Source of the DNA: Candidatus Brocadia sp.
GTDB lineage: Bacteria > Planctomycetota > Brocadiia > Brocadiales > Brocadiaceae
Length of the DNA: 64,000 bases
Reading direction: 5' to 3'
Assembly: GCA_011525665.1 (NCBI GenBank)
Contig: WYAU01000071.1
Location: 1 to 64,000 of the forward strand
The notes beneath the pieces are model-generated. The model worked only from the letters and a program-made list of their open reading frames with translations. It made no database searches and was not told where the DNA came from. This document shows, piece by piece, positions 1-64,000 of the stretch; position 1 is the first letter of the stretch, and each line of letters starts with the position of its first letter. The position numbers and the translations under genes were made by a program.

Positions 1-790
1 CTTCAAGTAATTTGTTTTTGAAACGGTTTAACGAATTGAAATCAGTACTTAAATATTCTGAAACAGAATCAACAATTTGATTTAATGTTTCGCCCGATTG
101 TTGTCTTGCTTCCAATGAAAGATGATAGAGAAAAAGATTTGCCAGATTGCTTGTGTCAAGTTGTCTTTCGCTGCTTATGTGCACTTTCTGATGATTGTTT
201 TGGTGAGTTGTTTTTATCTCAACGCTCCATGTTCCTGACTGAAAATCCCTGATTTGCTTTTCTGGGCCAACCCAAGAATTAATAATGTTTAGAAAGTCAG
301 AATTAGATTGAAGAAACTTCCTCAGAAAATATATTTCACCGTAAAATCCCCTTTGTTCTTCCGGTGTTAGTCCTTGTTGTTTGAAACGTTCAAATAAGCT
401 TTGCCACTTGATTAAACGATTGGAGTAATTTTTCAAAATCGCTTTTATGTCAGATTCATTTATGACTGCTGCAAGAACATCAGCAACCAAGGTGTCAAAC
501 ACATCTTTGAATTGCTTGTCAACCAGAACAAGATTCAGCAATAAATATTTTGAATCATCAGGGTCGTAAATTTTATCAAACTTCAAACCTCTGAACTCAT
601 AGCGGAAATTAAATTCCTTACCGATTGTAAGCGGTGCTTTGAGAATAAGCATCCGGTGTGTTTCAGGAAATTTCACTCCCAGAAAAACATCACACTTACT
701 TGTGTCTGAATAACGCAACTTAAATAGTCCAGGCACTGCTGCACTGTTGGCTTCAAGTTGTGTCCATATTTGTTTAATCCGTTCCTTCAT
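1..790 (-). CDS. PD-(D/E)XK nuclease-like protein (DUF4420 type), partial
   Basis: Open frame from an ATG at 790 running off the left edge of the window, so only about 263 N-terminal residues are seen. Around residues 150-193 it has the order G-E (E152), R-D-F (D182) and V-E-I-K (E191, K193), which fits a PD-(D/E)XK active site. The region resembles the nuclease-fold protein family (DUF4420) found beside Z1 ATPases. Its start overlaps the end of the Z1 gene by 17 bases, so translation is probably coupled. By context it is the likely DNA-cutting subunit of the MORC/Z1/methyltransferase system. The C-terminus is not visible. Confidence is good for the operon link and moderate for the family. 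Confidence 0.75.
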   Translation of the reverse strand, partial: MKERIKQIWTQLEANSAAVPGLFKLRYSDTSKCDVFLGVKFPETHRMLILKAPLTIGKEFNFRYEFRGLKFDKIYDPDDSKYLLLNLVLVDKQFKDVFDTLVADVLAAVINESDIKAILKNYSNRLIKWQSLFERFKQQGLTPEEQRGFYGEIYFLRKFLQSNSDFLNIINSWVGPEKQIRDFQSGTWSVEIKTTHQNNHQKVHISSERQLDTSNLANLFLYHLSLEARQQSGETLNQIVDSVSEYLSTDFNSLNRFKNKLLE

Positions 791-3668
791 TTTCGTCTTG
801 TTGGTCAAGTTCATCAGGATATTCATATTCTTTCCTGAATTGTTGGTTCACTGCATATTCGATTTTCTCATCGTTCTCAATCTCAGGAAAGCTTACTGCA
901 ATACCTATAATTGGAATTTCACTGATTTTGCTCCGTTCCAACGTCTTAGGAGTTGCAGTGCTGTCAACTACATACTGACAATTTCCATTTAACGGATAAA
1001 TCAGCAACAATCCATTCTTGCTGTCACGCTGCCACTTGATTCTCTTTCTGCTTGGCAAATCTGGAATTTCATTTTTACCTTCTTCCTTGTAATCTGCTTC
1101 TGTCTGAGCTTTTGCTGCTTTTACTTCACCTTCTGTCAAGTCAATCAATTCGTGTCGGTGGTCTGTAATGTTGTATTTTGCGACCTCATAGTCCATCGGG
1201 TTATTGCTGATGTTTGTTCTGTCTGTAAGTCCAACTTTTTCCGTCAAGCCATTGAATGCAAATTCATCCTCTGGTTTTGCAGTTGAATTATTTATCAATG
1301 CAACAGTCCAGTTCACAAGGTTGTCTTTCTTGGTTTGCACGTTGATGTAATCTACAATCTTGTTTGTGTCAATCACTTCTTCACCAATTTTATATTTCTG
1401 TAGAAATGCAATAACCGCATTGAAATTGTTTTCTCCTTTCCACACAAACTTTTGCTTCTTGTTGTATTCGTTTACTGGTTTTTCAATTGGTTTTCCAAGT
1501 GAAGCGATTAACTCATTCGTTGCATCAAAATTTTTCTTGAAGCGGTTTTCATCAATTTTGAATTGATAGGTTTGCTCAAGTTTTCCTGAGTAACTCAGAT
1601 ACATAATTTTCTTGTATCGGAATTTGTTGGCAGCGGTAATTTTCAGAACTCCAGGATGAGTTCTTACCTTCAAGCCAAATTCTTTTGGAGTTTTCTTTAG
1701 AAGAAACATGTAGTCAAAATCTCTCCGCATTTCCTCTGATGCAATCGTTATGTGCTTATACCATCGTGTGAGTTCGTCACTCGTAAATATGCGACACAAG
1801 TCCATATATCCATGTCTGTAACCAAACCATCTGCCCATCTGCATGAGTGTGTCATACATTTTAGATGCACGCAAGTAGTAACTTACAGTCAGTCCTTCTA
1901 AAGTCAGACCTCTTGAAAGTTTGTTGCCACCAACCGCAATGACAGAAAGAAATTTTCCCTGCTGTTCTGAAAAGAAATAATCAAGCGGTGAAATGTTGTG
2001 GTACGTTAATCCTGCAATGTTTTTATCTCCGTGAACTGCTCTCACTTCCATTTTGGAAATGGCAGGGAAAATTTGCGGTTCAATTTCTTTCCAGTCAATC
2101 GCTGTGATTTCAGGGTCAGTGTAAATGTGTTTTTCCTTTATCACTTTCGCAGTGGTTGGAACAAATTCTTTTTTCCAGATTGCTTGCAGTTCTTTCATCA
2201 AATTACCCGACTTCATTTCAATTTGCTTCTGATAGAATTTCAGCTCAGCATCTACAAGCGTTGCAATTCTGTCTTGCCACACAATGAACCTTGAAATGTG
2301 AATGAGCATTGAGTTGTGAACATCAATTTGCTTTCTCACTCGTCTTGCTGCTGCTGAAAGAACAAAGCACTTAATCGCAGTCTTCAAACTATTTGGAAGT
2401 TCTTCCGGCAATGGATCGTTCTTTTTGTGTAAGTCTGGAACAAATGCTTCGTAATCTACTACTAAACGAATTACTGGCAAAGTTTCTTCGTTTTCATCAG
2501 ATGATGTGAGTGCAGGCAAACCAAAAACCTTTGCCGGACCAATGTAGTTTGAAGGTGCAGGAATGTTGATGATAAAATCTTTGGGAAATAAATCCTGACC
2601 AACAGTGAACTCATAATCTTTTATTGTGAGGTCAATTCCTTTGAACGATTGTTCTTCAAGAATCGGGATGAAAATATTTGCGAATGGTGTTGCTGTGTAG
2701 CCAACATAAGCACTCTGTTCAAACAAAGAGAGTAATGCTCTGATGTAGCCATTGATTGCAGAAACTTTTTCCTTGCTTACATTGATTGATGCATTGTCCG
2801 CTTCATCATCAATCAAAAGAAATGGAACATTGCGAATGATAATTTTCCCGTCTGGCTGCTTGTTTCCCCAAACTGCCAACCATGAAATCAGATTTTTCAG
2901 TATCGAACCATTCTTTTTTACCACGGCAACAATCGGGTCTGAACTTCTCAAATGAATTCCTGCCGACTGTGCAACCTTGCGGTTGAAATCACCGTTGAGA
3001 TGGCTTGAAGTCAAAGCATTTGCTGGAAGGTCAATCGGCTGATTGGTTTTGCTGTCAAGCGGATTGTAAAATCCAACTCCGATTTTATTTGTGTTTGAAT
3101 ACTGAAGTGAACGCTGACTGTTGAAGCCCAAAAAACCTTCGTCAATTCTTATTTGTGTCTGGCTTCTCAGTGAATCGTGCATACCTGCAAGAACAATTAT
3201 CAATTTGTAACCTGCATCTGCGGCTTTGTTTATCAGTCCAGTGTAGTTAGAAGTTTTTCCTGACTGAACCTGACCTACTACCATTCCTCTTTTGTCCCAT
3301 GCTCCAGGCGTAGAAGGATTTGCAATGCGGTCTAAAATATCGTCAGTCAGATTGTCAAGTTTGTTAATGGTGTCTGGTGCAATTTTCTTTTGCAGATAAC
3401 TGATGTAGCGATTCCAGAAGTTCCATTGAATGCTTGATTTCGCATCTTTCAGCCACGGAGTGTAACCTTCATCTGTGTCAAGTATTCTGTAATCCTCAGA
3501 GAAAACAGAAAATGTTGCAGCCAGATAATTGAAAAGAGTTTCCCTTTCTGAAACCAAGTCAGGAAAAATTTTCAGAACATTATCAATAGAACTGTTTATG
3601 TCCTGTGAAGAAGGATTTTTGATTTTCCTCAGAAGTTCAATGCAGATATTTTTTGCTTGTTCAATCAT
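774..3668 (-). CDS. Z1-domain superfamily II helicase-like ATPase
   Basis: 964 residues. A Walker A motif GQVQSGKTS lies at residues 132-140, a Walker B/DEAD-like motif IDDEAD at about 286-291 and a motif III-like YVGYTATPFAN at about 321-331. Further on, GGNKLSRGLTLEG and QMGRWFGYR match helicase motifs V and VI. This is the architecture of Z1 ATPases, which are found in restriction-like operons with MORC ATPases and are predicted to translocate on or remodel DNA. It starts two bases after the MORC gene ends and overlaps the next gene. The base composition is visibly AT-rich compared with the housekeeping genes further right, consistent with horizontal acquisition. Confidence 0.9.
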   Translation of the reverse strand: MIEQAKNICIELLRKIKNPSSQDINSSIDNVLKIFPDLVSERETLFNYLAATFSVFSEDYRILDTDEGYTPWLKDAKSSIQWNFWNRYISYLQKKIAPDTINKLDNLTDDILDRIANPSTPGAWDKRGMVVGQVQSGKTSNYTGLINKAADAGYKLIIVLAGMHDSLRSQTQIRIDEGFLGFNSQRSLQYSNTNKIGVGFYNPLDSKTNQPIDLPANALTSSHLNGDFNRKVAQSAGIHLRSSDPIVAVVKKNGSILKNLISWLAVWGNKQPDGKIIIRNVPFLLIDDEADNASINVSKEKVSAINGYIRALLSLFEQSAYVGYTATPFANIFIPILEEQSFKGIDLTIKDYEFTVGQDLFPKDFIINIPAPSNYIGPAKVFGLPALTSSDENEETLPVIRLVVDYEAFVPDLHKKNDPLPEELPNSLKTAIKCFVLSAAARRVRKQIDVHNSMLIHISRFIVWQDRIATLVDAELKFYQKQIEMKSGNLMKELQAIWKKEFVPTTAKVIKEKHIYTDPEITAIDWKEIEPQIFPAISKMEVRAVHGDKNIAGLTYHNISPLDYFFSEQQGKFLSVIAVGGNKLSRGLTLEGLTVSYYLRASKMYDTLMQMGRWFGYRHGYMDLCRIFTSDELTRWYKHITIASEEMRRDFDYMFLLKKTPKEFGLKVRTHPGVLKITAANKFRYKKIMYLSYSGKLEQTYQFKIDENRFKKNFDATNELIASLGKPIEKPVNEYNKKQKFVWKGENNFNAVIAFLQKYKIGEEVIDTNKIVDYINVQTKKDNLVNWTVALINNSTAKPEDEFAFNGLTEKVGLTDRTNISNNPMDYEVAKYNITDHRHELIDLTEGEVKAAKAQTEADYKEEGKNEIPDLPSRKRIKWQRDSKNGLLLIYPLNGNCQYVVDSTATPKTLERSKISEIPIIGIAVSFPEIENDEKIEYAVNQQFRKEYEYPDELDQQDENEGTD

Positions 3669-3670
3669 GA

Positions 3671-5200
3671 TCAGTCAAGATTTGCGATGTATTCAGGGTA
3701 ATGATTGAAAGGTTCAAGATTTACGATAACTGCCTTCGCTTCTTCTTTCGTCTTTCCCTGTTTTGTAAGTGAATCAAAAATGCTTTTCATCAGTGTCCAG
3801 ATGTCATCATGCTTTATTCCTTCAAATGGTTTTCCCTGTGCTTCTGGTTCTTCTGCTTCTCTGATGTAAATTGATTTTACCGGAATCGTTTCTTCAATAA
3901 ATTTCAGTAACGTATCAATTGCTTTGTCCGGTTTTTCTTCCGCTTGTTTTCTGATTTTCTCAATCAATGGATGTTCACGATTGATTTTGTAAAACCATTT
4001 GTCACCTCGCTTGTGGTCAATCCAAAGCGGAACGAACTTTTGTCCAGGATATGGCTTTACATTTTTTCCTTTATGTCTGTAAACTTCAACTGCCTGTGAT
4101 CTCACCTTACCTGCGTATGCTTTCAACTGGTCACGCAATGCAAGTGGTGGTCGTGCAATAGATTTCTTGATGTCAATCTGCCACTCTGAATCAAGATTGT
4201 TCGGAAGATTTATTTCTATCCGTGCAAGTTTGTAGTGTTCTTCTTTTCGGAACATTCCCAGCCAATCACTTGCAAGCAACAATCTTTCGTTTCGGTAGAT
4301 GTAAAAACCTTGCTGTTCATTCCAACCCTTCGGACCTTCTGCTTCTTTGAATTTGTCTTCACTAATTTTTGATTTGTGTGGCAGCACATAACCTTTCACA
4401 ATCACTTTTCCATTGTAAAAAGGTTCTTCTGGAAATCCTTGTGTTGCCGGTTCGTTTGGCAGAAATGGATTCCATGCTTCAACTGGTCTGTCCTGAAAGA
4501 AGATTTTTACTCTGCCGTTTTCAATGAAACGGTGAAACACCATTGCAAGATGTTTTTTTACATGTTTCATTATTTCAAGAAACTTGTCCAAAGCATTCTC
4601 ATCATTCTTTTGCAAATCTTTTACAAGCCGGTCAATGTCATTCCAGATTACAATTGTTCCAGACTTAACTGAGTTGATTTCATTTTCAAAATTTCCCTGT
4701 GGCAGATATTTTATTAATTCCCAATTGCATGTCTGTTTTACAAAATCTAAATCCCATGTCCAGAAAACAGGTTTGTAATTTTCTCTCTTGCTTATTACAG
4801 AAAGTTTTTTGCACTGAGAAAACGAAGCAGTCTTTAATCCTAAACCAAATCTTCCTAAATCTTTACGACTTCTGTCGTTTAGTGGATTTTTACTTCCAGG
4901 TCGCATTGCCTGAATCAGTTCTTCGTTGTCCATTCCATGTCCGTCATTTTTAACTGAAAGCCATGTACGAGAACCTTTCCATTCGAAATTTACCAAGATG
5001 TTTTTTGCTCCGGCTGATATTGAATTATCAATAATGTCAGCTATTGCAGCTTCAATGCTGTATCCGACAGCCCGAAAGGTTTCAATCATCGAAGATGCTT
5101 TTGGAATCGCTTCTACTGTTTGGTACTTTGTGTAATCGATAGACGATGTCATGTTTACAAAAGTTCTTTTATCATTGGGAATACTCGCTATCTTCTTCAT
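3671..5200 (-). CDS. MORC-like GHKL (Hsp90-type) ATPase
   Basis: 509 residues. The N-terminal GHKL nucleotide-binding fold is clear: N-box ADIIDNS at residues 54-60, DGHGM at 86-90 and the glycine-rich lid GRFGLGLKTAS at 117-127. Prokaryotic MORC/MutL-like ATPases of this kind sit in restriction-modification operons and are thought to act as ATP-driven clamps that couple methylation status to cleavage. The remaining 350 residues would contain the S5-like and effector regions. The ATG overlaps the stop of the methyltransferase gene in an ATGA arrangement, and the Z1 gene follows two bases after its stop, so all are one operon. Confidence 0.9.
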   Translation of the reverse strand: MKKIASIPNDKRTFVNMTSSIDYTKYQTVEAIPKASSMIETFRAVGYSIEAAIADIIDNSISAGAKNILVNFEWKGSRTWLSVKNDGHGMDNEELIQAMRPGSKNPLNDRSRKDLGRFGLGLKTASFSQCKKLSVISKRENYKPVFWTWDLDFVKQTCNWELIKYLPQGNFENEINSVKSGTIVIWNDIDRLVKDLQKNDENALDKFLEIMKHVKKHLAMVFHRFIENGRVKIFFQDRPVEAWNPFLPNEPATQGFPEEPFYNGKVIVKGYVLPHKSKISEDKFKEAEGPKGWNEQQGFYIYRNERLLLASDWLGMFRKEEHYKLARIEINLPNNLDSEWQIDIKKSIARPPLALRDQLKAYAGKVRSQAVEVYRHKGKNVKPYPGQKFVPLWIDHKRGDKWFYKINREHPLIEKIRKQAEEKPDKAIDTLLKFIEETIPVKSIYIREAEEPEAQGKPFEGIKHDDIWTLMKSIFDSLTKQGKTKEEAKAVIVNLEPFNHYPEYIANLD

Positions 5201-6441
5201 TTCAGATATTCTATCAGTAGTTTTGCCATTTTCTCTATCATAAGAGGTGGAACAGCATTTCCGATTTGTCTGAAAGCAGCAGTTCTGTTTTTCCCCTCTT
5301 TTATTCCCTCAAAATAATAATCGTCAGGAAATGACTGTAGCCTGGCAGCTTCCCGAACTGAGATTGAACGATTCTGTTCTATATCAGGATGAATGTAATA
5401 GTGTCCGTCTTTGGCAATATGTGCAACAACTGTTTGTGAATAAGGCATGTTATCAGCCACAACCTTGAATCTGTCGAGGAAAGCACTCCTGTTTTTGTGA
5501 GTTTTAAGCTTTTCCGGAAGGTCGTTATAATTAAGCCTTTCTTCGCTACTTTCCCATTTTTTGACAGCAATACGATAAATTTCTTTATCCTGCTCTGTGT
5601 GCGGCCTTGTAATGTGTTGCGTCAGGACGTCAAGACCATTTCTTATTCTTGCAAAGCTCAGATAATCATTGATTCCTTCAGCATATTCATAATATTTATC
5701 TTTGCCTTTCCCGTCACTTAATTTCGGTAAGTCATTAAAAATATTCCCAACCTTATATTCAACCCTGCTTTGACATTTTAGTTGGTCAAACGAAAAATTT
5801 ATATCCTTTTTCCATCCGATAATGATTACCCTTTTTCTGTTTTGAAGTACTCCAAATTCATTCGCATTTACAATAAATGGTTCAACTATATATCCAAAAC
5901 TCTTAAAATCTGCCTGAATATTCTTGAAATATTTCCCTTTTTCTGCTGAAAGCAATCCAAGTACATTCTCAAAAATAAATAACTTCGGGCTGTATTTTTT
6001 CAGGAATCTTCCATACTGGACGTACAGATGATTTCTTGGATCATCCCGCATTCCGTTTCTGTCTCTTGCCCGCCCTACTAAAGAATATGCCTGACATGGG
6101 GGGCCACCTACTATTATATCTATCTCTTTCCTGCCAGCGAGCTTTTCTATTATCTGAAAAATCTCAGAGTTGTTTTCATCAGCAATAGAAAGATTAATTA
6201 CAGATTCCAGAATATGGGAAGGAGTGACAGAATAGAGTTGATCTCTGTTTATTTCGCCTTTGAGGTATTTGATATAAACACCCAACTTATTATTCTCTTT
6301 GAGATGATGATATGCAAGTCTTGTCTTTAAAGTAAAACACGCGGCGGTATCTACTTCAATAAATGCCACAGGTTCAAAGCCCGCCCTTTTAAAACCTTCT
6401 GCGAAACCACCTGCTCCTGCAAATAAATCAATAAATCTCAT
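5197..6441 (-). CDS. DNA (cytosine-5-)-methyltransferase
   Basis: 414 residues with the standard C5-methyltransferase motifs in order: DLFAGAGG (motif I, SAM binding, residues 5-12), GGPPCQAYS (motif IV, catalytic Cys116), FENV (motif VI), QNRKR (motif VIII) and, near the C-terminus, RLQSFPDD and QIGNAVPP (motifs IX/X). It methylates cytosine at C5 within a recognition sequence that cannot be read from sequence. The target-recognition region between motifs VIII and IX is modest in size. It overlaps Vsr upstream and MORC downstream by four bases each. It probably marks host DNA as self for the MORC/Z1/nuclease complex. Confidence 0.95.
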   Translation of the reverse strand: MRFIDLFAGAGGFAEGFKRAGFEPVAFIEVDTAACFTLKTRLAYHHLKENNKLGVYIKYLKGEINRDQLYSVTPSHILESVINLSIADENNSEIFQIIEKLAGRKEIDIIVGGPPCQAYSLVGRARDRNGMRDDPRNHLYVQYGRFLKKYSPKLFIFENVLGLLSAEKGKYFKNIQADFKSFGYIVEPFIVNANEFGVLQNRKRVIIIGWKKDINFSFDQLKCQSRVEYKVGNIFNDLPKLSDGKGKDKYYEYAEGINDYLSFARIRNGLDVLTQHITRPHTEQDKEIYRIAVKKWESSEERLNYNDLPEKLKTHKNRSAFLDRFKVVADNMPYSQTVVAHIAKDGHYYIHPDIEQNRSISVREAARLQSFPDDYYFEGIKEGKNRTAAFRQIGNAVPPLMIEKMAKLLIEYLK

Positions 6442-6854
6442 CTTATTAATCTCGTTGCTAACTGATTCAGGGTTTTTTCCATGTTCTTGGGTCTTAGTTT
6501 ACACTCAAATACGGTCAAGATTTTCCAGCCCAGCTTTTTTAATTTGCCGGAGTTTTCGGTATCAAGCTGCTTGTTACGATTAATTTTATTCAGCCACCAT
6601 TTCGTCCGAGTTTTGGGTACTACAAAATATTTACAGCCCTCATGCCCATGCCAGAAACAGCCGTGAATAAATATAACTGTTTTATATTTTGGGAAAACAA
6701 GGTCTGGTTTGCCAGGTAATGTTTTATCGTAAAGTTTATATCTGAATCCATTCCCAAACAGGAATTTTCTGACGATGATTTCCGGCTTTGTGTCCTTGCT
6801 CCGGATCATGGACATATTATAACTTCTGGTCTTCTTGTTGTGAACGTCTGCCAT
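6438..6854 (-). CDS. vsr: Very short patch repair endonuclease (Vsr)
   Basis: 138 residues, the usual Vsr length. It contains PGKPDLVFPKYK with the catalytic Asp51, and HGCFWHGHEGC (residues 64-74), which supplies the conserved His and zinc-binding Cys/His residues. Vsr nicks at T:G mismatches made when 5-methylcytosine deaminates. Pairing it with a C5-methyltransferase is the classical arrangement, and the four-base overlap with that gene supports co-expression. It is the first gene of the operon as read on the minus strand. Confidence 0.93.
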   Translation of the reverse strand: MADVHNKKTRSYNMSMIRSKDTKPEIIVRKFLFGNGFRYKLYDKTLPGKPDLVFPKYKTVIFIHGCFWHGHEGCKYFVVPKTRTKWWLNKINRNKQLDTENSGKLKKLGWKILTVFECKLRPKNMEKTLNQLATRLIR

Positions 6855-6904
6855 GAATTTTATTGCTTACTTAAAAAGTTGCGGAATGGTCTGCTTTTTT
6901 TCTT

Positions 6905-7123
6905 TTACCTTTTTTGATGTTTCTTTTCAAAATATTCTTCTGCCTTCTTGTAAATTTCATCTACAGTCATCCCTTTAAATAGTTCTTCCTGAAGTTTCAC
7001 GGAATCTCTCTTTTCATAGGTAATCTGGGACAGAAATCTCATAGCATCAACTTCGCCCAGGTTTTTAAACAGAACGCTCAGTCCTTTCTTTCTTACTTCA
7101 AAATCACTTGTCATTTCAGTCAT
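6905..7123 (-). CDS. Small hypothetical protein, possible antitoxin-like
   Basis: 72 residues, charged, predicted mostly helical, with a C-terminal stretch rich in Lys and Glu. I recognise no catalytic motif. It lies just upstream of vsr on the same strand, and its frame is continuous with coding-looking sequence immediately upstream (before 7123), which itself looks like debris of a PIN-like toxin gene. It could be a small antitoxin or the first gene of the defence operon. The 50-base gap to vsr would permit co-transcription. Function unknown. Confidence 0.5.
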   Translation of the reverse strand: MTEMTSDFEVRKKGLSVLFKNLGEVDAMRFLSQITYEKRDSVKLQEELFKGMTVDEIYKKAEEYFEKKHQKR

Positions 7124-7124
7124 G

Positions 7125-7300
7125 TACCACCAGTTTTTAACATCCCATAAGCCTGAAACTAAAATAGCCTTGCAAGAAGGAGGCGCGGGTTTACATGCCT
7201 CACACTTGTTGCATCATATCCCTGATTCGAGAACCATCTTTCTACCTTTTGCCCACCCCCCTACGTCGATTAAGAATTTAAAGTTTTTTTTCTCCACCAT
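7125..7300 (-). pseudogene. Broken DUF5615 (PIN-like) toxin gene
   Basis: An ATG at 7300 overlaps the stop of the upstream DUF433 gene (TAATG). The frame begins like a DUF5615 protein, with FKFLIDVGG. A single-base shift in a run of six C at 7256-7261 (G on the coding strand) then moves to another frame that continues as QKVERWFSNQGYDATSVRHV, the expected next part of the family. The frame then stops, and the usual C-terminal acidic motif is absent. Toxin-like genes of this family normally follow DUF433 genes, which matches the layout. Either the gene is decayed or the run was miscounted in assembly; the lost C-terminus argues for decay. Confidence 0.7.
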
Positions 7301-7545
7301 TAACCACCTGAACCAACTTCAAATACCTGTTCTTCACTCACTAATTCAGCCGCATAGAGTAAAACGGCTTGAATGTCTTCAGGCTCTAAATCTGGATAAT
7401 CCTCAAGAAGCTCCTGGGTTGTAATTCCACCGGCTAATGCCTTCAAAATTTGCTCAACGGTAATTCTTAAACCTCTAATGGTTGGTTTGCCAACCATCAC
7501 TTCGGGATTAATGGTAATTCTGTCGAATAACTATTTGGTATTCAT
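7300..7545 (-). pseudogene. DUF433 antitoxin-like gene with an early stop
   Basis: The body is a clear DUF433 protein (GKPTIRGLRITVEQIL, then a DYPDLEPEDIQAVLLYAAE helix). Reading upstream in frame, the natural start appears to be the ATG at 7545, giving M-N-T-K, a TAG stop at codon 5, and then L-F-D-R-I-T-I-N-P-E-V, the normal family N-terminus. Translation could restart at the GTG/ATG near 7500, yielding about 66 residues without the first strand. DUF433 proteins are winged-helix-like and thought to be antitoxins for PIN-like DUF5615 partners. The partner just downstream is also broken. Confidence 0.75.
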
Positions 7546-7644
7546 TTTCCCTTCCTTCTTTTCGTACTTTTTCGTGTAATTAAATTTAAGTACACATTTT
7601 AAAGGTTTTAATTTATCGGAGATATTCTCATCAAGTACATTCAC
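7531..7644 (-). pseudogene. N-terminal remnant of a DUF5615 PIN-like toxin
   Basis: A GTG overlapping the stop codon of the DUF433 gene at 7641-7895 opens a 37-codon frame that begins V-N-V-L-D-E-N-I-S-D-K-L-K-P. This matches the start of PIN-like proteins (conserved aspartate in LDEN). It runs into unrelated sequence and ends at 7531, at the same TAG that interrupts the next DUF433 gene. Most of the toxin is missing. Position and overlap are those expected for the toxin partner. Confidence 0.55.
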
Positions 7645-7895
7645 GAGTCAGCCGTCTCCGCCATGAATTCCGTCGAATGAGTAATTAATGCCTCACGAGC
7701 CAGGCGAATGGCTTCAGCAATTGCATCTCTGGTCAGTTTTCCACGCCATTCTTCAATGATTGCCTCCCAGTCCATGCCATTGGCTATCTGGTCAAGTACG
7801 TCTGCAACCAAAATGCGCGTGCCGCGAAAAGTTGGCTCTCCATGACAGATATCAAGATCAGCCACGATGTATCGCCCTAATGATTTTGTTTTCAT
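7641..7895 (-). CDS. DUF433 antitoxin-like protein
   Basis: 84 residues from the ATG at 7895, chosen over an ATG at 7943 because a strong AGGAGGT ribosome-binding site lies seven bases upstream and family proteins begin this way. The DUF433 core is visible (DICHGEPTFRGTRILVADVL, then a helix with WEAIIEEW). It is followed immediately by the truncated PIN-like remnant. The gene itself looks intact. The family is generally treated as the antitoxin half of DUF433/DUF5615 modules; the role is inferred from that pairing. Confidence 0.8.
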   Translation of the reverse strand: MKTKSLGRYIVADLDICHGEPTFRGTRILVADVLDQIANGMDWEAIIEEWRGKLTRDAIAEAIRLAREALITHSTEFMAETADS

Positions 7896-8151
7896 AAAGT
7901 TACCTCCTGTATTACACCCTTTGGTATTACAAGTTCCGAACATAAATCTGTAAGAATATTCAGGTATCCAATCTTATTCAACAAGATTAATGGTGATGTA
8001 TTAGTAACCCACCGCCTATTCATGGGATATTTCTTCTTTTATTTCTTCAACGGTATACTGAAACGGAGAAACACCAAATTTCCCCAGCGAAAATATAAAT
8101 TCAGCCCGTGTGAGGCTGCTATTTCCGCCGCTTTTTCTCGTCGTTATCAAC

Positions 8152-8469
8152 CTAACCCACCATTATCCCCTTTTGTCTTATTTCATATATCAGTGGTATC
8201 CATGTGTCTTTTTCATAAGACTCCGAAGAAATTGGCACGGCCTCAATCCGGGGATCAATCCTCCATGCTAACTGCATAAGCAGTTTTCCTTCTTCGAATC
8301 TGTCCTTACCAAAATCGGGTGAAATAATGGCGATATCTATATCACTGCTGGTATGTTCTTTTCCGGATACATAAGAACCATAAAGTATAGCCTTTTCTAC
8401 TTTGATACCTCTTGCAGTCAATGCATCCACAAACTTTTTTATTATGTTTCTAATTTCCGGATCAACCAT
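8152..8469 (-). CDS. MNT-type nucleotidyltransferase (antitoxin of HEPN-MNT pair)
   Basis: 105 residues. The pol-beta nucleotidyltransferase signature LYGSYVSGKEHTSSDIDIAI contains the G-S motif and the D-x-D metal-binding pair. In HEPN-MNT modules the MNT protein neutralises the HEPN ribonuclease, in some characterised cases by adding AMP to it. The start overlaps the end of the HEPN gene by 28 bases, the usual toxin-first order for this class. A degraded copy of the first twenty codons of a related gene occurs at 12808-12866. Confidence 0.88.
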   Translation of the reverse strand: MVDPEIRNIIKKFVDALTARGIKVEKAILYGSYVSGKEHTSSDIDIAIISPDFGKDRFEEGKLLMQLAWRIDPRIEAVPISSESYEKDTWIPLIYEIRQKGIMVG

Positions 8470-8840
8470 TTATAAACATCCTCTATCTCTTCGAATTTTT
8501 TGAAAGCAAATCTTTCCGTGCATTTATTGTAAAAATCCTTCTTCTCTCCAGGATACCTCGATTCGATATGAAATTCCATATACTCTGCAAGTTGATCAAT
8601 GATCGATTCGGGTATTTCAATTTTTGCCTTTTTTGCGAGTAATATTAAGGCGTGGGTGTATGGGGCATGATCTCTTGTAGTCTTTACGACAAGTGCCTTC
8701 AATACCTTTTCAAGGGCAAGGTGACCAAAAAAAAGTGCATAGGGAAATCTCTTTGCCTCCAAAAGAGTTTTTCCTGTCTCAAGGTCATAAGCGGCAGTGT
8801 CTATCCAGTATTTAACAGTCTTATCAACATCAAAAGTCAC
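8442..8840 (-). CDS. HEPN domain protein (toxin of HEPN-MNT pair)
   Basis: 132 residues, all-helical. It has the HEPN core with helix FGHLALEKVLKALVVK and then TTRDHAPYTHAL, giving an R-x6-H motif close to the catalytic R-x4-6-H of HEPN ribonucleases. The start is a GTG at 8840 with a weak AGGAAAG site upstream. It overlaps the MNT gene. This is the only toxin-antitoxin pair in the left region in which both partners look complete. Confidence 0.85.
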   Translation of the reverse strand: MTFDVDKTVKYWIDTAAYDLETGKTLLEAKRFPYALFFGHLALEKVLKALVVKTTRDHAPYTHALILLAKKAKIEIPESIIDQLAEYMEFHIESRYPGEKKDFYNKCTERFAFKKFEEIEDVYKWLIRKLET

Positions 8841-9292
8841 AACTTTTCACTTTCCTGAACAATCCAATAAGGGAATTAAAATGAATTTATCCTGTATTTT
8901 TGGCACTGTAATTTTGTTTACTATGGAGTTAAAGCGGGATTTTACTGTATGTCAAACTTATATGCAACAAAAATGAAAAAGTCTTGCGTTATTGCAATAT
9001 TCTTACTCTTATAAAGAATAAAAATTTTTTATGCAAGTTTTTCACAATCCCCTTTACCCCCTTTTCGTTCGACTGAGCGTTCGTCTGAGCTCACGCCGAA
9101 GACTCACGACGAGGTCTAAGGGGAATTTGGTTGCGGTTACGCCGCGCCAGGTGCATTCTCATCTAAACCTCATTGTATTCTAATTTTTTAATAATTATCT
9201 TTGCATAATCAGGCATTTTCAGTTAACAAAAAGTTATTTTATAAGAATTCTATCCGATTTTTCATTAGCAAATATGAATATCAACATTTTCG
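8841..9292. other. Intergenic stretch without a recognisable gene
   Basis: About 450 bases with no supported reading frame. Most of it is AT-rich. In the middle (about 9049-9130) there is a GC-richer segment flanked by AATCCCCTT and AAGGGGAATTT, roughly inverted relative to each other, with internal short repeats of the GTTCG/GAGCTCACG kind. It looks like a dispersed non-coding repeat of the sort common in this window rather than a gene. Confidence 0.4.
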
Positions 9293-9622
9293 TCAGTGTA
9301 TATCTTTAATCTTGCCAAGTTTCTTCTCCAGAATGGACGAATGTTCTTTCTTCATACCTTCTGTATCTTGAACCGCAGCTTTCCATGCACTGTCAATCTC
9401 GTTCTTGTGTTCATAGTAATATGAAAGCGCGTCATGAACTTGTGGCAAATTTATCTGTGGCAGTGCGACTATTATATCTTCCGGAGACTGTCCCATGATT
9501 TCATATCGAATAACTATGTCCAGCACCCGGATACCTGTACCTGAAATAACAGGCACCCCGCCTCTTATTTTTTTATTCCTTGTAATATAAGGATGTCTGA
9601 TTTGTTTTATTACCGTACTCAT
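9293..9622 (-). CDS. DUF433 antitoxin-like protein with C-terminal extension
   Basis: 109 residues. The DUF433 core is present (ITRNKKIRGGVPVISGTGIR, then VLDIVIRYEIMGQSPEDII and a YYYEHKNEID helix), followed by about 30 extra charged residues. Its ATG overlaps the stop of the decayed PIN-like frame upstream (TAATG), so two DUF433/toxin units are chained head to tail. No intact toxin follows it; the next 450 bases downstream appear empty. Confidence 0.8.
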   Translation of the reverse strand: MSTVIKQIRHPYITRNKKIRGGVPVISGTGIRVLDIVIRYEIMGQSPEDIIVALPQINLPQVHDALSYYYEHKNEIDSAWKAAVQDTEGMKKEHSSILEKKLGKIKDIH

Positions 9623-9796
9623 TACCGATTCTCCTTCACGTTACATTTTAAGAGATTAATGATAAGACGTTTTTCTGACAATTTATCGTTATATTTATCA
9701 AGGAAACGTTTTAATGATTTAAGCAAAGAATCTGCTTTCCGGTAAGTCAATCAGTGCGTATGGTATATTCTCATCGAGCAGAAATTTTATGCTCAT
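9622..9796 (-). pseudogene. Truncated/frameshifted DUF5615 PIN-like toxin
   Basis: An ATG at 9796 overlaps the stop of the DUF433 gene (ATGA). It opens with M-S-I-K-F-L-L-D-E-N-I-P-Y-A-L-I-D, a textbook DUF5615 N-terminus with the conserved acidic residue, but stops after 25 codons at 9719. A second frame, shifted, runs D-S-L-L-K-S-L-K-R-F-L-D-K to a stop at 9622-9624 overlapping the next DUF433 start. The total is too short for an intact toxin (normally over 100 residues), so an internal deletion plus frameshift is likely. Confidence 0.65.
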
Positions 9797-10023
9797 ATCG
9801 CATACGCCTCATATTCGCATAGCTTCGCGGCGTAATGGACAGCCGCTTTTATATCATCAGGAGTGAGTGATGGATAGTCCTTTATGATATTCTCTATGCT
9901 TTCCTCCTCGGCAACAAGGGAAACTACTAAATAGACCGGTATCCTCGTTCCCTTAATGCATGGTTTGCCACGACAAATATCAGGGTCAGATGAAATCCTC
10001 TGCAAAATTTCTTTTTCTTCCAT
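9793..10023 (-). CDS. DUF433 antitoxin-like protein
   Basis: 76 residues from the ATG at 10023, preferred to an upstream in-frame ATG at 10104 because a GGAGGG site lies just before it and the upstream part is the end of the decayed toxin gene in another frame. The core motif is DICRGKPCIKGTRIPVYLVV followed by YPSLTPDDIKAAVHYAAK. It sits 22 bases downstream of the broken VapC and overlaps the truncated PIN-like gene. The gene looks intact, without a working partner. Confidence 0.8.
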   Translation of the reverse strand: MEEKEILQRISSDPDICRGKPCIKGTRIPVYLVVSLVAEEESIENIIKDYPSLTPDDIKAAVHYAAKLCEYEAYAI

Positions 10024-10045
10024 TTTTTCCCTCCAGCACATAGAA

Positions 10046-10470
10046 TTAAGGCATATCTTCAACCCATAAAACACTTCTTTTGAGTGATGTTTTTTTGATG
10101 GCATTGTATAGTTTAAGGTCCGCGGTAACCATTTGACATCCGTTTCTTACTGCAAGCGATACACCTAGAGGCCGTCGTAGATTGTTCTTTTTGCACGACA
10201 GGCTATGTCAAGTGCCTCCTCTGTCAGAATTCCGGTATCCCCTATCTGAAAGGGCAAAGCTTCAATTGCTTTTATTATTTTTACTGCCTTTTCATACGGA
10301 CATTCAGATTTCATTACTCGTTTCCGCAAAACATTGCCTATTTCGGAAAACAAAAGTTCCGGAACAAGCAGTTCAAAAAACGAATTTAAAAAACGGTCAG
10401 CATGTTCGCTGTAATGTTCTGGCAAATACCATTTAATGGCAACACTTGCATCAACAACAAATTCATTCAA
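10046..10470 (-). pseudogene. VapC/FitB-type PIN toxin, frameshifted
   Basis: A TTG start at 10470 overlaps the upstream antitoxin stop. The frame shows the PIN acidic residues Asp7 (VVDASVAIKWY) and Glu43 (LLFSEIGNVL), then reaches RTIYDGL and a stop at about 10165. Another frame then supplies the missing end: V-S-L-A-V-R-N-G-C-Q-M-V-T-A-D-L-K-L, with the fourth PIN aspartate, ending at 10046. One small indel near 10165 separates the halves. Restoring it would give about 140 residues, normal for VapC. The ribonuclease is presumably inactive as it stands. Confidence 0.8.
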
Positions 10471-10697
10471 CGGTTACGGTCCTCGCGTATAAGGTCAGCG
10501 CTGTCTGAAAATATCTTTTTCCCAAAACTGGCGCGTATCTTTCTGGCTTTTATTCGTGCATCCTTTAGAGACATTTTGATATTTTCTTCCCGTATCTGTT
10601 TTACCTCTCCCTGCAATGAACGATTATGCAGTTTTGCTTGTTTTTTCCATAGTTCAATAGTTTTTTCTTGAAGATTTCTGATTCATAAGTGTGACAT
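10467..10697 (-). pseudogene. FitA/VapB-type antitoxin with stop at codon 5
   Basis: From the ATG at 10697 the frame reads M-S-H-L, then a TGA, then I-R-N-L-Q-E-K-T-I-E-L-W-K-K-Q-A-K-L-H-N-R-S-L-Q. That is the classic ribbon-helix-helix start of FitA-type antitoxins, and the frame continues open to 10467. An internal ATG near 10574 could give only the C-terminal toxin-binding tail. The gene overlaps the VapC start, as usual for these pairs. Both members of the pair are damaged, which avoids the hazard of an orphan toxin. Confidence 0.75.
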
Positions 10698-10768
10698 TTT
10701 TCTATCCCTTTTCTGTTCTTTTTCACGGCCGAAGCCTTGAGTTATCTGTCATTTCTATCCAAACACCG

Positions 10769-10792
10769 TATCAGAATGATAGCATTCTGATA
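10769..10792. repeat. Perfect palindrome, operator-like
   Basis: Arms TATCAGAATG and CATTCTGATA, ten bases each, separated by four bases. It lies about 70 bases upstream of the decayed antitoxin gene, where autoregulating toxin-antitoxin complexes bind. It overlaps a doubtful ORF. There is no T-run, so a terminator is unlikely. Confidence 0.5.
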
Positions 10793-10965
10793 CTCGTGAG
10801 GCAATCACAATTATCCCGTATGATAGTCAAATCAAAGGATTGGTTCAGGTGTTTGAGTTCCATGATTACGGCATGTTGCATCGCCCTACGGAGTGGTCGG
10901 GGATTATAAGGATCAAACCGAACGAACTCCCGACTGTTCTGATATGTCTCGAGCAAAGAAACCAT
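10771..10965 (-). CDS. Doubtful small ORF, unknown
   Basis: 64 codons from 10965, ending inside the palindrome. The product is basic and contains EFVRFDPYNPRPLRRAMQHA; I do not recognise it. It has no clear ribosome-binding site and may be a fragment of a lost gene between the toxin-antitoxin region and the aldehyde dehydrogenase. Confidence 0.2.
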   Translation of the reverse strand: MVSLLETYQNSREFVRFDPYNPRPLRRAMQHAVIMELKHLNQSFDLTIIRDNCDCLTSIRMLSF

Positions 10966-10973
10966 TTCACATC

Positions 10974-12491
10974 TTAAAAAAAGCCCATGGGGTTCTTGTC
11001 GTATGATACGAGCAGGTTCTTCGTGCGGCGGTAATGTTCCAGCATCATCTTGTGCGTCTCCCGGCCAATGCCCGACTGTTTGTACCCGCCAAATGCCGCA
11101 TGTGCCGGATAGAGATGATAACAGTTTATCCAGACCCTGCCCGCCTCAATCTGCCGCGCTACCTGGTAGGCCTGATGCATGTCCCGTGTCCACAAACCCG
11201 CCCCCAGACCATACAACACATCGTTTGCTATTTCCACGGCCTCCCTTTCATCCTTAAATTTTGCAACGGAGACCACCGGCCCAAAAATCTCTTCCTGAAA
11301 GACCCGCATCTTATTATTTCCTTCGAAGATGGTAGGCTCAATGTAGTAACCACCGGGATATTCTTTACTTCGATACGGTTTACCTCCGGTAAGACATCTG
11401 GCACCCTCCTGTTTGCCAATATCGAGGTAATGGCTGATCTTCTCGTACTGGTCTTTTGACGCCTGCGCCCCCATCATAGTTTCCGTATCCAGCGGATTGC
11501 CAATCTTTATTTTGCTGACACGGCTTAATGCCCGCTGCAGAAATTCATCGTATATCGATTCCTGGATCAGCGCACGGGAGGGACACGTACACACCTCCCC
11601 CTGGTTCAACGCGAACATGGCAAAACCTTCCAGACACTTCTCAGAAAAGGCATCCTTCTCTCTCAAAATATTTTCCATAAAAATATTCGGCGATTTCCCG
11701 CCCAGTTCGAGGGTAACGGGGATAATATTCTCTGAGGCATACTGCATGATGAGCCGTCCGGTGGTCGTTTCGCCCGTAAAGGCCACCTTGCCCACCCGGG
11801 GAGACGACGCCAAAGGCTTGCCCGCTTCTATGCCGAAACCGTTGACAATATTGACCACTCCGGGAGGCAGAAGGTCCCCGACAAGTTCGATCAGCAGCAA
11901 AATGGTAACCGGGGTCTGCTCTGCGGGCTTGAGTACCACGCAATTACCTGCTGCCAGGGCAGGCGTCAGCTTCCACGCCGCCATCAGCAACGGAAAGTTC
12001 CAGGGGATAATCTGACCCACCACACCGATGGGTTCCTTGAGATGATACGAAACGGTCTGTGCATTGAGCTCGGACATGCCGCTTTCCTCGGCCCTTATAA
12101 CACCGGCAAAATAGCGGAAATGATCGATTGCAAGGGGCAGGTCGGCGGCCAGGGTCTCGCGTACCGGCTTGCCATTCTCCCAGGTCTCCGCCACCGCAAG
12201 CCGTTCCAGGTTTGCCTCCATCCGGTCTGCAATTTTCAAAAGAATATTACTCCGCTCAGCAGTGGACGTGTGTCCCCATTGTTTCTTTGCCTCATGCGCC
12301 CTATCCAGGGCCAGTTCAATATCCCCTTTTTTCGACCGTGCGACCTTCGTAAAAGACTTTCCGTTCACAGGAGAAATATCGTCAAAATACTCTCCGTCTA
12401 CGGGAGCAACCCATTTCCCGCCAATATAGTTGTCATATGATGGCTTGAAAGTAACAAGACTTCCTTGTGTATTTGGTTCTTTGTAGATCAT
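10974..12491 (-). CDS. NAD-dependent aldehyde dehydrogenase (ExaC/AldB-like)
   Basis: 505 residues, normal for the superfamily. It oxidises aldehydes (acetaldehyde-type substrates are likely) to acids with NAD(P)+. The Rossmann segment [20 protein letters not shown], the general-base glutamate in [11 protein letters not shown] and the catalytic cysteine in [12 protein letters not shown] are visible. The region [19 protein letters not shown] and the ending [14 protein letters not shown] are typical of the ExaC/AldB/AcoD branch. It is alone on its strand segment, with the next gene 380 bases upstream, so it is probably monocistronic. GC content is higher than in the defence island to its left. 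Confidence 0.9.
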
Positions 12492-12878
12492 AGATACTCC
12501 TCCGTATACATAAATTCCTATACATCAAGCCCCAAAGGGGCAAAAGGACACCTCTTTATTTTCAGATATAATTTTCATCGTATTCAATGCTATATTTGCT
12601 AAGAATTCCTTTCACCCTTTCAGGTCTAACCAATTTATCATTCATTTTCAGAGGGCTTCACCCCCTGCTATACCCTGTCTGCCCTTCGGGCATAAAAGGT
12701 AACATCTCGGTATGTTGTAAGGCAAAACACTTGCCATTTTCAAAATGCTAAACTGATGCCATGGTTATTTCTTCACCTCCTCATATATATATACCGTAAA
12801 GCATAGCCGGATGCCTCTTGAAGTCAGTGCATCCACAAACATTTTTACAGAATCTCTAATTTCTGTAAAGAATAAAAA
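12492..12878. other. Intergenic stretch with gene debris
   Basis: No intact gene. On the minus strand, a good AGGAGG site precedes an ATG near 12763 that reads M-A-S-V and then a stop, with the frame continuing open for some 30 codons (HFENGKCFALQHTEM), which looks like a disabled small gene. A further 27-codon frame (MNDKLVRPERVKGILSKYSI) follows. At the right end lies a nucleotidyltransferase remnant, listed separately. Confidence 0.4.
12808..12866 (-). pseudogene. Fragment of an MNT nucleotidyltransferase gene
   Basis: This 59-base segment aligns nearly base for base with 8401-8459, the start of the intact MNT gene. It translates as EIRDSVKMFVDALTSRGI against EIRNIIKKFVDALTARGI. The match ends just before the catalytic GSY motif, so only the N-terminal helix survives. 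It shows that a second HEPN-MNT-like module once lay here. Confidence 0.75.
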
Positions 12879-13838
12879 TTACCCACCTTCTTCAAACAGG
12901 CGCTTCTGCCCAAAACCCTTTTCGAAATGCTTTCCCCAGTTCATGCCACACAGCGGTTCTCCGGTAATATCCGGATTCTTGCAGCCGCATACATAGGCAT
13001 GTACCCCAAAATCTTTCGCCCATCGTGAAATATTCCCATAAGCCTGTTTCCGGTATTCCACGGCTAACGCAGTCACGCGGGATCGCTCCGCGAGCAAATT
13101 CAGGGACATCCCGCTTTGGTAATATCCCAGAATCTTTTGCAGAAAAGGCGTGTTCCGTAGTGCCTTGCACAGATTTTTCTTTATCTGCGGTCTCAGGAAG
13201 AGGTAATTCATGCAGGCGGAATGTACGCCAAATCCCTGAAGCGCCTTAAACAAGGCAGTTACATTTGACTCCGTATCCGTCACGCCGGGAATCAATGGGT
13301 CTAATTTTACTTCGGGCACAATGCCTGTCTCACAGAGTCGTTTGATATTGAGCAATCGTTCCTGTGGCGTTGCGGCATACGGCTCCATCTTCTTCTGAAT
13401 GTCCCTGTCTACAGTAGTAATACCGATCTGGACGTGCACCAATTTCCTGTACTGACTGAACAACTCCAGAAATTTTGAGGGAATCCTGCCCTTGGTAAGC
13501 AGGTTTATGCCGACACCATATTCAAGCAAGGCGCTCATCAGATTATAGGTCACCCAGAGCACCTGGGGTATGGGTTGCAGGACATCACAGGTTGGGCTAA
13601 AAAACACATAGGCGGGCAGCCTCCGGCGGGTAGATAACTCTTGTTTTAATTTTTCAGGCATATTCCCGTAAACAAGCACCTTGCCGTCACCCGGATAGAT
13701 GGAGTATCCCCGTGCATAGCAGTAGGCGCACTGATGAATACATCCCAGGGCCGGATTGACCGAGGCCACCTGGCTAAGGCATTTCAAGGTGGATCGGGTA
13801 AGGACATGGCCTTTGCGTTCGATGAAATTGATGTGCAT
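12879..13838 (-). CDS. Radical SAM protein, spore-photoproduct-lyase-like family
   Basis: 319 residues. The radical SAM cluster motif C-x3-C-x2-C is in GCIHQCAYCYARGY (cysteines at about residues 33, 37 and 40), and the rest of the fold follows, including VFFSPTCDVLQP, LLTKGR and PEVKLDPLIPG. A late cysteine cluster (VCGCKNPDITGEPLCGMNW) might hold a second iron-sulphur site or contribute ligands. This family is common in bacteria and is sometimes annotated as DNA repair photolyase, but most members have no tested substrate. It stands alone. A start slightly inside is possible. Confidence 0.8.
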   Translation of the reverse strand: MHINFIERKGHVLTRSTLKCLSQVASVNPALGCIHQCAYCYARGYSIYPGDGKVLVYGNMPEKLKQELSTRRRLPAYVFFSPTCDVLQPIPQVLWVTYNLMSALLEYGVGINLLTKGRIPSKFLELFSQYRKLVHVQIGITTVDRDIQKKMEPYAATPQERLLNIKRLCETGIVPEVKLDPLIPGVTDTESNVTALFKALQGFGVHSACMNYLFLRPQIKKNLCKALRNTPFLQKILGYYQSGMSLNLLAERSRVTALAVEYRKQAYGNISRWAKDFGVHAYVCGCKNPDITGEPLCGMNWGKHFEKGFGQKRLFEEGG

Positions 13839-13971
13839 ACAGTAGTTCTAAAATTACGAATGATTGTAATGTTCTTTGTAGTTATTATGGTTATTTGTTG
13901 TTATTGTTATTTTTAGCAGCCCTTGATTTTATGGAAGAAATGAAACTGTTCATCTTTACTCACAATACATC

Positions 13972-14271
13972 TCATTTTTCAATTATAGACTTGTAGGTAT
14001 CTTCAGGAATCATATTCCTTTCATGAAGCAAATCAGCCCAATATTTTGACTCCCACAGAGACCCTCTTGCATTGTAGTAAAATTTTACCGAATCTAAATA
14101 ATGGTACCTGCCAAATCCTTCAGCTATATTCGCTCCGATAGAATCAACTGCCTTGATAAATTGTTGCCCAATCCCAAATCTATATTCACTTTTCATCTTG
14201 GTATAAACATCCCACCCAAGCCTATTTATTTCCTTCGCAATCTGATATACTTCAAGCTCATCAATTCTCAT
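13972..14271 (-). CDS. Four-helix-bundle protein (23S rRNA intervening-sequence type)
   Basis: 99 residues with the family pattern: L-x-V-Y near the start, IGQQFIKAVDSIGANIAEGFGRYHYLDSVKFYYNARGSLWE in pieces, then ESKYWADLL. Proteins of this family were first found in intervening sequences of 23S rRNA genes but are widespread as single genes. They form pentameric or bundle-like assemblies and have no firm function. The gene lies alone between the radical SAM gene and the large repeat protein. Confidence 0.85.
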   Translation of the reverse strand: MRIDELEVYQIAKEINRLGWDVYTKMKSEYRFGIGQQFIKAVDSIGANIAEGFGRYHYLDSVKFYYNARGSLWESKYWADLLHERNMIPEDTYKSIIEK

Positions 14272-14340
14272 TTCTTACTCACTCAACAAATAACCATGAA
14301 TAACTATGAATATCCACAAATGACACCTTACCGTATCGCC

Positions 14341-17088
14341 TCATCTATTAAGCACCAGCCCCCCATTTGACCGGTACAAGAGCAGGTTTTCCGCAATGAT
14401 ATCATGAAAGATATCCCGGCCACCTTGATTGTCAATAAAGATTCCCATACCGCGAACTTCCTCGGTCTGCGATGGTAACGAAACTCCCCGGCTACGATCG
14501 TTTGCATCATAGGTATCGTTCCCCTGAAAATCCGCCAGGATACCAATGCCTTTTTCCAGGCCAACGCCTTGCGAAGTGGTTTCGCTGCGATACGTGTCAT
14601 TCCCGCAATCATCCACCAGAAATCCGATGCCTGTATCATGTCCGCATCCCTGTGAAACGCCAAAGGTACATTCGTAGATGTCGTCTCCCGACGCGTCCTT
14701 CAGAAGGCCAATGGCCGAATGGATACCCGCGCCCTGGGCATAGCGACCCGCATAATACGTATCGTTCCCCTCGTTGTCATATAACAATCCCAGGGAGAAA
14801 TAATAGCCACTGCCCTGAGAAAAATAGTCTCCATGATACCGATCGGCGCCTTTTTGATCGATAAGTATGCCAATTCCACCTGATGCACCGACGATGGTTT
14901 CTTCCGGACGGATGCCCATCCCCATTCCCTGTGACATGGACTGAAACGACTTCTCCGGATCCCGGAAATCCGGATATCCTCCCCCGGTAAAGTAATAATC
15001 ATTTCCCTGCGCATCGATTAAAGCCCCAAATCCCTTAGTAAAACCCACACCCTGGGCGAACTGCCGGCTAAAATAAATATCGTTACCCCCCAGATCACTG
15101 AGAATCCCTGCCCCGAAGAAACCCACCCCCTGGTTGATGACGCGACCGTCATAAAAATCGTTACCATCGCTGTCCAGTAACAACCCGACACCAAACAGGC
15201 ACGTCCCCTGCGAATAATCTTTCCCCACATACTGGTCATTCCCCCGATAATCTATCAGGATCCCAATTCCAAAACTTCCGGTTCCCTGAGAGAATGGGGC
15301 GTCCGTATGGTAAATATCGTCTCCGGACAAATCAATACAGAGGGATACCGGAATATCTTTACGAGAAGAACCTGCGTTATTAAAGTAACAATCATTCCCC
15401 CCGAGGTCGATGATGACCGCAGCATCGGCATAATAATAGGACGTACCTTTCCCACCTACAACGATTTTTCCGATACTGGTGTCCTGCACAAACAGGATAT
15501 CACCGGCAAAATCCTGTGATGCCCCTGTGCCCCCTCCCCCTAACCCCCTCCCGCCAGGGGAGGGGGTGCTATCTGTGGATACATCATCGGTTTCCCTTCC
15601 CCTTGTTCCTCCAATATCCTCTGCAAGTTTAAGGTGCATGGCTGCTTCATCAGGAATTTCCGGCTGATGTGCACCCTGAAGGGATGCTGGCAGACGAAAT
15701 GGCAATACCTTCGTTTGCATTGCTTTGGGGTGAGTCTTTTCCTGCCCGGCTATGCCTTGTTCATAAGTAAAAAGGGTAAGTTGACTCAGCAGCAATGATA
15801 TCGCATGAAACAACTTTACCAGGTCAACCTTTTGAGATAATGCCAGTACCCTGGCGAGGTCCTTTGGTTCAATCTTCTCGTTGGGCGACCAAACTTTATG
15901 GGCGTTTTGACAGAGGAACTCAGCTTCGTCCCGGGACAAGTCCCGGAATGCCTCTTTGATAAGAGAAACGATGGATGGCAACCTATCTACAACGCCCTGT
16001 AATCGCCCTTGCAAACCGGTCGTTTCTCTTTTTTGTAATTGCTCAGTATGCAATGGTATCCTTGGAGATTCGTCAACCACCCCTCTTTCCTCTCCTTCAC
16101 AAGGAGGAGACAAAGGGGCGGTTGGCAAAAAAACCTTCCCGCCGGCTCCTGCGGCGGATGGAAACGAAGAGAAGGTTTCAGGTTCAAAGTTCTGTGTATT
16201 CAATTTTACATCCAGCAATACCGCTGCACACCCTATTTGAGCACAGGCATCCTTCTTACACAACGCATCGACGATGTCCTGCCCAATCTTCGGAATATCA
16301 AAGGGGTGCAACATGAAATAATTTACGACGGACAAACGAAACGGATTGGCCTCGTCATTGGATTGAAATCCTTCCCGGACATAGATCTCTTCGCCAATCC
16401 GCTGCAATGTTGCGCCGAGCATATCCCGGTATCTTTCGTTTTTGATTGCACATTCGATAAAACTCGTTCCTTTGTGTTCTGAACGAGGGGGTATTTTTCT
16501 TTCTTCACCCGGAGATAGATTTTCTACCTCCCCATCCCGCCCTTGCGAGGGGGGGGTATTTTTATCCTCTTTTGTAAGTCCGTGGCTTGCCTTTGGGATA
16601 AAAGGAGTTATAGGTTCCGTTACATTTTTGAGCAGTTTCGCAAAAAGCCTTGGGTAAAACACGATTTCTGTAGTATCGCGGGAAACCGTAAGTGCGGGTG
16701 TACCCCCCGCGCCCAGGGCTTCTATGGTCTTTTTGAACTGGATGAGATTGAGTTCGCCCCTGCCTGTGGCAGGTACATCATTAACCTTTGTAATAATATC
16801 CCCAACCCTCAAACCAGCCTCAGCAGCAGGCGATCCCCGGGTAATCTCCCTTACGAGTATCCCTTTCCCTTCTGCATTTTCCATAAAGATACCCAGCCAC
16901 CCTTTATTGAAATTGACCTTGTCTTTCTCAAATCCCAGGCCTTCAAGATCAAAAAAGTCTTTGGTATCAAAATCCTGCCCATCCACAGATACCTGTATAC
17001 CTTCGTCCGCGAAAGTATTTGAGTGCACCGCAGATAGTACGAGAACAGAAAAATAAAGGAATATGAAATACAAGATTCTCTTGAGCAT
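14341..17088 (-). CDS. Exported PDZ protein with C-terminal GND/SQG tandem repeats
   Basis: About 915 residues from the ATG at 17088, chosen because a signal peptide (KRILYFIFLYFSVLVLSAVHS) then starts the protein; an ATG at 17142 would bury it. A PDZ domain follows (GILVREITRGSPAAEAGLRVGDIITKVND), then a long helical region. The last 380 residues hold about twelve units of 26-27 residues with the pattern G-N/D-D-x-Y, about five residues, S-Q-G-x-G, and G-x-G-x-L-x-D. This suggests a beta-solenoid or calcium-binding surface structure, but it is not the nine-residue RTX repeat. Three low-complexity Pro/Gly/Glu-rich patches are translated palindromic repeats (listed separately). It is probably periplasmic or cell-surface; function unknown. 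Confidence 0.75.
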   Translation of the reverse strand: MLKRILYFIFLYFSVLVLSAVHSNTFADEGIQVSVDGQDFDTKDFFDLEGLGFEKDKVNFNKGWLGIFMENAEGKGILVREITRGSPAAEAGLRVGDIITKVNDVPATGRGELNLIQFKKTIEALGAGGTPALTVSRDTTEIVFYPRLFAKLLKNVTEPITPFIPKASHGLTKEDKNTPPSQGRDGEVENLSPGEERKIPPRSEHKGTSFIECAIKNERYRDMLGATLQRIGEEIYVREGFQSNDEANPFRLSVVNYFMLHPFDIPKIGQDIVDALCKKDACAQIGCAAVLLDVKLNTQNFEPETFSSFPSAAGAGGKVFLPTAPLSPPCEGEERGVVDESPRIPLHTEQLQKRETTGLQGRLQGVVDRLPSIVSLIKEAFRDLSRDEAEFLCQNAHKVWSPNEKIEPKDLARVLALSQKVDLVKLFHAISLLLSQLTLFTYEQGIAGQEKTHPKAMQTKVLPFRLPASLQGAHQPEIPDEAAMHLKLAEDIGGTRGRETDDVSTDSTPSPGGRGLGGGGTGASQDFAGDILFVQDTSIGKIVVGGKGTSYYYADAAVIIDLGGNDCYFNNAGSSRKDIPVSLCIDLSGDDIYHTDAPFSQGTGSFGIGILIDYRGNDQYVGKDYSQGTCLFGVGLLLDSDGNDFYDGRVINQGVGFFGAGILSDLGGNDIYFSRQFAQGVGFTKGFGALIDAQGNDYYFTGGGYPDFRDPEKSFQSMSQGMGMGIRPEETIVGASGGIGILIDQKGADRYHGDYFSQGSGYYFSLGLLYDNEGNDTYYAGRYAQGAGIHSAIGLLKDASGDDIYECTFGVSQGCGHDTGIGFLVDDCGNDTYRSETTSQGVGLEKGIGILADFQGNDTYDANDRSRGVSLPSQTEEVRGMGIFIDNQGGRDIFHDIIAENLLLYRSNGGLVLNR
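15530..15566. repeat. Palindromic dispersed repeat inside a coding sequence (copy A)
   Basis: Arms CCCCCTCCCC (15530-15539) and GGGGAGGGGG (15557-15566) form a hairpin with a 17-base loop. It is translated in frame as a Pro/Gly-rich patch (SPGGRGLGGGG) in the repeat protein, just before its repeat region. Confidence 0.7.
16075..16123. repeat. Palindromic dispersed repeat inside a coding sequence (copy B)
   Basis: It begins AACCACCCCTC and ends AAAGGGGCGGTT, with a nearly self-complementary middle (CTCCTTCACAAGGAG). The same outer sequence and layout appear in the non-coding copy at 30144-30180, so both belong to one family. It is translated as APLSPPCEGEERGVV in the repeat protein. Confidence 0.75.
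16526..16558. repeat. Palindromic dispersed repeat inside a coding sequence (copy C)
   Basis: ACCTCCCC at one end and a run of G ending GGGGGT at the other, with CCCTTGCGAGGG in the centre. It resembles the reverse complement of the element at 30144-30180. It is translated in frame as NTPPSQGRDGEV. Length and frame are such that the host reading frame stays open. Confidence 0.7.
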
Positions 17089-17516
17089 AATGAAGTTTGC
17101 TCTACTATAGCATTTTAAGGAAAATTCTGGGTTTTCTTGCACTACTTCCCAGGAAGGATTATTCTAATAACGCAACAGCAATAGCGGAAATTCAGGATAA
17201 TAGAACCAAGGGCCAAAAGCAATGGGAAAAAATAAGGTACAGGAATTTGAAACGACGGGTTCCTCCCCTTGATACTTACCGTTTGTAAGGGCATTACGGC
17301 TCTTCCGGCGGTTTTACCAGGGAAATTCAGACAAGGTATGGGAAAAGAGGTATGTGCCCATACTGTGGGAAAGAGATGAATGAACCACCAGAAAAACCAT
17401 TTACCAACACATAATGTAGAAATAAAAAAAACGGTTTTCATCTCCTCCTCCATTTCATTACCTTCCCCTTTTCTCCGTTAAAAATACCTTGATAAGAAAC
17501 ACTATTTAGGCTATAA
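17089..17516. other. Intergenic stretch with a zinc-ribbon-like remnant
   Basis: About 430 bases between the divergently transcribed repeat-protein and HD-domain genes, so promoters for both should lie here, but none could be assigned. The plus strand at 17331-17414 carries a short open segment ending in a C-P-Y-C motif that is duplicated on the far side of the HD gene (listed separately). The rest is AT-rich without clear structure. Confidence 0.45.
17331..17414 (+). pseudogene. Zinc-ribbon-like tail fragment, copy 1
   Basis: The frame reads T-R-Y-G-K-R-G-M-C-P-Y-C-G-K-E-M-N-E-P-P-E-K-P-F and then stops. A stop lies shortly upstream in the same frame, so there is no room for a full gene. 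The Y-G-K-R, C-P-x-C and E-P-P-E-K elements recur at 18769-18834. It is either a fragment of a lost gene or a very small protein. Confidence 0.4.
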
Positions 17517-18752
17517 ATGGGTCGGTTTAAACCCATCGTCTATAAAATCTGGAGTCTTAAAACCATGATAAGAAAGGCGTTGCTTTTAAAGATTTTCAGC
17601 GCTGCCTATATGCAAAGATGGAATGACAAGATACGTCCCATCGAACTCATCGAACTGGATAAGCAGGCGCATAAAATGGTAATTGCCTATTTCCTGGGCA
17701 AATTTGTGGAAGAAGATCCGGGATTTCAGTGGACAGATATCATAGAAGGCGGAATCTTTGAGTTATTGCAGCGCATCGTTATCACCGATTTAAAACCTCC
17801 CATTTTTTATAAAATCAAGGAAGATGAGGATAAATACAAGCGATTAAACGAGTGGGTTTATAGAGAATTGGAATTCATTATATCACCCCTCGACCCCGAT
17901 TTTTGTAAAAGGTTTAAGGGTTATTTTTCAAAGAGCGACGACACGTTGAACAAGAGGATTCTAAGCGCAGCACACTTTTACGCCACAAAGTGGGAATTCA
18001 ACATTATAGAACGCGCGAATCCGGATGGCTACGAGATTGGTGCGATAAAAAGAGACCTGCAACAAAGACAGGAAAGATACTACGACTTAAAGGGTATGGA
18101 ACAATTGATAAAGCACGTGAGATATAAAAACTTTATCGACCTGTGCGGACAGCTCAGATTCCAATCAAGATGGGCACACCTCCACAGAATACCAAAGACG
18201 TCTGTTCTGGGTCACTCGCTGTTTGTTGCCATCCTGTCGTATCTTTTTTCCCTGGAAATCAAGGCTTGCAGGAGGAGGTGCATTAATAACTATTTCACCG
18301 GGCTGTTTCACGACCTGCCTGAGGTACTCACTCGGGACATTATTTCGCCTGTAAAGAGGTCGGTCGAAGGGCTGAGTGATCTGATAAGGGAATATGAGAA
18401 GGAACAGATGGAGAAAGAAGTCTATGGCCTTGTTCCGCAGGAATGGCATCCGGAGATTAAGATGTGTACGGAAGATGAGTTTGACAGTCTGGTGACAAAG
18501 AATGGGAAACGGGAAAAAGTAACCAGTAAAGACATCAACGACAGGTACAACGAAGATGCCTTTAACCCGAAAGACGGAGAACTCGTGAAAGCGGCCGATA
18601 GTCTTGCCGGATTCATAGAAGCATCCGTAGCAATCCTGAACGGAAGCGGCAGTCCGGAACTGCAGGAGGCAAGGTTGTCATTAAAAAAACAGTATGAGAG
18701 GGCAAATATTGCAGGCATAAATTTTGGGGAAATCTACGCGGATTTTGACTGA
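17517..18752 (+). CDS. HD-domain phosphohydrolase-like protein (YfbR-like)
   Basis: 411 residues; a later start at the ATG at 17565 is also possible. The HD metal site is visible: SVLGHSLFVAILSYLF supplies one histidine, GLFHDLPEVLTRDIISPVK the H-D pair, and GELVKAADSLAGFIEA the distal aspartate. Proteins of this group hydrolyse nucleoside monophosphates or related phosphates. The first 200 residues are an extra N-terminal region I do not recognise. It has no partners on the same strand nearby, and a duplicated zinc-ribbon-like fragment flanks it on both sides. The general enzyme class is sure, the substrate is not. Confidence 0.75.
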   Translation: MGRFKPIVYKIWSLKTMIRKALLLKIFSAAYMQRWNDKIRPIELIELDKQAHKMVIAYFLGKFVEEDPGFQWTDIIEGGIFELLQRIVITDLKPPIFYKIKEDEDKYKRLNEWVYRELEFIISPLDPDFCKRFKGYFSKSDDTLNKRILSAAHFYATKWEFNIIERANPDGYEIGAIKRDLQQRQERYYDLKGMEQLIKHVRYKNFIDLCGQLRFQSRWAHLHRIPKTSVLGHSLFVAILSYLFSLEIKACRRRCINNYFTGLFHDLPEVLTRDIISPVKRSVEGLSDLIREYEKEQMEKEVYGLVPQEWHPEIKMCTEDEFDSLVTKNGKREKVTSKDINDRYNEDAFNPKDGELVKAADSLAGFIEASVAILNGSGSPELQEARLSLKKQYERANIAGINFGEIYADFD

Positions 18753-19073
18753 GGAAATCCAAAAAGCGCATGGAAAACGAAAGACCTGCCCCCACTGTGA
18801 AAAAGACGCTCACGAACCGCCAGAAAAATTGTAGAAGAGCGGATAATTAGAAGAGAGAAGATATATGAAATGCACGTCCCCGAATAGTATATTTCCATTT
18901 ACTAAGAAAAATGTTTGCAAGCAAGCGTCTCACTCCGCTTAATATGATTATAAGTTATTGTATGTGAAGCTATTTTCTTTCATTGCAGGGCAAGAAGTGT
19001 CGAAGTAAAAAATTGGTGATATGTTTGATTATAAGCAATTTATGAAAATTTCGGTTACAAAACGAGATAAATA
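18753..19073. other. Intergenic stretch upstream of the KAP gene
   Basis: About 320 bases. The first part contains the second zinc-ribbon-like fragment; the remainder is AT-rich and probably holds the promoter of the KAP ATPase gene, though no convincing -35/-10 pair stands out. No reading frame is supported. Confidence 0.4.
18769..18834 (+). pseudogene. Zinc-ribbon-like tail fragment, copy 2
   Basis: Reads H-G-K-R-K-T-C-P-H-C-E-K-D-A-H-E-P-P-E-K-L and then a TAG, matching the fragment at 17331-17414 over the same motifs. It starts 17 bases after the stop of the HD gene, in a frame without its own start codon. Confidence 0.4.
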
Positions 19074-21230
19074 ATGTTCAAACCAGATCAACCAATTCAA
19101 TCCTCTAAAGAAGATATTTTAGGTAGAAAATCATTCGCACAATCACTTGGCAATGCTATTCTCAATTACAAAGAAAAAGATAGTATTGTAATCGGACTTT
19201 TTGGTGCATGGGGTTCCGGAAAAACCTCAATAATCAATATGGCATTAGAGCATATTGACTATGTATGTAAAGATACGAAGAGTGAGAGCAAACCTATCAT
19301 TGTTAGATTTAATCCGTGGAACTATTCTGATCAAAATCAACTAATTAGCCAGTTCTTTAAACAATTATCTGTTACCTTAAAACGAAAAGATTATTCTGTC
19401 AATATTAGGAAAGTAGGGCAAAAATTAGAAACATATACAAAGTTTTTTGAGCCAGTAAAATTAATTCCGGTAGTTGGTCAGCTTATGGGAATGGTAAAAG
19501 ATATTATTCAAACCACAGGCAAGACCTTAAAAGTTTTTGGTGAACACAGAGAAAATGATTTGAATAGCATACGTAAAGAATTAAACGATTTATTGGCTAA
19601 TCAGTCCCATAAAATTATTATTATCATCGATGACATAGATCGTCTTAGTAGTATTGAAATTCGACAGATTTTTCAATTAATAAAATCATTAGGTGATTTT
19701 CCCAATACAATATACTTACTTGCTTTTGACAAGGATGTAGTTATAAAGGCGTTAGAAAGAGTACAGGAAGGTTCTGGCTTAGAATATTTAGAAAAAATAG
19801 TACAAATTCCTTTTGACATTCCTCTTATCTCGAAACAAGAAGTAGAGCGTTTGTTATTCAACCAACTTGATGAATTGATTAAAGATATACCAGAAGATAG
19901 GTGGAATCAAATTTATTGGGATTACATTTTTCACTATAGTGGATTAAAACACGTCTTTAACAATATCAGAGATGTCACACGGTATATTAATTTGTTAAGA
20001 TTTGGTTTTAGCCTGGTAAAAGATGAGGTAAATGTGGCTGATTTTTTTGCTCTTACTGCAATTCAAGTTTTTATGCCAGAGGTTTACGACGGAATTAGAG
20101 ATAATAAAGATATTTTTTTAGGGGTACATGATTCAAATTATGAAAAAGACAAAGCGGTAACAGAGCAAGCTAAAAAACGTTGTGATGAAATAATCAGCAG
20201 AACGAATGCATTACAGCAAGAAAAACTAAAGGAAGTTTTGACAAACTTATTTCCAAAACTTAAATCTATTTATAGGAGCTTTGGGTATCATTATGGAAGT
20301 ATGGGAGATTGGCGAAGAGAAGGTCGAATATGCAGCCCAGATATTTTTGAAACATTCTTTAGCCTCTCCATCCCAAAAGGAGAATTTTCTCAAAAAGAAA
20401 TAAGGACAATCTTATCACTGGCCAATAGCTATGATACCTTTGCCGAGGCATTACTAAGGCTTAGTGAGGATGGGAGAATAGTCAAATTTTTAGAGCGATT
20501 AGGGGATTATACTGACAAGGATATTCTTGAGGAAAATATAGAACCTGTCATAACAGTTTTGATGGATATTGGTGATTTATTTCCTGAAGTCGATGCCTAT
20601 TCTTTGGGTAGTGAAATTCCTAGAATAATTCACAATTTAACTCATCAATTACTTAGCCGTTTTGACAGTCATGAAAAAAGGCTATCCATTTTAAAAAACG
20701 CCATAGAAAAAACAACAAAAAGTTTACACACGATAGTATATGAAGTAAACGAACAAGAACGAGAATACGAAAAAGATGATTCAAAGGAAGATTCCGAATT
20801 AAAAGAGAAAGCGGCGGTAGATGCTATGTTGCTTGAATTGAAGAAGCTTATTTACGACAAAATTGAAAGTTGGACAAACGACGGTCGGTTATTAAAACAC
20901 AATCATTTAGCTTTTATACTTGTTTATTGGGAAAAGCGGGGAAAACAAGAACAGACCGATGGATTTGTAAGTCATACTATAAAAGACGATGACGGATTAA
21001 TTGATTTCATTAAAGGATTTTTAAATAAATCTGTAAGTACAAAGGGAATACAATGGCGTATTTATCTTAAAGTTATAGAAAAATTCGTGGACTTAAAACA
21101 GATAGAACCAAGAATAAGAAACTTCTTTTCTTCTCCCAAGTTTGAACAGTTAGACGATAATGACAAAAGAAAATTGGCTATAAAGGCTTTTTTAGATACC
21201 ATCGATGGGGAAATTGAGGACACGTCATAA
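19074..21230 (+). CDS. KAP-family P-loop NTPase
   Basis: 718 residues. Walker A is GLFGAWGSGKTSIINM at about residues 41-56, followed by the family's VRFNPWNYSDQNQL element. Walker B is KIIIIIDDIDRL, then IRQIFQLIKSLGDFPNTIYLLAFD, the KAP sensor region. KAP NTPases include phage-exclusion proteins such as PifA and often sit in defence islands; many have membrane segments in the NTPase domain, but here only a weak hydrophobic patch (LIPVVGQLMGMVKDII) is seen. The sequence is AT-rich compared with neighbours, and RAYT/REP elements follow directly, which suggests an acquired gene. A defence role is inferred, not shown. Confidence 0.88.
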   Translation: MFKPDQPIQSSKEDILGRKSFAQSLGNAILNYKEKDSIVIGLFGAWGSGKTSIINMALEHIDYVCKDTKSESKPIIVRFNPWNYSDQNQLISQFFKQLSVTLKRKDYSVNIRKVGQKLETYTKFFEPVKLIPVVGQLMGMVKDIIQTTGKTLKVFGEHRENDLNSIRKELNDLLANQSHKIIIIIDDIDRLSSIEIRQIFQLIKSLGDFPNTIYLLAFDKDVVIKALERVQEGSGLEYLEKIVQIPFDIPLISKQEVERLLFNQLDELIKDIPEDRWNQIYWDYIFHYSGLKHVFNNIRDVTRYINLLRFGFSLVKDEVNVADFFALTAIQVFMPEVYDGIRDNKDIFLGVHDSNYEKDKAVTEQAKKRCDEIISRTNALQQEKLKEVLTNLFPKLKSIYRSFGYHYGSMGDWRREGRICSPDIFETFFSLSIPKGEFSQKEIRTILSLANSYDTFAEALLRLSEDGRIVKFLERLGDYTDKDILEENIEPVITVLMDIGDLFPEVDAYSLGSEIPRIIHNLTHQLLSRFDSHEKRLSILKNAIEKTTKSLHTIVYEVNEQEREYEKDDSKEDSELKEKAAVDAMLLELKKLIYDKIESWTNDGRLLKHNHLAFILVYWEKRGKQEQTDGFVSHTIKDDDGLIDFIKGFLNKSVSTKGIQWRIYLKVIEKFVDLKQIEPRIRNFFSSPKFEQLDDNDKRKLAIKAFLDTIDGEIEDTS

Positions 21231-21260
21231 GGTGCTACCAAAATATCTTATAACAAAGAA

Positions 21261-21284
21261 AGGGACACGGTGCTCCGTGTCCCT
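21261..21284. repeat. REP hairpin 1
   Basis: Perfect 10-base arms AGGGACACGG and CCGTGTCCCT around TGCT, followed by a tail ending ACGGTACAATCGGGG just before the first RAYT start. It lies 30 bases after the KAP stop codon. Confidence 0.9.
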
Positions 21285-21324
21285 ACATTGGCATAACGGT
21301 ATAACGGTACAATCGGGGGGAAAA

Positions 21325-21636
21325 ATGGCATATGATCCGGACAAACACCATCGCAGATCAATCCGGTTAAAGGAATACGATTATTCCCGGGCGGGTACGT
21401 ATTTTGTAACGATATGCACCTATAACAAGGAATGTATTTTTGGCAATGTTATAAATGGTGAAATGAGATTGAATGAATATGGTATGATTGTTGAAAATGA
21501 ATGGGTAAAAACAGCGGAAATACGTTCAAATGTTATCATAGACAAATACATTGTGATGCCGAATCATGTGCATGGGATAATCATCATTTTGGATGATGGT
21601 AGGGACACGGTGCTCCGTGCCCCTACATGGGAATAA
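21325..21636 (+). pseudogene. REP-associated tyrosine transposase (RAYT), 3'-truncated copy
   Basis: Starts at the ATG at 21325 (MAYDPDKHHRRSIRLKEYDY), 103 codons. The Y1-transposase HUH motif is present as MPNHVHGIIIIL, but the frame then enters a REP hairpin and stops, so the C-terminal half, with the catalytic tyrosine helix, is missing. It is closely similar to the full copy that follows at 21658. An upstream ATG at 21205 overlaps the KAP gene and the REP and is unlikely to be used. Without its tyrosine it should be inactive. Confidence 0.85.
21601..21624. repeat. REP hairpin 2, at the end of the truncated RAYT
   Basis: Arms AGGGACACGG and CCGTGCCCCT around TGCT, one mismatch. It lies within the last codons of the truncated RAYT and is followed by the same ATAACGGCACAATCGGGG tail that precedes the second copy. 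Confidence 0.88.
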
Positions 21637-21657
21637 CGGCACAATCGGGGAAAAACA

Positions 21658-22206
21658 ATGACCTACGACCCGGAAAAACACCACCGACGATCAATCCGGT
21701 TAAAGGAATACGATTATTCCCGGGCAGGCGCTTATTTTATAACGATATGCACTTATAACAAGGAATGTATTTTGGGAAAGGTGACAAACAGCAAGGTGCA
21801 ACTAAATGAATATGGTATAATCGTTGACAATGAATGGACAAAAACGGCGGAAATACGTTCAAATATTATCATAGATAAATATATTGTGATGCCGAATCAT
21901 TTGCATGGGATAATCATCATTTTGGATAACGGTAGTAGTAGGAACACGGGGCACCGTGTCCCTACATTTGAACAATTTGGCAGACCGACCTCCAATTCTA
22001 TCCCAACGATAATTCGGTCGTTTAAGGCGGTAACAAAAAAACGGATTAATGAAACCAGAAAATCCTATGGCAAAGCGGTGTGGCAACCCAGATTTTACGA
22101 ACATATTATCCGAAATAGAGATGAATTAGACAAGATCAGGCAATATATTATTGACAATCCTTTGCAATGGGAACTTGATAGCAAAAATCCCGATAACACA
22201 AAATAG
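21658..22206 (+). CDS. REP-associated tyrosine transposase (RAYT)
   Basis: 182 residues, full length. The HUH motif is MPNHLHGIIII, and the C-terminal segment WQPRFYEHIIRNRDELDKIR followed by QYIIDNPLQWELD carries the catalytic tyrosine region of TnpA-REP proteins. These single-copy, domesticated Y1 transposases bind and nick REP hairpins. Between the two halves the protein contains an insert, SSRNTGHRVPTFEQ, which is a translated REP hairpin. It is bracketed by REP units, making a classical REPtron. Probably still functional, although the insert may matter. Confidence 0.9.
   Translation: MTYDPEKHHRRSIRLKEYDYSRAGAYFITICTYNKECILGKVTNSKVQLNEYGIIVDNEWTKTAEIRSNIIIDKYIVMPNHLHGIIIILDNGSSRNTGHRVPTFEQFGRPTSNSIPTIIRSFKAVTKKRINETRKSYGKAVWQPRFYEHIIRNRDELDKIRQYIIDNPLQWELDSKNPDNTK
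21940..21963. repeat. REP hairpin 3, inside the RAYT coding sequence
   Basis: Arms AGGAACACGG and CCGTGTCCCT around GGCA, one mismatch. It is in frame within the full-length RAYT, at the same position where the truncated copy breaks off. Confidence 0.85.
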
Positions 22207-22215
22207 CATTGTAGT

Positions 22216-22239
22216 GGGGACACGGTGCTCCGTGTCCCC
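22216..22239. repeat. REP hairpin 4
   Basis: Perfect arms GGGGACACGG and CCGTGTCCCC around TGCT, ten bases after the RAYT stop, followed by the ATAACGGTACAATCGGGG tail. Confidence 0.9.
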
Positions 22240-22313
22240 ATGTTGATATATCAGCATAACGGTACAATCGGGGGAAAGAAACGAGGCAACCACCCTTGGG
22301 CAAAAAAACACGT

Positions 22314-23273
22314 TCAGTCTTTTTTTTGGGTGGAAATTTCAAAATATTTGTCTAACAATTCACCCTTTTTCTTTTCGTAATTTTCAGGAGAAATCAGTTC
22401 CTCTTCTAACAAACTCTTTAAAAGCCTCAGATGCTCTTTTAGTACGCGCGACGTTTCAGCTGTTTGTTTCATTCCGTCATTCACCGCTTCGTTATCAGCA
22501 CGATTGCTCTTCAGGGTAAAACCGGAGGCACTTCCCCCGTTACCTTCTTTCTCCTGCACGGGCTTTTTGAATACAACTTTTTGTTCAGCTTCAGCAACGA
22601 ACGGAATACTCTCATGCTTACGAAGGGGAATTATTAATGTGTTTTCCCGGTCTGGTTGCACTGACTGCCCGGAAACCGGGGATAGTTTCCACAATGCACC
22701 CTTTTTTATACTCAGTGGATTTTCAAACTCTATACCATTTATGATTATATTTTCTTCATCGGTATAAGGTCTCGTCAAATCCTGATGAATACGGCTAAAA
22801 ACAATATGTAAATTCTGCCCCACTATAAAAAGACAAAAATAGTTGTGCTTGTTTTTGATATAAGATCTTGTCAACGAATTATACACCAACAAATATTGTG
22901 TTGGCTTTAGTTGCGCGAAACCCGTCACAAGAAGGGGCGACAGGACGAACGCCATATCCCCTTCGGAAAATACCTGTTTCGTTTTTTTGGAACCCAAAAT
23001 CCCTTTTTCCTGAAAAAATATCTGAGAAAATATATCGGTCAGTTCCTTCTCTGAAAAATGATAGGGATGGCTGAGTCTTCCATAGGTAGCCGGAAAGCTT
23101 TCATTGAACTCTTTTATTTTAATAAAGCTATTTTCCTTTCTTATGATGGCATCATTTGCAATGCCAAAACTTCCCCCGTAAAAAAGGAAATAATTCATAA
23201 TGATTATTAATGCCGTGAGAAATACTTTGTGATTTTTATATCTATTGATATTCAAAACAGTCCCCTTTGTCAA
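22314..23273 (-). CDS. Hypothetical membrane-anchored protein with SHOCT-like C-terminus
   Basis: 319 residues. A hydrophobic segment near the N-terminus (VFLTALIIIMNYFLFYGGSFG, residues about 17-37) is a signal anchor or signal peptide. The middle is a mixed domain I do not recognise. The C-terminus ends in LKSLLEEELISPENYEKKKGELLDKY, the short helix-turn-helix seen in SHOCT-type oligomerisation motifs. It is the last gene of the minus-strand urea locus, about 100 bases after the response regulator, so it may be under the same control. Function unknown. Confidence 0.6.
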   Translation of the reverse strand: MTKGTVLNINRYKNHKVFLTALIIIMNYFLFYGGSFGIANDAIIRKENSFIKIKEFNESFPATYGRLSHPYHFSEKELTDIFSQIFFQEKGILGSKKTKQVFSEGDMAFVLSPLLVTGFAQLKPTQYLLVYNSLTRSYIKNKHNYFCLFIVGQNLHIVFSRIHQDLTRPYTDEENIIINGIEFENPLSIKKGALWKLSPVSGQSVQPDRENTLIIPLRKHESIPFVAEAEQKVVFKKPVQEKEGNGGSASGFTLKSNRADNEAVNDGMKQTAETSRVLKEHLRLLKSLLEEELISPENYEKKKGELLDKYFEISTQKKD

Positions 23274-23370
23274 TTAAGACAAAAAGCCCGTAACGGGTCA
23301 TTTTTTATTCAGCATGATATAAAAAAACTTACCCTTTTATGCGACAGAGAAAAAAACCATTCAAAGGCTT

Positions 23371-24063
23371 TTAAAGGGTTTCCTTTGGCTCTACATTCGC
23401 CAGCAAGCCCATCTTTATAGCATATTTTGTTAAACCAACGGCGTCGTGGATATTCAGTTTTTTCATGATACTCGTCCGGTGGTTGTTTATCGTATTGATG
23501 CTGATTAAAAAACATTTTGCAATCTCCTTACTGCTGTATCCCTCTGCCACCATGTACAAAATGGTCTTCTCTCGTTCCGTAAGCTTGTTGTATGATTCTT
23601 TGTCCGCATCAGAAATGGCGGCGTCACTTTTTTTACCCGTTACCTTCTCGACCAGCACTTTTGATACCGATGGACTCAAAAATACCTGTCCTTTCCTTGT
23701 CGCTTCTATGGCAGCAATCAAATCAGTATCGGTTGATTCCTTATTAAGATACGCTGATATTCCTATATCGAACATCCGTGTGATAAACTCTTTACTTTCA
23801 TACATGGTAAGAACAATGACTTTGGTATCGGGGCTGATTAATCGTATTTGTTTTGCGGCCTCTATCCCATTCATCCTGGGAAGAGAAATATCCAAGATAA
23901 CAACGTCAGGAAGGAGCGCTTCCACCTCTTTTATGGCGATCAATCCATCACTTGCCTCTCCCACGACCTCATAGATTTCATGCAGTTTCAGGAGTTGTCT
24001 GATTCCCTGTCTCACGATCGTATGATCTTCAACCAGCAAAATTCTCACCTTTTTCATCTTCAC
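23371..24063 (-). CDS. NarL/FixJ-family response regulator
   Basis: 230 residues. The receiver domain has the acidic pocket VEDH (residues 11-14), the phosphoacceptor Asp58 in VVILDISLPRMNG, and the conserved Thr and Lys further on (VLTMYESKEF; lysine of the fourth motif). The C-terminal LuxR-type helix-turn-helix is LTEREKTILYMVAEGYSSKEIA followed by LISINTINNHRTSIMKKL. It is encoded 28 bases after its kinase and next to the urea symporter, urease and transport genes, so a role in their transcription is the simplest inference. No binding site could be identified. Confidence 0.9.
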   Translation of the reverse strand: MKMKKVRILLVEDHTIVRQGIRQLLKLHEIYEVVGEASDGLIAIKEVEALLPDVVILDISLPRMNGIEAAKQIRLISPDTKVIVLTMYESKEFITRMFDIGISAYLNKESTDTDLIAAIEATRKGQVFLSPSVSKVLVEKVTGKKSDAAISDADKESYNKLTEREKTILYMVAEGYSSKEIAKCFLISINTINNHRTSIMKKLNIHDAVGLTKYAIKMGLLANVEPKETL

Positions 24064-24091
24064 ACCTCGTCGTCCTTTTTCCGATGCCCGG

Positions 24092-25546
24092 TTAACAGGG
24101 AACGTTTATGTAGAGAGTTGTACCTTTATTTATTTTTGAAACAATCTGAAAGTTCCCTCTCATGATGTCAACCATTTCTTTTATGGTAGTTATACCCAGC
24201 TTAAACTCCTCAGTCCCTTTTTCCCAGATGTCTTCGACATTAAAACCATGGCCATTGTCAATAACCCGCAAGGCAATCGTATCCGTTTCTGAAACAAGTT
24301 CAAGTTTTATCAGGGTTGCATTCGCATGCTTTATAACATTGGTTATCGCCTCCCGTACAATACGGAACAAATACATCTTCATGTTCGTAGGAATATTATC
24401 CTCTTTCACACTGCTATAGGTAACGATTCTTATCGGTAATCTTCTTGAAATTTGCTCGGTATAATTGTTTATCGTTGCAATCAATCCCAATTTCTCAAGA
24501 AGACTGTAATTGAGATTGAACGTTAAATCTTTTATGCTCCGGAAAACCATGTCCACGATCTTCCGGCAGTCTTCCACACACATTTTGAATTCATTATTCT
24601 GGTCAATGACACTTTTCAGATTGTAGCATTCCAGGAGTTTTATATTGATTTTTAATGCAGACATTGCCTGCCCGATCTCTTCATGGAGCACCTGAGACAA
24701 GTACCTCCGCTCATCCTCCTGAACCGAAATCATCTTATGAGAAAGTTTTTTCAATTCCCGGTTTTTCGCTTCTAAATTCCGATTATACTCCTTGATCTTT
24801 ATCTGGTCACTCCTGAGAGTATCCACCATTTTGTTGAATACCATCGATAGGGTGCCAATTTCATCATACTGATTGACATTTAACCTGACCGAAAGGTTCC
24901 CCTCCACAATTTTTTGGGCGGAATCCATTAATTTTGCCAGCGGATTTGTTATCGACGATGCAATCTTTACACTTAAAAAAATGCTGCATATCACGGTGGC
25001 TAAGAAAAAAAACAATATTGTTAAAGAAGCAGAATTAATAACGCTCCCCAGGAGATTTTGCAACGTACTGCTGTATGCATAATTCTCCTGCTTGAGAGCT
25101 TTGGCAATGGTAACGAGATTATTAATGTCTATTGACAGTGTTTTACTGTTGAGGGGCGAACGGGTCTTATATTGTGTGTGCAGTATCTCACAATGATTTT
25201 TCATTACATTAGCCAGTTGCAATAAAACCGTACTGCCAACGCACGCATTCTTTAATCTGAAAGATTCCTTCCTCATCGTATCCAGGACATTTAGAAAATC
25301 CTCGGTTATCTCTTGTTTATTCCTTTTTGCTTTATGTCTGCCTCCAACAGCCCTCAGTCTTTCAATGTTGGTCTCCAGATTACAGATTGATTCAATCCGG
25401 ACACGGCTATCATCTGTCAGGCATCTCTTGAGATAATTGACGCTCCCCAGCTTTACCAGAGCAACAATGGTGATAATTCCCAAAAAAATGATGATGATAA
25501 AATAGCCGTTAAACAAACGCGTACTGATACTATTTCTTGAAAACAT
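24092..25546 (-). CDS. NarX/NarQ-like sensor histidine kinase (HisKA_3)
   Basis: 484 residues. TM1 is at about residues 13-33 and TM2 at about 172-196, framing a periplasmic four-helix-like sensor of about 140 residues with no family match I can name. A HAMP linker and coiled coil follow. The HisKA_3 box is SVQEDERRYLSQVLHEEIGQ, with phosphoacceptor His288; the HATPase domain has EAITNVIKHANA and DNGHGF. It pairs with the NarL-type regulator immediately downstream. What it senses is unknown; by position, urea, ammonium or nickel status are candidates. Confidence 0.88.
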   Translation of the reverse strand: MFSRNSISTRLFNGYFIIIIFLGIITIVALVKLGSVNYLKRCLTDDSRVRIESICNLETNIERLRAVGGRHKAKRNKQEITEDFLNVLDTMRKESFRLKNACVGSTVLLQLANVMKNHCEILHTQYKTRSPLNSKTLSIDINNLVTIAKALKQENYAYSSTLQNLLGSVINSASLTILFFFLATVICSIFLSVKIASSITNPLAKLMDSAQKIVEGNLSVRLNVNQYDEIGTLSMVFNKMVDTLRSDQIKIKEYNRNLEAKNRELKKLSHKMISVQEDERRYLSQVLHEEIGQAMSALKINIKLLECYNLKSVIDQNNEFKMCVEDCRKIVDMVFRSIKDLTFNLNYSLLEKLGLIATINNYTEQISRRLPIRIVTYSSVKEDNIPTNMKMYLFRIVREAITNVIKHANATLIKLELVSETDTIALRVIDNGHGFNVEDIWEKGTEEFKLGITTIKEMVDIMRGNFQIVSKINKGTTLYINVPC

Positions 25547-25579
25547 AAATATATCTGTTTAAAAGGCATGACACTTCAT

Positions 25580-27433
25580 TCAGGGTTCATCCAGAGATAA
25601 CTGCTCCATCTCATCCGGCTGAAAGAAATCTATAATTGGTATAAGAATGGTATATCCGGCAGAAAACATAAGCCACACCAGCGTTCCGATAATCCAATAG
25701 CTAAAAAAACCCTCCGAAAACGTAAAGCCGGAGAAATACATCACTGCCGGGAAAAATACCCCCATAAGTAACGAACTATATATTGCCAACAATATGATTT
25801 TTCTGCCATCTGTCCTGAAATACAGGTTAATATTTTCAAAATAGGCGCGTTTTGCAACAGGCTTGATCTCTTTCATATCTTTCATCTCTTGTTTTCTCAA
25901 AAATGAACCTATCTTGTGTTGGAGTATGGTAAAATCAAATTGATTCTTGTGCAAAAGGCAGCCATCAATCAGACAAACAATCCCACTCACGAAAACGACG
26001 GAACAATTTGCACATACTATGGGTACCATTTTACTCATTGCCTCAAAAAATGAGCCTTCTTCCTGGACAGAGGCCATGATCAACCAGACAATAATTCCGC
26101 TCATAAACCCCAGCAGGGTACCCCAAAAGGCGCCAAATGAAGACAATCTCTTCCACATGACGCCCAGAATGACAGGAAAGATACCTGAACTCAGAAAGAT
26201 TCCCATAGCGAGGTAGAGAAAGTAAACCTGCACGCCAATGGAAAAGAGAAAAACACTGAATATTCCCGTAACGATGCCAAAAAGACCGGTTGTAAAACGG
26301 GAAACTCTCAGGATTTGTTTGTCCGTGGCCTGTGGTCTCATATGCAAACGATATATGTCGTTCGCAATGAGGGAAGACACGGCCACCGATTCAGAATTCC
26401 CCGTTGAAATAATCGCCATAAAGAGCATTACTAAAAAAGCAATACCCCCGACATCCCCAGACATATGGTAAGCGGTCAAGGGAGCAATTGTTGTAGAATC
26501 ACCAACATTAATACCCAATGCCAGTCCTCCGACCCCCAGAGCGGTGGCAATACAGAGGGGGAGCGCAAACCATACGAGTCCGGCGGTAAAAAAACAGCTT
26601 CCCACAGACTTATAATTAACCGCGATCGCCCTTTGCCAGTACGTTTGATCTAAAAATACTGTACCAAAATTCCCGATCGTGTTAATGATGCCAAACATGA
26701 TTCCAGAGAAAGAGGTAATCGTAAACAGCCTGCTGCCGCTATGCAGATTGTCCAGCATCATGCATATGCCAAAGTCGCCGTATTTGTAATAGAGAAACAC
26801 CGACAACCCCAAACCAATTACCAAAATAATCGCAAGCTGCAGGTAATCGGTAACGATAGAACCTCTCAGCCCGGTGATAGAACTGTAAAAACAGAACGCC
26901 AAAGGGATAACGAGGACTGCAATCTTTACATTGATACCGGTTAAAACGTTTAACGCCAGGGCGCCTCCCAGTATTACCATCGTGGTTACTATGGTACAGG
27001 CCATCAGGCCGATAATAATCATAATCCAGTGGGTTTTTTTATCAAACCGGTAGAGGATGAATTCGGGGAATGTATGCAATTGCGGGGTTAATTTTTTCAC
27101 ATAAACTGCAATGGCGCTAAACAAAAGGATGGGTATGGTAGCACCCGCGGCATACCAGTATGGACCGCTGATACCATAATCATAACCCATTTTAGACGAC
27201 ACCATAATGGTTGCAGCCCACGTCCATGTGCTGACAATTGAAGCAGTTACTATTCCTCCCTTCATATTTCTGCCTGCCGATAAGAACCATTCGGCAGTAT
27301 TGCGGTAAGACATCCTCAGGATGCTCTTCCACCACAAAAGGCTGAATACGAAAAAAATAATGCCAAAAATTATAATAATATAATATACCGATTGATACGG
27401 GAGCACGTAGTTGACTTCGCTGCTTGCCGGCAT
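25580..27433 (-). CDS. DUR3-type sodium:urea symporter (SSS family)
   Basis: 617 residues with about 14 hydrophobic segments. The N-terminal part carries features shared with eukaryotic and bacterial DUR3 urea transporters: NTAEWFLSAGRNMKGG, SIVSTWTWAATIMVSS and GISGPYWYAAGATIPILLFS. These differ from the proline or pantothenate branches of the SSS family. It would import urea with sodium or protons across the cytoplasmic membrane. It lies 33 bases after the chaperonin gene and 33 bases before the sensor kinase. Together with UrtABCDE it gives the cell two urea import routes. The family is confident; the substrate is inferred from motifs and context. Confidence 0.85.
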   Translation of the reverse strand: MPASSEVNYVLPYQSVYYIIIIFGIIFFVFSLLWWKSILRMSYRNTAEWFLSAGRNMKGGIVTASIVSTWTWAATIMVSSKMGYDYGISGPYWYAAGATIPILLFSAIAVYVKKLTPQLHTFPEFILYRFDKKTHWIMIIIGLMACTIVTTMVILGGALALNVLTGINVKIAVLVIPLAFCFYSSITGLRGSIVTDYLQLAIILVIGLGLSVFLYYKYGDFGICMMLDNLHSGSRLFTITSFSGIMFGIINTIGNFGTVFLDQTYWQRAIAVNYKSVGSCFFTAGLVWFALPLCIATALGVGGLALGINVGDSTTIAPLTAYHMSGDVGGIAFLVMLFMAIISTGNSESVAVSSLIANDIYRLHMRPQATDKQILRVSRFTTGLFGIVTGIFSVFLFSIGVQVYFLYLAMGIFLSSGIFPVILGVMWKRLSSFGAFWGTLLGFMSGIIVWLIMASVQEEGSFFEAMSKMVPIVCANCSVVFVSGIVCLIDGCLLHKNQFDFTILQHKIGSFLRKQEMKDMKEIKPVAKRAYFENINLYFRTDGRKIILLAIYSSLLMGVFFPAVMYFSGFTFSEGFFSYWIIGTLVWLMFSAGYTILIPIIDFFQPDEMEQLSLDEP

Positions 27434-27466
27434 AAGTAAATACCCTATAAAAACGACCCTGTCTAC

Positions 27467-29041
27467 CTATTGCGTCCTTTCATGCTTTGCGTCTCCCGCG
27501 GATTTTCCGGTCACTGCATTATGAGGAGAGCTGGCAATGAGTATGCGATCAATGCGAAGAACAGCTTTAACGATTTCAGCTGCTGATTTTAATGCATTTA
27601 TCTTAATTCCCGCAGAATCAATAACGCCTGCGTCAAACATATTTTCACTTTTTCCCGTATTAACATCAATTCCGTATTCGCCCGATTTCTTTTTAATCTC
27701 CGTCATTTTCTCAAAGCCGCTGAAGCCCGCATTAATAAGAATCTGACGCATGATGCCGGAAAGCGCATGGGCAACCACCTCCACACCAAGGGACTCCACG
27801 CCGCTATTCATGCCTTTATCTTTTAATTTTTCACTGATATAAAGTTCTATCGCCCCGCCTCCCGCCACAACACCATCACTGAGCGCTGATTGTGCAGATG
27901 AAATGCCATCTTTCACGCTGCGCCATCGCTCCTGCGAGGTTACCCTGGTAGCTCCGCCGACAACAATCGTCACCACTTTTCTCTGCGGGTTGTTTTCCAA
28001 AAACAACAATCCTTTCTCTTCATCGTAAGACACGTTTTTCATTGTACCGGCAGAGACACGTCCCATATCCTCTCTTCTTTTTACAATGGGTAAATCAAAC
28101 GCATACGCAAGAGACGAAATTTCTTCGTTTGAGACAGATATTGGCAGGATATTCCTTGCAATCAGGCTGGCGAAAAGAAATTCATCCACATGCGGTGAAG
28201 CAAGAAATACCACACCCGCACCGGATGCAATGATACTATCAGAAATTTCCTTGATTATTTTTTTGTGACTATCCTTCATCCGCACAACGTCGTCATAATT
28301 TTTCATCTCCTTAATCCACGATTCTTTAATTTCCCTCACGTCCATTTTCAGAAGGAGCGCACCGGCATTCTTCATATTATCAGGCATTTGAGTATCCACG
28401 AGTTGTTTCTGAAGAACGATTCCATCAAAGACCATATCTTCTAACTCAGGTTTATTGATTAACAAGATGCTTTTCTTAAAATTAATCCCGTCCCTTTTCC
28501 CCTCCGACCTTTTCAAAAGGGCAACAGCTTCATTTACAAGGGATACCACCTGGTTTCCGTCCATCCTGCTTCCTGCGGCAGTTGCAATCACGTGCGCAAG
28601 CCGTGCATCATCCATGTCAATCTTTACCGCCATCTGCCTGAAAAGCTCGATGGAACGCTGAATTCCCGACTCCATACCCCGTATAATCAGGGTAGGATGA
28701 ATACCCATATCAGTAATTAATCTCTTGCCTTCCTTGATCATTTCAGCGGCAAGTACAACCGCTGTGGTCGTTCCGTCTCCTACCCTTATTTCCTGCCTAT
28801 CTGCAATTTCAACAACCATTTTCGCTACCGGATGGACGGTTTTGATTGAAAGCATTATGGTTGCGCCATCATTTGTAATAAAACGATTGCCCAACTCATC
28901 CACAAGCAATTTATCCAGGCCCTTGGGGCCGAGCGTAGTGCGTACCGTATCGGCAACGGACAGTACTGCAGCACAATTATTTTCCAGCGCCGTATTTTCC
29001 ATTCTCTGTGCCTGAACACCCCCCGAATTTTGTTCCGTCAT
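27467..29041 (-). CDS. Archaeal-type (group II/III-like) chaperonin, Cpn60/TCP-1 family
   Basis: 524 residues. ATPase motifs are of the thermosome/CCT kind: TLGPKGLDKLLVD (residues 36-48), NDGATI (57-62), GDGTTTAVVLAAEM (88-101), and GVVAGGGAIELYISEKL near residue 400. It lacks the GroEL-type features and the GGM-rich tail. Group II and III chaperonins close with a built-in lid and need no GroES. In bacteria such genes are rare and have been called group III. It lies 40 bases after ureD and 33 bases before the DUR3 gene, within the urease operon, so a role in folding or assembling urease or a nickel-loading intermediate is a reasonable inference. It is slightly shorter than archaeal subunits. 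Confidence 0.9.
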   Translation of the reverse strand: MTEQNSGGVQAQRMENTALENNCAAVLSVADTVRTTLGPKGLDKLLVDELGNRFITNDGATIMLSIKTVHPVAKMVVEIADRQEIRVGDGTTTAVVLAAEMIKEGKRLITDMGIHPTLIIRGMESGIQRSIELFRQMAVKIDMDDARLAHVIATAAGSRMDGNQVVSLVNEAVALLKRSEGKRDGINFKKSILLINKPELEDMVFDGIVLQKQLVDTQMPDNMKNAGALLLKMDVREIKESWIKEMKNYDDVVRMKDSHKKIIKEISDSIIASGAGVVFLASPHVDEFLFASLIARNILPISVSNEEISSLAYAFDLPIVKRREDMGRVSAGTMKNVSYDEEKGLLFLENNPQRKVVTIVVGGATRVTSQERWRSVKDGISSAQSALSDGVVAGGGAIELYISEKLKDKGMNSGVESLGVEVVAHALSGIMRQILINAGFSGFEKMTEIKKKSGEYGIDVNTGKSENMFDAGVIDSAGIKINALKSAAEIVKAVLRIDRILIASSPHNAVTGKSAGDAKHERTQ

Positions 29042-29081
29042 TGAATACTTCCTCTTATCATATCCGTGACATTTTTTGCTA

Positions 29082-30026
29082 TTATTTTCTGAGATCCGGG
29101 GCAGTTATCCCGAACAATTTAACACGAACAGCATTCCATATCTTTTTACAAACGAGAGACACATCGCTCGCCTTGCTGCCCAGTATGCGCACACAGATAC
29201 CATCGAAACGGGGAAGCGGAGAAGAGGCACAACAAACAGTATCTCCGTCCTGAATTATGTTTTCCACGAAATTATTCAATACTTTACTTTCTATTTTTCT
29301 GGTTAGCAAATAAAAATTTCCTACGACTTCCCAGTGTCCCAGCACTCCAAGCCTTTTTGCAGTGAATGTCTTTGGAGAAAAAACCATATAATCAAGACAT
29401 CGAAAATGCCCTGATAAACCGGTTGCCCGAAAACGCGAATAAAATATATCGTATAAAAAGGACTCTCCGTGTGCTACACGTCCGGGCGTCACTATTTCAC
29501 TATAAAGACACGTTGCCTCTTCGTGAATTTTCACATTAACCTCCTGATAAAAGCGGGAATTTTTATAAGGAATCATCATATCGGGTAAAAACTCTGCGTA
29601 AGACCCCTTCTCCAGGGTTATGTTCAGTATTTGAGTAGCAAAGTTGTTTTCCATGCGATAAATCTTCGTTGCAGCCTGTGTGGTGATATGAAATGCGCTA
29701 TTTTCCTCCCCATGAATGTCTATTCTTATTCTATCACCCTGGAGTATTCCACCGCCCGGACTCATAATAAAAACGTAAGGCATATGGGGCATCCCTTCAT
29801 CAAGATAAAGAGCTTTCTGCACTTGCAGCGGAACGGTATGATAATTATCTTTCAGTATCGTTTTTCCCTTTCTGTTCTCCAGACTTAAGCGGAGCAATCC
29901 GACCTTGCCGGCCCGGCCGACCCCAAGTTGAGGAATATCGACATTGTACTGACTAACTTCAGGAGGAATGTTTTCAGGTGTATACAACCGGTAATCGCAG
30001 GTATCAATAATGGTATTTTTCAGCAT
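29082..30026 (-). CDS. ureD: Urease accessory protein UreD (UreH)
   Basis: 314 residues. Recognised by MSPGGGILQGDRIRIDIHGE, then ITTQAATKIYRM, and later EIVTPGRVAHGESF. UreD binds apo-urease directly and, with UreF and UreG, forms the complex through which nickel reaches the active site. Here it is the last of the ure genes rather than the first, separated from ureG by 180 bases that contain a palindromic repeat, and it is followed closely by the chaperonin gene. Confidence 0.93.
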   Translation of the reverse strand: MLKNTIIDTCDYRLYTPENIPPEVSQYNVDIPQLGVGRAGKVGLLRLSLENRKGKTILKDNYHTVPLQVQKALYLDEGMPHMPYVFIMSPGGGILQGDRIRIDIHGEENSAFHITTQAATKIYRMENNFATQILNITLEKGSYAEFLPDMMIPYKNSRFYQEVNVKIHEEATCLYSEIVTPGRVAHGESFLYDIFYSRFRATGLSGHFRCLDYMVFSPKTFTAKRLGVLGHWEVVGNFYLLTRKIESKVLNNFVENIIQDGDTVCCASSPLPRFDGICVRILGSKASDVSLVCKKIWNAVRVKLFGITAPDLRK

Positions 30027-30120
30027 ACTACTGAGAGTTGCTTAGCTGCGCCAGACCTTCTCCGTTCAAAGGGTTCACAGTTTGTGATTTGTCAAATTAT
30101 CCAGAGTGGCCATCCCAAAG

Positions 30121-30135
30121 CGCGGCATAGCCGCG
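30121..30135. repeat. Short GC palindrome
   Basis: CGCGGC and GCCGCG around ATA. It lies directly beside the larger dispersed repeat in the ureG-ureD gap and is probably part of the same inserted element. Confidence 0.5.
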
Positions 30136-30143
30136 ACCAAATT

Positions 30144-30180
30144 AACCACCCCTCCTTCGCAGGGGGGATAAAGGGGAGGT
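30144..30180. repeat. Palindromic dispersed repeat, intergenic copy
   Basis: Begins AACCACCCCTCC and ends AAAGGGGAGGT, with an imperfectly paired centre. It shares its outer sequence and layout with the copies inside the repeat-protein gene at 16075 and 16526. Located between ureG and ureD, it may form a hairpin in the operon transcript. Confidence 0.75.
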
Positions 30181-30204
30181 AAAAAATCTTCCTAAAATCT
30201 GAAA

Positions 30205-30825
30205 TTACTCCGCAAAAAACACCTCTTTTTTAATCAGATGATAGACCGCATCAATTCCCTCTTTCGTGTGGCAGTTCGTAAAAATAAAAGGCCTGTTTTT
30301 TCTCATCATCTTTGAATCACGTTCCATAATGTGCAAATCCGCCCCGACAAGATGGGCGAGGTCTATCTTGTTAATAATCAACAGATCGGATTGGGTAATC
30401 GCCGGCCCGTTTTTGCGCGGGATCTTATCGCCGGCCGCAACATCAATCACATAAATAAAATAATCGACTAAAGCGCGACTAAAGGTAAGCGTCAGGTTAT
30501 CTCCGCCGGTTTCAACAAAAAGGATGTCTGAATCCGAATACTTACGTTCCATTTCTTCCACTGCAATGAGATTCATGCTGGGGTCCTCACGTACGGCGGT
30601 ATGGGGACACCCTCCCGTCTCAACCCCCAGAACACGATCGGGTGGGAGGATACCCTGCAGCGTCCTTTTTACATGTTCCGCATCCTCTTTGGTCACAATA
30701 TCATTGGTGATAACAATTGGTTTATATCCGTTTCTTACCAGTACCGGAACGAGCGCCTCAATAAGCGCGGTTTTTCCGGAGCCAACCGGGCCTCCGACGC
30801 CTACCCTTGGTATTTTTTTTTCCAT
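30205..30825 (-). CDS. ureG: Urease accessory GTPase UreG
   Basis: 206 residues from the ATG at 30825, which has an AAGGAGT site upstream; an in-frame start at 30849 is less likely. The P-loop GPVGSGKT is at residues 12-19. The nickel-binding CPH motif is in [13 protein letters not shown], and NKIDLA gives guanine specificity. UreG hydrolyses GTP to drive nickel transfer from UreE to the UreDFG-urease complex. It lies between ureF and ureD in the same direction. Confidence 0.97.
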
Positions 30826-30885
30826 TACTACTCCTTCTCTTAAGAGCAAGAAGAAAATTTTTGTAACAAAATTTTCACAAATTAT

Positions 30886-31626
30886 TCAACTCAAAAACAT
30901 GCGGACCGTCGCTTTTTCATGCTTTACCGACATGATATCTGCCAAAGGAGCACAAGAATACATTTCTTCCGTCGTCTTGTAAATATTTTTCTGAATCATA
31001 TCCGCAAGTAAGGACTGCAAATCACTGATTATCTTAAGAGACTTGTAGTGGTCCATTTTCATAAGTCTCATTGCAGCCCCGACAAAACTAACGCAGAAAG
31101 AATATAATGCCATCATCATTACTTCAGGACAGTCAATTTCCAGTAAATATCCACCGAAACCCAGCACAACAGCGTAATTTCCCGGACTGGCTCCCGTACG
31201 CACCATTTCATGAAAATCGCGGAGGATTATGCGGTCAGAAATCATCAAAAGAAGATTGGCCAGGAGACATTTGCCCGTTTTCACGGAGCCTTCCCTGATT
31301 TCACCCGGCAGTTTCATAACGTAGAGCATCTCGTCTATGCGCAAAAGGGTATTCAAATCGGATTGTTCTGCCGCCCGGTAAGCGTTAGCCAGCGCAACAC
31401 CATCGACAGGCGCAATCTGATGCATTAGAATGTCCTTCAGCAGACAAACAAGGTCATCAACATCTCTCACTATTTCCCTTTGAACAAATGATTCCAGACC
31501 ATGGGAAAAATGATACATGCCAACAGGAAAAAAGGTATCAGATATCTGCAACGCCCTTACAAACGTTTTCAACCTCTGGTCTCGCACCTTCCCGTTCGGG
31601 GGTGTTTTTTTGCCATTATTGCTCAC
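30886..31626 (-). CDS. ureF: Urease accessory protein UreF
   Basis: 246 residues, all-helical. Typical N-terminus ALQISDTFFPVGMYHFSHGLESFVQ and later SVKTGKCLLANLLL, with LGFGGYLLEIDCPEVMMMALYSF. UreF bridges UreD and UreG and gates GTP hydrolysis during nickel insertion. It starts about 20 bases after ureE. No anomaly seen. Confidence 0.93.
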   Translation of the reverse strand: MSNNGKKTPPNGKVRDQRLKTFVRALQISDTFFPVGMYHFSHGLESFVQREIVRDVDDLVCLLKDILMHQIAPVDGVALANAYRAAEQSDLNTLLRIDEMLYVMKLPGEIREGSVKTGKCLLANLLLMISDRIILRDFHEMVRTGASPGNYAVVLGFGGYLLEIDCPEVMMMALYSFCVSFVGAAMRLMKMDHYKSLKIISDLQSLLADMIQKNIYKTTEEMYSCAPLADIMSVKHEKATVRMFLS

Positions 31627-31647
31627 GCGCAGCAGCCCTTTCTGTTA

Positions 31648-32223
31648 CTAAGCGCCCGGATGATGACTATGCCCTGGGTGGGAAAAACACCCAGGTTTTT
31701 CCTGAGATACCTGGCTGGCATCATCTGTCGTAAAACTATATTCCACGCCGGGAATATTATGTGTTTTCATAACTGACTCCATTACCTTCCGATCTAATGT
31801 TACGGGAACAAATACCTTTTTGCCCGCAACCTTCATGTGCCAGTGCTGATTTCCAAGGGCATGACCGAGCCGAACCCCTGCCTCGAATAATGCATCTTCG
31901 TGACCTTGTCCGGCAAAAGTGAGCACCATCACCTCTTCCGGTTCAATCCTTGCCAAAAGCATTATTTCATTTGCTCTACAGTACAGAACATCTCCGTTAT
32001 GAAGTTCAGCACCCCTCTTGAGATTAATTCCTATTTCTTCGTTGAGTTCCGGCAACTTTTTTAACAACCGGCTTCTTTCTGACTCTAAACGGGAAAATGA
32101 CACCGTGTACACCCGGCCTTCACCCGCCATTTTCCTGTGAAGTGCCTTCCATTCGTCATCGGCAGCAATATTTCCTAAAATTTCATGAATAATCACCATT
32201 AAAGACGGCACCTTTTTATCCAT
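31648..32223 (-). CDS. ureE: Urease nickel metallochaperone UreE
   Basis: 191 residues. The N-terminal peptide-binding half is followed by the metal-binding half with RLGHALGNQHWHMKV, which holds the conserved nickel-site histidine region, and VPVTLDRKVMESVM. The C-terminal tail HPGHSHHPGA is a short histidine-rich nickel-storage tail, less extensive than in Klebsiella. It passes nickel to UreG. Its start overlaps by 25 bases the preceding small ORF. Confidence 0.93.
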   Translation of the reverse strand: MDKKVPSLMVIIHEILGNIAADDEWKALHRKMAGEGRVYTVSFSRLESERSRLLKKLPELNEEIGINLKRGAELHNGDVLYCRANEIMLLARIEPEEVMVLTFAGQGHEDALFEAGVRLGHALGNQHWHMKVAGKKVFVPVTLDRKVMESVMKTHNIPGVEYSFTTDDASQVSQEKPGCFSHPGHSHHPGA

Positions 32224-32629
32224 TCCATCCTTCGGGCATCAATATCGACAAATCCATAATGCTGATAACTTTCCTTCTTCACGTGCGCAAAGACAAAGCC
32301 ATTATCCCTCATTTTTACGAAAGCATATTTACAAAACTGGCTAACAATAATACATTCCTTCACCCGATGATCGGCAAAATCAAGGTTCAGATGCGTTCGC
32401 GAGTCAATAAAGCCTGCCAAGTCCCATACCTTCCCTGCCCTGACAACTCCATGCTTAATCCTGAAGGCATCTATAACATAGCCGTCATCACCTACATTTG
32501 TCGCTTCAACCACATGTCTGACAACCATACCTTCTGTCCTCTTCTCACGAACGGATCCGAATGGCGCAAAAAACCGGACGTCATTATCACCACGGTGAAA
32601 AGCCCTATCAACAGATGAATTCGAGACAT
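32199..32629 (-). pseudogene. Small exported protein of the urease operon, frameshifted
   Basis: An ATG at 32629 with an AGGGGA site opens a signal-peptide-like start (MSRIHLLIGLFTVVIMTSGF) but ends after 45 codons. From 32528 a 109-codon frame runs on to 32199, and its upstream extension (APFGSVREKRTEGM) joins the signal peptide if one base is added to the six-A run at 32568-32573. The restored product would be about 143 residues with a clean signal peptide. It lies 25 bases after ureC and overlaps ureE. I do not recognise the domain. The shift could be an assembly error, slippage or true decay. Confidence 0.6.
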
Positions 32630-32654
32630 TTTATCCCCTGTTTTACTCCCAATA

Positions 32655-34370
32655 CTAAACGAGGAAAAAAAGCTGTGTCAGGGCCAATTCCTTTGCGGGT
32701 TCGCACGTAGCAATAGTTCCATTCACTTTTACCTCGTATGTTTCGGGGTCGATCTCTATTTTGGGAGCTACGTCATTTCTTACCATATGGGATTTTACCA
32801 GCCCCCTGCAATTTCCGACGGCAACGTATCCGCCCACCATACCGATTTTTTCAGGCACTCCCAGATCAACGGCGGCCTTTGACAATAATGTCACCTTTGT
32901 TTTTGGCATGGCGCCTCCAAACGAACCAAACATAGGGCGGTAAATAACAGGCTCCGGCGTCGGGATAGAAGCATTGGGGTCTCCCATCAGCGCCCAATTT
33001 ACGAAGCCCCCTTTAATCACCATCTTCGGCTTCGCCCCAAAAAAGGCAATCGGCCAAAGGACGATATCCGCAATTTTTCCTGTTTCTATCGAGCCCAGAA
33101 CATGAGCAAAACCATCAGAAATAGCATAATTCAGGGTACATTTTGCAATGTAGCGAAGAACCCTGAAGTTGTCATTCCCCGGCACGTCCTCTTTCAGTTT
33201 TCCCCTTTGCTTTTTCATCTTGTCGGCAGTCTGAACCGCCTTGAGAAAATTTTCTCCAACCCTCCCCATTGCCTGCGAATCTGAACTATACATACTTAAT
33301 ATTCCAAGGTCATGAAGTACATCCTCCGCTGCTATTGTCTCTGCCCGGATACGGCTTTCCGCAAACGATACATCCTCCGGGATTGCGGGATTGAGATGGT
33401 GGCAGACCATAAGCATGTCGAGGTGCTCATCCAGGGTATTTATCGTATAGGGTCTCGTCGGGTTTGTTGACGAAGGCAACACATTCTGTTCGCCAGCCAT
33501 ACGCATAATATCCGGGGCATGCCCTCCGCCCGCCCCTTCGGTATGATAGGTGTGAACGGTACGTCCATCAATCGCCTTAAGGGAGTCTTCTACAAATCCC
33601 GCCTCATTTAAGGTATCCGTATGAATTGACACCTGAACATCATAGGTATCGGCCACGGACAGACTCTGGTCTAACACGGCGGGTGTGGTGCCCCAATCTT
33701 CATGATCTTTGAGTCCGCAGGCGCCGGCTTCCAGTTGTTCTATTAATGGTTCAGGGACCGCGCAGTTCCCTTTCCCTTTAAATCCCCAGTTGACTGGCAA
33801 TCCTTCACAGGCAAGAATCATCTTCTGGATATGCCATGGACCCGGCGTGCACGTGGTAGCCTTTGTTCCATCGGCAGGTCCCGTTCCACCGCCAACAAAA
33901 GTCGTTATGCCGTTCGAAAGCCCGTCATATACCTGCTGCGGACAGATCATATGAATATGGCCATCGATTCCCCCTGCCGTGGCAATGAGATGCTCGCCCG
34001 CAATAACTTCTGTGCCGGGACCAATAATAAGATCGGGATGAACACCGTCCATAATATCCGGGTTGCCCGCCTTTCCTATCCCTGCAATCTTTCCGTCTTT
34101 TATTCCCATATCGCCCACCACAACCCCCTGAACAGGATCGATAATAATTACGTTGGTAACAACCAGGTCCAAAGCACCATTTTTATTGGTTTGCGTGCCC
34201 TGTCCCATTCCCTCCCTGATTGTCTTTCCTCCCCCAAAGACGACTTCATCGCCCGGCACACGAAAATCTTTTTCAATTTCGCATACTAATCCGGTATCCG
34301 CCAGGGTAAATTTATCACCTACCGTTGGTCCATATAAATCTGTATACTGTTTTCTTGATATATTTGCCAT
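32655..34370 (-). CDS. ureC: Urease subunit alpha (UreC)
   Basis: 571 residues from the ATG at 34370; an in-frame ATG at 34490 overlaps ureB and adds 40 unlikely residues. All catalytic residues are present: nickel ligands H138 and H140 (GHIH), carbamylated Lys221 (GLKDHEDWG), H250, H276, and D364 ([10 protein letters not shown]), plus catalytic H324 in MVCHHL. The numbering is offset by four from Klebsiella. It hydrolyses urea to ammonia and carbamate. It is encoded after ureA and ureB as separate subunits, the usual bacterial three-subunit urease. Confidence 0.98.
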
Positions 34371-34413
34371 AAGAACAGTCCCTCGCTTGTATCTCTGCCT
34401 TCGGGAAAATGAA

Positions 34414-34785
34414 TCAAGCCCCCCGGAATCCCAATTTTTTTGCCTTTTCCAATGCAATTTCCAGAGCGCCTTTTGCAGCGGTGCTCCCATTTATCAGACT
34501 GTTTTGCCCCATGACCACCCTTTTCCCTCCCAATTGAACCAATTCGACCGTTTTCTCGTCACCCGGCTCGAACCGAACGGATGTCCCTGAGGGTATATTC
34601 AGTCTCATTCCAAACGACTTTTTCCTGTCAAACTCCAATGCCCTGTTCGTCTCAAAAAAATGGAAGTGAGAGCCGACCTGGATCGGACGATCCCCTGTAT
34701 TCTTTACCGGAATTTTGACGGTAGGCCGCCCCGCATTGATTTCTATCGGATCATTCTTAATCATATAGTGAAACGTTCCGCTCAT
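34414..34785 (-). CDS. ureB: Urease subunit beta (UreB)
   Basis: 123 residues, slightly longer than typical. Characteristic [21 protein letters not shown] and [20 protein letters not shown], then [10 protein letters not shown]. It is a structural subunit of the cytoplasmic urease trimer. It starts 12 bases after ureA and has a short extra C-terminal helix ([14 protein letters not shown]). No catalytic residues are expected. Confidence 0.97.
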
Positions 34786-34797
34786 TTCTCCCCTCCG

Positions 34798-35100
34798 TTA
34801 CGTAATCGGATCGTGACAGGAAACCAGCTTTGTGCCATCAGGAAAAGTGCATTCCACCTGCACAAGATGAAGCATCTCAGGCACACGCGGCATTACATCC
34901 TCCCTCGTTAATATCTTTTTCCCCATGTGCATTAATTCGGCGACACTTTTACCATCCCGCGCCCCCTCAAGAATGGCTTCTGAAATCACCGCCACGGCTT
35001 CAGAATAATTGAGTTTTAAGCCACGAGACCTTCGCTTTCGCGCCAACTCAGCCACAGAATAAATGAGCATCTTGTCAATCTCACGCGGTGACAGCATCAT
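34798..35100 (-). CDS. ureA: Urease subunit gamma (UreA)
   Basis: 100 residues from the ATG at 35100, the expected length; a longer frame to 35202 overlaps the DUF1573 gene and adds an unlikely tail. It reads [19 protein letters not shown] and [24 protein letters not shown], then the C-terminal [15 protein letters not shown], all typical of UreA. It is the first gene of the ure cluster proper. Confidence 0.97.
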
Positions 35101-35182
35101 AACAAAAACCCTCCCCCTTTGACTCTTCCTGAATAGCGTAATTTTCCCCTGTTGATCCCTTTGGAGTGCACTACGACAAAAA

Positions 35183-36238
35183 TCACTTTTCACAGATTTC
35201 ACCCGAGACGAGAATACGAATCGTGGGTTGTATTTTACTATTTGTATGTAAATTTAATATACCATTTATTTTTCCAGCAGGTGCATCCTTTTTTATTCTC
35301 GTGAGAATTCTGAGGGTTGTTTTTTCATCTTTTTGATATTCAGTTTCAACCTCTGAAACCAGGAAGTCAGGCTCTGCTTTAATTTGATGCACCCGTATCT
35401 CTTTTTTCAACAGAGTAATAAACACGGATTTTACACAATCATGATCCCTTTTGACAGTACCAAAATATAAATGTGAGGGGTATACCCGAATATCTCCCAG
35501 CACCTCTCCATACACAGGCACGATAATTCTTTTCTGCCGTTCGCTATTGGTAAAAATGGAGATATTCCCTAACAACACATCAACTGGCGCATCTCCTTTT
35601 AAGATAACATTAACGAGAAAATTGCCCTTCTCCTCATCTTTCCTATAACGAACGTTCACCGCAGAATTCGATGACACCACATCGTTTATTTCCAAATGAA
35701 ACTCCGGGCGCGGTTGTAAATTCACCACTCCGTATGCATGATCACCCTTCGAAACACTTCCGAAATTAATCTGCCGCGGACTTACCGTAATATCCTCTAT
35801 CACTTCACCCGACAGTTTAAGGATGTAAACCGGCGTATCCGGATCACTTGAATGTATCCTGATATTTTTTACAACGATTCCTGTCTCCGGGCCTGTTCTA
35901 AAACGCACCTGTATCTTTCCAGACATCCCGGGAGCTATTTTTGTGTCAGAGGTTTCCCCCACAATACATCCGCACGCGGTCTCGATCTTGTTTATTTTTA
36001 ATTCTTGTGTTCCCCGGTTTTGAATCACAAAATAATGTCTTATATTTTCATACTTGTATACCTTCCCGAAACGGTACACCGGCGTATCGCAATAGAGGTC
36101 CGGCGTGCCTTCCGCGGATAACCCAGCATAAACTCCTGTATTGATGACAGAGTCATTGCAAGTGACCTTTTCAGAAATACGGAAAGGAGAAAGAACCGTT
36201 GCGCTTAACAACCAGAGAACACTATATGCTGCATTCAT
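35183..36238 (-). CDS. DUF1573 / Ig-like exported protein
   Basis: 351 residues with a probable signal peptide ([17 protein letters not shown]). The first repeat has the DUF1573 hallmark [22 protein letters not shown], followed by [14 protein letters not shown]. Two further similar beta-sandwich units follow ([16 protein letters not shown] and [16 protein letters not shown]). Proteins of this family are abundant in planctomycetes and Bacteroidetes and are thought to be periplasmic or surface-exposed, but their role is unknown. It is placed between the ammonium channel and ureA with short gaps, so it is probably co-transcribed with the urea genes. Its link to urea use is only positional. Confidence 0.8.
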
Positions 36239-36264
36239 TCGTATCAGGTATTGAATAATTTTGG

Positions 36265-38001
36265 TTAAGTAATGGCGGTTGCCCCCTCATCGCCGGTTCT
36301 GATGCGCACAATGCCCCTCGTATCATAAACAAATATCTTGCCATCTCCAAAAGACCCCGTTTTGGCTGATTGCAGAATCGCATTCACAATCTTGTCAACG
36401 TCTGTCTTTTCTGCAATAATTTCAATCTTTGTTTTTGGAAGGAGGTCCAATTTGTACTTTTTGCCGCGCCATTGCTGGGTAACACCTTTCTGTATTCCGT
36501 GTCCTTCTATCTGAGAGACCATAATGCCGGGATATCCGATTTTTTCAAGGGCGTCTCTCACAAATTGAAGGCGTTCCGGACGGATAACCGCCTCTATCTT
36601 CTGAACCGCTGCATCTCCTTTTGGAAAAACCCGCGACGGACAGAGCAATTCCTCCGAAAGGTAACTCTCACTTCCCGATACCTTCGGCATGAAATAAAAT
36701 TCATCACCCACCCGCTTTACCACGAAATCAGGGTATGCCATATTACCATGCTCCCCTAAATCAAGACCTTCCATCTCTTTACGGGTATCCACCCGGATTC
36801 CCATTGTATATTTCAGGATCAACCAGAAAATGCCGGACAGCAGAAAGGCGTATATGGCAACCGTCCACACACCTAAAAACTGCACACCCAGCAAAGCCCC
36901 CCCGCCCCCGAAAAAGAGTCCATTGGCAACCCGTCCCGGCATATAGTGTTCCTGTGCAAAAAGTCCGACGCATAAGGTGCCAAAGACCCCATTAACCAAG
37001 TGTACTGACAGGGCACCCACCGGGTCGTCTATTCTGACACGATCAAAGAACTTTACGGACAACACAACCAACCATCCTGCAATAAACCCGATAATTACAG
37101 CGCTCGGGACGCTTACTACAGCGCAAGGCGCCGTTATGGCGACAAGCCCGCCAAGACATCCATTAATCATCATTCCAAGGTCCGGCTTTTTCACAATAAT
37201 CCAGGAGGCCATCGTAGAACCCAACAGGGCTGTGCATGCCGCCATATTTGTCGTAAGCGCCACATGAGTAACGAGCTCAGGATTGGCAGACATTGCGCTC
37301 CCTAAATTAAACCCAAACCATCCTATCCACAACGCAAAAGCGCCCATTAAGGACATAGGCATATTGTGACCCGGAATTATAGCAACCGAACGGCCTTCAC
37401 CGTATTTCCCGAAACGGGACCCCAGGAGGAAAACACCCGAAAGCGCGGCCCATCCGCCGACAGAATGTACGACGGTCGAACCGGCAAAATCAAACATCCC
37501 TTTTTCTGCCAGCCATCCACCCCCCCAAATCCAATGTCCCGTAACCGGATACACAAAAGCAACCACGACAAAAGAAAAAATTATGAATGCACCGTATTTA
37601 AGGCGTTCAGCCACAGCCCCGGAGACAATCGTAGCTGCAACCATTGCAAATTTCATCTGAAAAAAAAACTTTCCTGCCAGCGGAATTCCCGCCCAGCTCA
37701 GCGCTGAATATACCCCATGATAATCGCCCCCGGTTGCAGGGCTGTTATCCTCTCCCCTCAGAAAAGTGATTCCCTGCAACCCGAATATCGGATTGCCATC
37801 GCCAAACATAAGGCCAAAGCCAAACACCCAGAAGGCGAGGGTTGCTGTCGCAAGGACAATAAAGTTTTTCGAAAGGACATTCACACAATTTTTGGCACGG
37901 GTAAAACCGCTTTCCAAAAAAGCAAAACCCAGGCCCATGAAGAAAATAAGTATGGCCGCAATGACCGTCCATAATGTATCGACAACAACTTGCGGATCCA
38001 T
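36265..38001 (-). CDS. Ammonium channel Amt fused to a P-II domain
   Basis: 578 residues. Residues 1-400 form an Amt channel with about 11 membrane segments and the twin-histidine pore region (TVVHSVGGWAALSG and later VHLVNGVFGTL). After a linker of about 60 residues, residues about 462-578 are a complete P-II domain: IEAVIRPERLQFVRDALEKI, a T-loop RGKKYKLDLLPKTK with its tyrosine, and the signature TGSFGDGKIFVYD. P-II proteins such as GlnK normally block Amt as separate trimers under control of ATP/ADP and 2-oxoglutarate; a covalent fusion would make the gate permanent. It is encoded between the urea importer and urease, where released ammonium must be managed. A dedicated sensor role is possible. 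Confidence 0.93.
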   Translation of the reverse strand: MDPQVVVDTLWTVIAAILIFFMGLGFAFLESGFTRAKNCVNVLSKNFIVLATATLAFWVFGFGLMFGDGNPIFGLQGITFLRGEDNSPATGGDYHGVYSALSWAGIPLAGKFFFQMKFAMVAATIVSGAVAERLKYGAFIIFSFVVVAFVYPVTGHWIWGGGWLAEKGMFDFAGSTVVHSVGGWAALSGVFLLGSRFGKYGEGRSVAIIPGHNMPMSLMGAFALWIGWFGFNLGSAMSANPELVTHVALTTNMAACTALLGSTMASWIIVKKPDLGMMINGCLGGLVAITAPCAVVSVPSAVIIGFIAGWLVVLSVKFFDRVRIDDPVGALSVHLVNGVFGTLCVGLFAQEHYMPGRVANGLFFGGGGALLGVQFLGVWTVAIYAFLLSGIFWLILKYTMGIRVDTRKEMEGLDLGEHGNMAYPDFVVKRVGDEFYFMPKVSGSESYLSEELLCPSRVFPKGDAAVQKIEAVIRPERLQFVRDALEKIGYPGIMVSQIEGHGIQKGVTQQWRGKKYKLDLLPKTKIEIIAEKTDVDKIVNAILQSAKTGSFGDGKIFVYDTRGIVRIRTGDEGATAIT

Positions 38002-38079
38002 AATAGTGGTCTCCTTAACTGATTTCGTTTTAGGTAAAAAACTTTTTACACTGCCAGGGGATAATAAATCACCGGGAAA

Positions 38080-38775
38080 TTATACCGTTATGTGTTCTTT
38101 CACGTATTCTATGTCTGTCTCTTTCGTGGAACCGTGTGAAACAACGGAACCTTTGGCCATTACATAATAGTAATCAGCAATACGCCAGGCAAAATCGAGG
38201 TACTGTTCTACCATCAAAACCGCAATATTTCCTCTCTCCTTGATGCGTTGAATCACATTTTCAATTTCCAAGATGATCGACGGCTGTATGCCTTCGGTGG
38301 GTTCATCCAGCATTAACAGTTTCGGACCCATTGCCAGGGCGCGTCCAATAGCCAGCTGCTGCTGCTGGCCGCCACTGAGATCTCCCCCTTTTCTGCCAAG
38401 CATACTTTTCAGCACGGGAAATAATTCAAAAATCTCTTCCGGCACGGTCCTAAGACTATCCTTCCTGCTTTCAAGACCCACCAAAAGATTCTCATGAACA
38501 CTCAGATAAGGGAATATCTCCCGGCCCTGAGGGACATAGCCGATACCCAGTTTCGCCCTTCTGTTGGGCAGCAAAGGGGTAATCTCCTGATTATCAAAGG
38601 ACACCTTTCCCCTTCGGGCGGGAAGTACTCCCATAATCCCCTTGAGCAGCGTTGTTTTTCCTACCCCGTTTCTCCCCAAAAGACACACGATCTGACCCTG
38701 CGATATTTCCATATCGACATCATGAAGCACGTGACTCTCTCCATAATAAACGTTCAGATAATCAACCTTTAACAT
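38080..38775 (-). CDS. urtE: Urea ABC transporter ATP-binding protein UrtE
   Basis: 231 residues. Walker A LLGRNGVGKTTLLKGIMG, signature LSGGQQQQLAIGRAL and Walker B KLLMLDEPTEGIQPSI. The ENPTEGIQPSI-like segment is typical of branched-chain amino acid/urea UrtE/LivF proteins. It is the last gene of the urt set, four bases after urtD. It energises urea uptake with UrtD. Confidence 0.93.
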   Translation of the reverse strand: MLKVDYLNVYYGESHVLHDVDMEISQGQIVCLLGRNGVGKTTLLKGIMGVLPARRGKVSFDNQEITPLLPNRRAKLGIGYVPQGREIFPYLSVHENLLVGLESRKDSLRTVPEEIFELFPVLKSMLGRKGGDLSGGQQQQLAIGRALAMGPKLLMLDEPTEGIQPSIILEIENVIQRIKERGNIAVLMVEQYLDFAWRIADYYYVMAKGSVVSHGSTKETDIEYVKEHITV

Positions 38776-38778
38776 GTG

Positions 38779-39537
38779 CTAATCCGCACCCCCTCTCCCT
38801 AAATATTTTTCAATGACTCTCGGGTCATTTTGAACCTCATCCATAGTCCCCTCGCATAGAGTCATTCCTTCATGCAAAACAGTCACTTTCCGTGATATCT
38901 GCCTGACAAATTTCATATCGTGCTCAATAACCAGGATAGAATGATTCCGTGAAATAGAAAGAAGGAGTTCTGCCGTTTTTTCCGTTTCCTTATCGGACAT
39001 ACCGGCGACAGGTTCGTCAACGAGCAGCAACTGGGGGTCCTGAGCAAGAACCATCCCGATCTCAACCCATTGTTTTTCACCGTGGGAAAGTGAACCGGCC
39101 TTTTCGTAAGCCTTGTCAACCAACCCTATCGTCTCCAAAATCGAGAAAATCTTTTCCTGATCGCTTTTCGTTCTTCTCATAAACAGGGTAGAAAACACCC
39201 CTTTGCTTTTGCGCAAAGATAATTCAAAATTTTCACATACCGTCAGATTCGAAAAGATAGAAGGCGCCTGGAATTTCCTCCCGATGCCAATCTTCACTAT
39301 CTCGTGTTCTTTCATTCCGGTAATGTTTATGTCTTTTTCTCCAAAAATAACCCGCCCCTTTACGGGTTTAGTCTTACCGCAAATCACATCCAGCAGTGTC
39401 GTCTTCCCGGCCCCATTTGGGCCGATAACCACGCGGAGTTCACCGTAGTGCATATAAAAATTGAGGTCCCGTATCGCAATAAAACCATCAAAGCTAACGG
39501 TCACATTTTCCATGTACAAAATTGTCTTGTTTTGCAT
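38779..39537 (-). CDS. urtD: Urea ABC transporter ATP-binding protein UrtD
   Basis: 252 residues from the ATG at 39537, with a GGGGA site upstream, preferred over a TTG at 39561. Walker A IGPNGAGKTTLLDVICG, signature LSHGEKQWVEIGMVLAQ and Walker B LLLVDEPVAGMSDKE. The LSHGEKQWLEIGM-type signature is diagnostic of UrtD. It pairs with UrtE on the UrtBC permease. Confidence 0.93.
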   Translation of the reverse strand: MQNKTILYMENVTVSFDGFIAIRDLNFYMHYGELRVVIGPNGAGKTTLLDVICGKTKPVKGRVIFGEKDINITGMKEHEIVKIGIGRKFQAPSIFSNLTVCENFELSLRKSKGVFSTLFMRRTKSDQEKIFSILETIGLVDKAYEKAGSLSHGEKQWVEIGMVLAQDPQLLLVDEPVAGMSDKETEKTAELLLSISRNHSILVIEHDMKFVRQISRKVTVLHEGMTLCEGTMDEVQNDPRVIEKYLGRGGAD

Positions 39538-39595
39538 AGTATCACTTCCCCGGTTAACCAATCTCTTTCGATATTCTTCACATTTCAGAACTTTT

Positions 39596-40771
39596 CTAAG
39601 AAAGTGGTGGCTTCATCGACGCCACAGAGACCTTTTCCGCACGCAAGGTGTTCTTCCGTTGTCTTCCCGGAGATCGGAATTGACCCAGAAATCCTACGCA
39701 ACCTTTGGGGAAAAAAACGACCACGCCCATGAATAATGCCCCCAGGAAATAGAGCCAGATACCGGGAAAGGATTCACTCAGTCCACTCTTTGCAGCATTC
39801 ACAAGCAGTGCGCCTAATACAGCGCCCACCAGTGTTCCTCTTCCCCCCACAGCCACCCACAGGACCATCTCGATAGAAGGCACAATCCCAACATTCGACG
39901 GCGATATTATTTCCGCCTGAGGCACAAAAAGCGCTCCGCCTACACCGGCAAGAGCGGCCGCCAGTCCAAAGGCAAAAATCTTGAAATTTGCCGTGTCATA
40001 CCCTGAAAACCGCGCCCGCTTTTCGTCGTCCCGGATAGCCATCAATACCCTTCCTAATTTGGACCGTATGATCCACCGGCACAAAAAATAGGCCCCGACG
40101 AGGACAAGCACGGTCACTATATAAAGGAACAATTGTGTCGTTGGGAGGTCAGGCCCCCTCAGCGGAAATCCGAAAATGCTTCTGAAATCATTCAACCCAT
40201 TCGTTCCGCCCGTATATGGCTGCTGTCCGATTAAGGTAATGGACAACACCAGCGCTAATGCCTGCGTCACGATAGAAAAATATACACCGCCAACACCGCT
40301 TTTAAATGTCAGATAACCCAACCCTAAGGCACACAACGCCGGGACAAAAACGATACACGGGATAGCCACCCATGCATGGTACATGGGTTTCCAGAACCAG
40401 GGAAGTTCGGTCAGTCCGTTCCAGACCATGAAATCAGGCAAATTGCTTTCGTAATGACCCGCTGTCCCTACTTTGAGCAAAAGGTACATGGCCATACAAT
40501 ATCCACCCAGCCCAAAAAATACCCCCTGGCCAAGACTCAAAATACCGGTATACCCCCAAATAAAGTCTATTCCCAGCGCCACAATAGCCAGCGCCAGAAA
40601 TTTCCCCAGCAGATTTATACGGAAATTTGACACCTTAAGCCAGGAATCTTCACCGGGAAGTACATGGAGTAAGGGAAGCACTATGAGAAACACAAAGATA
40701 ACCATGCCCGTTATCGTCCATTCATTTTTCCATACAGATTTTTTGTAATCGCAGTAAATGTCCCTGTTCAT
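39596..40771 (-). CDS. urtC: Urea ABC transporter permease UrtC
   Basis: 391 residues with about ten membrane segments. Conserved parts include IDFIWGYTGILSLGQGVFFGLGGYCMAMY, FKSGVGGVYFSIVTQAL and IRDDEKRARFSGYDTANFK in pieces, as in LivM/UrtC permeases. With UrtB it forms the membrane channel. It lies about 40 bases after urtB. No anomaly seen. Confidence 0.93.
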   Translation of the reverse strand: MNRDIYCDYKKSVWKNEWTITGMVIFVFLIVLPLLHVLPGEDSWLKVSNFRINLLGKFLALAIVALGIDFIWGYTGILSLGQGVFFGLGGYCMAMYLLLKVGTAGHYESNLPDFMVWNGLTELPWFWKPMYHAWVAIPCIVFVPALCALGLGYLTFKSGVGGVYFSIVTQALALVLSITLIGQQPYTGGTNGLNDFRSIFGFPLRGPDLPTTQLFLYIVTVLVLVGAYFLCRWIIRSKLGRVLMAIRDDEKRARFSGYDTANFKIFAFGLAAALAGVGGALFVPQAEIISPSNVGIVPSIEMVLWVAVGGRGTLVGAVLGALLVNAAKSGLSESFPGIWLYFLGALFMGVVVFFPKGCVGFLGQFRSPGRQRKNTLRAEKVSVASMKPPLS

Positions 40772-40809
40772 ATGTATCTCCCGATAGTTCTTTCGATAGC
40801 TACGTTACA

Positions 40810-42372
40810 TTAGGTACGCCCCTTTGCAGGTGAAAACCCCGTCGGCCTGAACCGCAGGAATGCGATAACCAGCAGGAACACCAGCACCTTCCCCATGCTT
40901 GCCGTTGTAAAAAATTCAAAGATAGAATTCGTTCCGCCCATCCCGAAGGCGCCGGCGATAGACCCCACAATTTTACCAACGCCACCCAGTACGACTACCA
41001 TGAAACAATCCACGATATAATTTTGCCCTGTCGAGGGGCCCACGGACCCCAACAAACTAATGTTACATCCGGCAATTCCCGCCAGTCCTGAACCCAGGGC
41101 AAAGGTGAATGAATCTATTCTGCGCACGGGAATACCCATGCAATCACTCATGGTACGGTTCTGCATGACTGCCCTTATCCTCAGCCCAAGCCGGGTGCGT
41201 AACAGCAAAAAGTAAATACCCGCAACAACTGCTGCGGTAAAACCAATGATAAACAATCTTTTATAGGGTAATTGCAATCCTGCCATTACCGAAACGCCGC
41301 CGGTAAGCCATAAAGGACTCATTACGTCGACGTTATTAGCTCCGAAAATCTGCCGTATGAACTGCTGAAGCATCAGGCTTACCCCCCATGTTGCCAGCAG
41401 GGTATCAAGCGGTCTTCCGTATAGCAGACGGACAACGGAGCTTTCTAATAACCAGCCAAAAAGTCCTGTAAGGATAAAGGATACCGGTAAGGCAAGCACA
41501 AAATACAATCCAAAAGCGCTCTCGCTTATGTAATTTCTGAAAAACAGATGCAATACATAGGTAACATAACACCCCAGCATCATGAATTCGCCGTGGGCCA
41601 TGTTAATTACCCCCATCACGCCAAATGTAATTGCAAGCCCAATTGCAATGAGAAGGTATATAGAACTTACGCTTATTCCATTGAAGAGTTGCTGAATGGT
41701 TGTGGAAGTCTGCTGCCTCTTCTCTATTCTTTTTATGGTTTTTTCTAAAACACTTTTTACACCCGCATCCATTTCTTTTTCCCTTGCCCTTCCCAAAAAC
41801 ATAATGGTATCGGGATTGCCTATTTCATCGAGAAATTCAGCGGCTTCTTTCCGGACAGCCGCATCTTTATCCAGGAGCCGAATCTTTTGAATCGCCTCTG
41901 TTATTGCATTTTTTACCTTCCTGTCTTTTTCGGTACCAAACGCCTGATTCAGGGAAAAAAGGATTCCGGAGATATCCTGCTCTTCCAATACAACGCGGCT
42001 AAAAAGAGAAGCGCCTTCCACGTCAAACTCTTCTAATGCAAAATTTGCCTCTGCCTTATCCCCCAATGCATCAACCGCAGCTTTTCTGACCGATGGATTG
42101 TGGTCAGATAATTTGATTTTGTTTAATGCAATCTCTATCAGAAAATTTACTTCTTCATTTGTTTCTTTACTCCATGAATTATTCAGAGCCTCCAGAACCC
42201 TTACATCTCCCTCATAATTCCCGAGTTCCCTCGCTGCATTTTTTCTTACCTCCTTATCCTCATCCGAGAGCAGAGAAATTACCTTATTTATTTCTCCTGG
42301 CGGGATTTCTGAGTAAACTGTATTGCCAAATCCTATTACTGCCAAAGTAAATGCCAAAATTGTCTTTTTCAT
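40810..42372 (-). CDS. urtB: Urea ABC transporter permease UrtB with HEAT-like N-terminus
   Basis: 520 residues from the ATG at 42372, chosen because it starts a signal peptide (MKKTILAFTLAVIGFGNTVYS); an ATG at 42438 would bury it. About 200 residues of alpha-helical HEAT-like repeats come next (KEVRKNAARELG, PSVRKAAVDALGD, AAVRKEAAEFLDEIG), probably in the periplasm, then the LivH-like permease domain (LLIAIGLAITFGVMGVINMAHGEFMMLG). Long N-terminal extensions are a known feature of UrtB compared with LivH. It transports urea with UrtC. Confidence 0.9.
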   Translation of the reverse strand: MKKTILAFTLAVIGFGNTVYSEIPPGEINKVISLLSDEDKEVRKNAARELGNYEGDVRVLEALNNSWSKETNEEVNFLIEIALNKIKLSDHNPSVRKAAVDALGDKAEANFALEEFDVEGASLFSRVVLEEQDISGILFSLNQAFGTEKDRKVKNAITEAIQKIRLLDKDAAVRKEAAEFLDEIGNPDTIMFLGRAREKEMDAGVKSVLEKTIKRIEKRQQTSTTIQQLFNGISVSSIYLLIAIGLAITFGVMGVINMAHGEFMMLGCYVTYVLHLFFRNYISESAFGLYFVLALPVSFILTGLFGWLLESSVVRLLYGRPLDTLLATWGVSLMLQQFIRQIFGANNVDVMSPLWLTGGVSVMAGLQLPYKRLFIIGFTAAVVAGIYFLLLRTRLGLRIRAVMQNRTMSDCMGIPVRRIDSFTFALGSGLAGIAGCNISLLGSVGPSTGQNYIVDCFMVVVLGGVGKIVGSIAGAFGMGGTNSIFEFFTTASMGKVLVFLLVIAFLRFRPTGFSPAKGRT

Positions 42373-42885
42373 ACACGGAACACTCCAACAGAATCGAGTT
42401 AATAAACCAGTTTCTCTGTGAAAATTTTTTTTACCCATTGCCTTAGAGGATCCAGAGTACTATCTCTGCTCTGCATAAAACCAAAATGACCTTTTTGAAA
42501 TAATGCAATAAATAGGGAAGAACGGATTTTCTTTGATAAAACGATTACAGTGTGAGAGTGCTAAAGCTTTTGCTGATTTTTCAATTGATTGGGGAGCATC
42601 ACTTATCTACCTTTTCAACGTAACTTTACAATGATTTGTAACTTTCACCAGAAGGAATAGGAGAAAGATTATGGGAAAATACAAGTAATTGCCGTTACTC
42701 TTTAAAGGTATTAAAGATGCCCCCCAAATTTAAAATTGCAGTGTATTTAAAAAATTATCGCTCGTATGCTTACTGTTCGATTCTCTGCCGAACCTTATGT
42801 GCTACGCACCTGTGAAGTGCGTAGCACTTTCACAGAGGAAAAAAGCTTTTATTTACAACTCGTTGCTTATGAGGCTTCACATTCC
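42373..42885. other. Intergenic gap between urtA and urtB
   Basis: About 510 bases inside an otherwise tight operon, without a supported gene. It contains the strong hairpin described separately and AT-rich sequence upstream of urtB that could hold a second promoter. Such a gap suits differential expression of the abundant binding protein and the permease genes. Confidence 0.5.
42799..42827. repeat. Strong hairpin downstream of urtA
   Basis: Perfect 11-base arms GTGCTACGCAC and GTGCGTAGCAC around a seven-base loop, about 60 bases after the urtA stop on the minus strand. No T-run follows, so it is more likely an mRNA-stabilising or REP-like element than a full terminator. Confidence 0.65.
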
Positions 42886-44382
42886 CTAGATACTGCCAGA
42901 AAAGAGTTTTTTCATGCTCTCTAAAAAACCATCTAACCGCTGTTCAATGGAGTCTAACCTCTCTTCTAGTGAATCTAACCTTTTATTCGCAGCGCCTTCA
43001 TCAGAGGATTCTTTTTTTCCGCCTGCACTTCCGGCGCTTACGCTCCTTGCACCGCCGGCAACCTTCAATATTTCATAATCACTGCCCCTCATCTTTGGAT
43101 CAATGGTAACCGTCCCGCCCTTAGACTGGAGGCAATCTTTGTCGGGATGGGTAAATCTGCTCCAGGGCATGGGTTTCACCGGACCTGGTGTACTCCAGAC
43201 AATTTTAAACTGCCCGTTTTTCATAATCTGGCCAATCTGAACAATCTTCCAATAGTGCTGGTTTTCAGGATCAAGACGCACCAGACCTTCCGGCGCAATC
43301 ATTTCCAGTCCCCTGGCCGCCTCTCGGATGGCATCGACGTCGGTTGACCCTGCCTTTTCCACGGCCATTGCCCATATCTTCACATTAATGTATTGCGCTT
43401 CAATGGGGTCGTCGGTTACGCGGTCCTGTCCATAGCGGTTCTTAAAATTTTCTACGAAAACCTTATTTTCCGGGGTATTCATACTCTGGAAATAATTCCA
43501 TACTGCATAGTGGCCTTCCGTCAGTTCTCCGCCGATGCCCCGGAGTTCATCTTCTGCGATACTTACCGACATGACGGGAATATCCTTAGCGGTAATTCCG
43601 GCGTCCCGTAATTGTTTAAAGAACGCCACGTTACTGTCACCGTTTACCGTGTTGAATATAGCGTCAGGCTTTGACGCTTTTATTTTATTCACAACCGTGG
43701 AATATTCCATGTGGCCAAGAGGTGTATATTCTTCTCCTGCCAGGACACCGCCTTCCGCCTTCAGCTGCGCCTTAATAATCATGTTCGTTGTCCGCGGAAA
43801 TACGTAATCTGAGCCGAGGAGATAGAACCTCTTCTTGCCTTGTTTTAAGAGCCAGGTTACGGCAGGACATGTCTGCTGGTTGGGCGTTGCGCCCGAATAA
43901 ATCACGTTCTTTGAACACTCATTCCCTTCGTACTGGACGGGATACCACAAGAGGTTGTTGTATTTTTCAAACACCGGGAGCACCGCTTTGCGGCTTGCAG
44001 ATGTCCAGCATCCGAAAACAGAACACACCTTGTCTTGCAAGATAAGCTTTTTTGCCTTTTCAGCAAATGTCGGCCAGTCTGAGGCCGGGTCTTCTATGAC
44101 TGGCACAACCTGCCTTCCGCCAAGAAGACCGCCTGCGGCATTGATTTCGTCAATTGCCATTAAGACAACATCATGAAGAGACACTTCACTAATAGCCATC
44201 GTGCCGCTTAAAGAATGTAACACACCAACTTTAATGGGTTCTTTTTCCTGTGCATCACTTATCCGGGCGCCGCCAGCTATTCCCGTACTCACGGCAACGC
44301 AGATGGCCAGCGCAGTCCTATTTGCACTTTTCACCACATTTCTGAATCCCCCCCACAATTTTGTTTTTACCATGCCGCGCAT
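42886..44382 (-). CDS. urtA: Urea ABC transporter substrate-binding protein UrtA
   Basis: 498 residues; the ATG at 44382 has an AAGGAG site. The N-terminus carries a signal segment ending near DAQEKEP, then the type I periplasmic-binding fold: [43 protein letters not shown] and [15 protein letters not shown] are typical of UrtA/FmdD. It captures urea in the periplasm. Unusually, about 50 extra C-terminal residues form a heptad-patterned coiled coil ([20 protein letters not shown]), absent from cyanobacterial and proteobacterial UrtA as I know them. The porin gene upstream has a similar coil at its N-terminus. Confidence 0.93.
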
Positions 44383-44487
44383 TGTATTTCTCCTTTCTCA
44401 CCACAAAACACTGGAAGATTGCAATCTCGTAAACTTATGACAGAAACCAGACACAGACATCCTTGCAAAACTCGCCCCAGGTATCTC

Positions 44488-45903
44488 CTAAAACGTCATC
44501 CACATCTGAACACCCGGAATAAATTCAGTAGAGTCTTTAGCCCCTAACGGGTCGTGGACTATTTGAAAATCAGGCTGTATCCACAAATTATTGGTGAGTT
44601 TATGTCTCCAGAAGATTTCATACGTTTGCTCCCTGTCAAAGTTATTGTTTGCTGCTTCGTAAGAACGTCCCCACCGTGCCGACCCGTAACCAATCCCAAC
44701 AAACTCCTTGGCGGAATAGGTATCCCCCTCAGAGATCCATCCGATGGTGGCATTCCAGTGCGTTCTCACCCCATTATTACTGGATTTAAATATGTCATCA
44801 TCCTCTGAAACACTATACCTTGCATTGATAATAAAATGATCGGTAAGCCACTGATCAAACAGAAAGCCAATACCATGGTTAACGCCGGTTGGGTTTAATA
44901 CGGTTACCCCGTCTGCCGTATCCACAGGACTCGAGTCCCCACTCCTTGTTAACCCGTAGAAAAACTTATACGCCCCCTGACGGCCACATATTTTTGGCCG
45001 AAAGACAATCTCAGAGGTCCATGACCATAAATCCCTTTCATCTTCATCGTTTCTTGTGGTAAACATGGATGAGGTTTGGGTCGTCTGAACGCTGGTACGG
45101 AAGGTCCACAAATCATTCGGATCATATCTCATCGTTAAGGCGGGCACGCTTGGGGCATCGGCCTTCAACTCAGATACCAACCCTAACCAGGCGCCGATAC
45201 TCAAACCGGGGAATGACCATCCTTCGCAGATCGTTACATCGCTGTTATCAAAACCCACATCGCCTGACGTACCCACAGGATCTTCATGGTTAAGCCAGTC
45301 CATAATTCCCGTTGCAATCTGCAACCCTTTGACAGGCTTCCAGATGGTGTGCGCCTTATACAGATTAAGATTGCCTCTCCCAAGATCGTTAAAACGACTT
45401 TGGTCAATAGTAATTTCGTTTGTGGGGAGCCCTGCGCCAATGTTATCCCCACCCGCTGAGTTGAATTCAATAATAAAATCAAGCTTTTCCGGAACAACCT
45501 TTGCGCGCGCATCAAACCAGAGACGGCCGACAACCCCTAACTCGTCTCTGTTCGTCCCTGTAAGATACTGAACCATTCCGTCTACACGTCCGCCAAACTT
45601 AATCCTTCCCTCACAAACGTCAGTTACATATGCCGGTCTGTACCTTTCCAGTTCAGCCTTTACTGCCTTTACATCTTCAGCCACCTTACATGCCTCAGAA
45701 ATCCTCGATTCTATAGCAGGCTTATAGTTTTTTATTTCTCCCTTGATGTCTTCAGTACTTGTATTTACCTCACTAATCCTCGTTTCCAAATTATCTAACC
45801 TTTGTTCTAATTCTTCCAGACTGGCTGTCCACCCCGTTTTTATATTGCATAAAAAAACACTGCATATCGCTATAACGATAGGAATTACGATTCTTATAAA
45901 CAT
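44488..45903 (-). CDS. Outer-membrane porin with N-terminal coiled coil
   Basis: 471 residues from the ATG at 45903, with a GCGAGGA site; a start at 46107 would add 68 non-signal residues. The order is a signal peptide (FIRIVIPIVIAICSVFLC), then a coiled coil of about 70 residues (LEELEQRLDNLETRISE), then a beta-barrel rich in alternating aromatic and glycine residues ending in aromatic F (VQMWMTF), as for outer-membrane proteins. It resembles carbohydrate-selective OprB-like or short-chain-amide porins. It lies directly upstream of urtA, so diffusion of urea across the outer membrane is the likely job. The barrel is clear, the substrate inferred. Confidence 0.8.
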   Translation of the reverse strand: MFIRIVIPIVIAICSVFLCNIKTGWTASLEELEQRLDNLETRISEVNTSTEDIKGEIKNYKPAIESRISEACKVAEDVKAVKAELERYRPAYVTDVCEGRIKFGGRVDGMVQYLTGTNRDELGVVGRLWFDARAKVVPEKLDFIIEFNSAGGDNIGAGLPTNEITIDQSRFNDLGRGNLNLYKAHTIWKPVKGLQIATGIMDWLNHEDPVGTSGDVGFDNSDVTICEGWSFPGLSIGAWLGLVSELKADAPSVPALTMRYDPNDLWTFRTSVQTTQTSSMFTTRNDEDERDLWSWTSEIVFRPKICGRQGAYKFFYGLTRSGDSSPVDTADGVTVLNPTGVNHGIGFLFDQWLTDHFIINARYSVSEDDDIFKSSNNGVRTHWNATIGWISEGDTYSAKEFVGIGYGSARWGRSYEAANNNFDREQTYEIFWRHKLTNNLWIQPDFQIVHDPLGAKDSTEFIPGVQMWMTF

Positions 45904-46263
45904 AGTACATTCCTCGCTTTCTAAGACATTTTCATAGTTGTTAAATAATTGCCTTTTGTTAGTGCATTCAATCACCCCCTTTCGAACATCAAATCTTAGC
46001 TTTATTGCACCATGATATGGAAATTTCATTTTTAATAAATAGTTTATATATACTAAATCCAAATAATATATAATACTATATGGGCAAAATACTGCCGGAA
46101 CAACCATTTACGATCACTAAACGTATGGAAAAGACCTTTGAGTACTTCGTGCTTTTGCGGTCAATTATTACAACATTACCTTGAATCCTTCGAAATTATT
46201 GTTAAAATACGTGGGCAGAGGCACGCCTATTTGGAGGGATGTCTAAAAGGTCTTGTAGATATC
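45904..46263. promoter_or_regulatory. Divergent intergenic region, probable promoter of the urea locus
   Basis: About 360 bases between the porin gene (minus) and the HhH gene (plus). It is strikingly AT-rich around 46020-46085, with a stretch of ATATATAATACTATAT type that would supply -10-like boxes in both directions. A good TATAAT is present at 46068-46075, but no certain -35. This is the only long gap at the head of the minus-strand locus, so its main promoter should be here. Confidence 0.4.
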
Positions 46264-46671
46264 ATGCAAAAATCACGGAAATCATCCGATAATTTCTCCC
46301 CCGCAAAGAAGCAGCTTGTTGTCATCTACTTTTTGGCAACGACGTTGTTTATCGGTACGATAATAAAAACAGGTATGGACCACCATTGGTGGCTGCCGGA
46401 AACAGAGATTACCAGCGAGGTGAAACCAGGGGATATAAAAGTCAGGCTTGACATCAACAATGCCCCCTGGTATGAATTGGTTTTATTGCCAAAACTGGGA
46501 GAGGTAAAGGCGAAGGCAATCGTTGCCTACCGTGAAAAACACGGCAATTTTAAGACCCTGGATGAGTTGTCCAATGTCAGGGGCATAGGGCCGTCCATCA
46601 CAGAAGCCATCAGAGATCATGTAAAGATCGGCTCAGACACGCCACATGCCTGTCTGGACAACCGGGAATAG
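46264..46671 (+). CDS. Membrane-anchored ComEA-like helix-hairpin-helix protein
   Basis: 135 residues from the ATG at 46264; an upstream ATG at 46138 adds residues without a clear site. One membrane segment (LVVIYFLATTLFIGTIIK), then LDINNAPWYELVLLPKLGEVKAKAIVAYREKHG split across the HhH pair, and LDELSNVRGIGPSITEAIRDH. This is the ComEA DNA-binding domain. ComEA proteins bind incoming DNA in competence, but many lone homologues have other roles. It ends five bases before the next gene. Confidence 0.8.
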   Translation: MQKSRKSSDNFSPAKKQLVVIYFLATTLFIGTIIKTGMDHHWWLPETEITSEVKPGDIKVRLDINNAPWYELVLLPKLGEVKAKAIVAYREKHGNFKTLDELSNVRGIGPSITEAIRDHVKIGSDTPHACLDNRE

Positions 46672-46676
46672 ACTTT

Positions 46677-47945
46677 ATGGAAAAAGAACAGCGAAGGATA
46701 GTGGGAAACATGTGGGTTCGCGTAATGCTCTTCGGGTTTTCACTGAGTATTTTTTTTGCATTGTGTTATCTTCTAAGAGGCACACTTATCTCCCTTTTGC
46801 TGGCTTTTATCATCGCCTATATTTTTAATCCGGCTGTCAGCTTTCTTGAGCGGAGACGATGGCCATTTTCCCGCAAACACATTCATCGTGCAGCGGGAAT
46901 CGTTATTCTTATCTTTGCGGCACTCCTAACCACGGCCGGATTTCTTACCTATGCAATTCCCAAAACCATAAGCGGGGCATATCAGGTTGGCGGTATCGTC
47001 AAGGACCGCTTTCCAAAATATCAAGCTACCTTTGAAGCCTGGATCGGGAAATATGGGGATACGGAATTTACCAGATCCCTGAAATCCCTGTTAAAAGAGC
47101 AGAGAGAACCCGTTCCTGACAACAAACAGGGAAATAGTAAGCCGGCAGATACAAAAGAAGACAGCAGCCAGGCACATCCTGACATCACAGATGCGGATAC
47201 GGGAAAAACATTTCATGGGAAAAAAACACGCTTGATAGAAGTAGCATGGGGATTCAAAAGGCATTTTCCGCAGGTGGCCGGTTTTTTCCTGAACATTGGC
47301 AAAAATATTTTTTACAGCACCTTTGGTTTCCTGGGTATCGCTGTAAATTTTATCATCTTCAGCGTTGTATCGGTTTACCTGCTCAAGGATTTTAACGTGA
47401 TCGCCCAAAATATAAAGTCCCTCTTCCCTTTTTCCCGAAGAGACCGGGCAATAAATCTTTTATCGAGAGTAAATAACAATCTCCGGTATTTTCTCCAGGG
47501 CCAACTTATTGTCTGCCTCATTCTTTCCCTTATCTACAGCGTTGGTTTGACAATGGCGGGCATCCCCTTATCCTTTATTGTCGGCTTTGTAGGCGGTTTC
47601 GGCAATCTGATTCCCTACGTTGGAACGGGTACAGGCATTGTGCTGGCTTTAGCGCTTTCCATTTTTCAATTTCACGATCTCACACATATACTCTACGTCA
47701 TTCTTACCTTCGGCATCGGGCAATTGCTTGAAGCAACCGTGATAACACCAAGGGTTATGGGGAAGGGACTGGGACTGAGCCCGGTCATGGTGATCCTCTC
47801 GATCCTGATCTGCAGTCAATTGCTCGGATTTCTGGGGCTGCTGCTGGCCGTGCCGATTGCATCCACGGCAAAGGTATTTATTGATGAAATCATTTCAAAA
47901 TACAAATCTTCTGAATATTACAAAGGGCAGGCTTACCGAAAATAA
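46677..47945 (+). CDS. AI-2E family (PerM-like) membrane transporter
   Basis: 422 residues with about eight membrane segments. Family signatures are LISLLLAFIIAYIFNPAVSFLERRRWP near the start, ILSLIYSVGLTMAGIPLSFIVGFVGGFGNLIPYVGTGTGIV in pieces, and GQLLEATVITPRVMGKGLGLSPVMVIL. Between the second and third blocks it has a polar loop of about 60 residues (PVPDNKQGNSKPADTKED). Members export signals or act as sodium/proton antiporters; the substrate here is unknown. It is probably co-transcribed with the HhH gene. Confidence 0.88.
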   Translation: MEKEQRRIVGNMWVRVMLFGFSLSIFFALCYLLRGTLISLLLAFIIAYIFNPAVSFLERRRWPFSRKHIHRAAGIVILIFAALLTTAGFLTYAIPKTISGAYQVGGIVKDRFPKYQATFEAWIGKYGDTEFTRSLKSLLKEQREPVPDNKQGNSKPADTKEDSSQAHPDITDADTGKTFHGKKTRLIEVAWGFKRHFPQVAGFFLNIGKNIFYSTFGFLGIAVNFIIFSVVSVYLLKDFNVIAQNIKSLFPFSRRDRAINLLSRVNNNLRYFLQGQLIVCLILSLIYSVGLTMAGIPLSFIVGFVGGFGNLIPYVGTGTGIVLALALSIFQFHDLTHILYVILTFGIGQLLEATVITPRVMGKGLGLSPVMVILSILICSQLLGFLGLLLAVPIASTAKVFIDEIISKYKSSEYYKGQAYRK

Positions 47946-48001
47946 AGGATTTACCAAAACACTGGCGTCCAAGAGAAAAGCTTTCCGATTCCTTGTGCCC
48001 C

Positions 48002-49408
48002 TTAAACCTTGTATTTTCTGGGGTCTGTGGCTGTAATAATCACCGATACGGAGTGCTGGTTAAATCCCTTAAATCCCTGCGTCCTCTGGATATTTTCCAG
48101 GTGGCTGCCTAGTGCACCATTTTTGAGAAACATCTCATACTGTGGCTCTGTTACCAGGCCTTTTTCCAAAAGCCTGTCCAGCCGTTCTGTGTCCGCACGC
48201 CATGTTTCTCCCTCGGTAAATGCCTGTTTCAGGAATTCAAAGTCGGAGAAGGGGTTCATTGTGTTGATATTCGACTGTTTGAGATCGGTACGCAGTTTTT
48301 CAAAATCAAATCGTGCCGCAAGGTGGTGGAGCCCGGCCTGCAGTACGCTTTCTCCGTGGAGTTCCACCCACAGTCCGACTGTTCCCCTGTGGGTGGTTTG
48401 CATCAGACCCTGCCGGGTAAAATTTACATCCCTTTCTTCTTTCAAAAGGTCAATATCAGCAAACAGTACGATATTGCATTCAGGATGTTCAAGTATCTGG
48501 GCACCCCAGCCTGCTTCCTCACCGGCAAAAAACTGTTCACGGCAGATAAACCCCAGGGTTTCAAAGATGTTTATGAGCCGGGTGAAATTTCCCCGTGATG
48601 AACGGTAGGTGTGGTGGTCGTGGTTTCCCCACCCCAGCCCTAACCTGTCTTGACGGGCCTTTTGTATCTGACCTGCCCGGTTTTTCCTCTCCCAGTATAT
48701 CCGTTCTGCCCTGAAAAAGGCATCCGTTACCCGCGCAGGCGATAATTTTTTGCATGTATCTTCCACAAGTACCTGCGTGGCATTCATTCCTTCCTCAATG
48801 CCTTCGTAATACCGCCGCCTGCACATAAATGTTTCCAGTACTTTCCGGTATTCCCCTGTATCGTCGGTCACCTTTTCAGATACACAGAAACCGTTATAAC
48901 CCCTCCTTTCCGCAGCGGAGAGGATATACTCACCGTGAGCAGAAAGAACAGCCTTCCTGTACGGCATGTAAATACTACCTTCTATTGACAGACCCTTTCC
49001 TATCACCTGGATAAAGTGGTCCAACCTCTCCGGCTTGAGTACGACTTCAGTGAATTTCTTTTTGTTGAGCAGGACAGGAAAAAAGACGGCCTCGTGATGT
49101 ACAAAGACCCTCATGCCGGACGGGATTTCAGGATGGTCTGTTTGCTGAAAGCCGACCTCTTCAATGGCCTTTGCGCTCAGAATATCTTCGGGCAGTACAA
49201 CATGGTCAATCCAGTCAAGGAACCGTGTTGAGGCCTCCTCCCCCATTCGAAGGGAAAGGTTGCGGGCAAAATCGTTGTTCTTTAAGAACATGTCAATCTG
49301 CCGGACTAAAAGATTCTCGGCGCGGGGATAAAGTCCCCAGTCGAATTTTTGTATAATTTCCTTATTTGTTGATTTCACGAACATATCCTCAACGCAGTAT
49401 AGCTTCAC
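48002..49408 (-). CDS. Conserved hypothetical protein
   Basis: 468 residues, no signal peptide. Distinct blocks are GLGWGNHDHHTYRSSRGNF, LETLGFICREQFFAGEEAGWGAQILEHPECNIVLFADIDL in two parts, GTVGLWVELHGESVLQAGLHHL, and HLENIQRTQGFKGFNQHSVSVII. The middle is reminiscent of a glyoxalase/VOC-like fold with many histidines and acidic residues that could bind metal, but I cannot assign it firmly. It stands alone between the AI-2E transporter (opposite strand) and the aminotransferase. It looks well conserved and not degenerate. Confidence 0.65.
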   Translation of the reverse strand: MKLYCVEDMFVKSTNKEIIQKFDWGLYPRAENLLVRQIDMFLKNNDFARNLSLRMGEEASTRFLDWIDHVVLPEDILSAKAIEEVGFQQTDHPEIPSGMRVFVHHEAVFFPVLLNKKKFTEVVLKPERLDHFIQVIGKGLSIEGSIYMPYRKAVLSAHGEYILSAAERRGYNGFCVSEKVTDDTGEYRKVLETFMCRRRYYEGIEEGMNATQVLVEDTCKKLSPARVTDAFFRAERIYWERKNRAGQIQKARQDRLGLGWGNHDHHTYRSSRGNFTRLINIFETLGFICREQFFAGEEAGWGAQILEHPECNIVLFADIDLLKEERDVNFTRQGLMQTTHRGTVGLWVELHGESVLQAGLHHLAARFDFEKLRTDLKQSNINTMNPFSDFEFLKQAFTEGETWRADTERLDRLLEKGLVTEPQYEMFLKNGALGSHLENIQRTQGFKGFNQHSVSVIITATDPRKYKV

Positions 49409-49442
49409 CCTTTCTTTGTCTAGTGCGAAGGTGAGATGAAGG

Positions 49443-49464
49443 AAGGCGAACTGAAGTTCGCCTT
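49443..49464. repeat. Perfect palindrome at the end of the aminotransferase gene
   Basis: Arms AAGGCGAAC and GTTCGCCTT around TGAA. It overlaps the aminotransferase stop codon by two bases. It has no T-run and is the compact kind of hairpin also seen at 61113 and 61256. Confidence 0.7.
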
Positions 49465-50635
49465 ACATGAAACGTTCAATTACCCTTTTAAACCCCGGAA
49501 GGGAGTTTGTGATGGTTTCTTTATTGACACAAAAGGCAATTCTGATGTACCCACTTCTCCCAAAACTCTTTCCGGGAAGTACCAGTATTCCTTCCTGAGA
49601 AAGTCCCTGAGCAAATAAGACATCGTCTCCGGGGATCATGGGAAAGATGTAATAAGCCCCCATCGGTCGTGTAAATGAATAACCAAAATCCTCCAGGGCA
49701 TCACACAACATATCCCTTCTTTCCTGATATTCCACCCTGTCAACACAAACACCCTGAAGATTTGCAACAACGTGCTGCATAAGGACAGGAGCGCTCAGAT
49801 ACCCAAGAACACGATTCGCAAAGGTCAGGGCATCCATAAGTTCCCCGGAATTTTTCATCGCAGGATGGACTGCCGCAAAGCCTATCCTTTCCCCCGGAAT
49901 GGAAAGGGGCTTGGAATACGAGGCTGCAAAAATGGTGTTTGAATAGATATTAAAGATATCAGGAACCTTATTGCCATCGTAAATGATGTCCTGATACGCT
50001 GCATCATAAATTAAAAAAATATCCTTTCCAAACTGTCGGTTCTTCTCGTTCAGGAGCCGTGCGATAGATTTTAAACTATCTCCGGAGTAAATCATCCCGG
50101 TGGGGTTATTCGGCGAGTTTATGATAATTGCCTTGGTCCTGGGGGTTATCTTTGCAGATATCGTATCGATGTTTACTGTAAAGTCAGCATTTGTCTCAGC
50201 TACGCAACAGACTCCACCATGGTTATCTATATAATAGGGATATTCCAGATAGAGAGGCGCTAAAACAATGACTTCCTCGCCGGGATTTAGAATTGCCTTC
50301 AGAATAATATTCAATGCACCAGCACCGCCGGAGGTCATAATGACATGGTGTGCAGTGAAAGATAGCCCTCTTTCCTCTGACAGCGTTTGAGCTATTGCCT
50401 CCCGTGCCTGAATGTGTCCTGCTAAAGCCGAATAACCATGCATCCCCGGAAAGGGGTTGTTCGCAACCTTCTTCAATTCCTCAACAAACTTTGCCGGAGG
50501 TTCTATCTTCGGGTTTCCCAGCCTAAAATCATACACTTCTTTCTCTTCTGAAACAACGGGAGAACGGTACTCAAAGATATTCACAACCCAGGATGACGCG
50601 GCTATTCCTTCCCTTACTTTACTCGATATTGACAT
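49463..50635 (-). CDS. PLP-dependent aminotransferase, class I/II
   Basis: 390 residues from the ATG at 50635, with a GGAAAGG site; a TTG at 50650 is less likely. The fold shows the PLP region SPNNPTGM, the aspartate of YDAAYQDIIYDG and the Schiff-base lysine in ASYSKPLSIPGERIGFAA. The C-terminal arginine for the substrate carboxylate is in RSGYIRIAFC. It belongs to the aspartate/alanine aminotransferase superfamily. Substrate and pathway are not decidable. The next gene upstream is the endonuclease IV gene, about 45 bases away. Confidence 0.85.
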   Translation of the reverse strand: MSISSKVREGIAASSWVVNIFEYRSPVVSEEKEVYDFRLGNPKIEPPAKFVEELKKVANNPFPGMHGYSALAGHIQAREAIAQTLSEERGLSFTAHHVIMTSGGAGALNIILKAILNPGEEVIVLAPLYLEYPYYIDNHGGVCCVAETNADFTVNIDTISAKITPRTKAIIINSPNNPTGMIYSGDSLKSIARLLNEKNRQFGKDIFLIYDAAYQDIIYDGNKVPDIFNIYSNTIFAASYSKPLSIPGERIGFAAVHPAMKNSGELMDALTFANRVLGYLSAPVLMQHVVANLQGVCVDRVEYQERRDMLCDALEDFGYSFTRPMGAYYIFPMIPGDDVLFAQGLSQEGILVLPGKSFGRSGYIRIAFCVNKETITNSLPGFKRVIERFM

Positions 50636-50680
50636 ACAGTGCCTTTCCAAATAATCAAGAATAGAACAATTACTACGTAC

Positions 50681-51619
50681 CTATCTGAAAGAAAAGGTGT
50701 TTTGTTTGACATGGGTCTTCTTCCGTATAAGCTGTTTTTGTAATTTATTTGATTGTGGGAGACGGCCAGGAATTACGTGTAGTTTTCGGAGCAGTTGCAA
50801 ATTGTCTTCGCTCCTTTTGTCTCTTTCAGGAATCTCTAATATCTTTGGTATATTCAGAAACCGTGAGTCTTTCAGGATTGCGTGAAAAATTTCCAACCCC
50901 AGATTTCCCTCTCCAATACACGCATGGCGGTCGCTGTGGGAACCAAAATTTGTTCTGGAATCATTTACATGGATAGTTTTAATTCTCTTCAACCCCAGTA
51001 CTGCATCAAATTCTTTAAGCACCGTTTCATAGTTTTCATAACCCCTTATATCGTATCCGGCTGCAAAGACATGGGCCGTATCGAAACAAATACCAAAAAA
51101 TCCAGGATTGCCGACTCCTTCAAGGATGCGGGCAATCTCCTCAAAAGTAGAACCTATTGTAGTCCCCTGGCCGGCCATTGTTTCTAAAAGTATTCTGGTT
51201 TTCTGATCATCAATTTCCCCCGAAATGTCACTTAAAGCTTCAATGATCCTCTTCATTCCATCTTCTCTATTTGAATTTCCGTAACTTCCCGGATGAAGAA
51301 CCAAAAAGTTTACACCAAATTGTCTCGCCCTGGATAATTCAGTACGTAATCGGTCTTTTGATTTTTTCCAAAGATTTTTATCGGGAGATGCCAGATTTAC
51401 GAGATAGGGGACATGAGCAACAACCTTTTTCACAGGGCTCTTCCGCCAGGCGGATTTGAATTGAAGAACTTCTTCTGCCGATAACTCGGATACATCCCAC
51501 CTGCGGGATAATGTTACATAGATTTGTATACATTCACATCCCCATTTCCTTGCCCAGGAAAATCCTTCTGGTAATCCGCCTATTGTTGGAACGGTGCATC
51601 CTAGCATAGTTGGTGTCAT
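50681..51619 (-). CDS. nfo: Endonuclease IV (AP endonuclease, Nfo)
   Basis: 312 residues from an ATG at 51619; a TTG at 51646 is possible. TIM-barrel zinc enzyme of base excision repair. Visible motifs are VAHVPYLVNLASPD, LVLHPGSY with a zinc histidine, LLETMAGQGTTIG with Glu, GICFDTAHVFAAGYDIRG, and HVNDSRTNFGSHSDRHACIGEGNLG with the remaining ligands. It cleaves 5' to abasic sites. It also has a basic C-terminal tail (QLIRKKTHVKQ) beyond the usual end. Function confident. Confidence 0.95.
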   Translation of the reverse strand: MTPTMLGCTVPTIGGLPEGFSWARKWGCECIQIYVTLSRRWDVSELSAEEVLQFKSAWRKSPVKKVVAHVPYLVNLASPDKNLWKKSKDRLRTELSRARQFGVNFLVLHPGSYGNSNREDGMKRIIEALSDISGEIDDQKTRILLETMAGQGTTIGSTFEEIARILEGVGNPGFFGICFDTAHVFAAGYDIRGYENYETVLKEFDAVLGLKRIKTIHVNDSRTNFGSHSDRHACIGEGNLGLEIFHAILKDSRFLNIPKILEIPERDKRSEDNLQLLRKLHVIPGRLPQSNKLQKQLIRKKTHVKQNTFSFR

Positions 51620-51774
51620 TATAGATAACGTTTGCCATCTTTCCAATGAAAATGTACTGGACTTTCAAAGAACTTTCTTTTAGCATGAATCCAGGGTCTC
51701 ATCTTTCGATAATTCTTTTCCAAATATTTAATATTTTCACCGTTTCCTGAGTGGTTAAATTGGGAGGGTAGACT

Positions 51775-52308
51775 ATGAAACGACCAGTATTATACACTGT
51801 TCCAGGCATGGTGCTTCTAACCTTTTTTAGCACGGGAAGTCCCCTCGCCAAAACGCCCCTCTCAGGGCTAACACTGGCGGAAACCGGAGAAGGCACAAAA
51901 CCATCCCACATGACCGGTGACGGCCCGTGCAAGCCAACCCCCCCTGACGCCCTCGGGCCATTTTATGTGCCCAATGCACCGGAACGAACCCGTGTTGGCA
52001 ATGGTCATATCCTGAGCGGAGTTGTCAGAACGAGCGCAGACTGTTCACCTATTGAAGGGGCGCGGATTGAGTTCTGGCTAGCTGGCCCGGATGGTAAATA
52101 TGACGACGACCACCGCGCTGTGATGTTCTCTGATAAAAACGGTGCGTATAAATTTGAGAGTAATTTTCCCCCCCCGTATAGGGGCAGACCTTCGCACATT
52201 CATATTAGAATCACGGCCAAAGGCTATCGGACGTTGGTCACACAGTATTACCCGGAGAAGAATCAAACTCAGGGAAGACTTGATTTAATACTCATTCCGG
52301 AAAACTGA
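51775..52308 (+). CDS. Exported intradiol-dioxygenase-like protein
   Basis: 177 residues with a strong GGGAGG site and a signal peptide (RPVLYTVPGMVLLTFFSTG). The domain follows protocatechuate/catechol intradiol dioxygenases: TPPDALGPFYVPNAPERTRV, GVVRTSADCSPIEGARIEFWLAG, GKYDDDHR, and the iron-site segment PPYRGRPSHIHIRI with its tyrosine and paired histidines, then TQYYPEKNQTQGRLDLILI. Cytoplasmic enzymes cleave catechols, but this short, exported version may act on periplasmic aromatics or be a domesticated variant. The iron ligands seem retained (Tyr, Tyr, His, His). It has no catabolic neighbours. Confidence 0.8.
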   Translation: MKRPVLYTVPGMVLLTFFSTGSPLAKTPLSGLTLAETGEGTKPSHMTGDGPCKPTPPDALGPFYVPNAPERTRVGNGHILSGVVRTSADCSPIEGARIEFWLAGPDGKYDDDHRAVMFSDKNGAYKFESNFPPPYRGRPSHIHIRITAKGYRTLVTQYYPEKNQTQGRLDLILIPEN

Positions 52309-52483
52309 AGCACCCCGGCCTAACAGGATTTGGCCGGGAACGACGGAGGAATACTCATTTATCTCCCTCATCCAGAGCAATAAGTACAGTGCAGTGTGAA
52401 CATAAATTGAACCCCGATTGGGAATGCGTTTCCAAAAACTTGCGGGAAAAAATGTTTTTACAGAATAATGCGCTAGGGCGGCA

Positions 52484-52936
52484 TTACAGGTTTTTGCACA
52501 TGACAAAGGCATCAGAACCGTCCCGATAGTAATTATCCAAAACGGGGGTAGTAATCTGATAGCCATGCCGTTTATAGAACCGCCGGGCTGTCTCGTTCCG
52601 TGTACTGACTTCCAGCCTTATTGTCTCAACACCGCGCGAATGAAACTCTTCTTCCAGCAATTGGACGAGGTGTGTGGCGATGCCCTTTTTCCGGTACTTT
52701 TCCAGAACGCACAGTGATAACATCCTCCCCAAGAGTCTTCCTCTTTCTTTTCTTATACTCCCGATAATATTTCCGATTATTTTCCCCGAAGGTGTAATGG
52801 CTTTAATGGCAATGGATTTTGGGCTAACTAATAAGTTTTTAATCAAACGTCGATCAAATGCCTCAGAGGAAAAACAATCTTTTTCCATTTGTTCAATAGA
52901 GAAAAGATCCAGGATGTTTGCCTTGCAGTAATTCAT
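52484..52936 (-). CDS. GNAT N-acetyltransferase (RimI-like)
   Basis: 150 residues. The acetyl-CoA binding loop is LCVLEKYRKKGIATHLVQLLEEEF, and ETIRLEVSTRNETARRFYKRHGYQI is the RimI-like C-terminal half. It may acetylate ribosomal protein S18 or another protein N-terminus, but the substrate is not certain because many GNATs share this pattern. It lies six bases before (upstream of the end of) the DUF2156 gene and is probably co-transcribed with it. Confidence 0.85.
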   Translation of the reverse strand: MNYCKANILDLFSIEQMEKDCFSSEAFDRRLIKNLLVSPKSIAIKAITPSGKIIGNIIGSIRKERGRLLGRMLSLCVLEKYRKKGIATHLVQLLEEEFHSRGVETIRLEVSTRNETARRFYKRHGYQITTPVLDNYYRDGSDAFVMCKNL

Positions 52937-52942
52937 CCGATC

Positions 52943-54004
52943 CTATTTTTCGTAAATAAGAAATTTCTTCGCCAGCCGACAAGGATGATACGACATCTTT
53001 GCCCTTCTGAGACCTTCTATCCCCCAATCTTCACCTGCATTGATATAATCAACATGAGAAAAATCGCTGTCGCAGAACTGCTGGTAGATAAATTGAGGCA
53101 TACCATGAAAACTATTATTGGTTTTTTCTATGAGGATGGAAGCAGTGTCGGGTGCAATTCTTTCGCCCAACGTAATGCCTTCAATTCGGCCATGGATTGT
53201 AATGATTGCTCCGGTCAGACCCAATTCTTCAGAAAAGATGATTGCACACTTAGCCGCCTCTGCCTCGTGGATAAGGCTGTACTGATAGTGGATTTCATTA
53301 TGGTTTGAAAGATTCGATTCCTGAATTTTTTCCTTTTTCCACTGATCAACCATGAGAAGGGTGTCGGCGATATGTCTGGGACAGAATTTTTCGAAGAAAG
53401 CGGTATAATTTTTTTTAAAAAAATTTATCTCGTTTCTCTTCTTTTCGTATCTTCTGCCGGCGAGCTTAATGAGGTCGGATGTTTTGTAAATGTAGTCAGG
53501 ATAACTTTCAACAATACGATAGAGGCTATTGTCAAAGAGATTCAGGAAGTCTTCATGAACATAGTTGATATACGATTCAAAACCGCTGGAATCGTTAATT
53601 TCTTTCATCAGGGAAAAACATTCACGCAGGGTATTTTGAATGTTGCCTTTCCCTAAGGGCGGGAGCATCATACTCATGCCCCTGGAAGTTATTCCGAAGA
53701 GGCAAAAATTGTTGTTAATCTGCTTCCACAGTAAATCTATCGAACCTTTCCATATAAAATTGTTTGCGAAAGAATAGTCACATAAATTTACATCTTCTTC
53801 TCTTACATATTTGTCAAAAAGTTTTTTGTCTTCAATTTTTAACCTGTTAAAATCATAAAGTTTGCATTTTTCTTCAACACCTATAGCACATTCCGCTGTT
53901 TTCGAGAGACTAGTATCAATCAGCTGTAAAATGGTTTCTCTCCTGATGCGGTATTGCACCGGACCCGGCCACACGACGGAGGTTCGAGGTCTAGCGCAAA
54001 CCAT
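52943..54004 (-). CDS. DUF2156 (phosphatidylglycerol lysyltransferase C-terminal-like) protein
   Basis: 353 residues; the first 40 look atypical, so a later start is possible. The core is a pair of GNAT-like folds: EDKKLFDKYVREEDVNLCDYSF, VESYPDYIYKTSDLIKLAGRRYEKKRNEINFF in parts, and YINAGEDWGIEGLRRAKMSYHP. This is the soluble DUF2156 family, related to the catalytic part of lysyl-phosphatidylglycerol synthases. Members may attach amino acids to lipids or other acceptors. It is adjacent to another GNAT. The role is unproven. Confidence 0.82.
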   Translation of the reverse strand: MVCARPRTSVVWPGPVQYRIRRETILQLIDTSLSKTAECAIGVEEKCKLYDFNRLKIEDKKLFDKYVREEDVNLCDYSFANNFIWKGSIDLLWKQINNNFCLFGITSRGMSMMLPPLGKGNIQNTLRECFSLMKEINDSSGFESYINYVHEDFLNLFDNSLYRIVESYPDYIYKTSDLIKLAGRRYEKKRNEINFFKKNYTAFFEKFCPRHIADTLLMVDQWKKEKIQESNLSNHNEIHYQYSLIHEAEAAKCAIIFSEELGLTGAIITIHGRIEGITLGERIAPDTASILIEKTNNSFHGMPQFIYQQFCDSDFSHVDYINAGEDWGIEGLRRAKMSYHPCRLAKKFLIYEK

Positions 54005-54265
54005 TGTAGAATTGTGGCAGACATCCCCTGTAGATGCCTGAACCAGTGGTTATTGATTTGCAGAGAGTTAATCTTCGGCTTTAAACGCCCGAATGATTTC
54101 AATAGATTATCCATAAACATGACCTTGTAATGACAGAGTAAAATTACGGTGATTATACAATACTCAGAGAGATTTTCAAGCGTTAATTACATAGGGAGCA
54201 AGAAATATTTATGCGCCTTCAGAGAAGTCTGTAATCTAACCGAAAATGACAGAAAAAGGATTGGT

Positions 54266-55549
54266 TTATATAACCGTGTGTGGTGGTATAACACTGCCTT
54301 TGGGGACGATGACTATGAAATCACGGATCATGTGGTTTTCCGCGTCTAGCTGTTCAAGTTTCTTTGTGTTTTCAATGGTCACATTTTCTCCAATATGTAC
54401 ATTTTTGTCAATGATAGCTCCTATTATGCGGGAACTATCGCCAATCCCCGTATCCGGTATCTTTTTAAACCTATTTGCCCTGATATTCGATTCCGATTCG
54501 TAGTAATCTGCGCCCATAATAATGGAGTTTTGAATACGTGTGTTTTTGCCGATAATACTTCTGATTCCAATTACAGAATTATGTATTTCTGCATTATTGT
54601 TGATAATACAACCGTCAGAAATAATGGATTGCGTGATCCTGCTGGCGTTGATGATTGAGCCGGGCAGAAAGAGAGGGTTGGTATAGATCGGCGCCTTTTC
54701 ATCATATAAATCAAAGGCGGGGACAGGGGATACCAGCTTCAGGTTGGCTTCATAAAATGCCTTTATGGTTCCGATATCCTCCCAGTAGCCATCAAAGAAA
54801 TAGGCAAATACGCGTCTTTTTTTTATAATCTCTGGGATGATTTCCTTGCCAAAATCTGTTTTTTTTGTTTCCCTGAGTACATCTTTCAACACCTCAAGGT
54901 TAAAGATATAAATACCCATCGATCCCAGAAGGGAACGGCCTCTGGCAGCGACTCCATGTCGGTCAAAAGCAGATGCGTCCAAGGAAAAAGCACTAATGAT
55001 TTTTTCATCTTTTGGCTTTTCAAAGAAATCGACGACACGTCCCTGTTCGTCTACCTTTAAGACACCCAAACTGTGGGCTTCTTTCTTCTCCACGGGAATG
55101 ACGGAAACGGTTACTTCCGCCCCGGTTCTGATGTGCTCTTTGATGAGTTGCTGGTAGTTCATCCGGTAAAGTTGGTCGCCGGAAAGTATCAGCACGAATT
55201 CAGTATTGGGCTGATTTAAAAAACGGAGGTTTTGCCGGACGGCGTCGGCGGTGCCCTGATACCAGTCCATGCTTTCTATAGTTTGGGTTGCGGCCAGGAT
55301 TTCAATAAAACCCCTGGAAAAGTTGTCAAATTTATAAGCCCTCGTGATATGTCTGTGAAGCGATGCTGAGTTAAATTGTGTAAGGACGTAAATCTTATTC
55401 AGCCCGGAATTCAGACAATTGCTGATGGGGATATCAATAAGCCTATATTTCCCGCCAAGCGGGACGGCAGGTTTCGACCGTTCTTTTGTCAAGGGATAGA
55501 GCCGCGTTCCACGTCCACCACCTAAAATTACTGAGATTACATTATCCAT
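54266..55549 (-). CDS. glgC: Glucose-1-phosphate adenylyltransferase (GlgC)
   Basis: 427 residues. N-terminal nucleotide-binding signature LGGGRGTRLYPLTKERSKPAVPLGGKYRLIDIP in pieces; the substrate-site segment SSMGIYIF-like LLGSMGIYIFNLEV and YWEDIGTIKAFYEANL; the C-terminal half is a left-handed beta-helix with I/V-x4 repeats (IIGKNTRIQNSIIMGADYYE). It makes ADP-glucose for glycogen synthesis and is usually regulated allosterically. It stands alone with no other glg genes in the window. Confidence 0.96.
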   Translation of the reverse strand: MDNVISVILGGGRGTRLYPLTKERSKPAVPLGGKYRLIDIPISNCLNSGLNKIYVLTQFNSASLHRHITRAYKFDNFSRGFIEILAATQTIESMDWYQGTADAVRQNLRFLNQPNTEFVLILSGDQLYRMNYQQLIKEHIRTGAEVTVSVIPVEKKEAHSLGVLKVDEQGRVVDFFEKPKDEKIISAFSLDASAFDRHGVAARGRSLLGSMGIYIFNLEVLKDVLRETKKTDFGKEIIPEIIKKRRVFAYFFDGYWEDIGTIKAFYEANLKLVSPVPAFDLYDEKAPIYTNPLFLPGSIINASRITQSIISDGCIINNNAEIHNSVIGIRSIIGKNTRIQNSIIMGADYYESESNIRANRFKKIPDTGIGDSSRIIGAIIDKNVHIGENVTIENTKKLEQLDAENHMIRDFIVIVPKGSVIPPHTVI

Positions 55550-55808
55550 TTTCGCGCCGGTATAAAGCCGCCATGGGCAGCAAGCCCGTAGGCTGAATTT
55601 ACAATTAAATGAAATAGTTTAACACAAAATCTTAGTTATTCAAGTATTATACTGTGAAATTTATCTCCATCTTTTACCCTTGCAATTGTTCATGTGTTTT
55701 GATAGGATGCCGTAAAATTTCTGGTCAAATATATTTGAAGCAACCGTTCCGCTGGAAAGGGGTAAGGGTATCCAAAAAAATTTTCTGGATGCGGTTAGTC
55801 CGGGTGAA

Positions 55809-56657
55809 GTGATCATGTTTTTTGTCGTGGGATTAGTAATAGGCAGTTTCCTGAATGTTTGTATCTATCGGATTCCCAGGAAAAAATCACTGATATCGCC
55901 ACGTTCTTCCTGCCCGGATTGCCACACACACATCCGGTGGTATGACAACATACCTGTCTTCAGCTATTTGCTGTTGCGGGGACATTGCAGGACCTGTAAG
56001 GCGAAAATATCCATACGGTATCCCTGTGTAGAGCTGCTGACCGGGTATCTGTTTGCACATCTCTCTGTGTTTGTTCAATACAGGCATGAATCGCCCTGTG
56101 TTTTTACGGGGTATGCAGCTCTTTCTTGTGCCCTCATTATATCGACCTTTGTGGATCTTGAGTTGCTCATCATCCCCAACGAAGTTACCTTTGTGGGTAT
56201 CCCGCTTGCTCTTATTTTCAGCGTCCTGTGTCCTGGTTTACATAACGAACACCAGACAGTGAGGAATTTTTCGCTGTTCGGTATCAGCCGTCTGGATGCG
56301 GCGGTCGCATCCATATTAGGTATGATTGTGGGGGGCGGACTGATCTTCCTCTGCGGTGTTTTAGGGAAATGGATATTCAGGAAGGAAGCCATGGGTTTTG
56401 GAGATGTGAAACTCATGAGTATGACCGGGGGTATCGTAGGCTGGAAACTGGGTGTGGCGATATTTTTTGTTGCACCGTTTTTTGGGCTCCTTATGGCTAT
56501 TCCCGTATTGATACGTAAAAAAACCCATTTAATTCCTTACGGACCATTTTTGTCACTGGCAGCCCTGGTGTGTATCTTTTTCCAGGATTATTTTATAGGA
56601 ATTGTCGATGTGTATATCCAGATCCTTACCATCTTATTTACAGGACTCCATTTATAG
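55809..56657 (+). CDS. Prepilin peptidase / N-methyltransferase (PilD family)
   Basis: 282 residues; starts GTG at 55809 or ATG at 55815. The N-terminal cytoplasmic methyltransferase part has two C-x2-C pairs (CPDCHTHIRWYDNIP and CRTCKAKISIRYP). The two catalytic aspartates are in TFVDLELLIIPNE and MGFGDVKLM (GxGD-type aspartyl protease). About eight membrane segments. It cleaves leader peptides of type IV pilins or pseudopilins. No pilus genes lie near it. Complete. Confidence 0.93.
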   Translation: MIMFFVVGLVIGSFLNVCIYRIPRKKSLISPRSSCPDCHTHIRWYDNIPVFSYLLLRGHCRTCKAKISIRYPCVELLTGYLFAHLSVFVQYRHESPCVFTGYAALSCALIISTFVDLELLIIPNEVTFVGIPLALIFSVLCPGLHNEHQTVRNFSLFGISRLDAAVASILGMIVGGGLIFLCGVLGKWIFRKEAMGFGDVKLMSMTGGIVGWKLGVAIFFVAPFFGLLMAIPVLIRKKTHLIPYGPFLSLAALVCIFFQDYFIGIVDVYIQILTILFTGLHL

Positions 56658-56768
56658 CCAATGTAAAAATACCGTAACGCTTTAGTTTATCAAAAAACTA
56701 GACTGTTACACACTATCAGATTCTTTTATGGGTAAAGTTTCTTTTACTGTGAAAGGAGTGAAGAAAAT

Positions 56769-57422
56769 ATGAAAAAAGGACGTGGCGTGGCGCGGGGTGT
56801 CTGCCTGATTGGGCTGGCAGGCATGCTGGCTGTGGGTTCAGGTTGTGCCGAGATGAAAAGGCTCCGGCAGGAAAATCAACAGTTGACTGAAGACGTAACG
56901 CGCCTGCAGCAAGAGAACGCCGAACTATCATCGACGGCCAGCCGGTATGAAAGTGAACTGAGCCGTCTGGAGAATTCGAAAAGGGAACTCGAAGCCAAAT
57001 TAAAAGGCACCGGTGCAACCGTAAGGATAAAGAATGGCGCAGTTTCTGTATTGCTTCCGGGATCCGTATTGTTTGATCCCGGTCAGACAACATTACGCCC
57101 ACAGTCGAAAGCGACACTCAGGAAGATTGCCGCTATACTGAAGACTGAGGCATCTGCAGAAATGGTGAGGATTGAAGGGCATACGGATAACGATCCTATT
57201 GTAAAACAAAAAGACAAGTATAAATCGAACTGGGAGCTATCAGCAGCCCGCTCTGCCGCAGTGCTCCATTATATGGTGGAAGAATGCGGAATTTCTCCCA
57301 CACGGGTTTACATTGCCGGATTCGGGCAATACCAACCCATAGCGGATAACAAATCAAAAACCGGCAAGGCAAAAAACCGGCGTGTGGAGTTTGTAATAGT
57401 ACCAAGGGGCGGCGGTGGTTAG
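56769..57422 (+). CDS. OmpA-family peptidoglycan-binding lipoprotein
   Basis: 217 residues with an AAGGAG site. A lipoprotein signal with lipobox GSGC (Cys26) is followed by a coiled coil ([19 protein letters not shown], then [20 protein letters not shown]) and an OmpA C-terminal domain: [61 protein letters not shown] and NRRVEFVI. It anchors the outer membrane to peptidoglycan, and the coil may span the gap. It is eight bases before hisH, possibly co-transcribed. Confidence 0.92.
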
Positions 57423-57430
57423 AAATTATC

Positions 57431-58054
57431 ATGATTGCGATCGTTGATTATGGGATGGGAAACCTTCGCAGTGTAGAGAAGGCTTTTGAGCGGTTTGGTT
57501 TTGATGCCAGGGTTACTGACAATCCCGGAGAAGTTAAAAATGCAGACAAACTGGTGCTTCCCGGAGTTGGGGCATTCCGGGACGCCATGGATGGTCTCAG
57601 AGAAAGGGGGTTGATAGAGCCGGTTGTGGATTGGGTCCGATCTGGCAAGCCATTTCTTGGAATATGCCTGGGATTGCAGATGCTGTTTTCTAAAGGCTAT
57701 GAGGATGGCGAACACGAAGGTTTAAATATTATCCCCGGCAAAGTCATCCGATTCAAATTTTCCGAGAATAAGACAAAGGGAAAGCTGAAAATTCCCCACA
57801 TGGGTTGGAACCAGATCAGTTTCCGGAAGGGGGATGTCCCCATCCTGAAAAACGTGCCCTCTGATGCATATATGTACTTTGTGCATTCCTATTATGTCTG
57901 CCCGGAGGATGACGATGTCATTGCTACTGAGACGGAGTACGGTGTGCGTTTTACCTCGATGATCTGGCACAAGAACGTCTTTGCAACACAGTTTCACCCT
58001 GAAAAGAGCCAGGAGTACGGCCTCACGATACTCAGGAATTTTGGTAATTTGTAG
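57431..58054 (+). CDS. hisH: Imidazole glycerol phosphate synthase glutaminase subunit HisH
   Basis: 207 residues. Class I glutamine amidotransferase: [28 protein letters not shown], the nucleophile in [15 protein letters not shown] (Cys), and the catalytic His-Glu pair in [14 protein letters not shown]. It supplies ammonia to HisF in histidine synthesis. HisA follows after a gap of about 160 bases; hisF is not in this window. Confidence 0.96.
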
Positions 58055-58129
58055 CTTTCGCTAACGACAAATACCTAAACCGAATAAGCCGGAAAAGACG
58101 AAATCCGAGGCACGAAATTTGTCAATCAG

Positions 58130-58151
58130 GGGTTTAAACCCTGACAGGGTT
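58130..58151. repeat. Overlapping palindromes between hisH and hisA
   Basis: GGGTTTAAACCC (58130-58141) is a perfect palindrome and shares its end with AACCCTGACAGGGTT (58137-58151). A short T-rich stretch (AGTTTTA) follows, so a weak terminator for hisH is possible, or a REP-like element. Confidence 0.5.
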
Positions 58152-58212
58152 AGTTTTATTCATAATTTTTGCTAAAAATATTTTTTATAAGATATTATTA
58201 ACACAGACATAT

Positions 58213-58944
58213 ATGATCATCATACCAGCCATCGATCTCAGGGGTGGTAAATGTGTGCGCTTGACTCAAGGCAGGAAGGACGCAGAGACGGTCTTTTCTG
58301 AAGATCCTGTCGATGTTGCCAAATCCTGGCAGGATCAGGGGGCTGATTATCTCCACGTGGTTGATCTGGACGGGGCATTTGAAGGGGCACCCAAAAACCT
58401 TGCCGTCATTGAACAAATTATGAAACAGATAAAAATCCCTGTCGAATTTGGCGGCGGTTTGAGGACGACCCAGTCTATCAAAACGCTGCTCGATTTAGGT
58501 GCTGACCGTGTGATCGTAGGGACAAAGGCCATCGATTCGCCGTCGTGGGTGAATGAACTCTGTTCAACATTTCCGGGGCGTGTTGCGGTTGGAATTGATG
58601 CAAAAGATGGCAACGTAGCCGTGAAGGGCTGGACTTCCGTGTGTAAATGGACGTCTGTAGCATTTGCCAAGGAAATAGAGAAGGCATCACCGTGCGCATT
58701 AATCTTTACGGATATTTCAAAGGACGGTATGCTGCAAGGCCCGAACATCGCAAGTTTAAAGGAACTCCTGATGGCAGTAAAAACCCCGGTTATTGCATCC
58801 GGCGGGATCTCATCCCTGAAAGATATCGAGGCGCTCAGTCAATTACCCATTGCAGGCATGATTATCGGAAAGGCTTTATACACGGGACATATCAAATTTT
58901 CAGAGGCGAAACGCCTCTGTAATTCATCGCGCGCCAAAAAGTAA
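58213..58944 (+). CDS. hisA: Phosphoribosylformimino-5-aminoimidazole carboxamide ribotide isomerase HisA
   Basis: 243 residues, a (beta-alpha)8 barrel. Conserved IIPAIDLRGGKCVRLTQG with the catalytic Asp, LHVVDLDGAFEG, VEFGGGLRT, DLGADRVIVGT, FTDISKDGMLQGPN (second catalytic aspartate) and VIASGGISSLKDI. It catalyses the fourth-step isomerisation (an Amadori rearrangement) of histidine biosynthesis. In the same direction as hisH. No anomaly. Confidence 0.96.
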   Translation: MIIIPAIDLRGGKCVRLTQGRKDAETVFSEDPVDVAKSWQDQGADYLHVVDLDGAFEGAPKNLAVIEQIMKQIKIPVEFGGGLRTTQSIKTLLDLGADRVIVGTKAIDSPSWVNELCSTFPGRVAVGIDAKDGNVAVKGWTSVCKWTSVAFAKEIEKASPCALIFTDISKDGMLQGPNIASLKELLMAVKTPVIASGGISSLKDIEALSQLPIAGMIIGKALYTGHIKFSEAKRLCNSSRAKK

Positions 58945-58982
58945 CAATCACAATTCCAAAACACTTGTGCTGGAGGTGATCT

Positions 58983-61025
58983 ATGATTCCGTATGAAACA
59001 AAAGACATTCGGACCATTGTACTCCTGGGACACGGTGCTTCTGGGAAGACTTCGCTGGTGGAATCCATGCTTTTCAAGACCGGGGCGACCACACGCCTCG
59101 GCAACGTTGAGAATGGTACCTCGGTTGCAGATTATGACCCCGATGCAAAAGAGAAAAGACATTCCATAGACTCTTCCATCCTGCATTGTAACTGGAAGGG
59201 GCGTGAGATCAATATCATCGATACCCCTGGTTACCCCGATTTTATCCGGGACACCATCTCCTCTCTTGTCGCTGTAGAAACGGCCATCATTATCATATCA
59301 GCTACGGATGGCATTCAAGTCAATACCCGAAAATTTTGGGATATTGCCTGTCAAAAGGGACTTGGCAAGATAATTGCCGTAACGAAGATAGATGGTGAAA
59401 ACGTCGATTATCTGGCCTTGCTTGAATCTATCAAAAATACCTTTGGAAATATGTGTATCCCGTTAGTCTTGCCTATCGGGACCGGACACGATTTTCACAA
59501 TATTGTCAACCTGCTTGAATTACCCCATCCCTTACCAGAGGGGGTTATCGGCGATGCCCCTGCTGCGCATGATGCCCTAATCGAAGCAGTTGTTTCCGCT
59601 GATGATGCATTGATGGAAAAATATCTCGATGGGAAAGAGATCGAAGGGGGGGTACTGCAGTCATGTTTCGTGAAGGCCGTTGCTGGCGGAAACGTCGCGC
59701 CTGTCCTCTGTTGTTCAAATAAAAAAACCTCAGGAATTGAAGAGATACTGGATGCAATTGCAAACTTTTCACCATCTCCGGTGGAGGGACTCAGGAGGAC
59801 CGCTGTTGATTTGCAAAAGAATCAGGAGATTACCCTGGAAGCCTCAAAAGATGCACCTTTTAGCGCCCATGTGTTTAAATCAGTAATTGACCCGTTTGTG
59901 GGGAAATTAAGTTTTTTCAGAGTTGTTTCAGGCAAACTGGATGGTGACATATCTTTTTATAATGTAACGAGCAAAAAGATTGATAAGGTCGGACACATTT
60001 ACCGTGTCTTTGGAAAAGAGCAACAGCCCGTTTCAAGGGCCATTCCCGGAGATATTATCGCCGTGTCCAAACTGGAGGATATGCATATCTCCGATACCAT
60101 CTGTGACCCGAAACATCCGGTAAAATTCCCGGAGATCACATTCCCGACACCAATGTCCTCCCTGGCCGTAATACCCACAAGCAAAGGAGCCGAAAAAAAG
60201 ATCAGCGAGTGTCTTCACAAATTAACCGAGGAGGATAAAACCTTCAGGGTTTCCCATGATACCCTGACCAACGAGTTAGTTATCACGGGCATGAGCACCC
60301 TTCATTTACAGGTAATGACCAGCCGATTAAAAAGGCGTTTTGGGATTGAGATAGAGACCCATACCCCAAAGATCCCTTACAAGGAAACTATTACAGCCAG
60401 GGCACAGGCGCAGTATAAACACAAGAAACAGTCGGGTGGGCACGGACAGTACGGGGAGGTACACATTAAGATTGAACCGTTACCGAGGGGAACAGGGTTT
60501 GAATTCGTCGATGAGATAGTCGGCGGTGTCATCCCCCGCCAATACATCCCTGCCGTTGAAAAGGGAATTCGTGAAGTTCTTGATAAGGGCATCTTAATTG
60601 GTCATCCTATTGTGGATGTCCGGGTACGGTTATTCCACGGCTCTTATCATGAGGTGGACTCTTCCGAGGCCGCTTTCAAGATAGCGGCCTCGCATGCCTT
60701 TCAGGATGCCTTCAATCATGCGAAATCCGTAATCCTTGAGCCTATCGTAAATATCGAGGTTACGATTCCCGCGAAATTTATGGGTGAGATTACGGGAAAC
60801 CTTTCCAGTCACCGCGGACATATTAAAGGTATGGATTCTCTGGGAGATTTACAGGTTGTACGGGCTGCCATCCCCATGGCTTCCATAGCAAATTATGAAA
60901 CGGAACTGAAATCCATGACGGGAGGGCAAGGTTCGTTTACCATAGAATTTTCACACTACGACATCGTTCCAGCCCACCTCATGCAGCCCATTATTGCACA
61001 GGCGCATGCCGCCCGTGCAAAATAG
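58983..61025 (+). CDS. EF-G-like translation GTPase (fusA paralogue)
   Basis: 680 residues with a strong GGAGGTGAT site. G-domain motifs are GHGASGKTSL (P-loop, about residues 16-25), DTPGYPDF (G3) and TKIDGENVDYL (G4), with Thr in place of the usual Asn. The rest has EF-G domain II to V features, including YKETITARAQAQYKHKKQSGGHGQYGEVHI in pieces and FTIEFSHYDIVPAHL. It belongs to the EF-G-like group with diverged switch regions, which is distinct from the housekeeping FusA. Such paralogues may act in recycling or under stress. It is encoded 38 bases after hisA. Confidence 0.88.
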   Translation: MIPYETKDIRTIVLLGHGASGKTSLVESMLFKTGATTRLGNVENGTSVADYDPDAKEKRHSIDSSILHCNWKGREINIIDTPGYPDFIRDTISSLVAVETAIIIISATDGIQVNTRKFWDIACQKGLGKIIAVTKIDGENVDYLALLESIKNTFGNMCIPLVLPIGTGHDFHNIVNLLELPHPLPEGVIGDAPAAHDALIEAVVSADDALMEKYLDGKEIEGGVLQSCFVKAVAGGNVAPVLCCSNKKTSGIEEILDAIANFSPSPVEGLRRTAVDLQKNQEITLEASKDAPFSAHVFKSVIDPFVGKLSFFRVVSGKLDGDISFYNVTSKKIDKVGHIYRVFGKEQQPVSRAIPGDIIAVSKLEDMHISDTICDPKHPVKFPEITFPTPMSSLAVIPTSKGAEKKISECLHKLTEEDKTFRVSHDTLTNELVITGMSTLHLQVMTSRLKRRFGIEIETHTPKIPYKETITARAQAQYKHKKQSGGHGQYGEVHIKIEPLPRGTGFEFVDEIVGGVIPRQYIPAVEKGIREVLDKGILIGHPIVDVRVRLFHGSYHEVDSSEAAFKIAASHAFQDAFNHAKSVILEPIVNIEVTIPAKFMGEITGNLSSHRGHIKGMDSLGDLQVVRAAIPMASIANYETELKSMTGGQGSFTIEFSHYDIVPAHLMQPIIAQAHAARAK

Positions 61026-61318
61026 GCACAAATTATTTATACTGTTCATCACAAAGTTTCACAATGAATAATTCATAAATAACGTTGTGCACGTTCAACA
61101 CGGACAACAAAGGACAAGCGTCCCCGCTTGTCATCATAATGTCAGGCGTCTTTGCCTGGCATCCTTTCCCGGTGCCACCCCGAATAAAAATCACATTTTG
61201 TGAGCATCTTGAGTATAATTACCCTTTATACAAGGAATTTCAAAGCTGCGGTTGCAGAGCGAAGAGGCCATTCGCTCTACGTAAAAGCTATCGAAGACCC
61301 GGTTTAACAAAGAAAAAT
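61026..61318. repeat. Intergenic cluster of short hairpins
   Basis: No gene. Three hairpins lie in a row: GACAAGCG/CGCTTGTC around TCCC (61113-61132), CAGGC/GCCTG (61143-61158) and AGAGCGAA/TTCGCTCT around seven bases (61256-61278). The genes on both sides converge, so the hairpins could terminate either, but there are no strong T-runs. They look like three different small dispersed repeats. Confidence 0.6.
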
Positions 61319-63526
61319 TCAAAGTTTATGAAAAGTGATGCGTTTCAACAATAAAGAATTGGTTACCACCGATACGGAAGAGAATGCCATAGCCAGCCCT
61401 GCGTACTCGGGTTTCAGGCTGATACCAAAAAGTGGGTACAGGAGGCCGGCTGCAATGGGAATTCCAATTACGTTATAAAAAAATGCCCAAAACAAATTCT
61501 GCCTGACCTTGGATAGTGTCCTTTTGCCCAGGTGAATCGCCCTTATTACATCCATCATGTCATTTCTTATTAAGACAATATCCCCCGTTTCCTTTGCAAC
61601 ATCCGTTCCTGCGCCGATGGCAATACCCACGTCTGCCTGTGCAAGTGCAGGGGCGTCATTAATACCATCACCAACCATACCGACCTTCTTCCCTTTTCTT
61701 TGGAAATCCTTGACAATCTCCATCTTTTCTGCAGGTAAGACTTTTGCACGGTACTCGTTAATGCCCACCTCTGATGCCACAACCTTTGCCACGAGTTCGC
61801 TATCACCGGTCATCATGATAGCCCGTATATTCATTTGCCTTAAATATGTCACGACATCCTGTGCATTTGGTTTTATTCTATCCATAAGACCCAGAACGCC
61901 TACACATATGACACCATATGATACGAACATGAGCGACTTCCCGTGGGATTCTAATTCCTTGACCTTATCCTTTAGTCCACCGAAGGTAATTCCATGAGAG
62001 GTCAGAAGCCCTTCGTTTCCAATCAGCAGGTCCTTGCCCTTGTAGCGACAGATAATCCCACTCCCTGTTTCTTCATGGAAATCCTGAACCGTATCCCATG
62101 TAAAATTTCTTCCTCTTGCCTCATCCACCACCGATTGAGCAAGGGGATGGTTCGAAAAGGCACAGCCTGCAACCGCAAGGGTAATCAGTTCAGATTCAGT
62201 GACTGTAGTCGAGGGAATAATATCGGTTACCACAAAGTGTCCTTCTGTGATGGTGCCCGTCTTATCGAATACCATGACATTGAGCCGCGCAATCTCCTCG
62301 AGGGCGCTGGCACGTTTGATGAGGATGGCATGATCAAGACCCACCCCACTGCCCACCATAATGGCCGTTGGGGTGGCAAGTCCCATGGCACACGGACATG
62401 CGATCACCACTACGGCAATGGCCATCTTCAGTGCCCATACAAAGGGCTGCTGCCCGGCAACATCATAAAACAGGAAATACCAGCAAAGAAAGGTTATTAT
62501 GGATAACCCCACAACTATGGGAACAAATATGTTGGATACCTGGTCTGCAAACCGCTGGATGGGGGCCTTATCCATCTGGGCATCTTCAACCATAGTGATA
62601 ATCTGCGACAAAACCGTTTCTTCGCCCACCTTTGTGGTCTTCACCTTTAAAACCCCGGTTTTATTTATGGTTGCCCCCACGATACTATCACCTTTCTGCT
62701 TCACAACAGGCATGGACTCACCTGTTACCATGGATTCGTCCACCGATGAGGTGCCTTCTATCACCTCTCCATCCACCGGAATAATTTCGCCGGCCCTCAT
62801 TACTACCACATCCCCCACTTGGAGGGAGGAGGCATTGACCTCCGATTCCTTTCCCTCCGGTGTTAGTAACCGCGCCTTATCGGCCTGCAGTTTTACCAAT
62901 TTCTGGAGTGCATGACTTGCCCTCCCCTTCACCCGTTCTTCCAGATACTTTCCGATGCGGATAAAGGTAATCAGCATCACTGCCGTTTCGAAGAATGCAT
63001 GGCCTGACGTACCAAAGGTGCCGAAGATAGCAAAGACACTGTAAATATAGGCAGACAGGACGCCCATGGAAACCAGTACGTCCATATTGGCAAAGAGGTT
63101 TTTTATGGACTTATAGGCACTCACAAAGAAATCCATTCCCGGTCCCAGTACCGTTATGGTAGCAATGACCATCATTATATAAGGCATGGAGTTATGCACT
63201 AAGGCAGGCAAGGGTGCATACATGAGTACCATCATGGCGATGGAGGCCAGGATGCTGAGGATAAGCCATCCCATCTGGACGGATGCCTGGGAGGTTTGAT
63301 CCAGCCGGACCCGTTCTTTGGCGGTATAGCCAATCTCTTTCACATACCGTGTGATTTGGGTCTTGTTCGTAACATCGGCATCATAGGTCACAATCCCCGT
63401 TGCACGGGAAAAATTAATCCGTGCGGACTTAACCCCTTGTAACTCCTTCAGTTTCCGCTCAATCGTCATGGCACAATTGACGCAGTGCATGCCAATAATA
63501 TCAAATTTTATCGCCTGTTCATGCAT
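61319..63526 (-). CDS. Copper-translocating P-type ATPase (CopA-type)
   Basis: 735 residues. One HMA domain with GMHCVNC (metal Cys15 and Cys18), then about eight membrane segments. Motifs of the P1B class are MVTGESMPV, the CPC metal site in [25 protein letters not shown] (phosphorylated aspartate), HPLAQSV and [18 protein letters not shown]. It exports monovalent copper (or silver) from the cytoplasm. CPC with an N-terminal single HMA fits CopA. It is on the minus strand with no copper chaperone or repressor nearby. Confidence 0.94.
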
Positions 63527-63625
63527 AGTAACGATGTTATTACCGTATTAAAGTAAGGGCATATTGCAATACGCCCTACCAGAGAAATAACACGCTGACA
63601 CATTTTTCAGAAGCCGAATGTTCCT

Positions 63626-64000
63626 TTATTTTTTTCCCTTATCAAGAGTGGATAGATACTCTCTTAAATGGTTTATTCTAGAGGTGATCATTTCTGCCGT
63701 GGCGCTAAGGCCTGCCAATCCAAACATATTTTTGCGAATCATGAGACTGAGATGCCTTTCCAAAAAATTCAGCAGGCCGCGGGGATTAAATCCTGCTTTA
63801 AATGCATATAAAGCTCCCGTTGTATCCGCATCCTGTTCAAATTCTTCGAGGTGGCTGTTTAAGAGCAATAAACTCTCGGGCGAATATGCACCACCACTAC
63901 TCTGGCGGTAAAGGATTTCCATAACATCGTGATACAATTTGGAGGCATGACGCAGGGACGCATGTGCCACTTCATGGCCGACGATTCCGGCTACCTCGTC
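63626..64000 (-). CDS. M48-family metallopeptidase, C-terminal part
   Basis: Open frame entering from the right edge; only the last 124 residues are in the window. It includes DEVAGIVGHEVAHASLRHAS with the zinc-binding HExxH (GHEVAH), and FEQDADTTGALYAFKAGFNPRGLL with the third ligand region (E-x2-A-D). This is typical of Ste24/HtpX-like M48 proteases, which degrade misfolded membrane or periplasmic proteins. The N-terminus and any signal or repeat domains are outside the window. Confidence 0.85.
   Translation of the reverse strand, partial: DEVAGIVGHEVAHASLRHASKLYHDVMEILYRQSSGGAYSPESLLLLNSHLEEFEQDADTTGALYAFKAGFNPRGLLNFLERHLSLMIRKNMFGLAGLSATAEMITSRINHLREYLSTLDKGKK

Follow-up and report, generated by a model that had tools for sequence, protein, structure and literature searches.

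How did half of a RAYT gene come to stand directly in front of a complete one, with a REP hairpin at the junction? The question is raised by a locus in a genome of the anammox genus Candidatus Brocadia (same-genus relatives include Ca. Brocadia pituitae and Brocadia sp. WS118). In the window, by which we mean the whole stretch of 64,000 nucleotides that was analysed, we observe the element order KAP gene, REP1, leader, A1, REP2, leader, A2, REP3, B2, REP4, leader. A1 is the HUH half of a RAYT, and the adjoining complete RAYT consists of A2, an in-frame REP3 and B2, which carries the tyrosine. The features are as follows, with G numbers denoting genomes and C numbers contigs.

19074–21230, + strand: open reading frame of a KAP-family P-loop NTPase, 718 aa, a marker of the site (same locus in G009 and G027; 39-bp remnant in G006)
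21261–21286, + strand: REP1, the 5'-type REP of copy 1, loop base T, left GTAG foot lost
21287–21324, + strand: leader 1, a RAYT 5' leader, containing GGTACAATCGG
21325–21636, + strand: copy 1, with the A1 half at 21325–21598 and HUH codons at 21565–21573, without a tyrosine half
21599–21626, + strand: REP2, chimeric: its left context is that of an internal REP, its loop base (T at 21614) and right context are those of a 5' REP
21627–21657, + strand: leader 2
21658–22206, + strand: copy 2, a complete RAYT open reading frame of 182 aa, HUH codons at 21898–21906, Y-motif tyrosine Y163 at 22144–22146
21938–21965, + strand: REP3, the in-frame internal REP of copy 2, loop base A
21966–22206, + strand: B2, the tyrosine half of copy 2
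22214–22240, + strand: REP4, a 5'-type REP, loop base T
22241–22280, + strand: leader 3, with no RAYT behind it, the probable start of a lost third copy
22297–25369, strand not assigned: downstream flank, syntenic with contig C147 of G006, marking the end of the RAYT array

All four REP units claimed in an earlier note on this DNA are present at these positions; an exact match of 22 nt links REP1 to REP4, and one of 19 nt links REP1 to REP2. The A1 half is open for 103 aa, including the HUH histidines, and its stop falls in leader 2. The spacer between the KAP stop and REP1 (window 21231–21261) is about 50 bp shorter than in G009 and the GTAG foot of REP1 is gone, consistent with a small deletion between AAAG repeats. 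Between 15000 and 30000 of the window there are no tRNA genes; further upstream, 14341–17142 on the minus strand encodes a 933-aa PDZ-domain protein with many repeated G/D-rich units containing SQG.

Copy 2 scores 26.4 bits against Pfam Y1_Tnp (cut-off 23), placing it on the Y1 transposase core, and its residues H81, H83 and Y163 are invariant across 23 sequences. The closest solved structure is that of E. coli TnpAREP (4er8), both by sequence (E = 2e-4) and by predicted fold (E = 3e-7). Confidence in the predicted model of copy 2 is lowest at residues 1–12 and 95–105, the latter being a loop in the stretch coded by REP3. The key motifs given for TnpAREP subclass 2.4, or RAYT group 4, are NH[IFV]H, WQ and YIxNNP (Table 1, PMC6006769). 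Here WQ is present, the histidine motif reads NHVH in A1 and NHLH in copy 2, and the Y motif, YIIDNP, is one residue off the listed form. The double-foot REP (GTAG ... CTAC) of that subclass is found as the 5' REP of the relatives G009, C99, G001 and G027; REP2, before copy 2, carries both feet, and REP1 is without the left one. The in-frame internal REP of the subclass is represented by REP3. Filing under the equivalog NF047646 of NCBIfam (REP-associated tyrosine transposase) was rejected, as copy 2 scores 66.9 bits and A1 27.9, below the curated cut-off of 80. Compared with IS200/IS605 insertion sequences, for which the criteria are mobility and subterminal hairpin ends, this genome has the RAYT in few, diverged copies.

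The junction itself lies at REP2. The earlier note had placed a REP at the same internal position in both RAYT copies, and REP2 and REP3 do match in this way, A2 having 6 extra nt before its REP; the breakpoint likewise coincides with the REP, as the note's own test required, the left neighbour of REP2 being the end of a RAYT 5' half and its right neighbour a RAYT leader. In the Brocadia RAYT set, a pattern search found T as the loop base in 8 of 9 leader-type REPs other than REP2 (A in G004) and A in all 8 REPs that have both internal contexts; T also stands in the 5' REP of G008, which the pattern did not pick up. Since REP2 combines an internal left context with a 5' right context and a T, the switch would fall somewhere in 21599–21613, a stretch of about 15 nt in its left arm, provided that the loop base has not mutated, as the A in the leader-type REP of G004 indicates that it can. 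This make-up supports recombination of an internal REP with the 5' REP that heads the next copy, an exchange which is predicted to leave just such a chimera.

What follows REP2 in copy 1 is, as had been noted before, not the second half of the gene, and the tail found there, AATAACGGCACAATCGGGG, is of the kind that stands behind REP1 and REP4 as well; this tail is a RAYT 5' leader and not, as had been supposed, intergenic sequence. Searching 11 Brocadia genomes for the leader pattern with up to 2 mismatches gave 18 sites, with the reversed pattern as control. Apart from one 1-mismatch site on contig C47 of G008, every site with 0 or 1 mismatch is either immediately in front of a RAYT 5' half or at REP4. 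Two of the 2-mismatch sites (G000:C64:21632 and G006:C147:9694) are RAYT leaders as well, and the others are few and about as frequent as with the control. As leader matches precede RAYT 5' halves, the tail behind REP2 belongs to copy 2 as its leader. The RAYT leader has a TATAAT-like box, which might be read as a promoter element.

By the same reading, REP4 and leader 3 are probably the start of a third RAYT copy and suggest a formerly longer tandem array. The downstream flank of G006 aligns again from window base 22297, so that at most about 16 nt of the third copy would be left past leader 3. In G009 and G006 no REP of this kind directly follows the RAYT.

We then compared the same site in relatives, using a set with one genome per species, in which a scan of genome contigs gave relatives and no second strain. 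In G009 the KAP gene (81% aa identity) is followed by one complete RAYT, and G027 has the KAP gene and a RAYT that the contig end cuts off. Contig C147 of G006 is syntenic on both sides (15013–17517 and 22297–25369), still has 39 bp from the end of the KAP gene, and carries one RAYT at the site, with a single in-frame stop near its end. Among these genomes, one per species, the undeleted two-copy arrangement was not found at this site, and an intact A1–REP–B1 occurs in no genome examined. The pairing of a KAP NTPase gene with a RAYT directly behind it (window 19074–22206; loci L058, L061 and L063) recurs in G009 and G027 and, decayed, on contig C36 of G006. Unlinked RAYTs (L060:2960-3075, which is G000:C99; L059 before 8646; L061; L062; L067) share the same 60–80 bp upstream of their 5' REP, which suggests a preferred target or a larger mobile unit. 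We take this shared stretch to read like the start of a HEPN-type gene, and behind the RAYT of G000:C99 lies what is presumably a nucleotidyltransferase-like open reading frame.

An internal REP is a general property of these genes. Of 104 RAYT loci scanned, 83 distinct relatives could be mapped, the rest being duplicates or not mappable at both motifs, and in each we took the linker, the stretch from HUH to the next SFK-like motif. Of the 83 linkers, 57 contained a hairpin (score >= 8). In 20 rounds of dinucleotide shuffling the number averaged 2.35 and peaked at 5, and of 83 equal-length control stretches just before the HUH motif 1 had such a hairpin. Taken with the exact matches of 22 and 19 nt within the locus, this excess means that the observed REP arrangement is not due to chance. 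With 2 mismatches allowed, the hairpin core turned up again outside the gene, no more than 400 nt away, in 33 of the 57 (5000 permutations among loci: mean 1.7, maximum 8), the loci not being independent and falling into 20 core clusters, the largest with 17 members. A GTAG foot was recognisable in 42; of these feet 24 are read in frame 0 and 18 in frame 1, and the frame in which TAG would be a stop does not occur among them. In-frame REPs inside RAYT genes of subclass 2.4 have already been published (Quentin et al. 2018, PMC6006769); in what we consulted of that study our counts agree with it and add numbers, the internal REP itself being known. As it is general in the subclass and published there, we rejected the internal REP as a product of duplication. 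A more distant RAYT of the same genome (L004, G000:C28:17735-18265) has at this internal place a different REP type, GGACAATTCATGAATTGCCC, further copies of which lie on either side of the gene. In the linker of a cyanobacterial RAYT (L133:5001-5684) a long run of NVET-like repeats stands beside the internal REP, looking as if REP pieces had been amplified in frame.

The two 5' halves in the window are diverged, matching over 282 nt at 85% (85.5% over 270 aligned columns). Each is closer to a RAYT of another species, A1 to that of G027 and A2 to that of G009 (89.6% in both cases). By the Nei-Gojobori method over 90 codons, dN/dS between A1 and A2 is 0.086/0.557. For A1 against six other relatives the ratio is 0.04–0.11, and 0.04–0.15 over all seven sequences compared, including A2; third positions hold 20–35 of the differences between A1 and each of the seven. 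By these substitution patterns, A1 has stayed under purifying selection. Its low ratio therefore indicates divergence under selection, the truncation being either young or followed by continued constraint.

Trees of the 5' half give a composite picture. An AU test of A1 and A2 as sisters did not reject this grouping over the whole half (p = 0.185); in segments picked after looking at the site list, it was rejected for the middle 50 nt (p = 0.021) and not for the first and last parts (p = 0.389 and 0.423). Near the REP, a tree with A1 and A2 as sisters is as good as the best one, and sites 21576 and 21585 there are common to A1 and A2 and occur in none of the seven compared RAYTs, which would fit an exchange between the two. 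The overall pattern is a mosaic. A "clear snapshot" of a fresh duplication, as the locus had been described, is not what these data depict: identity is 85.5%, dS is 0.56, each half is closer to RAYTs of other species, and the pattern is mosaic. We rejected a recent tandem duplication of a single gene within this species on the grounds of divergence and purifying selection on A1, with the caveat that the whole-half AU test leaves A1 and A2 as possible sisters (p = 0.185).

The proposal of a duplication followed by deletion between REPs therefore holds in part: the join within a REP and the chimeric REP2 with its 5'-type loop base speak for it, and its recency is not supported. In the account that we favour, the locus would have held two or more diverged tandem RAYT units, each made up of REP, leader, A, REP and B. 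The internal REP of copy 1 would have recombined with the 5' REP of copy 2, an event that took away the tyrosine half of copy 1, which would once have been in place, and left the chimeric REP2. A third downstream unit would have lost everything except its REP and leader, and later the first and second 5' halves would have exchanged some sequence. We hold this explanation as a whole, including the order of events, to be somewhat more probable than all others together. More probably than by RAYT catalysis, the exchange itself would have proceeded by homology or by slippage of strands at the hairpin. For exchange that depends on RecA, the 19-bp match at the join is on the short side, and slippage of replicating DNA is promoted by hairpins, and for this reason we favour slippage assisted by homology or the hairpin.

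Alternatively, a single RAYT could have undergone unequal exchange on sister chromosomes, its 5' REP recombining with its internal REP, so that REP, leader and A were duplicated in one step and neither a full tandem copy nor a deletion ever existed. Such a single event would yield the same REP2 and suits the single-RAYT arrangement of G009 and G006; however, it leaves unexplained REP4 and the leader after B2, which those two genomes are without, and the divergence between A1 and A2 would require a later replacement of the middle of A1. We regard it as rather unlikely. Less likely again is a history driven by a RAYT itself, in which a putative cut at the foot of the internal REP was followed by joining or insertion of a REP-bounded unit from another RAYT lineage. 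The REPs here do have GTAG feet and hairpins, E. coli TnpAREP has been solved bound to a REP hairpin according to the title of entry 4er8, and the middle of A1 resembles another RAYT lineage. Judged by the loop base, the join falls either within the arm or at its left foot, a position that speaks neither for nor against a cut at the foot. That two RAYT copies were misjoined at a short repeat in metagenome assembly, to which the 111 contigs of this genome might point, is very improbable, given that exact repeats within the locus reach at most 37 bp and the REPs at the join match over 19 bp, that the place is 21 kb into a 117.5-kb contig, and that the own-genome matches listed contain no second location of A1.

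Breaks near the internal REP are found in other RAYTs. Among 27 hand-picked stretches, mostly partial matches, 10 contained only an A half, 6 only a B half and 11 both. Four of the six B-only stretches start right behind the REP (L069 and L070, probably one event; L202; L207). Two of the ten A-only stretches end at the REP with sequence beyond (L071, L205), two reach the contig end soon after it (L197, L200), L063 keeps part of B behind the REP, and five have no REP at the break. The remnants starting or ending at an internal REP belong to G002, G005, G018 and G025 (B-only) and to G046 and G020 (A-only). Within 165 records of RAYT halves, many of them overlapping, the order A-A-B occurs only at the place in the window and, with the first A incomplete, in L108, from a cyanobacterium of the Xenococcaceae, where the first copy passes through its REP and joins the leader of the next copy some 10–20 nt later at a short microhomology. 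G001 and G008 are nearly identical over the leader and most of the A half (5 differences in 320); another 5 differences occupy the last 30 nt ahead of the REP, and 27 are found in the roughly 240 nt behind it. For this pair an abrupt change of identity exactly at the REP was rejected, as the drop begins about 30 nt earlier. Taken together, these cases are suggestive of breaks that tend to fall near the internal REP, not always in it. In G008 (L066, contig C2), about 820 bp are present between the RAYT end and the downstream flank that are absent from G001, with REP matches near the ends.

REP sequences were reportedly seen at the join points of tandem duplications by Shyamala, Schneider and Ames in 1990. 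There, likewise, short REPs act as recombination sites that duplicate or delete what is between them; the joins apparently lay between dispersed REPs outside genes, whereas here one partner is inside a transposase gene. REPs have been described as recombination hot spots, in the part of the account available to us (PMC11708052). GTAG REPs have also been found in frame inside open reading frames (Di Nocera et al. 2013, PMC3733652), where the hosts named in sections 15 and 16 are replication and repair genes, with RAYT genes unnamed. Subclass 2.4 shares with our locus the in-frame internal REP, reported as insertions, and the passages and sections of that study which we consulted (PMC6006769) do not describe loss, duplication or exchange of half-genes at it. 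No printed account of half-gene exchange at internal REPs was found in the accessible literature searched, PMC6006769 included. The internal REP of this RAYT subclass (PMC6006769) and REP-mediated recombination are thus already known; new are this instance and the evidence of RAYT halves gained or lost near the internal REP.

The locus is, on well-supported grounds, a truncated RAYT joined at a REP, with a history that is longer and more complicated than that of a single duplication caught in a snapshot. A broader reading, which we consider doubtful at present, is that RAYTs of this subclass are modular, their HUH and tyrosine halves sharing one REP hairpin as a boundary and being lost, duplicated or exchanged there between paralogues, perhaps by their own enzyme. 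If true, this would provide both a built-in limit on the RAYT gene and a source of new combinations of halves. RAYTs are regarded as domesticated transposases, and why they are maintained is unexplained. The hairpin inside a subclass 2.4 gene is one that its enzyme may recognise, and this locus, together with the half-gene remnants elsewhere, suggests that the internal hairpin is also where the gene tends to break.
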